24,730 nt of DNA. Source: a virus. Shown in pieces: positions 1 to 24,730 of the stretch (positions within the stretch are counted from its first letter, which is position 1; each line of letters begins with the position of its first letter). The notes beneath the pieces were generated by a model. The model saw only the letters and a program-made list of their open reading frames with translations. It was not told where the DNA came from and made no database searches. The translations under genes were made by a program, and so were the position numbers. The DNA lies in IMG/VR virus record IMGVR_UViG_3300042866_000724, positions 1-24,730 of that record; one strand, given 5' to 3'.

Positions 1-2111
1 TTGTCCTCTCCGCCCGTAGCCTCCGCGACGTACGCGCGCATGGACTGCAAGTAGTGCAAGGTTAAGTGCTGCTTGATGTGCTCCAACGCGTGGGGCGCGA
101 ATGAGGGGCCAATGAGTGGGCTGCCACCATAATTGGGGTCTTGAGCATACGCCAAGTGTACCTTGATGTGCGCTAAGTGATCCTGACCTGGGTAGGCCGC
201 CGCGGGGCGACCCATGGACATTGCAACGTTCTCCAGGGCAGGGTTTGACTCCTTAATTCCTTCTGGATCTGGCAAGATCTCGTTGATGGCCGGTACTTTT
301 AGCTGCTTCAAAACCCTCCGGTGTGCAGCCCGAAGGTCGTACATCTGTGGAGCAGAGTTAGCCATCTGCAACACAGCCTGTGCCTGCGCGAGTCGTTGTG
401 TCTCCGAGAAAATGTTGGGGTCGGAGACCGGTCGCACGTCATTGTTGGACGCGAAGTCGCGGATCTCAATCTCTGTCCCCGACTGGTTGTCCATCTCTTC
501 CAGGTACCAGTAGTTGATACGCGAAAGAATCTTAAGCGATTTTGCTTGCGCTCTGTGAAGACGGGCGTGGATGCTTGAGAATACCTTCGCGCCCTGCTCA
601 ATCAATGCCTGGGTGGTGCCCACTGGCGTGTTAGCGTTTGCGTCACCAATCTTCTCCTCGGCCGTCGTAACAACGCCCTTCGCGGCGTCGGTGAGCCAAC
701 CAAGTAAATTAAACAGTACAGTTGACGGTGGGTTGAACGGTAACGGCATAGCCAACTTGCGGATGTCATCCACGCCGGGGGCACCTTCGATCTCAAGAAC
801 CTGCGTAGGCTCTATCTTGTCGCTCTGTCCGGAGATTCTTCCTCCTTTGAGCCGAAGCATTGTCTGGCTGTTGTTAATGTGCGCTGCATCAAGTAGGGCA
901 CGTAAAGAGCCAGTAAGAGCAGCGCTAAGCCCACCAATGAGGTGAGGTAAACCGATGGCATAAGCGCCGCGCCAAGGAATAAACTTAAACTCAACCATCC
1001 AATCCATCTTCGCGCGACGATCATCGCCAGCCTCCCAGTTTCTGTAGAGCGAGAGCACCTTGTTGGTGGTCTCGTCGATGGACATAATGTAGGGCGCGCG
1101 TGCGCCGTCTGTTTCTTTGTCGTCGCTCAGACGCAAGAAGCAGGTAACCTCGTACACGCGGCGGATGCCGTCGATGTTCTTGGACGGTGCGTCCTTGCCC
1201 TCGACCTTGTCGTTGGCCTTGGCGGAGCGGGTCTGCTTCTCCAGCTCCATCTCGTCGACCACGTACACGGCGACGTCGCGGTAGTATCCCTGCTCAACGC
1301 GCTGCTCGTACGTGTCCTCGGTGATGTCCTGGATTTCTGTGATACGCGGCGACGTGTAAAAGTTCGTGCTCGAGTACGGGAGCAGGATGTTATCGATTGG
1401 GATCCACTCGCACGTTGGGCGGCGATGGTCTGTGTCGTACCGCCACTTCAGGTACTGCGAACCACCCAGCGGGATCTGTGTGAGCATCTGCTCCATCTCG
1501 TCCCGGAACTCCTCAACCTGCTCGGTGAGCTGCCAGTTCATGAACTGGACCTTGCGATCCGCGGTGTCTACCTGCTTGCGGTCTGCCTCGCCCTTGATCT
1601 CGGACTTGACAATGCCCTCGGGCGGCAACAACTCACGCGCGCTGGACGCTGCGAAGTCAACGCACGCCTCCGCCATGACCGGATGCACAACCTTAGACGC
1701 GCCCTCAAACGTCGCACCGCCGGGTGCGTCGTGGCCGAGTCCTGTTCTGCGAATTCCTTCTTCGTACTGTTTGTCGCGCTCTTTGCGAGCCTCCTGGTCG
1801 ATCTTGATGAACTCCATGTAGTCGTTCGACAAGTTCTCCAGAACGCCCTCGTCCAACTCTTCTGCGAGGTTGGCGTAGAAGTCGGGGTCTTTTAGCGGGC
1901 CCTCGGTGGGCTTGTAGTTAACAACGACCGAGCCATCCTCCAGCTCGATCAGCTCCTCCTCGGCCTGTCCGGGGTCAAGGTCGAGCACGTCCTCAATGTG
2001 CTCAATCTCTTCCTCTTGCATGAGCGCTATCTCTTCGTCCTCGCGGGACTTGAGGTCTAGCGCGCCGAGGGTGTTACCCTGCTGAATTGGCAGCTGCGGT
2101 TGCTGGGCCAT
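1..2111 (-). CDS. Phage portal protein, C-terminus cut by window edge
   Basis: One uninterrupted reading frame runs from an ATG at 2111 down to the window edge, giving 703 residues without a stop. It is the head-tail connector through which DNA is packaged and ejected. The N-terminus is acidic and rich in Glu. It is followed by a stretch reading VVHPVMAEACVDFA at about residues 141-154, which I recognise from large podovirus-like portal proteins. Later parts show the mixed helical character of the stem and crown. The ATG overlaps the stop of the upstream 454-aa gene (TAATG), and GGAAGG lies upstream, so the two are coupled. Codons around 830-1000 prefer A/T at the third position, unlike the rest of the gene. 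The family call is confident; the exact portal subfamily is not. Confidence 0.85.
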   Translation of the reverse strand, partial: MAQQPQLPIQQGNTLGALDLKSREDEEIALMQEEEIEHIEDVLDLDPGQAEEELIELEDGSVVVNYKPTEGPLKDPDFYANLAEELDEGVLENLSNDYMEFIKIDQEARKERDKQYEEGIRRTGLGHDAPGGATFEGASKVVHPVMAEACVDFAASSARELLPPEGIVKSEIKGEADRKQVDTADRKVQFMNWQLTEQVEEFRDEMEQMLTQIPLGGSQYLKWRYDTDHRRPTCEWIPIDNILLPYSSTNFYTSPRITEIQDITEDTYEQRVEQGYYRDVAVYVVDEMELEKQTRSAKANDKVEGKDAPSKNIDGIRRVYEVTCFLRLSDDKETDGARAPYIMSIDETTNKVLSLYRNWEAGDDRRAKMDWMVEFKFIPWRGAYAIGLPHLIGGLSAALTGSLRALLDAAHINNSQTMLRLKGGRISGQSDKIEPTQVLEIEGAPGVDDIRKLAMPLPFNPPSTVLFNLLGWLTDAAKGVVTTAEEKIGDANANTPVGTTQALIEQGAKVFSSIHARLHRAQAKSLKILSRINYWYLEEMDNQSGTEIEIRDFASNNDVRPVSDPNIFSETQRLAQAQAVLQMANSAPQMYDLRAAHRRVLKQLKVPAINEILPDPEGIKESNPALENVAMSMGRPAAAYPGQDHLAHIKVHLAYAQDPNYGGSPLIGPSFAPHALEHIKQHLTLHYLQSMRAYVAEATGGED

Positions 2112-3475
2112 TATTTATAACCTTCCATGACTGATCTGTAACCAGGTGTCGCCTGATCCTCTGAGTACTCGTACTGCGGACGGTGCTTAGCCTCGCGCTC
2201 GTCCATCATGTCCTGCAGCATGCCGATGCCCATCGACGCAGCTCCAGGGATCATCCCTACGACGGGAGCCATCGACGCCGCATCTAGCGCGGTCATCGCG
2301 CCGGAGAGTGCCGCGCCGCGGTAGTCGCCCTTAGCCAGGCGCTTGCCGGTGTCGTGCGCGCTCATCGCGGTCATGCCGGCTCCGACGGGTGGCATCGCGC
2401 GCTCGAGGACCTTGGTTCCAAACTTAGCGGCCTTGCTGCTACCAATCTTGTCCATCGCGCGACCCGCGCCCTTCTTTGCAGCCCTTAGGTAGTCCCTCAT
2501 GCTCAGACGTGAGGGCTCACCCCCACGGGTGATCATCTCCGCCTGCATCTCGTACGGGGAGAGCACCATGCCGCCAACGTCAAACTTCTGAGGGCGCAGC
2601 GTTGGGATCTCACCCTGCTGCATCATCAGCTCGTCCTTTAGGTACTGGGGGTAATTTTCTCTTTGGTCTCTTATCGCGTACTCCGGTATCCCCTCATTGC
2701 GAGCGCTTTCTTTCCACGCTTGCATGCCCTTGGCTGTGTAAGGACGTTCACCAAGAACGCCCAACCCTTTTTCGCCGTACTGGTGACGGAGCGGGTTGTA
2801 CGCTGAGATGAGCATCTCGAGCTCTTCCTCGGACGGGTACCTCTTGTTCTTCTGGAAGAACTCTACCTTGATCTGGTCGATCATCGGGACCTTGCCTCTC
2901 GCGAGCTCTGCGTTTTCTAATCCTGTCGCAATTTTAGCAATGGCGTCGGACGCGGGCGTCACGGACTGCTTTGGGTACAGATCATCCAAGCGGCCGGCCA
3001 TCTGCGCGTTCTCGATGCTCTCGACGACGTTCGGGTCGCTGATCTCCATGGTGTTGGGCCGTAGCATGGTGCCACGAACACCACGCCCCAGCATAGCGCG
3101 AGACAAGAACTCGTCGGGCGCGGTCTCCGGGTTGAAGTTCTTGGTGATTCCAAACTCGTTGACAACGGGCGACGACGCTCTCATGTTCGGGTCTGTCGCC
3201 AGGGAGTGCGTGGCCCTCGCCTGTGTCTCTGGGTCGTGTTGTGGCTTCCAGCTACGCCGGCTCAATGAGCGGGCGTAGTCGTGCAGCGCCTTAACATCCT
3301 CGGGCTTGGGTGGAGACCCCGTCTTCCTCGTGTAGTCCGATATGGCCTTCGAGATGCTCTTGTAGATGTCCGTGCCAATGTCAACGGCTTTTTCTACCCT
3401 GCCGAGGTTGGCGTACCCGGGTAGTATCCCCGACATCTCGAATAACATCTGACGTGGTGTTTTGATTGGGTTCAT
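2111..3475 (-). CDS. Hypothetical structural-type phage protein (454 aa)
   Basis: The gene lies between large terminase and portal, a place where phages often keep virion or head-assembly genes. I do not recognise a named family. The N-terminal two thirds is charged and mostly helical, with many Arg, Glu and Pro residues. The C-terminal part, about residues 370-430, is rich in Ala, Gly and Met and weakly hydrophobic (around APVVGMIPGAASMGIG). That resembles membrane-interacting segments of internal virion or ejection proteins, but this is inference. It starts at ATG 3475 with GGGAGA upstream and ends in a one-base overlap with the portal start. No catalytic motif is visible. Confidence 0.6.
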   Translation of the reverse strand: MNPIKTPRQMLFEMSGILPGYANLGRVEKAVDIGTDIYKSISKAISDYTRKTGSPPKPEDVKALHDYARSLSRRSWKPQHDPETQARATHSLATDPNMRASSPVVNEFGITKNFNPETAPDEFLSRAMLGRGVRGTMLRPNTMEISDPNVVESIENAQMAGRLDDLYPKQSVTPASDAIAKIATGLENAELARGKVPMIDQIKVEFFQKNKRYPSEEELEMLISAYNPLRHQYGEKGLGVLGERPYTAKGMQAWKESARNEGIPEYAIRDQRENYPQYLKDELMMQQGEIPTLRPQKFDVGGMVLSPYEMQAEMITRGGEPSRLSMRDYLRAAKKGAGRAMDKIGSSKAAKFGTKVLERAMPPVGAGMTAMSAHDTGKRLAKGDYRGAALSGAMTALDAASMAPVVGMIPGAASMGIGMLQDMMDEREAKHRPQYEYSEDQATPGYRSVMEGYK

Positions 3476-3506
3476 TATTGGTTATAGTCTCCCTAGTACC
3501 ACTCAT

Positions 3507-3529
3507 GCACAAAAATCATAAATTTGTGC
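3507..3529. repeat. Inverted repeat after the terminase stop
   Basis: Seven-base arms GCACAAA and TTTGTGC are separated by nine A/T-rich bases. They sit immediately beyond the terminase stop codon in the minus-strand direction, before the 454-aa gene. There is no U-tract after it, so it is more likely an RNA-processing or stability hairpin than an intrinsic terminator. Confidence 0.4.
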
Positions 3530-4966
3530 CTACTGGGAGTATGGGTTCACGCGGGACCTCTTATCGTCCGCGTAGCCGTAGTCCCGGGGTGGTAGGGGGT
3601 CGAGCTGTACCCACCCAGAATCTCGCAGCACGCGGAGCGCCTGGGATAGGCTGTCAACGTAGTCGTCGTGCCCTCCGGACTCTGGGAAAGAGCACACCTG
3701 GCGCAAGAACCTGCTGGCCCACGCGGCGTACTCGCCGGGCTTCTCCGTGTCCTCGGGTATGTACACCTTACCCTTCGCGATCAGGGGCGCGACAATGTTC
3801 AGGCGCTGCACCTTGTCCGCCTTGCCAGGGTTGTACGCCCTCACCGGTATGTTGGCGCCTTGCAACTCTTGAACCAGGGAGATACCAGCGGACTTGTCCT
3901 CCATCAGGATCAGGTCTGCCTTCCTACCCTTTGCAAATGTCTGGTCCGAGCCGTACACCACCTCCTTAAAGTCGGCGACGACCTTCTTTCGCAGCTCGGG
4001 GTACGAGAGGTGCGTGTCCCACGCGTCCAATAGCATCAGGCACGTCCCAGCGTCAGGCCTCTCAAACACTCCCCACACCTCGCACGCGGTCGGGTCGTTG
4101 TGCGTCTTCTCCGATGTGGCGGGGTCGTAGCTCGCGATGACGTACTCCAGGGTCGGAGTCTCCTGTTTCGCGGGCCACATCTTGAACCACTTCCGCTTGA
4201 CGATCCCCGCGTCCTCGGGGTTAAGGATCTCCCCGTAGATCTCCTGCTTTCCAAGGTCTGTCCCCTCGTAGGTCTCCAGCTGCTTGAAGAACGTGGAGGA
4301 CAGGTTTACCTTGTTGTCGTAGGAGGAGGCGTTCACCACGTAGACCTCGCCCCCGATCTTGCCCTCGTTCAGGTCAACGATCAGCTCCTTGGGCTTGGGG
4401 GTGGTCGTCACGATCTGCTGAACCCGGGGTATCGCGGGGTCCTTCAGACGCATCGTGAACTGAACCTGGTCGTAGGCGTCGTCGATGTACTCGAACGCGC
4501 ACAGCTCGTCGAACCAACCCCCGTGGAACTGTTTGCCCCGGTACCGCTCCGGCTCCGACCCGGGTATACCCTGTATGATAGAGCCGTTGATTAGCGTGAT
4601 CTCCAGCATCTGCTTGTTGTAGTCCTTGATCAGCGAGTCGGGTATGATGTGCAACAGCCCGGAGTCACCCTCGAAGCACGTCGCCCGGATGTCGTTCGAC
4701 GTCGGAGCGGTCACCAACCAGCGAGTGTTCGGGTACTTCCACGCCCGGATCCCAATCCAGTGGCTCGCGGTGTGAGTTTTTCCAGATCCACGGCCGGCGA
4801 GCATGAGAAACGTGTCATAGTCGCCATCCTCGGGTTCCCTTTGGTGCGGCAGGGCCTCGATCTCCCACCGAACCTGCCAAAGCGCGGCGTCTAGCTGGTG
4901 CTTTGGCCAGTGTTTGTTGGTCTTCGCGAAGTTTGCGAGGATCTTCTCCTGTTCTTTGGTCAGCAT
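3530..4966 (-). CDS. terL: Terminase large subunit (TerL), ATPase plus nuclease
   Basis: This is the DNA-packaging motor and headful nuclease, 478 residues from the ATG at 4966. The Walker A motif AGRGSGKT is at residues 57-64. The Walker B acidic pair is in GGWFDEL (Asp153-Glu154), and the coupling motif is TTTPKP near residue 188. The RNase-H-like nuclease half has its first acid in SYDP (Asp281), a second in LILMEDKSAG and a C-terminal HDDYVDS. All key residues are present, so the protein looks active. A longer frame back to 5023 exists, but ATG 4966 overlaps the stop of the upstream Hint gene (ATGCTGA) and gives a normal N-terminus. The small terminase subunit is on the other strand at 22355. 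Confidence 0.93.
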   Translation of the reverse strand: MLTKEQEKILANFAKTNKHWPKHQLDAALWQVRWEIEALPHQREPEDGDYDTFLMLAGRGSGKTHTASHWIGIRAWKYPNTRWLVTAPTSNDIRATCFEGDSGLLHIIPDSLIKDYNKQMLEITLINGSIIQGIPGSEPERYRGKQFHGGWFDELCAFEYIDDAYDQVQFTMRLKDPAIPRVQQIVTTTPKPKELIVDLNEGKIGGEVYVVNASSYDNKVNLSSTFFKQLETYEGTDLGKQEIYGEILNPEDAGIVKRKWFKMWPAKQETPTLEYVIASYDPATSEKTHNDPTACEVWGVFERPDAGTCLMLLDAWDTHLSYPELRKKVVADFKEVVYGSDQTFAKGRKADLILMEDKSAGISLVQELQGANIPVRAYNPGKADKVQRLNIVAPLIAKGKVYIPEDTEKPGEYAAWASRFLRQVCSFPESGGHDDYVDSLSQALRVLRDSGWVQLDPLPPRDYGYADDKRSRVNPYSQ

Positions 4967-5931
4967 ACCGCTAAAAACCCCTCCTCGACCAAGAAAGGGC
5001 GCTCCGTTAGCACGTGCGCGCACTGTTTTGGCGTTATTTTGTTAACCTTCGACAAAAAACGATACAAATTGCTCGTCTTTTCCTTATTTTTGTAAAATTC
5101 CAGGGTGAAGTAACCCCTAGTCTCGTGCTTTGAGAGCTTGGAGCGGTACCCAAGCGACTCAACCAGACCCTGAAGCCTCCTTATACGGCCCCAGGAGTGC
5201 TCGGTTACCTGGACAAGCTCTTTCTTTGCGCCGTACCCGTCCAAAAAACCCTCGAGCAGCTGCTCCCTCTGCTCCGGGGACGCGCTCATGTAGCTAAACG
5301 GCACAGAGTCCGGGGCTCCCTCGCCATAAATCGAGAAGCTGGTGGCGAGCGGTGGCCGGAACTCCATCAGCGTGTCCCCGTTCTTGTGGCGGCGGGTTAC
5401 GATCGCGTAGCCGTGCTCCCTCGACCGGGCCCTCATCCGCTTGATGTCGTGCTTCTCACGCAGCCAGTGGCGCCCGGTTGGGCTGAGCGTCGCCAAGAAA
5501 ACGCCCACAACGTAGGGCGGCGCGGGTAGGTCCACCCACGAGTACTTAACCGGGGAGGTTATTGGTAGTGAGTACTCACGTCTGCCATCCTCACGGGCCA
5601 GAGCCTCACGGGCCAACTCGTGCGCGCTCTTCCTCTTGAGCGGTCGCTTCATGCACTTCCTCGCGCCCTTCTTGCCGCGGTTCTTCGCCCAGCTCCCGCG
5701 CCTGTCCCTCCAGGTCTTGTCCTGTAGCTCGAAGCTCATGTGCCGGTCACCCCTCACGCTAACCCCGTCGTGGAAGCTAGCCTCGTAGCACTCGGTGGGT
5801 ATGTAGAGCTGCACCCCCTTCACGGGCTGCGGGTTGCCCTCGACGTCGAAGACCACGTGCTTCGTGGTGAGAGCGTGCGCCCTCACCCAGCCATCGGTGG
5901 TCGGCACCGGTGTGTCAGAGGTCACGGCCAC
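4960..5931 (-). CDS. Free-standing intein-like Hint protein with LAGLIDADG-type region
   Basis: The 323-residue protein begins AVTSDTPVPTTDGW, which matches intein block A (normally C..DT.V.T..GW) with Ala in place of the catalytic Cys1. Block B is seen at DGVSVRGDRH (His64). A Cys48-Tyr-Glu stretch fits the Hint fold. Two degenerate LAGLIDADG-like helices are at about residues 139-153 (lacking the acidic residue) and 225-236 (LLEGFLDGYG, Asp231 kept). The C-terminus ends FLVEEGFLAVC and lacks the His-Asn needed for splicing. The start is GTG 5931 with GAGGAGGA five bases upstream. It overlaps TerL by a few bases, so it is translated as its own protein. Likely a homing endonuclease relic or autonomous derivative of a TerL intein; activity is uncertain. 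Confidence 0.72.
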   Translation of the reverse strand: MAVTSDTPVPTTDGWVRAHALTTKHVVFDVEGNPQPVKGVQLYIPTECYEASFHDGVSVRGDRHMSFELQDKTWRDRRGSWAKNRGKKGARKCMKRPLKRKSAHELAREALAREDGRREYSLPITSPVKYSWVDLPAPPYVVGVFLATLSPTGRHWLREKHDIKRMRARSREHGYAIVTRRHKNGDTLMEFRPPLATSFSIYGEGAPDSVPFSYMSASPEQREQLLEGFLDGYGAKKELVQVTEHSWGRIRRLQGLVESLGYRSKLSKHETRGYFTLEFYKNKEKTSNLYRFLSKVNKITPKQCAHVLTERPFLVEEGFLAVC

Positions 5932-6115
5932 GCTTCCTCCTCTTCCTGTCTCGGTCCATCTTGGTCGCGTGCGCCGAGCTGCTGGGGGACAGCCAGATCT
6001 CCTTGAACGTCCCGTCGGCCCTTAGCGACTTCGTGTACGCAAAAAAGACGAACCCGTCCTCCCGCGTGTCGCCACGGTGGAACCTTTCGCCTGTGATAGG
6101 GTTGACTCGTCTCAT
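5915..6115 (-). CDS. Small phage protein with GxxFxRGDxREDG motif (66 aa)
   Basis: Starting at ATG 6115 the product reads RRVNPITGERFHRGDTREDG, followed by an aromatic-rich strand region ending in EIWLSP and a very basic tail. I recognise this motif from short phage proteins and from N-terminal domains of some HNH or AP2-type homing endonucleases, where it probably binds DNA; its role alone is unknown. It is the first gene of the minus-strand unit and overlaps the Hint start by 17 bases. The frame is open further upstream, to 6259, but that part runs through palindromic repeats and is not protein-like. The ribosome site is weak (AGAG). Confidence 0.6.
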   Translation of the reverse strand: MRRVNPITGERFHRGDTREDGFVFFAYTKSLRADGTFKEIWLSPSSSAHATKMDRDRKRRKRGRDL

Positions 6116-6120
6116 CTCTA

Positions 6121-6135
6121 TACTACTAATACAAA
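6121..6135 (-). promoter_or_regulatory. Shared motif TTTGTATTAGTAGTA, candidate promoter of the minus-strand unit
   Basis: Read on the minus strand, this 15-base string lies just upstream of ATG 6115 and is preceded by an AT-rich TTTTATAAAG block. The identical 15 bases occur on the plus strand at 22796-22810, upstream of the DUF2800 operon. Two copies before two transcription units suggest a shared promoter or regulator site. A start here would give an almost leaderless message for the first gene. Confidence 0.45.
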
Positions 6136-6156
6136 CTTTATAAAATTTTATGCAAA

Positions 6157-6171
6157 CGGCAAAATTTGCCG
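6157..6171. repeat. Palindrome CGGCAAAATTTGCCG, copy 1
   Basis: Seven-base arms around a central A, followed by GTTTA. First of three identical cores in the control region, here close to the start of the minus-strand unit, where an operator would act. Confidence 0.6.
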
Positions 6172-6215
6172 GTTTACCAGGTTGGCCGCACTTTGCCACC
6201 TCATTCCAGGGTCGC

Positions 6216-6230
6216 CGGCAAAATTTGCCG
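6216..6230. repeat. Palindrome CGGCAAAATTTGCCG, copy 2
   Basis: Identical 15-bp core; here the symmetry extends one pair further (CCGG at both ends). It ends six bases before the iteron inverted repeat at 6236. Confidence 0.6.
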
Positions 6231-6235
6231 GTTTG

Positions 6236-6358
6236 CTGCACAGGTTGCACAGGTCGCACAGGTCTAAGTGCACCTACTCCTTTTCTTTTTCACTCATGAA
6301 GAAAAAAAGAGAATAGGTAAGTGGGTTTAGACCTGTGCGACCTGTGCAACCTGTGCAG
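6236..6358. repeat. Long iteron-bearing inverted repeat, copy 1 (IR1)
   Basis: The 32-bp arms at 6236-6267 and 6327-6358 are perfect reverse complements. Each arm contains three tandem 9-bp units of the form GCACAGGTY. The 59-base spacer starts GTGCACCTAC and has pyrimidine-rich then purine-rich halves that can pair imperfectly, so the RNA or single-stranded DNA could form one very long hairpin. A second element with the same arms and the same spacer length lies at 12530-12650. Candidate roles are iterons for a replication protein, a bidirectional terminator, or a recombination site. Confidence 0.8.
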
Positions 6359-6418
6359 GGAGCGCACCAAAGTAGTGCACGTTTCGGATCTGTCTCTATA
6401 CCTAGTAGCCACTTTTTT

Positions 6419-6433
6419 GCAAAAAATTTTTGC
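6419..6433. repeat. A/T palindrome GCAAAAAATTTTTGC
   Basis: Perfect odd palindrome with seven-base arms, three bases before copy 3 of the CGGCAAAATTTGCCG palindrome. Its A-tract would be easily melted or bent DNA. Confidence 0.5.
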
Positions 6434-6436
6434 GGG

Positions 6437-6451
6437 CGGCAAAATTTGCCG
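6437..6451. repeat. Palindrome CGGCAAAATTTGCCG, copy 3
   Basis: Third identical core, followed by GTAAAG. It is separated from copies 1 and 2 by the IR1 element. Confidence 0.6.
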
Positions 6452-6546
6452 GTAAAGTAGAGCGATCGCTGGGCTGAGTGGGGCCCCCGCCCCCACCCCC
6501 CTGGTACCCGCGTAGGGGTGACCGACACTCTCGAAAGGGACCCTCT

Positions 6547-6580
6547 GCAACATGCCTGTATGCGCATATAGGCATGTTGC
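6547..6580. repeat. 34-bp near-perfect palindrome
   Basis: Outer arms GCAACATGCCT and AGGCATGTTGC are perfect. Inside them TATGCGCATA is itself a perfect palindrome, with only one G/T mismatch pair between. It could be a protein-binding site or a cruciform. Confidence 0.6.
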
Positions 6581-6596
6581 CGTGCACAACGCCCCA

Positions 6597-6685
6597 GTGA
6601 GCGCACACTAACATGCCAATACCGCGAAGTGAGCGCTTGCCAACATGGTGCGGTGCACCACCCCCGGTGAGCGCTCGCTAACATG
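6597..6685 (+). repeat. Three 19-bp direct repeats (iteron-like)
   Basis: Copies at 6597-6615, 6629-6647 and 6667-6685 follow GTGAGCGCWYRCYAACATG, with start spacings of 32 and 38 bases. AACATG also occurs in the neighbouring palindrome at 6547. Direct repeats of about 20 bp near a DnaA box are typical of origins bound by an initiator; no initiator protein is identified. Confidence 0.6.
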
Positions 6686-6707
6686 TTGCACTGCGGCAAC
6701 TGGGGCC

Positions 6708-6729
6708 TATATGCGTGTATCCGCATATA
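6708..6729. repeat. Inverted repeat TATATGCG / CGCATATA
   Basis: Eight-base perfect arms around TGTATC, in a TATATGC-rich stretch just after the three direct repeats. Possible binding site or easily melted element. Confidence 0.45.
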
Positions 6730-6755
6730 TGCATGTAGGCATGCTGGCCAAAGCC

Positions 6756-6818
6756 CCCTAGCAAGAATCGTGCCCGCTAGCCACATGGCACAGATATTGC
6801 CCTAGCAAGAATCGTGCC
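6756..6818 (+). repeat. Two exact 19-bp direct repeats
   Basis: CCCTAGCAAGAATCGTGCC occurs at 6756-6774 and 6800-6818, 44 bases apart, or about four helical turns. The phasing suggests two copies of a protein-binding site on one DNA face. Confidence 0.6.
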
Positions 6819-6869
6819 AGCGTGCGCGCGCTCCCACAATGCGAAACGATCAGATCGGCTCGTAGGCAG

Positions 6870-6878
6870 TTATCCACA
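6870..6878 (+). promoter_or_regulatory. Perfect DnaA box TTATCCACA
   Basis: Exact match to the bacterial DnaA consensus, the only perfect one I found in the window. It lies about 50 bases after the paired 19-bp repeats. It supports host-initiator involvement in replication or regulation, though a single box can occur by chance. Confidence 0.55.
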
Positions 6879-6998
6879 GGGGGGCCAAGGGGTAGGTAGC
6901 CACCTCAGCACGAGGGCCACTGAGGCGCGATGCGCGCGCGACAGAGCCATCGAGGGGAGGGCGTGATAATGCCACCAAGGCCCCGGGCGCCGCCCACA

Positions 6999-7048
6999 TT
7001 TCACATCGTGAAAAGTCATGGAAAAAAACCAATAGGGTGATACACAAC
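6999..7048 (+). promoter_or_regulatory. Repeated leader element, copy 1, with five-codon micro-ORF
   Basis: It begins with the inverted repeat TTTCAC-ATC-GTGAAA and continues through GTCATGG, an A-tract and AATAGGGTGATACACAAC. The 41 bases 7008-7048 are identical to 7075-7115. Inside is the micro-ORF ATGGAAAAAAACCAATAG (Met-Glu-Lys-Asn-Gln-stop). No good -35/-10 pair is obvious, so promoter, operator or leader-RNA roles are all open. Confidence 0.55.
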
Positions 7049-7074
7049 ACAGGCGAGCCGCCCTATTCCGCATT

Positions 7075-7115
7075 GTGAAAAGTCATGGAAAAAAACCAAT
7101 AGGGTGATACACAAC
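7075..7115 (+). promoter_or_regulatory. Repeated leader element, copy 2
   Basis: Exact 41-base copy of 7008-7048, including the MEKNQ micro-ORF. Its left flank differs, so the TTTCAC arm is degenerate. It ends 15 bases before the first early gene and probably supplies its promoter or leader. Confidence 0.55.
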
Positions 7116-7130
7116 CATAGGAGCACCGCA

Positions 7131-7316
7131 ATGACAACACCGAAGTACATCTACACAGAGGCATACAGCCCGTCGTTGATGCAGACGCACTACCTAGCCA
7201 AGGTCAGTTTCCATCACTTTTGGCTGGAGACGTTCGACGATCTGACCCAGTTTTGGGATTGCGATCTGTACGACACCCGGATGACCGTGGCCTACCCGGT
7301 AGGGGTGAGAGCATGA
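7131..7316 (+). CDS. Hypothetical early protein (61 aa)
   Basis: First gene of the plus-strand early unit. ATG 7131 is preceded by AGGAGCACCGCA, the ribosome site shared by the neighbouring small genes. An in-frame upstream ATG at 7104 would add nine residues encoded by leader repeat sequence and is rejected. The product is rich in aromatic residues (Tyr, Phe, Trp, His) and acidic near the middle; no family is recognised. Its stop overlaps the next start (ATGA), so the two are coupled. Small proteins at this position are often host-takeover factors, but nothing here proves that. Confidence 0.65.
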   Translation: MTTPKYIYTEAYSPSLMQTHYLAKVSFHHFWLETFDDLTQFWDCDLYDTRMTVAYPVGVRA

Positions 7317-7585
7317 CAACACCGAAGACCATGAGCCAGCGACAGCGCAGGGCCGTCCAAGCATTCGCCAGCGACTGCCCGGGTCTAGGGATCCAACTGG
7401 AGTGGGCGTGCCTGCCAACGCCGGAGGTCTGGGCCCTACGGGTCCGGCAGATCCGCAAGGCCCGGGGCCTACTGGCGTGGGCGTACGAGCCCGCGCTTGG
7501 GAACTACGTGGTACTCACCACGGACCTGCGCCGGCTGAACGTGACCGGCGAGGAGGCCAAGGCGATAGACAATCAGCACATCTGA
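7313..7585 (+). CDS. Hypothetical early protein (90 aa); 3' end overlaps a ribozyme
   Basis: It starts at ATG 7313, overlapping the previous stop, with a weak AGGGGTGAG upstream. It is a basic protein with an Arg-rich N-terminal part and a helix-strand pattern; no family is recognised. The unusual feature is the 3' end. The last three codons and the TGA stop (7583-7585) lie inside stem I and the CUGACGA core of hammerhead ribozyme A, so a terminating ribosome would sit on the ribozyme. The long frame back to 7220 is a shadow of the previous gene. Confidence 0.65.
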   Translation: MTTPKTMSQRQRRAVQAFASDCPGLGIQLEWACLPTPEVWALRVRQIRKARGLLAWAYEPALGNYVVLTTDLRRLNVTGEEAKAIDNQHI

Positions 7586-7626
7586 CGATGGGGTGAGTCC
7601 CCGAAACCCCGCAAGGGGTCATGTGC
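7576..7626 (+). ncRNA. Hammerhead ribozyme A (type I)
   Basis: Stem I is GCACAU (7576-7581) with AUGUGC (7621-7626). The core is CUGACGA (7582-7588). Stem II is GGGG/CCCC around UGAGU (7590-7602), followed by GAA-A (7603-7606). Stem III is A-CCCC / GGGG-U with a GCAA loop (7606-7619). The cleavage position is C7620, and both ends leave through stem I, so it is type I. An extra U7589 sits between core and stem II (bulge or U-C mismatch), which may lower activity. Predicted products are an upstream RNA with a structured 3' end and a downstream message starting AUGUGCAUAAC. Confidence 0.85.
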
Positions 7627-7648
7627 ATAACACCATAGGAGCATCACC

Positions 7649-7831
7649 ATGACAAAAAGCCTCCCGCAACTAATCGACGCGTACGCGAACGCCCTAGCAG
7701 ACTACCGAGCCGGGGTGGCCTCCGGCATCGATGCCGAGAAACTCAAGTGCCTGAAACGGCTAATGAACCTAGCCGGATGGAAACTGAGAGACCTAGGCCT
7801 CGACGTTCAGTTCGACGAGACCGACATCTAA
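7649..7831 (+). CDS. Hypothetical early protein (60 aa)
   Basis: ATG 7649 follows the leader ATAACACCATAGGAGCATCACC left after ribozyme A. The product is predicted to be two or three amphipathic helices (LPQLIDAYANALADYRAGV, then KLKCLKRLMNLAGWKLRDLG) with an acidic tail. No family is recognised. The TAA stop ends two bases before stem I of ribozyme B, so the gene sits alone between two ribozymes and would become a single-gene message after cleavage. Confidence 0.65.
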   Translation: MTKSLPQLIDAYANALADYRAGVASGIDAEKLKCLKRLMNLAGWKLRDLGLDVQFDETDI

Positions 7832-7833
7832 CA

Positions 7834-7885
7834 GCACTACTGACGAGGCCTGATTGGCCGAAAACCGCGAGAGCGGTTCTAGTGC
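7834..7885 (+). ncRNA. Hammerhead ribozyme B (type I, covarying copy)
   Basis: Stem I is GCACUA (7834-7839) with UAGUGC (7880-7885). The core is CUGACGA (7840-7846). Stem II is GGCC/GGCC around UGAUU (7847-7859), then GAA (7860-7862). Stem III is AACCGC with GCGGUU and a GAGA loop (7863-7878). Cleavage would follow C7879. Stem I and stem III differ from the other copies on both strands while keeping every pair. That is direct evidence that the fold, not the sequence, is conserved. Confidence 0.93.
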
Positions 7886-7907
7886 ATAACACCATAGGAG
7901 CACCACA

Positions 7908-8330
7908 ATGAAAATAATCTACCCAGTGTCCCGGGGCGAGTCCAACGCCACGGAGCACAATGACTGCACCGTCCGCGCGCTGTCCAACGCCGCGAACTGG
8001 AAGTACCCGGAGGCGCACGCACTGCTGTCCAAGCACGGGCGCCGGTTCCGGCACGGGGCCGTCTTTTCAGTCTATTACAAGGCCTACGTCGAGGCGGGCG
8101 CCAGGTTGATCGGCGTCTACGGCAACACCCGGCGCGCGGTTGCCGCCGGGCGTATCGCCAACACCCAACAGCAGGCAGGGATCACGCTTAACTCGTTGAT
8201 GCCGCGCCTGAGATCCGGGCGGTACATCGTCCTGATCACCGGGCACGCGCTCGCGGTTGTCGACGGCAAGGTCATCGACGCCGGGGGCGTACGCGCCGGG
8301 TCCCACGTGTTCGCGCTGTTCAAGATCTAG
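7908..8330 (+). CDS. Putative papain-like cysteine peptidase (140 aa)
   Basis: The N-terminal NDCTVRALS (Cys20) and the C-terminal GRYIVLITGHALAVVDGKVID (His113, Asp124) have the order and spacing of a papain-fold Cys-His-Asp active site. This layout is known from small phage cysteine-peptidase-like proteins. It could cleave host or phage proteins, or act as a deamidase or transferase using the same triad; the substrate is unknown. The size fits a single compact domain with no signal peptide or membrane segment. ATG 7908 has AGGAGCACCACA upstream. The last base of its TAG stop is the first base of ribozyme C. Confidence 0.65.
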   Translation: MKIIYPVSRGESNATEHNDCTVRALSNAANWKYPEAHALLSKHGRRFRHGAVFSVYYKAYVEAGARLIGVYGNTRRAVAAGRIANTQQQAGITLNSLMPRLRSGRYIVLITGHALAVVDGKVIDAGGVRAGSHVFALFKI

Positions 8331-8380
8331 CACATCTGACGATGGGGTGAGTCCCCGAAACCCCGCGAGGGGTCATGTGC
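8330..8380 (+). ncRNA. Hammerhead ribozyme C (type I)
   Basis: Stem I is GCACAU (8330-8335) with AUGUGC (8375-8380), and the core is CUGACGA (8336-8342). Stem II is GGGG/CCCC around UGAGU with an extra U8343, as in copy A. GAA-A follows at 8357-8360. Stem III is A-CCCC / GGGG-U with a GCGA loop (8360-8373), and the cleavage position is C8374. It differs from copy A only in the stem III loop (GCGA instead of GCAA). Confidence 0.85.
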
Positions 8381-8400
8381 ATAACCATAGGAGCACCACA

Positions 8401-8649
8401 ATGAAAACTAACGTAGATGACTTTCACTTCTTCGCCTCCAGTATGTTCACATGGGCAACCACTAACGACACCCGTAACTTGCTGGATCTGCTCGATCTGT
8501 TCAAGAAAGAAGGCTATCCCTTCTCGCTGTTCAAGGTTCCGGGTGATTGGGACGCACATTACAGCATCGAGCACTATGCTCCGCAGGTCGATGGCGCAGA
8601 GTTACTTGGGACATATAACCCGAAGAAGCGCCAACGCAAGGTAGCCTAA
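8401..8649 (+). CDS. Hypothetical early protein (82 aa)
   Basis: ATG 8401 follows the ATAACCATAGGAGCACCACA leader downstream of ribozyme C. The frame is open further upstream, but that part only translates the leader and ribozyme and is rejected. The product has an aromatic N-terminus (DDFHFFASSMFTW), a helix (LLDLLDLFKKEG), a middle part with SIEHYAPQVDGAELLG, and a basic C-terminus. No family is recognised. It lies between ribozymes C and D; the stop is two bases before stem I of D. Confidence 0.65.
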   Translation: MKTNVDDFHFFASSMFTWATTNDTRNLLDLLDLFKKEGYPFSLFKVPGDWDAHYSIEHYAPQVDGAELLGTYNPKKRQRKVA

Positions 8650-8651
8650 CA

Positions 8652-8701
8652 GCACATCTGACGAGGCCTGAGTGGCCGAAACCCCGCGAGGGGTCATGTG
8701 C
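8652..8701 (+). ncRNA. Hammerhead ribozyme D (type I)
   Basis: Stem I is GCACAU (8652-8657) with AUGUGC (8696-8701), and the core is CUGACGA (8658-8664). Stem II is GGCC/GGCC around UGAGU (8665-8677), then GAA (8678-8680). Stem III is A-CCCC / GGGG-U with a GCGA loop (8681-8694), and cleavage would follow C8695. All core positions and stems are intact with no bulge. Stem II matches copy B while stems I and III match copy C, so copies appear to mix by recombination. Confidence 0.93.
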
Positions 8702-8721
8702 ATAATCACAGGAGCACCACA

Positions 8722-8943
8722 ATGAGCAGATACCTAAAAACGTCGACATCGATCGGCAAATTGGAGGCGATGCAGGCCAAGGCCGATCAGTTGGCGGCCC
8801 AGTACTCGACCTACGACGAGGAAACGTCTGACCTGATTTTCGGGATCAGCGCTTCCATCGAGTTAGCACTCGAGCGCTTACGTCAGGAGGAAGACGCCCG
8901 CAACGAGCGCGTGTCCAACCTACGCGACAAGTTCAAATTTTGA
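8722..8943 (+). CDS. Hypothetical helical early protein (73 aa)
   Basis: ATG 8722 follows the leader ATAATCACAGGAGCACCACA after ribozyme D. It is strongly helical with heptad-like spacing (IGKLEAMQAKADQLAAQ, IELALERLRQEEDARNERV) and probably forms a coiled coil or helical bundle. No family is recognised. The eight codons from 8698 are leader sequence, not protein. The gene is followed directly by leader element copy 3 instead of a fifth ribozyme. Confidence 0.65.
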   Translation: MSRYLKTSTSIGKLEAMQAKADQLAAQYSTYDEETSDLIFGISASIELALERLRQEEDARNERVSNLRDKFKF

Positions 8944-8985
8944 TTTCACATCGTGAAAAGTCATGGAAAAAAACCAATGTAGTAT
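8944..8985 (+). promoter_or_regulatory. Repeated leader element, copy 3
   Basis: The inverted repeat TTTCAC-ATC-GTGAAA (8944-8958) and the next 20 bases match copy 1 exactly, then diverge to TGTAGTATCAC. Here the micro-ORF stop is lost, so ATGGAAAAAAACCAA is in frame with the next gene. It lies directly after the last ribozyme cassette, which suggests a second early start site. Confidence 0.55.
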
Positions 8986-9007
8986 CACAAGATCAAAGGA
9001 GCATCAA

Positions 9008-9220
9008 ATGCAAAACAACACAGAACTAAATCAACTCTTCCTCGAACTGTATTCTCTCAACAAGGGGTGGTGCAAGGGCGGCGCTCACGTATCCCGAAAT
9101 TGGGCGGCGGCGAATCAGACCGTTGCCCGCCGGATCAAGGAGATACTTAAAGAACAGGGCACCGAAGTACCCAAGGAAAACGACGTAATCGACCAGTACA
9201 AACACAACCCAGCAGAATAG
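9008..9220 (+). CDS. Hypothetical early protein (70 aa)
   Basis: ATG 9008 has AAAGGAGCATCAA upstream and is preferred. The in-frame ATG at 8963 belongs to leader element copy 3 and lacks a ribosome site; using it would add 15 residues. The product has an N-terminal helix (LNQLFLELYSLNKGW), a Trp/Ser/Arg-rich loop and a second helix (TVARRIKEILKEQG), which might be a small DNA-binding fold. No family is recognised. Confidence 0.6.
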   Translation: MQNNTELNQLFLELYSLNKGWCKGGAHVSRNWAAANQTVARRIKEILKEQGTEVPKENDVIDQYKHNPAE

Positions 9221-9230
9221 GAGCATCACC

Positions 9231-9422
9231 ATGACGTACGAAGAGATCAAAGCAGAGCAGGCCCGGATCGAGGCAGAGTTCAACGCTCGCAAGGCACGCA
9301 ACGCCGCCGCACGCGCAGAGCGCGAGGCTAACACAAAGCCCATACCGTGGGTTGTCGTTGGCGCGATCGCGCCAATGTCCGACTACCACGAGAGCGTAGC
9401 GCGCGGATGGTCAACCGACTGA
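9231..9422 (+). CDS. Hypothetical helical early protein (63 aa)
   Basis: ATG 9231 has AGGAGCATCACC upstream. The first half is a long charged helix rich in Ala, Arg and Glu (EEIKAEQARIEAEF, NARKARNAAARAEREAN). The second half has a short hydrophobic stretch (PWVVVGAIAPM), too short and polar-flanked to be a sure membrane segment. No family is recognised. The stop is followed by the strong hairpin at 9432. Confidence 0.6.
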   Translation: MTYEEIKAEQARIEAEFNARKARNAAARAEREANTKPIPWVVVGAIAPMSDYHESVARGWSTD

Positions 9423-9431
9423 GAGTCTAGC

Positions 9432-9451
9432 GAGCAGGGTCCGCCCTGCTC
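9432..9451 (+). terminator. Strong intergenic hairpin, possible processing or attenuation site
   Basis: GAGCAGGG and CCCTGCTC form an eight-base perfect stem closed by TCCG. It is followed by AGTACACTTTC, without a good U-tract, so full intrinsic termination is doubtful. It lies between two early genes, where the ribozymes stood in the previous gaps, and may play the same 3'-end-protecting part. Confidence 0.45.
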
Positions 9452-9483
9452 AGTACACTTTCACCAACCAAAGGAGCATCACC

Positions 9484-9663
9484 ATGAGCACACTACGCGT
9501 CACAGTCGTATTTGAATTCAACAATGTCGAGCCCGGCACCGAGCGCGACGAGAGCATCGTAATGTCGATCACCGAGGCCTGCGAGACCATGCAGACCGGG
9601 TTCGACGCCAGCGCGTGCTGGGTGGACGACGCTGAATTTATCACAGCAGAGCAGGAGGCATAA
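9484..9663 (+). CDS. Hypothetical acidic early protein (59 aa)
   Basis: ATG 9484 has AAAGGAGCATCACC upstream, the standard early ribosome site. The product is acidic, starts with a beta strand (LRVTVVFEF) and continues with SIVMSITEACETM and a Trp/Asp-rich end. No family is recognised; the composition fits a small alpha-beta protein. It is followed two bases later by the next start. Confidence 0.6.
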   Translation: MSTLRVTVVFEFNNVEPGTERDESIVMSITEACETMQTGFDASACWVDDAEFITAEQEA

Positions 9664-9665
9664 CC

Positions 9666-9863
9666 ATGAAACTACGCAACAAATTACTATGCGAGGCGAC
9701 CAACGACGAGATCAAGCGGGTGGCCTTGTCGTATCGTGGCGGGTACGATCTGACCGACGAGGACTGCGAGGAGATCCGCAACCCGAACGGCCTTTTCCAC
9801 GCCCCCAAGGATGAGACCATCGCAGAGGCCATCGACGATTTTATTCGAGCATACGAGTGCTAG
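9666..9863 (+). CDS. Hypothetical early protein (65 aa)
   Basis: ATG 9666 follows GGAGGCATAACC, so the ribosome site lies within the end of the previous gene. The product is acidic, with LTDEDCEEIRNPNGLF in the middle and a C-terminal helix (ETIAEAIDDFIRAYE). No family is recognised. It ends 11 bases before the next start, and the next ribosome site (AGGAGG) overlaps its stop codon. Confidence 0.6.
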   Translation: MKLRNKLLCEATNDEIKRVALSYRGGYDLTDEDCEEIRNPNGLFHAPKDETIAEAIDDFIRAYEC

Positions 9864-9874
9864 GAGGCACAACC

Positions 9875-10066
9875 ATGATGAGCAACGTAGAACGGTTCCA
9901 GTACGTTAACTGGGCACTAGACAACTTCCCCGAGTTCGTGACAAGCCCGGACCAGTACCGGGCCTCGCAGGTGGCGTGGGAGGAGCGCAAGAAGGCGCGC
10001 GTGTTCGACGCCGAGTACCTGATGTCACGCATGAGGTCCGAGGACCTCGTATTTCCAAACGAATAA
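9875..10066 (+). CDS. Hypothetical early protein (63 aa)
   Basis: Two ATGs in a row (9875 and 9878) follow TAGGAGGCACAACC; the first is taken. A TTG at 9857 in frame lies before the ribosome site and is rejected. The product is rich in aromatic and charged residues (FQYVNWALDNFPEFV, then an Arg/Lys/Glu helix), probably helical. No family is recognised. Confidence 0.6.
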   Translation: MMSNVERFQYVNWALDNFPEFVTSPDQYRASQVAWEERKKARVFDAEYLMSRMRSEDLVFPNE

Positions 10067-10077
10067 GGAGCAAAACC

Positions 10078-10266
10078 ATGAACCTATACCAACAAATTAT
10101 CGCCAAGGCTACAGGGATTGACGACGTGAACAAGATCAACATGATCGAGCAGTACATGCGGCACGTTTACTTCAACTCCACGCTGTCTTGGCAGACCCAA
10201 GAGCAACTCAACAAGGCCGCGCGCAGTTCAGCCGCAGAGTTAGAGTCTATCGAATGGCAATTCTAA
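10078..10266 (+). CDS. Hypothetical helical early protein (62 aa)
   Basis: ATG 10078 has AAGGAGCAAAACC upstream. The product appears to be three short helices (LYQQIIAKATG, VNKINMIEQYMRHVYF, TQEQLNKAARSSAAELESIEW), a size and pattern that could fit a small helical bundle or HTH. No family is recognised. The long frame upstream to 9976 is a shadow of the previous gene. Confidence 0.6.
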   Translation: MNLYQQIIAKATGIDDVNKINMIEQYMRHVYFNSTLSWQTQEQLNKAARSSAAELESIEWQF

Positions 10267-10283
10267 AAACCAAGGAGACTAAA

Positions 10284-10481
10284 ATGGGAAAATGGGCAGT
10301 ACTACTCGGAGACGAGAACGTGTGGACCGTCGACGGCGAGCCGGAGACGTTTAACACCATGCAAGAGGCGATGGCCGCGCTCGACGCGTTCATCGAGGAG
10401 GAAGAGGAGGAGGTCCGACGAGGCAACTTGGAGAGCGCGTGCGACCCCGAGGACTACCGGATCGAGATGGTGAACGTATGA
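10284..10481 (+). CDS. Hypothetical very acidic early protein (65 aa)
   Basis: ATG 10284 has AAGGAGACTAAA upstream. The N-terminal half looks like beta strands (KWAVLLGDENVWTVDGEPETF), then a helix with a run of Glu (FIEEEEEEV). The high negative charge resembles DNA-mimic or host-inhibitor proteins in phage early regions, but this is only a resemblance. The stop overlaps the start of the next 27-residue gene (ATGA). Confidence 0.6.
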   Translation: MGKWAVLLGDENVWTVDGEPETFNTMQEAMAALDAFIEEEEEEVRRGNLESACDPEDYRIEMVNV

Positions 10482-10561
10482 GCACACTCGTTGAACTATC
10501 ACCCCTGATCGTAGCCATCGTATTGGTGGTGGCGATATTCAGGCCGTGGGACTTACACTAA
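10478..10561 (+). CDS. Tiny single-span membrane peptide (27 aa)
   Basis: ATG 10478 overlaps the previous stop (ATGA), so it is probably read by coupled ribosomes. The peptide is a short polar N-terminus, one hydrophobic segment (LIVAIVLVVAIF) and a short RPWDLH tail. It could be a membrane-acting regulator or host-effector peptide; function unknown. It is supported by position and coupling, since very short frames can also occur by chance. Confidence 0.5.
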   Translation: MSTLVELSPLIVAIVLVVAIFRPWDLH

Positions 10562-10573
10562 AGGAGCAATAAA

Positions 10574-10855
10574 ATGGAAAACCAAGGAACCAAAATCGAC
10601 ATCGCGCGCTCGCGCAAACTCGCGGGTGACATCCTCGCGTCCAACGGCAAGTTCGTCACGGTGACATTTCTCAAAAAGGATGGCACCGTACGCAAGATGA
10701 ACTGCCGCATGGGCGTGACAAAGCACCTGAAAGGTGGCGAGTCCACGCTCGACGCCGAGCAGTACATCACCGTGTTCGACGTTGCCAAGGGCGCATACCG
10801 CGCCATCAACCGCGACACGATCATCGAGATCAAGGGAGTGGATCAGCCATGCTAG
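10574..10855 (+). CDS. WYL_2 / SH3-fold family phage protein (93 aa)
   Basis: The central part, FVTVTFLKKDGTVRKMNCRMGVTKHLKGG followed by YITVFDVAKGAYRAINRDTI, matches a family of small phage proteins known as WYL_2 or DUF2693. They are predicted to form an Sm/SH3-like beta barrel that may bind nucleic acid or a ligand; the function is not settled. The length is normal. ATG 10574 has AAGGAGCAATAAA upstream, and the stop overlaps the next start by seven bases. Confidence 0.75.
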   Translation: MENQGTKIDIARSRKLAGDILASNGKFVTVTFLKKDGTVRKMNCRMGVTKHLKGGESTLDAEQYITVFDVAKGAYRAINRDTIIEIKGVDQPC

Positions 10856-10989
10856 CAATTTTCGGAATCCTACTCTCCCTAGTCTCGTTCCAAGCGGCGA
10901 GCGTGTTTGGCTTGTCATCCTCGTCCGTCGGTGGTATCCTCCTCGGGGTTACCATGATCGGACTGGGATTATACTTTGGCAAACGATAA
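10849..10989 (+). CDS. Small two-span membrane protein (46 aa)
   Basis: ATG 10849 lies inside the end of the WYL_2 gene. Two hydrophobic segments (LAIFGILLSLVSFQAA and GGILLGVTMIGLGLYF) are joined by a Ser-rich turn, and the C-terminus is basic (GKR). The topology would allow a small holin-like or host-membrane effector, but lysis genes are not seen nearby and no family is recognised. The sigma factor gene begins inside its 3' end. Confidence 0.55.
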   Translation: MLAIFGILLSLVSFQAASVFGLSSSSVGGILLGVTMIGLGLYFGKR

Positions 10990-11548
10990 ATCAGCAATCT
11001 CGGGCTACGTACGTGGCCTGTACACCTACCAACCGCTGGCCCTCGACGAGGAGCGTAAACTGTCCGGGATGATACAGGCAGGAGACAGACCCTCGCTCGA
11101 GCGCTTGGTCAAGCACAACCTCAGATTCGTCGTATCCGTCGTGAAGACAACCCCCGAGTGGCGCTACAGCGTGGTGCCGCACGAGGACCTGATTGCGATG
11201 GGCAACGAGGCGCTGTTCAAGGCGGCGAGGAAGTGGGTCCCCAAGAACAACGCACGGTTCGCGACGTACGCGAAGCCGTTCATCATACGAGGGGTCCGTA
11301 GGGCAATTGACAACGAGTGGGGGCTGATCCGACTGCCCGTGAATGTATCCGAAGAGATACGCCGGGTGAAGTACGCGGAGAGGTCCCTGATGCAACGACT
11401 CGGGCGCGAGCCAACCAACGAGGAGGTCGCGCAAGAGGCCAAGACCCACCCGGACAGGGTGGTACAACTGAACAACCTGATCGCCCGGGGGCCGATATCC
11501 CTCGAGTCGTTCAGCCCTGAAAACTTTCAAGAGGAAGACGAAGAATGA
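10976..11548 (+). CDS. Sigma-70-like factor lacking region 4 (190 aa)
   Basis: Residues 41-121 are a clear sigma region 2: LVKHNLRFVVSVV, DLIAMGNEALFKAARKW, FATYAKPFIIRGVRRAIDNEWGLIRLP. That covers core-RNA-polymerase binding and -10 recognition. Residues 123-165 match region 3 (RRVKYAERSLMQRLGREPTNEEVAQE). The protein then ends with an acidic tail and has no region 4, so it should not read a -35 element alone. T4 gp55 is a known phage precedent for this kind of reduced factor. The start is taken as TTG 10976, overlapping the previous gene; no ATG is available upstream of region 2. It probably redirects host polymerase to later phage promoters. A region-4-like protein is encoded at 20964. Confidence 0.85.
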   Translation: MANDKSAISGYVRGLYTYQPLALDEERKLSGMIQAGDRPSLERLVKHNLRFVVSVVKTTPEWRYSVVPHEDLIAMGNEALFKAARKWVPKNNARFATYAKPFIIRGVRRAIDNEWGLIRLPVNVSEEIRRVKYAERSLMQRLGREPTNEEVAQEAKTHPDRVVQLNNLIARGPISLESFSPENFQEEDEE

Positions 11549-12150
11549 AGGAATACCAATTCACAAACGACTGGTTCGGCGTGGCACGCAACATGTGGCC
11601 CTCGCTGATCAGGCACCTGCCCGACAACAAATCGTTCCTAGAGATCGGTTCATGGGAGGGCAGGGCCACGGTATGGATCGCGGAGAACATGGCCGCGGAG
11701 ATGGACGCGATGATCACCTGCGTGGACACGTGGCAGGGCGGCGAGGAGCACGACCCCAACGAGATGGGCGGCGTCTTCGCCCGGTTCAGCGCGAACATGA
11801 GCGCGCTCGCGGACAACCAAAAGGAGCGGGGCGAGAACATCCTCATCCGCGCCATCCGGAACACGTCCGTGGCAGGCTTGGCGGAGTTAATCCATGAGGA
11901 GCGCACGTTCGACTTTATCTACATCGACGGCTCGCACATAGCCCGGGATGTCCTGATCGACGCGTGCATGTCCTGGCCCATGCTCAAGAATGGTGGGGTC
12001 ATGGTCTTCGACGACTACATGTGGGCCGGCTCGCCACTGCTACTGCACCGTCCCAAGCCCGCGGTGGACGCGTTCACCTCGATCTTCGGGCAGGAATTGC
12101 TTGTCCTGCACAACGGCTATCAGGTAGCAATTCAAAAGGTGGCGCCATGA
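11545..12150 (+). CDS. SAM-dependent methyltransferase, class I (201 aa)
   Basis: The SAM-binding loop FLEIGSWEGRA is at residues 31-41. It is followed by CVDTW, the ribose-binding acid strand, and FDFIYIDGSHIARDVLIDA with KNGGVMVFDDY, the pattern of the Methyltransf_24 type of class I enzymes. The substrate is unknown; relatives act on small molecules, sugars or O-linked groups rather than obviously on DNA. No DNA target-recognition domain is seen. The start overlaps the sigma stop (ATGA), and the next gene overlaps its stop likewise. Its expression with sigma suggests an early or middle role, possibly host takeover or modification of a phage product. Confidence 0.8.
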   Translation: MKEYQFTNDWFGVARNMWPSLIRHLPDNKSFLEIGSWEGRATVWIAENMAAEMDAMITCVDTWQGGEEHDPNEMGGVFARFSANMSALADNQKERGENILIRAIRNTSVAGLAELIHEERTFDFIYIDGSHIARDVLIDACMSWPMLKNGGVMVFDDYMWAGSPLLLHRPKPAVDAFTSIFGQELLVLHNGYQVAIQKVAP

Positions 12151-12320
12151 GAGAGACAGACCTGTTCGCGCTGGCGATAGAAGAGGCCAAGAAGTTCAAG
12201 ATGGACAACCAGCCGCTCACGGAGATGGGGCGGGCTATATTCACCCGGGCATGGGTTCGTGGCTACTACAAGAGTCAAGAGCACACCGCCCGAAACAAGA
12301 TGGGACTGGATATAAAATGA
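12147..12320 (+). CDS. Hypothetical protein (57 aa)
   Basis: ATG 12147 overlaps the methyltransferase stop (ATGA). The product is helical and basic (LFALAIEEAKKFKMDN, then GRAIFTRAWVRGYYKSQEHTA). No family is recognised. The upstream part of the open frame back to 11964 is a shadow of the methyltransferase gene. Its stop overlaps the next start, keeping the four-gene run from sigma to 12514 coupled. Confidence 0.55.
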   Translation: MRETDLFALAIEEAKKFKMDNQPLTEMGRAIFTRAWVRGYYKSQEHTARNKMGLDIK

Positions 12321-12514
12321 ACGAAGAGAGCAAGGTCATACTGACGGAGGTACACAGCGAGTCGGGGGATCTGATCAAGATCGTGGCGACGGACAAGTGG
12401 GGCGAGCACGCCTACGACTTCCTGTGGACTCAGGACGAGCCCAACACCCCCGAGAACAGGCACGAGTTCCGGCTGTGGGTTAACCGGTTCCTCGAGAACA
12501 AGGGGATGGCATAA
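12317..12514 (+). CDS. Hypothetical protein (65 aa)
   Basis: ATG 12317 overlaps the previous stop. The product starts with a beta-hairpin pattern (SKVILTEVHSESGDLIKIVATDKWG) and ends with an aromatic helix (HEFRLWVNRFLENKG). No family is recognised. It is the last gene before the palindrome at 12517 and the second iteron inverted repeat, so it likely closes the early transcription unit. Confidence 0.6.
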   Translation: MNEESKVILTEVHSESGDLIKIVATDKWGEHAYDFLWTQDEPNTPENRHEFRLWVNRFLENKGMA

Positions 12515-12516
12515 AC

Positions 12517-12528
12517 TTGTCCGGACAA
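12517..12528. promoter_or_regulatory. Perfect 12-bp palindrome TTGTCCGGACAA
   Basis: It lies two bases after the stop of the 65-aa gene and one base before inverted repeat IR2. Perfect dyad symmetry of this length at a unit boundary is typical of an operator; no cognate repressor is identified. Confidence 0.45.
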
Positions 12529-12529
12529 A

Positions 12530-12650
12530 TGCACAGGTTGCACAGGTCGCACAGGTCTAAGTGCACCTACCTATTCTTTTTTTCTTCTTCTGTTAAAATA
12601 AAAGAAGAAGTAAGTGTGTTTAGACCTGTGCGACCTGTGCAACCTGTGCA
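12530..12650. repeat. Long iteron-bearing inverted repeat, copy 2 (IR2)
   Basis: The 31-bp perfect arms at 12530-12560 and 12620-12650 are identical to the arms of the element at 6236-6358, with the same three GCACAGGTY units per arm. The spacer is again exactly 59 bases but has diverged. It contains its own hairpin, CTTCTTCT with AGAAGAAG, where copy 1 has a different pyrimidine/purine pairing. It lies just upstream of the primase gene. The preserved length and pairing with a changed sequence suggest the folded structure matters. Confidence 0.8.
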
Positions 12651-12675
12651 GTAAATTTCATAATGTGGAACGACC

Positions 12676-14976
12676 ATGGAAAAACCAACAAAAATTGACG
12701 TCGACTTCGAGCGGATACCGTTCGAGTTAAAGAGGATCCCACGCTGGGTTATGTGGAGATTCGTGGAGATCGGCGAGGGCGAGAGCCGGCGCTGGTCCAA
12801 ACTGCCCGTGCAGTCGAACATGCACGCGGCGAGTAGTACCAACCCCGGGACGTGGACGGACTTCCTCTCAGCCCAGAACGCGTACCAGACCGGCAAGTTC
12901 GACGGGGTGGGGTTCGTCTTCGACGGCACCGACGGCCTCGTGGGAGTCGACCTGGATGACTGCTACGCTGAGGGGCAGTTTACGAGCCCTGAGGCGGCCC
13001 AAATTGCCTCGGAGGTAGACGGGTACATGGAGGTCTCCCCGAGCGGCACAGGCGTCAAGATATTCACGCTGGCGGCCATCCAATCCGCGCACGTAGACCA
13101 CGAGAAGGGTCTGGAGATCTACCCACGCGGGCGATACTTTACGGTGACGGGCCAACACATCAAGGGGGCCATACCCGAGTCCCCAATTGATCTGTCCCCA
13201 TTTATACCGGAGAGGTCCGTCCGCGTGACGGGTGACTCGTTCGCGGACTACTCGCCGCCCGTGGCAGAGTACGACGTCGCGCGTGTAGAGTCCGAGCTGC
13301 TCGCGCACTTGGACGCCAACTGTGGCTACTCGGAGTGGCTCCGGGTTGGCATGGCCCTACACCACCAGTTCAACGGCGACGTGGAGGCCTGCGAGGCGTG
13401 GGACCGCTGGTCGTCGACCACCACCGGGAGCTACCACCCCGGCGAGTGCGCCCGGAAGTGGGACAGCTTCACCAAGGGCAAGGGATCGACACTGCGCTCG
13501 ATCATATTCGAGGTCAACCAGGTAAAGAAGGGCGAGGCGCTCGCCAGGGGTGAGATCGTGCTAGACCCCGCGCCTCTGAACCACGCGGCGGAGTACCTCG
13601 AGTCGGAGCACACGAACGAGGAGGGTACGACTCTCGTGCACTACGCGGCGGAGTTCTTCAAGTACACGGGCAACTGCTACGAGCCCGTCGAGGACGCGAC
13701 AATCCGCTCGAAGATGTACAACTTCTTGAACAAGTGCAACAAGACAGACCGCCGCGGGAACCTGATACCGTTCGCCCCGACGCCGCCTCTGGTGAGCGCC
13801 GCGATCGACGCGTTGCAGGCCACGGTCCACCTACCACAGAGCGCGCACTCGCACCCGCCGGTGTGGCTCGAGGGGTTCGGCAAGAATAAGCCCGAGGCCT
13901 CAAAGCTGATCAGCCTGAAGAACGGGCTCTTCCACCTCGAGGACTCGGTGCTCCTGCCGCACACGCTCGGGTTCTTCACGCTGAACAGTTTGCCGTTCGA
14001 GTACGACCCGGAGGCCAAGTGCCCGGTGTGGGAGGGCTTCCTCGAGCAGCTGTGGGGGCACGACAGCGAGTCGGTGGACACGTTGCAGGAGATCTTCGGG
14101 TACATACTATCGGGCGAGACCGACCAGCAGAAGTTCTTTAACATCATCGGACCCCGCCGAAGTGGCAAGGGTACGATCAACAAGGTGCTCGTGGACCTGC
14201 TAGGTCAGCACAACACGGTCGCGCCGGAATTGGGAGAGTTATGTGACACATTCGGACTACAACCATGGCTTGGCAAGCTACTTGCATCGTTTACGGACGC
14301 GCGTGCGCCGGAGAGGAATCGCTCTGCTGTTGTTTCTCAGCTTCTGCGTATTGTTGGTGGCGATACCGTAACCGTTAACCGCAAGAACCGCGAGGCTTGG
14401 AACGGGTACCTGCCGACACGTATCGTGATCTACTCGAACGAGGTCATGCAGCTCACCGAGAACAGCAACGCGCTCACGGGCCGGATGATCGTGCTCAAGA
14501 TGACTAACTCGTTCTACGGCCGCGAGGATACACAGCTATCTTCCAAGCTGAAGGCCGAGCTCTCGGGCATATTCAACTGGAGCATGGAGGGCCTGCGGCG
14601 TCGCAAGGCGCGGGGTGGTAAGTTCGTGCAGCCGGCGTCGGGCACGGAGCTCTTGCACGTGATGGAGGAGCTCTCGAACCCGCTGGGGACGTTCATCGAG
14701 GACACGCTGGTTCTCGACGACAGGTCTAGCATCAGCAAGGACGACCTGTACCATGTCTTCAAACGGTGGGCCACGGCTCGCGGGATACACCCGGGCACGG
14801 ACCTGACATTCAAGCGCCAGTTCTTGGCGGCGACGAGTGACAAGCCGATACGGATCACGCAGACGAGCAGCGGCGAGTCAAGGGTTCGCGTATACCAAGG
14901 GATACGATTCCAGGAGCGCGCCCAGCAGTACGTGGACAGCGTTAACAACTCTCTCATGAGCGAGGACTTTTTATGA
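12676..14976 (+). CDS. PrimPol / PriCT-2 / D5-type SF3 helicase (766 aa)
   Basis: This is the main replication protein. The N-terminal primase-polymerase has the metal-binding VGVDLDD (Asp92, Asp94), the SPSGTGVK loop (121-128) and EIYPRGRYFTVTG (147-159). A PriCT-2-like linker spans about 200-275 (WLRVGMALHHQF ... CARKWDSF). The C-terminal D5/SF3 helicase has Walker A GPRRSGKGT at 492-500, then LLASFTDARAPERNR and PTRIVIYSNE. The architecture matches self-priming phage replicases such as that of phage NrS-1. The ribosome site is weak (GGAACGACC); the sequence around the ATG resembles the repeated leader element. Codons 14221-14400 prefer A/T at third positions, unlike the rest. Confidence 0.9.
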   Translation: MEKPTKIDVDFERIPFELKRIPRWVMWRFVEIGEGESRRWSKLPVQSNMHAASSTNPGTWTDFLSAQNAYQTGKFDGVGFVFDGTDGLVGVDLDDCYAEGQFTSPEAAQIASEVDGYMEVSPSGTGVKIFTLAAIQSAHVDHEKGLEIYPRGRYFTVTGQHIKGAIPESPIDLSPFIPERSVRVTGDSFADYSPPVAEYDVARVESELLAHLDANCGYSEWLRVGMALHHQFNGDVEACEAWDRWSSTTTGSYHPGECARKWDSFTKGKGSTLRSIIFEVNQVKKGEALARGEIVLDPAPLNHAAEYLESEHTNEEGTTLVHYAAEFFKYTGNCYEPVEDATIRSKMYNFLNKCNKTDRRGNLIPFAPTPPLVSAAIDALQATVHLPQSAHSHPPVWLEGFGKNKPEASKLISLKNGLFHLEDSVLLPHTLGFFTLNSLPFEYDPEAKCPVWEGFLEQLWGHDSESVDTLQEIFGYILSGETDQQKFFNIIGPRRSGKGTINKVLVDLLGQHNTVAPELGELCDTFGLQPWLGKLLASFTDARAPERNRSAVVSQLLRIVGGDTVTVNRKNREAWNGYLPTRIVIYSNEVMQLTENSNALTGRMIVLKMTNSFYGREDTQLSSKLKAELSGIFNWSMEGLRRRKARGGKFVQPASGTELLHVMEELSNPLGTFIEDTLVLDDRSSISKDDLYHVFKRWATARGIHPGTDLTFKRQFLAATSDKPIRITQTSSGESRVRVYQGIRFQERAQQYVDSVNNSLMSEDFL

Positions 14977-15347
14977 TAATCGGAATAGGCTCAGACATTG
15001 TGAGCATCGATCACGTGGGCAACTGCTACAAGAAACAATCCTGGGCGTTCGTGCACAGGATCTTGGGCAAGCTCGAGCTCGACTACTTCGCGCAGATCTC
15101 CGACAACCGCGCAATGTCGGTGAGCTACCTGGCTCGCCGGTTCGCGGCGAAGGAGGCCACGCTGAAGGCGCTGGGCACGGGCATCACCCCGGAGATGGAC
15201 CTGAGAGACGTCCAGATACTGAACGACTCCAAGGGCAAGCCCGAGCTGCACATAGAAAAGCCCGGCTTGTTTCCGCACCGCGCGCACGTTACAATTACGG
15301 ACAATAACCGCGACGTTGTCGCGTTCGTCCTTATCGAATCAAACTAA
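14973..15347 (+). CDS. acpS: Holo-[acyl-carrier-protein] synthase (AcpS)
   Basis: AcpS moves the 4'-phosphopantetheine arm from coenzyme A to a serine of acyl carrier protein. The 124-residue length is that of bacterial AcpS. The hallmark IIGIGSDIV (Asp8, magnesium ligand) opens the protein, and RFAAKEATLKALGTGI (Glu61, second metal ligand) is in the middle; both are intact. ATG 14973 overlaps the primase stop (ATGA), so it is co-translated with replication genes. The likely partner is the phage acyl carrier protein at 19578, 4.2 kb downstream on the same strand. It could also charge host ACP. The alternative, a host gene picked up as cargo, is less likely given the tight coupling. Confidence 0.92.
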   Translation: MIIGIGSDIVSIDHVGNCYKKQSWAFVHRILGKLELDYFAQISDNRAMSVSYLARRFAAKEATLKALGTGITPEMDLRDVQILNDSKGKPELHIEKPGLFPHRAHVTITDNNRDVVAFVLIESN

Positions 15348-15359
15348 AGGAGAATCAAA

Positions 15360-15605
15360 ATGTTCAATAAAGTAGAATACGCTTTCCCATCCGAAAACGA
15401 CGCAGACAAACAATACAACTACATCCACAAGGGCATCACAGTGGAAGATTATTTTGCCGCGAAGGCACTCCAGGGATTACTATCAAACCCGGTGTCCTGC
15501 GACGAGATCAGACATAATAGCAACTTCGGGAAGGGCCAAGTAGAAAGAATCACCAACGTGGCCTACTACTACGCAAGACAAATGATGAAAGAAAAACAAA
15601 GATGA
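15360..15605 (+). CDS. Hypothetical protein (81 aa)
   Basis: ATG 15360 has AAAGGAGAATCAAA upstream. The sequence has an N-terminal Asp/Tyr-rich part and a predicted helical C-terminal half (VEDYFAAKALQGLLSN, then VERITNVAYYYARQMM). The spacing could fit a winged-helix or HTH fold, but no family is recognised. Its stop overlaps the next start by four bases. Confidence 0.6.
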   Translation: MFNKVEYAFPSENDADKQYNYIHKGITVEDYFAAKALQGLLSNPVSCDEIRHNSNFGKGQVERITNVAYYYARQMMKEKQR

Positions 15606-15745
15606 AAAAACACCCATCAGGTCTAACCCAAGAACGTTGGGACTGGCCGTTCAAAACAGACGAGGAACGCAAGCTCGTCGTGAAGTACTACAAGAAGCAG
15701 GGCAAGGTAGACCCGGTCCAAGAGTACGGGGAGGCCCCGCTATGA
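15602..15745 (+). CDS. Hypothetical short protein (47 aa)
   Basis: ATG 15602 overlaps the previous stop (ATGA) and the gene ends in the same way over the next start. The product is basic with two Trp residues (RWDWPFKTDEERKLVVKYYKKQG) and an acidic end. No family is recognised. Support comes from its exact fit between two coupled genes. Confidence 0.55.
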   Translation: MKKHPSGLTQERWDWPFKTDEERKLVVKYYKKQGKVDPVQEYGEAPL

Positions 15746-15951
15746 GCATCGTGGGACGAATCGGGAAGTGGACATCAAAGGCCGCGATCGAGGAGGCGCT
15801 TCAGCACGTTGGCGACGAGGACCCGGTCATCATCGTCAGCATCAGCAGGTCCGACCAGCAGATGCGCTACTGGACCGCGAACAGCACCAACATGGAGGCC
15901 AACTGGATGGCTGACAACATCAAGGACGACGTCATGGGAGGGCGGCTATGA
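15742..15951 (+). CDS. Hypothetical protein (69 aa)
   Basis: ATG 15742 overlaps the previous stop, with GGGGAGG upstream. The product has a helix (KAAIEEALQHVG), a strand (PVIIVSISRS) and a Trp/Asn-rich region ending in a helix (NWMADNIKDDVM), an alpha-beta pattern of a small single domain. No family is recognised. The longer open frame upstream is out-of-frame coding for its neighbour. Confidence 0.6.
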   Translation: MSIVGRIGKWTSKAAIEEALQHVGDEDPVIIVSISRSDQQMRYWTANSTNMEANWMADNIKDDVMGGRL

Positions 15952-16451
15952 GCAAGGCAGAGGACTATGATGAGGACGACGACATTCAAGTTTACAAAGT
16001 ATCGCGTGACCGACTAGCGCAGCCTGAACCTGAGCCTGTGGCGATTGGTGAAGAATGGAAGCCATGTGTAAAGTTGCCAATTGTTGTTCATGTACGAGAA
16101 CAGCGCAAAGGCGAAACCCATGTAAGTACACGGGAAGGCATCACGCCAGTCAAAGAAGATGACCTAATCATGCGTGGTGTGGCTGGTGAGGAATACCCAA
16201 TTGGTCGTGAATTATTTAATAGCACCTATACCTTTGACACAGCACCTGTACACGCCATCGACATATCGCAAGAACGTGTCGATGAAACTGCAAAACATGA
16301 ACATGAGTTTTTCTGCCCGAGGTGCGGGCATTGTTGTCGTGAATGGGTTGGGCTGACGGATGAGGAAATTAACAGATGCTACGCAGATACAGTAGATGAG
16401 TTCCAGTTTTATCAAGCCATCGAAGCCAAACTAAAGGAGAAGAACACATGA
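15948..16451 (+). CDS. PGDYG-like protein with C-terminal CxxC cluster (167 aa)
   Basis: The middle (KLPIVVHVREQ, STREGITPVKEDDLIMRGVAGEEYPI, FNSTYTFD) resembles the small PGDYG-type domain found in phages and bacteria, whose function is unknown. The C-terminus has FFCPRCGHCC (Cys123, 126, 129, 130), a likely zinc-binding knuckle, before a helical end. The base composition is visibly more A/T-rich, with T/A third positions, than the genes on both sides, which suggests recent acquisition. The start overlaps the previous stop, and the next gene overlaps its end. Confidence 0.55.
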   Translation: MSKAEDYDEDDDIQVYKVSRDRLAQPEPEPVAIGEEWKPCVKLPIVVHVREQRKGETHVSTREGITPVKEDDLIMRGVAGEEYPIGRELFNSTYTFDTAPVHAIDISQERVDETAKHEHEFFCPRCGHCCREWVGLTDEEINRCYADTVDEFQFYQAIEAKLKEKNT

Positions 16452-16660
16452 CAGACATTGTAAACCACCCACCTCACTACAAGGACGGTGGGATCGAGAC
16501 CATCGACTTCATAGAGGCCAAGAAGTTTAACTACAACCTCGGCAACGTGATCAAGTACCTCACACGCGCCGGTAAAAAATCAGAGTGCCCGATTGAGGAC
16601 CTCAAGAAGGCGCAGTGGTACCTCAGCCGTGAAATTTCAAACCTGGAGAAGAACAAGTGA
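16448..16660 (+). CDS. DUF3310 family protein (70 aa)
   Basis: The sequence NHPPHYKDGGIETIDFIEAKKFNYNLGNVIKYLTRAGKK is the signature of DUF3310, a short phage domain. The same domain occurs in T7 gp1.7, which is a nucleotide kinase; whether this short stand-alone form has that activity is unknown. It is complete at 70 residues. ATG 16448 has AAAGGAGAAGAACAC upstream and overlaps the previous stop. A role in nucleotide metabolism during replication would fit the context. Confidence 0.8.
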   Translation: MTDIVNHPPHYKDGGIETIDFIEAKKFNYNLGNVIKYLTRAGKKSECPIEDLKKAQWYLSREISNLEKNK

Positions 16661-16788
16661 GCCTGGTAGAAAAGCAATACATCGTCACAAACGGCGGCGC
16701 TGGAGAGTTCGTCCTCTGGATGCTGCTGGTTATCGTGGTTGGAATCTTAGTCGGCATGAGGGAGGACAAGAATGGCAGAGGCAGGTAA
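16657..16788 (+). CDS. Single-span membrane peptide (43 aa)
   Basis: GTG 16657 overlaps the DUF3310 stop (GTGA), with GGAGAAGAACAA upstream. There is one hydrophobic segment (EFVLWMLLVIVVGILVGM) after a polar N-terminus, and a basic tail. Function unknown; it could be a membrane effector or part of a lysis system. It overlaps the next start by 17 bases. Confidence 0.5.
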   Translation: MSLVEKQYIVTNGGAGEFVLWMLLVIVVGILVGMREDKNGRGR

Positions 16789-17035
16789 GGGATCCCGGCA
16801 CCGTCCGGTGCTGGACCAGGCCACGTTCGACAAGAGCTGGGACCGCATATTTGGCGGCACCAGCTCACCGTGTGTGGACGTGTGCGACATGGACTACGCG
16901 GCGAATATATGCCGCGGCTGCTACCGTACCATGGACGAGATCTCCGCCTGGGGATTCTCAAACGAGGACGAAAAGCAGCGCATCCTCAAGAACACAGAGG
17001 AGCGCAAACAACATGCCAAAAGCAACCACGCTTAG
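16772..17035 (+). CDS. DUF1289-like cysteine-cluster protein (87 aa)
   Basis: SPCVDVCDMDYAANICRGCYRTMDEISAWG (residues 32-61) matches the DUF1289 pattern, with Cys34, 38, 47 and 50 placed to bind a metal. DUF1289 proteins are common small bacterial proteins of unsettled function. ATG 16772 has GGGAGGACAAGA upstream. An N-terminal extension of about 30 residues precedes the domain. The next gene starts inside its 3' end. Confidence 0.7.
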   Translation: MAEAGKGSRHRPVLDQATFDKSWDRIFGGTSSPCVDVCDMDYAANICRGCYRTMDEISAWGFSNEDEKQRILKNTEERKQHAKSNHA

Positions 17036-17213
17036 CCTTGCAGACCTGCTCAAGGCGCAGACCCAGACCGACTCCGACCTAGCGTTTGCGAAGGTGCTGG
17101 ACCTCATGGAGCAGCACGGGGTCTGCTACTGTCGATTCACAATAGAGGATGGGGTTCAGATCATCAGCCCCCGCTACAATCAACGCATATCAGGGGTTAT
17201 ATCGGATGCCTAA
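17013..17213 (+). CDS. Hypothetical protein (66 aa)
   Basis: ATG 17013 lies inside the end of the DUF1289 gene, with GAGGAGCGC upstream. The product has a helical first half (LSLADLLKAQTQTDSDLAFAKVLDLMEQHG) and a beta-type second half (VCYCRFTIEDGVQIISP). No family is recognised. The frame stays open far upstream, to 16593, but that part is a shadow of the preceding genes. Confidence 0.55.
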   Translation: MPKATTLSLADLLKAQTQTDSDLAFAKVLDLMEQHGVCYCRFTIEDGVQIISPRYNQRISGVISDA

Positions 17214-17832
17214 GAACTGGGGTTACTATCACGTGGACTGCGGTCACTTCCCGTCGCAGATCAAGCTGTGCTTTTCTAACGAAATGTTCCAAAGAGTCCT
17301 GGCCGATCACGGCATCGCGGAGAAGGCGACCGCGCTCGACGAGGGAATCGCCGAGACGCACTACCTGACCGACGGCAAGCACGCCGTGATCATCATGGCG
17401 TTCGACTTGAAGGAGTGCGTGGACGAGGACCCAGCGTTCCTGGCTGGCGTCATCGCGCATGAGGCGACGCATTGTGTGTGCAGGATATTTGAGCACATCG
17501 GCGAGGCACCGGACGAGATCGGCGAAGAGTCGCGCGCTTACCTGACCGAGCACATCGTCAAGCAGATCACGACGGGCATCCAAGTGGAGATTGAGAAGAA
17601 TGCTAGAAAAGAGAATCGAGCAGCATCTAAGCAAAAGGGTCAAGGAGCTCGGGGGTCTCAGCCTAAAGTGGATAAGCACGATAACGGGGGTCCCGGATCG
17701 GATTGTGTTTCTGAAAAATCAGATCCACCTGGTCGAGCTAAAAACAGAGAGGGGAAAGCTGTCAGCAAGGCAGCTCGTCGTGTTCAAAGAATTATCAGAT
17801 CTCGGCTTTCCGGTAACCGTATTAAGGTCTAA
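17206..17832 (+). CDS. Putative zinc metallopeptidase with long out-of-frame tail (208 aa)
   Basis: The HExxH motif is HEATH at residues 85-89, followed by GEESRAYLTE (Glu107/108), a plausible third zinc ligand. I recognise this layout from small phage proteins annotated as peptidase-like. The catalytic domain ends near residue 130. The last 75 or so residues are Lys/Arg/Gly-rich, without domain character, and are read in a different frame through the VRR-NUC gene that starts at 17600. ATG 17206 is chosen because the frame back to 17149 overlaps the previous gene. The substrate is unknown; host protein cleavage is a guess. Confidence 0.65.
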   Translation: MPKNWGYYHVDCGHFPSQIKLCFSNEMFQRVLADHGIAEKATALDEGIAETHYLTDGKHAVIIMAFDLKECVDEDPAFLAGVIAHEATHCVCRIFEHIGEAPDEIGEESRAYLTEHIVKQITTGIQVEIEKNARKENRAASKQKGQGARGSQPKVDKHDNGGPGSDCVSEKSDPPGRAKNREGKAVSKAARRVQRIIRSRLSGNRIKV

Positions 17833-17869
17833 GGAGGACGTTGATGGGTTTATCAAAACAAAAACTTAA
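17600..17869 (+). CDS. VRR-NUC family nuclease (89 aa)
   Basis: GVPDRIVF (Asp33) and HLVELKTERGKLSARQ (Glu46, Lys48) form the PD-(D/E)xK active site of the VRR-NUC fold, and the length is typical of stand-alone phage members. Such enzymes cut branched DNA, such as Holliday-junction-like intermediates, during recombination or packaging. ATG 17600 is preferred over TTG 17591. It overlaps the metallopeptidase gene by 233 bases in another frame and ends 26 bases inside the HNH gene. Confidence 0.85.
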   Translation: MLEKRIEQHLSKRVKELGGLSLKWISTITGVPDRIVFLKNQIHLVELKTERGKLSARQLVVFKELSDLGFPVTVLRSKEDVDGFIKTKT

Positions 17870-18404
17870 TGAAATTCAGCGTGCCTACCGCGCCACAAAA
17901 CGCGGACACGTCTGTGTTTTTTTGGGTTCTGCTAGATCCAGGTCTAAAAAATGGGGGTTAGAGTGCGATCTAACACTAGAATATCTTTTGTCTATTGCTA
18001 CGGACCGTTGCCCAATTTTTGGAACAGAATTTGATTGGGGTTCGTCAGGCCTTGGTGCCGGTCAATGCAAATCACCTAACGCGCCATCGTTAGACCGCGT
18101 GCTAAACGAAATAGGATACATCCAAGGGAATGTTGTTTTTATATCTAACGTAGCCAACAAGATAAAGCATACCGTAACAGAAAAAGAACTGTACGCCGTG
18201 GCCGACTGGCTACACGACAAACGAAAGGAAGTATTAAATGCTTTCAAGGACAAACCTACACCCGTACCAAGAACGCCTGATACGCCTGGCCGGAAGAGTC
18301 CCGCACATGGGGCTGTTCATGGAGCCCGGGCTGGGAAAGACTGTGACGGCTCTCAGCATCATCAAGGAGAATTCTTCGGGGCGGACACTGGTCATTGCGC
18401 CTAA
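17844..18404 (+). CDS. HNH / endonuclease-VII-like nuclease with out-of-frame tail (186 aa)
   Basis: CPIFGTEFDW (Cys56), APSLDRVLNEIGYIQGNVVFIS and NKIKHTVTEKEL are the hallmarks of the recombination-endonuclease-VII-like HNH family of phages. It may resolve branched DNA or act as a homing enzyme. TTG 17841 is also in frame, but ATG 17844 sits six bases after AAGGAGG. Base use is more A/T-rich than its neighbours, pointing to acquisition. The domain ends near residue 130; the remaining 55 residues are read out of frame through the start of the helicase gene and are not domain-like. Confidence 0.8.
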   Translation: MGLSKQKLNEIQRAYRATKRGHVCVFLGSARSRSKKWGLECDLTLEYLLSIATDRCPIFGTEFDWGSSGLGAGQCKSPNAPSLDRVLNEIGYIQGNVVFISNVANKIKHTVTEKELYAVADWLHDKRKEVLNAFKDKPTPVPRTPDTPGRKSPAHGAVHGARAGKDCDGSQHHQGEFFGADTGHCA

Positions 18405-19578
18405 GCGCGTGGCCGAGTCTGTGTGGGCCCAGGAGTGCCAGAAGTGGGACCACCTCAAAGACCTGCGCGTGATCAAGATCATGGGATCTCAGCGCGAGCG
18501 ACTAACCGCGCTGCACCAGTTTAACTGTGACGTGTTCATCATCAACGTCGAGAACGTGCCATGGCTCGTCGACAACTGGCTCTCTGGTCTCTTTGAGAAT
18601 TTGATCGTGGACGAGAGCTCGCGATTCAAGGACCCGAGCACGAAGCGTTTCAAGGCGATCAAGAAGGTGCTCAACGAGTTCAAGCGCAGGCTGATCCTAA
18701 CCGGCACGCCAACGCCGCAGGGCATGGGCGACCTTTGGTCCCAGGTAGGCATCTTGGACCGCGGCGAGCGGCTCGGTAAGACCCTCACCGCGTTCCGTGA
18801 CACGTACATGTACGCCGCCGAGCGGAACCGGCACACGAACGTCGTGTACAAGTGGGCCGTGAGACCGGGCATGGACAGCCAGATCAGGGACAGGGTCTCG
18901 GACATCTGCTTCAGCCTGCGCGCGGAGGACTACCTGACACTGCCGCCCCTGACTAACTTGTACCATACATGTACGATATCGTCGGAGGTCATGGCTAAGT
19001 ACAAACAACTTCGTAAAGAGCTGGTTACAGAGATCGACGGCAAGGAGGTCACCGCGGTCACCGCCGCGGCGCTCGCCAACAAGCTCCTGCAGTTCACGAG
19101 CGGCACGCTCTACACGGAGGAGGGCGAGGCGCAGAGCTCTGAGGAGAAGATCGAGTTCTTGGAGTCTTTGATCGAGGAGAACCCGCACCCGACGCTGGTC
19201 TTCTACCACTACAAGACCGCGCTCAAGAAGCTCAAGGAGCGCTTCCCCGAGGCCCAGGAGCTCTCGGACGACAACCTGGACATGTGGCGCGCGGGCAAGG
19301 TCAAGATCATGCTCGCGCACCCTCAGTCTGGGGGCATCGGGCTGAACCTACAGTGCAACGAGGGGCAGATCGCCCAGGTTGTATGGTACGACCTACCCTG
19401 GAGCTCCGAGAACTACATCCAGGCCAACGCCAGGGTGTACAGGCAGGGCCAGGAGAAGCCCGTGATCATCCACCACATACTGCTGGGTGGGACGATCGAC
19501 GAGCAGGTGGTGAAGGTGCTCGAGGGTAAGATCAGCGCCCAGGAGGCGCTCATGAACGACTTGAAGATGGAGGGGTGA
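18238..19578 (+). CDS. SNF2-type superfamily 2 helicase (446 aa)
   Basis: An ATP-driven DNA translocase. Walker A is MEPGLGKT (28-35), motif II is VDESS (Asp125, Glu126), motif III is LTGTPTP (154-160). The C-terminal RecA domain carries QSGGIGLNLQ and motif VI NARVYRQGQ near 405-413. The compact two-domain form is typical of phage SNF2 helicases used in replication or recombination. ATG 18238 has AAAGGAAG upstream and is out of frame with the overlapping HNH tail. Its TGA overlaps the ACP start (TGATG), so helicase, ACP and ketoacyl synthase form one coupled block. Confidence 0.9.
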   Translation: MLSRTNLHPYQERLIRLAGRVPHMGLFMEPGLGKTVTALSIIKENSSGRTLVIAPKRVAESVWAQECQKWDHLKDLRVIKIMGSQRERLTALHQFNCDVFIINVENVPWLVDNWLSGLFENLIVDESSRFKDPSTKRFKAIKKVLNEFKRRLILTGTPTPQGMGDLWSQVGILDRGERLGKTLTAFRDTYMYAAERNRHTNVVYKWAVRPGMDSQIRDRVSDICFSLRAEDYLTLPPLTNLYHTCTISSEVMAKYKQLRKELVTEIDGKEVTAVTAAALANKLLQFTSGTLYTEEGEAQSSEEKIEFLESLIEENPHPTLVFYHYKTALKKLKERFPEAQELSDDNLDMWRAGKVKIMLAHPQSGGIGLNLQCNEGQIAQVVWYDLPWSSENYIQANARVYRQGQEKPVIIHHILLGGTIDEQVVKVLEGKISAQEALMNDLKMEG

Positions 19579-19859
19579 TGGACAGGGTACAACTATTCAA
19601 CGAGATCGTACGAGCCTCCCGGGCTATCGGGGTGCCGAGCACGGACGCGACCAGCCTGGACCAGAAGCTGTCCGAGGTAAACCTTGACAGCCTTGACACG
19701 TTGTTAGTAAGCATTTACTATTGTGACATCTACGGGATCTCGGAGGAGCAGGCCAAGAAGTTACAGCCCAAGACGCTCGCCGAGATCTACGAGTTTATCG
19801 ACCAGAACAAGACGAGAGAGCCGAAGACCATGGAGGAGGCGCTGAAGAAAATACGATGA
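19578..19859 (+). CDS. acpP: Acyl carrier protein (93 aa)
   Basis: The VNLDSLDTLL stretch carries the phosphopantetheine-accepting serine (Ser38 from this start) in the DSLD/E motif of acyl carrier proteins. Around it are the usual N-terminal helix and the downstream KTLAEIYEFIDQ helix. It holds growing acyl chains as thioesters once activated by AcpS. ATG 19578 is preferred over GTG 19575 because GGAGGGG is better spaced for it. It overlaps the helicase stop (TGATG), and its own stop overlaps the ketoacyl synthase start (ATGA). It is slightly longer than bacterial AcpP, with a charged tail after the domain. Confidence 0.88.
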   Translation: MDRVQLFNEIVRASRAIGVPSTDATSLDQKLSEVNLDSLDTLLVSIYYCDIYGISEEQAKKLQPKTLAEIYEFIDQNKTREPKTMEEALKKIR

Positions 19860-20983
19860 GGATATACCTGACAAAGTACAGCACGCTAAGCACCGAGGAT
19901 CTACACCTCGTGGACGATCACGCATACCCGCAGCGGGCGCACTTCTTCCCGGAGCTGCTAAAGGCGACGAAGTCCGGCCTGTTCTACACGCCACAGCGCG
20001 CGGTGGAGCGCGTGGTCACGCCGGAGATGGTGGGGTACATCAGGGGCAACCCAGTCCCCGGCAAGACGGGGTTCATACTCGCGGGGGGCTCCCAATCCTG
20101 GAACTCCGGGGGAGTGCCCGTGGACGAGAGGTACTTCGACAACTCCCTGGCGTACGCGTACCGGATGGAGATCCTCACCGTGACGAACATCTTCGGCTCG
20201 CGGATCGCATCGCAGATCGGTGCCACGGACTACACCGCGACGGACGCCAGCACGTGCGCGTCTAGCCTTAAGGTTCTCATGGACGTTCGTCACCTGATCA
20301 ACCTGTACGGGTTCGACCGCGTGATAGTCCTCGGCTTTGAGGACACCATAAAGAACCAGCTCCTCACCTTCTTCGGATCGTCCGGTACCACACTCACGAA
20401 AGAAGACGACGACCGCGGAGCCAAGCCCTCATCCTTCGACAGCGTCAACCGTGGGTTCTACCTGGGGCAGGGTGCGGTGCTGGCCGTGTTCGAGTCGGAC
20501 AGGGCGCTCAAGGATAACCCCCAGGCAGAGCTCCTGGGGGCCTACACGGCCTCGGAGCACAACGCCAACCCCATAGGCCAGCTCGAGGACGGGCAGGGCT
20601 ACACGAGGGCTATACTGGGCGCCTTGGGGGATCGTAGCCCATCGGAGGTGGCGCTGATAAAAACACACGGCACCGGGACCGGGATGAACAACAAGTCAGA
20701 GAGGGCCGCTATCGAGGGTCTCTTCGATGACTTCATCGCCACATCGTACAAGCCACGCATCGGGCACACCATGGGCGCGAGCGGGTTGTTGGAGACATGT
20801 CTGCTGTTGGACGGCATAAAAAAGGGAGAGATACCGGAGATAAAGAACAGAACAGAGCGAGACACAAGATTTATATCAGAGCCCCAACCCGTTCCGAGGG
20901 GGCTCATGCTCTCGCTCGCGGCTGGCATGGGGAATGTTTTTTCAGCCGCATTATTTAACTACCATGATCATCAAAAAATATAA
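19856..20983 (+). CDS. Beta-ketoacyl-ACP synthase (KAS I/II type, 375 aa)
   Basis: Thiolase-fold condensing enzyme. Cys134 lies in TDASTCASSL, His271 in KTHGTGTGMN, and Lys299 and His304 in KPRIGHTMGASGLLE. The Cys-His-His set and the Lys-His spacing of five match the elongating FabF/FabB type, not FabH (Cys-His-Asn). It would extend acyl chains with malonyl-ACP, releasing carbon dioxide. It is shorter than FabF (about 410), lacks the usual VVTGxG start, and replaces the GFGG gatekeeper loop with GMGN, so substrate range may differ. It is translated by coupling after ACP. No ketoreductase, dehydratase, acyltransferase or thioesterase is seen in the window. Confidence 0.9.
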   Translation: MRIYLTKYSTLSTEDLHLVDDHAYPQRAHFFPELLKATKSGLFYTPQRAVERVVTPEMVGYIRGNPVPGKTGFILAGGSQSWNSGGVPVDERYFDNSLAYAYRMEILTVTNIFGSRIASQIGATDYTATDASTCASSLKVLMDVRHLINLYGFDRVIVLGFEDTIKNQLLTFFGSSGTTLTKEDDDRGAKPSSFDSVNRGFYLGQGAVLAVFESDRALKDNPQAELLGAYTASEHNANPIGQLEDGQGYTRAILGALGDRSPSEVALIKTHGTGTGMNNKSERAAIEGLFDDFIATSYKPRIGHTMGASGLLETCLLLDGIKKGEIPEIKNRTERDTRFISEPQPVPRGLMLSLAAGMGNVFSAALFNYHDHQKI

Positions 20984-21272
20984 AATAAACTGCGCCGCCC
21001 CGCGGCTGTCAGACGAAGAGCCGGACTTGATGGAGCAGGAGGACGTGGAGGGGATAACGTCGACGAGCTCTGAGGGCTGGGTGCCCTGGACGCACGACGA
21101 CTTGATCGACATACGCAGGATCGTGGACAGCAAGATGCCCGCGAAGCAGAAGGAGGTCGTGGAGGCTTTCTTGATGGGCAACACCGCCGCCGACCTTGGG
21201 GTCACGGAGAAGTACTGGAGGTATCATTTGAAACGAGCGCTTGAGCTCATACGCAAGGAGATGGGGGTATGA
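20964..21272 (+). CDS. Sigma-region-4-like HTH protein (102 aa)
   Basis: The C-terminal half (MPAKQKEVVEAFLMGNTAADLGVTEKYWRYHLKRALELIRKEM) has the length and helix-turn-helix pattern of sigma-70 region 4, which contacts the -35 element and the polymerase flap. The N-terminal half is acidic. ATG 20964 is taken; an in-frame ATG at 20934 would add ten residues, and neither has a strong ribosome site. It overlaps the ketoacyl synthase end by 20 bases. With the region 2-3 factor at 10976 it could form a split sigma, comparable in idea to T4 gp55 with gp33. A general HTH regulator is the alternative. Confidence 0.6.
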   Translation: MIIKKYKINCAAPRLSDEEPDLMEQEDVEGITSTSSEGWVPWTHDDLIDIRRIVDSKMPAKQKEVVEAFLMGNTAADLGVTEKYWRYHLKRALELIRKEMGV

Positions 21273-21514
21273 AGCACTACAAAGAGCTGTCAGAGATTGA
21301 GAACATTAGCATCGACCTGGAATTATTCGCGAGCGCCGTTCGCGTGATGTCGTTTGGTGCGCCGGAGGCTAACAAGCGAGACGTGGACAACATGATGCAC
21401 CACATCTCCTCCGAGCTGGACAAGATAAACGACAAGCTAAGTAGTTGCTTTAATGCTTTGTTTGAATCAATACGAGAGGAAAGCTTCAATGGGGCAAAAA
21501 AAGACGAGGTTTGA
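21269..21514 (+). CDS. Hypothetical helical protein (81 aa)
   Basis: ATG 21269 overlaps the previous stop. It is mostly helical with amphipathic spacing (DNMMHHISSELDKINDKLSSCFNALFESIREE), likely a coiled coil or helical hairpin. No family is recognised. Its 3' end overlaps the start of the next gene by 26 bases. Confidence 0.6.
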   Translation: MKHYKELSEIENISIDLELFASAVRVMSFGAPEANKRDVDNMMHHISSELDKINDKLSSCFNALFESIREESFNGAKKDEV

Positions 21515-21713
21515 TCTTGAGGACGCGATCATGCGCCTGTGGAGCTCCGACCAGGACGTGGAGACTGTATTCAAGTACTACTACGACCGCCAGGGGGAGG
21601 TTGACGTCGAGGAGATGGCTAACGCGCTGTTGGGGATAAAGCAGCTGATCCACATTCGCGGAGAGCTTGCGTTTGAGTTATTTGAAAAACTTATAAAGGA
21701 GGAGAAGCTATGA
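21489..21713 (+). CDS. Hypothetical phage protein (74 aa)
   Basis: ATG 21489 has GAGAGGAAAGCTTCA upstream; the open frame to 21453 is inside the previous gene and rejected. The product is acidic and helical (FDLEDAIMRLWSSDQDVETVFKYYYD, GELAFELFEKLIKEE). It looks like a conserved small phage protein, but I cannot assign a family. The stop overlaps the next start (ATGA). Confidence 0.6.
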   Translation: MGQKKTRFDLEDAIMRLWSSDQDVETVFKYYYDRQGEVDVEEMANALLGIKQLIHIRGELAFELFEKLIKEEKL

Positions 21714-21934
21714 ACCGCGAGATGAGAAGGCTGCTGGCAAAGCAGATGAAGCCCATGAAGGACCCCATCAAGGAGGCGCAGCGTGTCGAACGAGCCTCTG
21801 CCATGACCAAGGTCCTGATCAACCAGGCCCTGGGCACCGTCAAGGCGGCCAATCCACCGCCAGACACCAGCAAGAAATCCAGGAAAACCAATAAATTTTT
21901 CAGGGCCATAATGGGTTGGCTTTTGCATAAGTAG
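21710..21934 (+). CDS. Hypothetical basic protein (74 aa)
   Basis: ATG 21710 has AAGGAGGAGAAGCT upstream. The N-terminal half is a basic helix (NREMRRLLAKQMKPMKD), followed by helical QRVERASAMTKVLINQALG, a Pro/Lys-rich linker and a short hydrophobic end (FFRAIMGWLLHK). No family is recognised; nucleic-acid or membrane association are both possible. It is followed by the hairpin at 21940. Confidence 0.6.
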   Translation: MNREMRRLLAKQMKPMKDPIKEAQRVERASAMTKVLINQALGTVKAANPPPDTSKKSRKTNKFFRAIMGWLLHK

Positions 21935-21939
21935 AAGTA

Positions 21940-21964
21940 GGGCACGTCGGGAGACGCCCCTTTT
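21940..21964 (+). terminator. Probable weak intrinsic terminator
   Basis: GGG and CGTC pair with GACG and CCC around a GGGA loop, with two bulged bases, followed by CTTTT. It lies six bases after the stop of the 74-aa basic gene and before the packaging-related genes at 21997-22744. The stem is short and the U-tract modest, so read-through is likely. Confidence 0.45.
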
Positions 21965-21996
21965 CCCCAGCACAGATTTCCACAGAAAGGGAAACC

Positions 21997-22200
21997 ATGG
22001 AAGGTTTCAAGAAACTACCCAAGATGGCCGGAGGCGGAACACCACCCAGGCCAGAAGGCACGATCATGCCGGCCCCGGTGCGCCCGTTTAACCCCATGTC
22101 GCCACCCAAAAAAGAGGGCGTCAGAGGATCAGGCAAGACCCTGGCCGAGCTCATGGGCATGGACAAGAAAAAGTCCGGCGGAAAGGTAAAGAAAAAATAA
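21997..22200 (+). CDS. Hypothetical Pro/Lys-rich protein (67 aa)
   Basis: ATG 21997 has AAAGGGAAACC upstream. It has low complexity: Pro-, Gly- and Lys-rich, with a basic tail (MDKKKSGGKVKKK), likely largely unfolded. Similar basic short proteins often sit beside the small terminase in phages. Its last base is the first base of the next start (TAATG). No family is recognised. Confidence 0.6.
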   Translation: MEGFKKLPKMAGGGTPPRPEGTIMPAPVRPFNPMSPPKKEGVRGSGKTLAELMGMDKKKSGGKVKKK

Positions 22201-22355
22201 TGGCTACCCCATCCAAACCCGGCCTTTATGCCAACATCGCCGCCAAGCGCGAGCGGATAGCCAAGGGCTCGGGCGAGAAGATGCGCCAGCCCGGGCAAAA
22301 GGGCGCGCCCACCGCGAAGGCGTTCAAGGAGTCGGCGAAGACCGCTAAAAAATAA
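22200..22355 (+). CDS. Conserved small basic phage protein (51 aa)
   Basis: ATG 22200 overlaps the previous stop by one base, and the gene ends in the same way over the next start. The sequence GLYANIAAKRERIAKGSGEKMRQPG followed by GAPTAKAFKESAKTAKK is one I recognise as a recurring short phage protein, rich in Lys and Arg and probably nucleic-acid binding; function not established. It sits next to the small terminase, as usual. Confidence 0.7.
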   Translation: MATPSKPGLYANIAAKRERIAKGSGEKMRQPGQKGAPTAKAFKESAKTAKK

Positions 22356-22744
22356 TGGCAAAGCAAAAGTTTACCTTCAAGCCCGAGATGTGCGAGACGC
22401 TAGTCGAGATGGGCAAGCAGGGCGCGTCGCAGAAGATGATGTGGTCCGAGCTCGGCATCAGCAAGGACGTGGCCGAGAACTGGAAGAAGAAGTACCCAGA
22501 GTTCGCGGACGCGCTAGGCGTTGCGCTGGTGCACTCCCAGGCGTACTGGGAGCGCGAGCTACTGGCTAACGTAGGGAACAAGGCGTTCAACTCCAGGATC
22601 GCGGAGATCGCCCTGCGCGGTCAATTCCCAACGGACTACAAGGAGACTAGAGACCAGAAGCTCGAGGTCAAGGCGGACGTGGTCGTGGACTTCACCGGCG
22701 CGGTTAATGATCTGATCTCCCAGCTAAAAACAGCAAAACAATAA
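22355..22744 (+). CDS. terS: Terminase small subunit-like protein (129 aa)
   Basis: The N-terminal half has a helix-turn-helix (MCETLVEMGKQGASQKMMWSELGISKDVAENWKKKYPEF) followed by a helical ERELLANVGNKAFNSRIAEIALRGQF and a hydrophilic tail. This is the layout of phage small terminase subunits, which recognise the packaging site and load the large subunit. The assignment rests on fold pattern and neighbours; another HTH phage protein is possible. It is coupled to the 51-aa gene (TAATG). It is notably separated from TerL, which is on the opposite strand 17 kb away in this window. Confidence 0.7.
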   Translation: MAKQKFTFKPEMCETLVEMGKQGASQKMMWSELGISKDVAENWKKKYPEFADALGVALVHSQAYWERELLANVGNKAFNSRIAEIALRGQFPTDYKETRDQKLEVKADVVVDFTGAVNDLISQLKTAKQ

Positions 22745-22767
22745 CCCAATAAATTAGTCAACTACTG

Positions 22768-22796
22768 AACGGGACAGCCCAAAAAGCTGTCCCGTT
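22768..22796 (+). terminator. Strong intrinsic terminator
   Basis: AACGGGACAGC pairs perfectly with GCTGTCCCGTT around CCAAAAA, followed directly by TTGTATT. The U-rich tract is short but usable. It lies 24 bases after the small terminase stop and ends the long plus-strand unit. Its U-tract overlaps the shared TTTGTATTAGTAGTA motif, so termination and a new start are packed together. Confidence 0.8.
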
Positions 22797-22810
22797 TTGT
22801 ATTAGTAGTA
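22796..22810 (+). promoter_or_regulatory. Shared motif TTTGTATTAGTAGTA, candidate promoter of the DUF2800 operon
   Basis: Same 15 bases as the minus-strand copy at 6121-6135. Here it lies between the terminator at 22768 and ATG 22843, giving a leader of about 30 bases with AACAGGAAAACC as ribosome site. Two matching copies before separate units suggest a phage-specific promoter. Confidence 0.45.
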
Positions 22811-22842
22811 GTACAACTTAACCGCTAAACAGGAAAACCGAC

Positions 22843-23976
22843 ATGACCGCTCACGCCGTTCTATCAGCCTCCGCATCAAAACGTTGGCTAACATGTACCC
22901 CCTCGGCCCGTCTCGAGGCCACACTCCCAGAAATAAAACGATCCGCTGGCAGCTTTGACTATAGCCAGGAGGGCACCATGGCGCACACGCTGGCCGAGGT
23001 GAAGCTTCGCCACCACTACGGCCAGATCGGATTTGAGGAGTTCAAGAGAGAATCCGAAATCATCAAGGCCACCCCCTACTACAACGAGGAGTTTGAAGAG
23101 TATGTCGATAACTATGTGCTATATGTACGCAGCCAAATTGGTGAGGGGGACACTCCTCTATTTGAACAACGTGTGGATTATTCTGACTGGGCTCCTGACG
23201 GATTTGGTACTGCTGATGTCGTGGTACTGTCGAAGCACAAGGTTAGAGTCATCGACCTCAAGTTCGGCAAAGGCATCCCCGTCGAAGCCAAGGACAACTC
23301 GCAGCTCAGGCTCTACGCGCTCGGCGCCTGGAGCAAGTTCAAAGAAGACTACCCGGACATCAAAGAAGTCGAGTACACCATCGTCCAGCCCCGCCTCGAC
23401 AGCATCACAAGCGACGGCACCTCGATCGCGAAGCTCATCGACTGGGCGAACTACTTCGTCAAGCCAAAAGCCAAAAAGGCCTGGGCGGGCTCGGGCGAGT
23501 TCGTAGCAGGAGATCACTGCCAGTTCTGCCGGGCGAAGGCAACGTGCCGAGCCAGGTCAGACTTTGTTAACGAGATCGCCGCGCTAGAGTTCAGAGAGCC
23601 GGCGCTCCTGAGCGACGAAGAGATCGAGTTAGCATTTTCCCGATCGGGGCATTTGAAGTCGTATGTTAGCGATCTTGAGGCTTTCTTTACCGAACGGGCA
23701 ATAAACAAGGGCCTGTCCCCCAAGGGTTACAAGCTCGTCACCACAAAGACTCACCGACGCATAACCGACGAGCCCCTGGCGGCTACGATATTGCTTGACA
23801 AAGGTTTCAAAGAGGAGGAGATTATGGAACCGGCCTCGTTAAAGTCGATCGCGAAGCTGGAGAAGCTCGGGAAGAAGGGTTACGTGTCGGACCTGTTGTC
23901 GGTGCTAGTAATAAAGCCAGAGGGTTCGCCCAAGCTTGTTAAAGATGAGAACGACGCCGCGGAGGATTTTAAATGA
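22843..23976 (+). CDS. DUF2800 / RecB-like PD-(D/E)xK nuclease (377 aa)
   Basis: GFGTADVVVL and VRVIDLKFGKG followed by NSQLRLYALGAW form the PD-(D/E)xK core of RecB/Cas4-type nucleases. Cys18 together with Cys226, Cys229 and Cys235 (HCQFCRAKATC) fits the iron-sulfur cluster of this family. DUF2800 proteins are common in phage replication-recombination modules and are thought to be single-strand or end-processing exonucleases. The length is normal. ATG 22843 has CAGGAAAACCGAC upstream. Codons at about 23095-23225 prefer A/T at third positions in an otherwise G/C-preferring gene. Confidence 0.85.
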   Translation: MTAHAVLSASASKRWLTCTPSARLEATLPEIKRSAGSFDYSQEGTMAHTLAEVKLRHHYGQIGFEEFKRESEIIKATPYYNEEFEEYVDNYVLYVRSQIGEGDTPLFEQRVDYSDWAPDGFGTADVVVLSKHKVRVIDLKFGKGIPVEAKDNSQLRLYALGAWSKFKEDYPDIKEVEYTIVQPRLDSITSDGTSIAKLIDWANYFVKPKAKKAWAGSGEFVAGDHCQFCRAKATCRARSDFVNEIAALEFREPALLSDEEIELAFSRSGHLKSYVSDLEAFFTERAINKGLSPKGYKLVTTKTHRRITDEPLAATILLDKGFKEEEIMEPASLKSIAKLEKLGKKGYVSDLLSVLVIKPEGSPKLVKDENDAAEDFK

Positions 23977-24266
23977 AAAAGCAACAAATAGTAGCAAGCG
24001 CACTAAAAGATTACCTTGGTTTTGAAAATACAAACAAAACAGAAGATTTCACAGAAGAAGAACTTACCTCATTTGGGGAGCATTTGTTTGAGTACGGTGA
24101 AGATAAAAAACTTGAGGAAGCTATAAAAGTTTTAGAAAAACTTAAGACAAAGTTTGATTTTTTTCTTGAAGAAGCCGATAATTATCAAGTGAAAAAAACT
24201 TACGAAAATTATTCTATAGCCACCACAGAGTGTATTTATCAACTTAAGATGCTGGAAAGAATTTGA
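23973..24266 (+). CDS. Hypothetical helical protein of foreign base composition (97 aa)
   Basis: ATG 23973 overlaps the DUF2800 stop (ATGA). The gene is strikingly A/T-rich, using AAA, GAA and TTT codons, while its neighbours use G/C-ending codons. The product is helical and highly charged (EEELTSFGEHLFEYGEDKKLEEAIKVLEKLKTKFDFFLEEA), likely a small helical bundle. No family is recognised. The composition points to recent transfer; its perfect fit between coupled genes suggests it is expressed. Confidence 0.6.
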   Translation: MKKQQIVASALKDYLGFENTNKTEDFTEEELTSFGEHLFEYGEDKKLEEAIKVLEKLKTKFDFFLEEADNYQVKKTYENYSIATTECIYQLKMLERI

Positions 24267-24538
24267 AAAAGAGACAACAAATCGCAGACAACTACGTGGG
24301 CGGCGAGGAGCTGCTGTTCATGGACCAGGAGTACTTCGACGAGGCCATCATAGGGGTAGCAACAAACGCCCTCGGCATGATGGCCGTCGCGTACAGCGAG
24401 CCCAGAATTATTGAGATTCTAATCAAGCACGACAGGATGACCCCTGACGAGGCGATGGAGCACTATCAGTTCAACATCCTGGGCGCTTACGTTGGCGAGA
24501 ACACCCCCGTGTTCATTGACGACTTGGTGCTAGAATGA
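24263..24538 (+). CDS. Conserved phage protein of unknown function (91 aa)
   Basis: TTG 24263 overlaps the previous stop (TTGA), with GGAAAG upstream; no ATG is available before the conserved part. The motif DEAIIGVATN and DEAMEHYQFNILGAYVGENTP is one I recognise from small phage proteins in replication regions, with no settled function. It is acidic and probably alpha-beta. The next gene overlaps its stop (ATGA). Confidence 0.6.
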   Translation: MKKRQQIADNYVGGEELLFMDQEYFDEAIIGVATNALGMMAVAYSEPRIIEILIKHDRMTPDEAMEHYQFNILGAYVGENTPVFIDDLVLE

Positions 24539-24702
24539 GCCCCCACATCTTCTTGAGCCTGGTTGGTTTGATGTACATATTTACCACGCTCTCGTACTTT
24601 AAGGTGCGTCGTATTGGCATGATGGTGGCGTTTATAGGGTACACCATCGGCCAGGTTGGCCTCATAATTGACTCGTTTGAGGTTGGCGATAAATCAGAGT
24701 AG
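24535..24702 (+). CDS. Small two-span membrane protein (55 aa)
   Basis: ATG 24535 overlaps the previous stop. Two hydrophobic segments (IFLSLVGLMYIFTTLSYF and IGMMVAFIGYTIGQVGLII) flank a basic KVRR turn, with an acidic tail. It resembles small phage membrane proteins; function unknown. It is the last complete gene; the final 28 bases of the window show nothing I can call. Confidence 0.6.
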   Translation: MSPHIFLSLVGLMYIFTTLSYFKVRRIGMMVAFIGYTIGQVGLIIDSFEVGDKSE

Positions 24703-24730
24703 AATTGCAGTACCGGCACGGACCCGCCGG

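Follow-up and report, generated by a model that had tools for sequence, protein, structure and literature searches.

Type I hammerhead ribozymes in series between single early genes of an environmental phage, with signs of gene exchange at the ribozymes

The DNA analysed here, referred to as the window, is a 24,730-base IMG/VR virus record, and all coordinates refer to the whole window. Its left part carries structural genes on the - strand, with the gene for the terminase large subunit at 3530-5023 (- strand), and from about 7100 small early genes follow on the + strand. The frame before the terminase gene (4960-5931, - strand) has no Pfam match and a putative intein-like look (AVTSDTPVPTTDGWVRAH). 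The early unit opens on the + strand with a gene for a 61-residue protein (7131..7316), followed on the same strand by genes for proteins of 90 (7313..7585), 60 (7649..7831), 140 (7908..8330) and 82 residues (8401..8649), all of unknown function, and by a gene for a 73-residue protein with a weak ZapB-like match (8722..8943). Each of the four gaps between the last five of these genes contains one hammerhead ribozyme on the + strand: hammerhead 1 at 7576..7626, hammerhead 2 at 7834..7885, hammerhead 3 at 8330..8380 and hammerhead 4 at 8652..8701. Hammerhead 1 includes in its CUGA core the TGA stop codon (7583-7585) of the 90-residue protein gene, and a leader containing AGGAG (7627..7648, + strand) separates it from the following ATG. 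Near-identical leaders follow copies 2-4 (7886-7907, 8381-8400 and 8702-8721), so that the ATGs are found 26-28 nt downstream of the predicted cuts. The gene between hammerheads 1 and 2 is missing from this place in the closest relative, contig L091. The 140-residue protein encoded between hammerheads 2 and 3 belongs to phrog_3754 and has homologues in Limnohabitans phage DC31 and Curvibacter phage P26059A, and its gene adjoins hammerheads in most relatives. It contains an NDC motif and later a GHA motif, giving the impression of a papain-like cysteine peptidase, and has no Pfam match.

The unit carrying all four ribozymes is bracketed by copies of a promoter- or operator-like repeat at 6998/7065 and 8943; the copy at 6998..7034 (+ strand) reads TTTCACATCGTGAAAAGTCATGGAAAAAAACCAAT, and its role as promoter is putative. 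A protein that resembles sigma-70 factors and has their regions 2 and 3 (PF04542, PF04539) is encoded at 10976-11548 and perhaps reads these repeats. A second repeated junction element, a GAGCAGGG-TCCG-CCCTGCTC hairpin followed by a ribosome-binding leader, is located at 9417-9487 and recurs in the relatives L091 (7140-7209 and 7393-7443) and L107 (8885-8952 and 9136-9204); it may be the non-ribozyme counterpart of the hammerhead joints. At either end of the early region stands a long inverted repeat (6238-6354 and 12531-12649) whose arms contain three GCACAGGTY units each and whose loop is A/T-rich; the two are possibly two-way terminators or replication sites. The top Rfam matches of the window, to plant miRNA models whose cut-offs they miss, fall on these inverted repeats and are false. 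Further to the right the phage carries genes of fatty-acid or polyketide type, encoding a holo-ACP synthase-type protein (14973-15347, PF01648) and a beta-ketoacyl synthase (19856-20983, PF00109/PF02801), the latter directly preceded by a small ACP-like frame (19575-19859) that has no Pfam match.

A strict descriptor (CUGANGA, stem II, GAAA, stem III, a U-H cleavage position and stem I) applied to both strands of the whole window identifies four type I hammerheads in total, with C3 at 7582, 7840, 8336 and 8658, every one of them on the + strand and none on the - strand; 300 dinucleotide-preserving shuffles of the window, likewise scanned on both strands, gave no descriptor match. All four copies contain the complete type I core (C3 U4 G5 A6 N7 G8 A9, G12 A13 A14, A15.1-U16.1, H17). 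When folded alone, each adopts as minimum-energy structure three helices around the CUGACGA/GAAA core with stem I open (z -2.0 to -4.0), a result that applies to the isolated elements, as stem I of copies 2-4 is not always kept in the minimum-energy structure of longer stretches. Hammerheads 1 and 3 differ by a single base, and both have one U inserted between A9 and stem II (at 7589 in hammerhead 1). In hammerhead 2 all three stems differ from those of copy 1 through paired changes. Descriptor, shuffles, folds and the covariance model described below thus confirm the original prediction of four complete type I hammerheads in four consecutive gene gaps, and the first bases after the predicted cleavage, when recomputed, are the ones it had given, namely 7621, 7880, 8375 and 8696. 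The CUGACGA core that it had read is present in every copy, to which the extra U after A9 in copies 1 and 3 has to be added, and the UC cleavage position also stands, being GUC in copies 1, 3 and 4 and UUC in copy 2. Its distance of about 20 bases from hammerhead to ribosome-binding site had to be corrected, as the Shine-Dalgarno AGGAG after copy 1 starts about 10 nt past the end of stem I and about 16 nt past the cut. Taken together, the identification of the four elements as type I hammerheads in series that separate single genes is strongly supported.

A covariance model (R1) was derived from 32 hammerheads on other contigs, excluding the window and its closest relative, and recovered the four sites alone when the window was searched (60.7-75.6 bits, E-values 2.4e-18 to 2e-23). 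An Rfam search had been proposed along with the original prediction as a way of checking it. When the window and a short region were scanned with Rfam, and likewise in family searches, no match reached threshold, the nearest hammerhead hits being to RF03152 with 20.5 and 18.5 bits at a cut-off of 56.3. The gathering cut-off of RF00163 (Hammerhead_1, 34 bits) was not reached by the window copies either, and the best score with this model in ten related or similar records was 33.7 bits. Since the independent model detects all four copies with E-values below 1e-17, this false negative reflects a limit of the Rfam models and not of the sequence. The window copies have the catalytic core and type I topology in common with RF00163 and with RF03152 (RAGATH-1 hammerhead), yet score below the cut-off of both. 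A common phage form of the hammerhead therefore escapes the Rfam hammerhead models, and counts of phage ribozyme arrays are probably too low.

How widespread is this form? A search with the terminase gene yielded 80 viral contigs, and a scan of these, for which no RNA seed was used, detected 56 hammerheads, at most five per contig and all on the early-gene strand. Two DNA patterns then matched 47 and 62 viral stretches, and the total came to 162 distinct placed hammerheads; a first loose pattern had returned three contigs with complete hammerheads in none. Seven or eight hammerheads are found in each of the single contigs L127, L142 and L149, the densest array seen being that of the 43-kb contig L149 with eight matches within 2.9 kb (8207-11079 in record G015). 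Neither of the two seed patterns had a match among bacteria and archaea, searched with one genome per species for 84,980 species, suggesting that these phages are probably rarely or never integrated, and an integrated prophage origin was rejected on this ground. Among annotated phages blastn with hammerhead 2 gave no match, and no hammerheads were detected in the two phage records closest by terminase or in the stretches around the homologues of the 140-residue protein gene in phages DC31 and P26059A.

The window and the terminase-found relatives contribute 41 distinct copies. All 16 base pairs are intact in each of these (634 of 634 cells paired), and 13 of the 16 have changed on both sides. 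Cells with a double change number 121, as compared to a mean of 37 after shuffling and at most 12 in controls with slid partners. Only the inner pairs are demanded by the descriptor. Two outer pairs of stem I, pair four of stem II, and pairs five and six of stem III were left free and are likewise formed in all 41 copies. Moreover, the form has a uniform anatomy. Stem I consists of 6 bp flanked by A on either side in 159 of the 162 copies, and the A/A flanks recur in 42 of the 44 copies that no search pattern caught; loop II reads UNANU in nearly all 162, and the cleavage base is C in 140 and A in 21 of them. The constant loop II together with the A-flanked stem I suggests, as judged from sequence, a contact between the stem II loop and the stem I region. 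In a model search that tolerated core changes (73 loci), the core was intact in every complete real match, amounting to 94 distinct sequences, a count partly biased by loci that had been fetched with core-containing patterns and unaffected for the terminase-fetched loci.

The nucleotide inserted after A9 is found in 66 copies and is U every time, with a scanner that accepted any base; 59 of these copies match a pattern in which the U is fixed and 7 do not. CChMVd and other natural hammerheads have an extra nucleotide after A9 as in copies 1 and 3, and De la Pena and Flores reportedly found in 2001 that a U at this place is harmless and can speed cleavage. Because the insertion is tolerated in known hammerheads, we expect by analogy that copies 1 and 3 are active despite it. 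The CChMVd-type hammerheads belong to viroid-type RNAs, whereas here the extra U recurs across dozens of phage copies.

The position of the ribozymes relative to the genes is similarly uniform. Downstream of 153 of 156 placed hammerheads lies a frame of 40 or more codons that begins with ATG, at a median distance of 27 nt past the cut (middle half 22-32), and in 151 of 156 an upstream frame ends beside the ribozyme. An ATG is found within 60 nt of 143 of the 156 hammerheads (92%) as compared to 967 of 3240 random positions (30%). In 33 of the placed copies, window copy 1 included, the stop codon TGA is the UGA of the core. In L057, L098 and L125 the last hammerhead stands immediately before the next unit's promoter-like repeat, so that it would form a 3' end there.

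Gene order near the ribozymes varies between close relatives. Contig L091, the full contig of L004, has a terminase 99% alike with that of the window and shares with it the blocks 7110-7652 and 7832-8384 at 93-96% identity, between which the window has an extra gene and one hammerhead (7649-7831 plus ribozyme); the blocks end in leader, ribozyme, or the ATG and first codons. Over 13 genomes, ribozyme-leader modules account for 9.4% of the compared sequence and 29.5% of the ends of homology blocks, other intergenic sequence for 24.9% and 29.5%, and genes for 65.7% and 41%. Gene adjacency was conserved in 6 of 111 comparisons across ribozyme junctions and in 119 of 436 across other junctions, a test weakened by the relatedness of the genomes, simple gene calls and the natural variability of the region. 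For related genomes and a variable region, such cassette statistics do not separate cause from hitch-hiking. In addition, L107 lacks the window's gene between copies 3 and 4 and has a single hybrid hammerhead at that place (7655-7704 of L107), with GGCC in its 5' half and CCCC in its 3' half, leaving only two pairs in stem II. The order of these halves is consistent with a parent in which the 140-residue protein gene is followed by a GGCC ribozyme, as in L096, and not with the window itself. A second hybrid ribozyme, in L179, has one stem III pair broken, and from their sequences both hybrids look like scars of recombination within ribozymes. Concerted evolution was also considered and not adopted, as ribozyme identities at orthologous junctions (0.80) and within a genome (0.84) are too close for such a claim. 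Evidence for cassette exchange at hammerhead ribozymes was not found in the papers that were searched.

What could such a series of ribozymes do for the phage? Structure, covariation, position, orientation and core conservation, breakpoint clustering at the joints and the hybrid ribozymes are the observations from which we infer cleavage in the cell, the chemistry of the ends and a benefit from insulation. With high probability, the predicted hammerheads are working ribozymes that cut the early transcript after each small gene into single-gene messages with defined ends. Transcription would start at about 7065-7130, and each hammerhead would cleave co-transcriptionally after its gene. Just past the stop codon, two hairpins with a terminal 2',3'-cyclic phosphate would form the end of the upstream mRNA. 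The downstream mRNA would begin with a 5'-OH and a 26-28 nt leader containing the Shine-Dalgarno site before the ATG, turning a multi-gene unit into single-gene messages. Unmasking of the ribosome-binding site by cleavage was rejected as a general purpose, since the computed accessibility changes inconsistently upon cutting; a direct translational benefit is thus not seen. Each cut creates a 5'-OH and a new 3' end, and effects of message ends on decay can go in either direction, so that the hammerheads could also be built-in timers that lower early-gene expression through decay from these ends instead of making stable messages. We regard this as very unlikely, as the 3' side retains two stable hairpins, the 5' side a full ribosome-binding leader, and a start site follows nearly every copy. 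Three genes are flanked on both sides by co-oriented hammerheads, by which the right ends would form for a gene between two hammerheads to be excised and closed into a circular or spliced RNA, through reverse hammerhead ligation or the host ligase RtcB. However, many ribozyme-flanked blocks in relatives contain several genes, some genes adjoin a ribozyme at just one end, and such RNAs were sought in comparable clusters by Perreault et al. and none were found (PMC3088659), making this reading very unlikely.

The repeats could also be kept chiefly as DNA recombination joints for the small genes, with ribozyme activity incidental or decayed. The preferred ends of homology blocks at ribozyme-leader modules, the adjacency counts (6/111 across modules against 119/436 elsewhere) and the hybrid ribozymes would all be expected. 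Joints, however, need neither a hammerhead core nor paired changes in three stems, and here the core is whole in every complete copy and the stems stay paired as their sequence changes; we therefore give this explanation, too, very little weight. More probably, the array does both, cutting one long message and marking the joints at which genes are exchanged. With a separate leader and 3' end former for each gene, a gene could be gained, lost or replaced while those beside it remain undisturbed, and the recurring ribozyme-leader segment would supply the homology for such exchange. Tentatively, it could be imagined that a large phage group has a gene-cassette system in which a cassette comprises one small gene, its own leader and a self-cutting 3' end, and in which recombination within the ribozyme adds, removes or swaps genes and usually leaves a functional ribozyme behind; modularity would thus be enforced by ribozyme function. 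Cassette joints and ribozymes would then serve each other. Since orthologous genes occur with different ribozymes or none, and natural hybrids exist, the processing and cassette ideas are both directly testable.

Why bacteria and phages have hammerheads was described as an open question in a 2017 review (PMC6155905). The arrangement in the window is not new in kind. The original prediction had described hammerheads as known singly in bacteria and phages and the series as a distinct RNA-processing design, and both statements are wrong in view of Perreault et al., who described in 2011 clustered hammerheads flanking single genes in prophages, namely a triple at ardA of Agrobacterium tumefaciens and clusters in Azorhizobium caulinodans and Clostridium scindens, and proposed mRNA processing (PMC3088659). 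Three of these prophage clusters cleaved in vitro and one in E. coli (PMC3088659). In the window, too, co-oriented hammerheads flank single genes of a phage, and the prophage clusters, co-transcribed hammerheads around single genes or short blocks, were given the same interpretation, with cleavage demonstrated there. In VIPR RNA arrays (PMC13142463) hammerheads are also spaced along the array, albeit between small guide-type RNAs, whereas here they separate protein-coding genes. As compared to the prophage clusters, the arrays described here comprise four to about eight ribozymes of a uniform sub-architecture, belong to phage contigs whose ribozyme patterns had no match in the bacterial genomes searched, and come with evidence for exchange at the ribozymes. 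New are thus environmental phages that form a large group and whose arrays reach about eight hammerheads, a fixed hammerhead sub-architecture below the Rfam cut-off, and evidence, including two hybrid ribozymes, that ribozyme-leader segments are exchange joints of single-gene cassettes.
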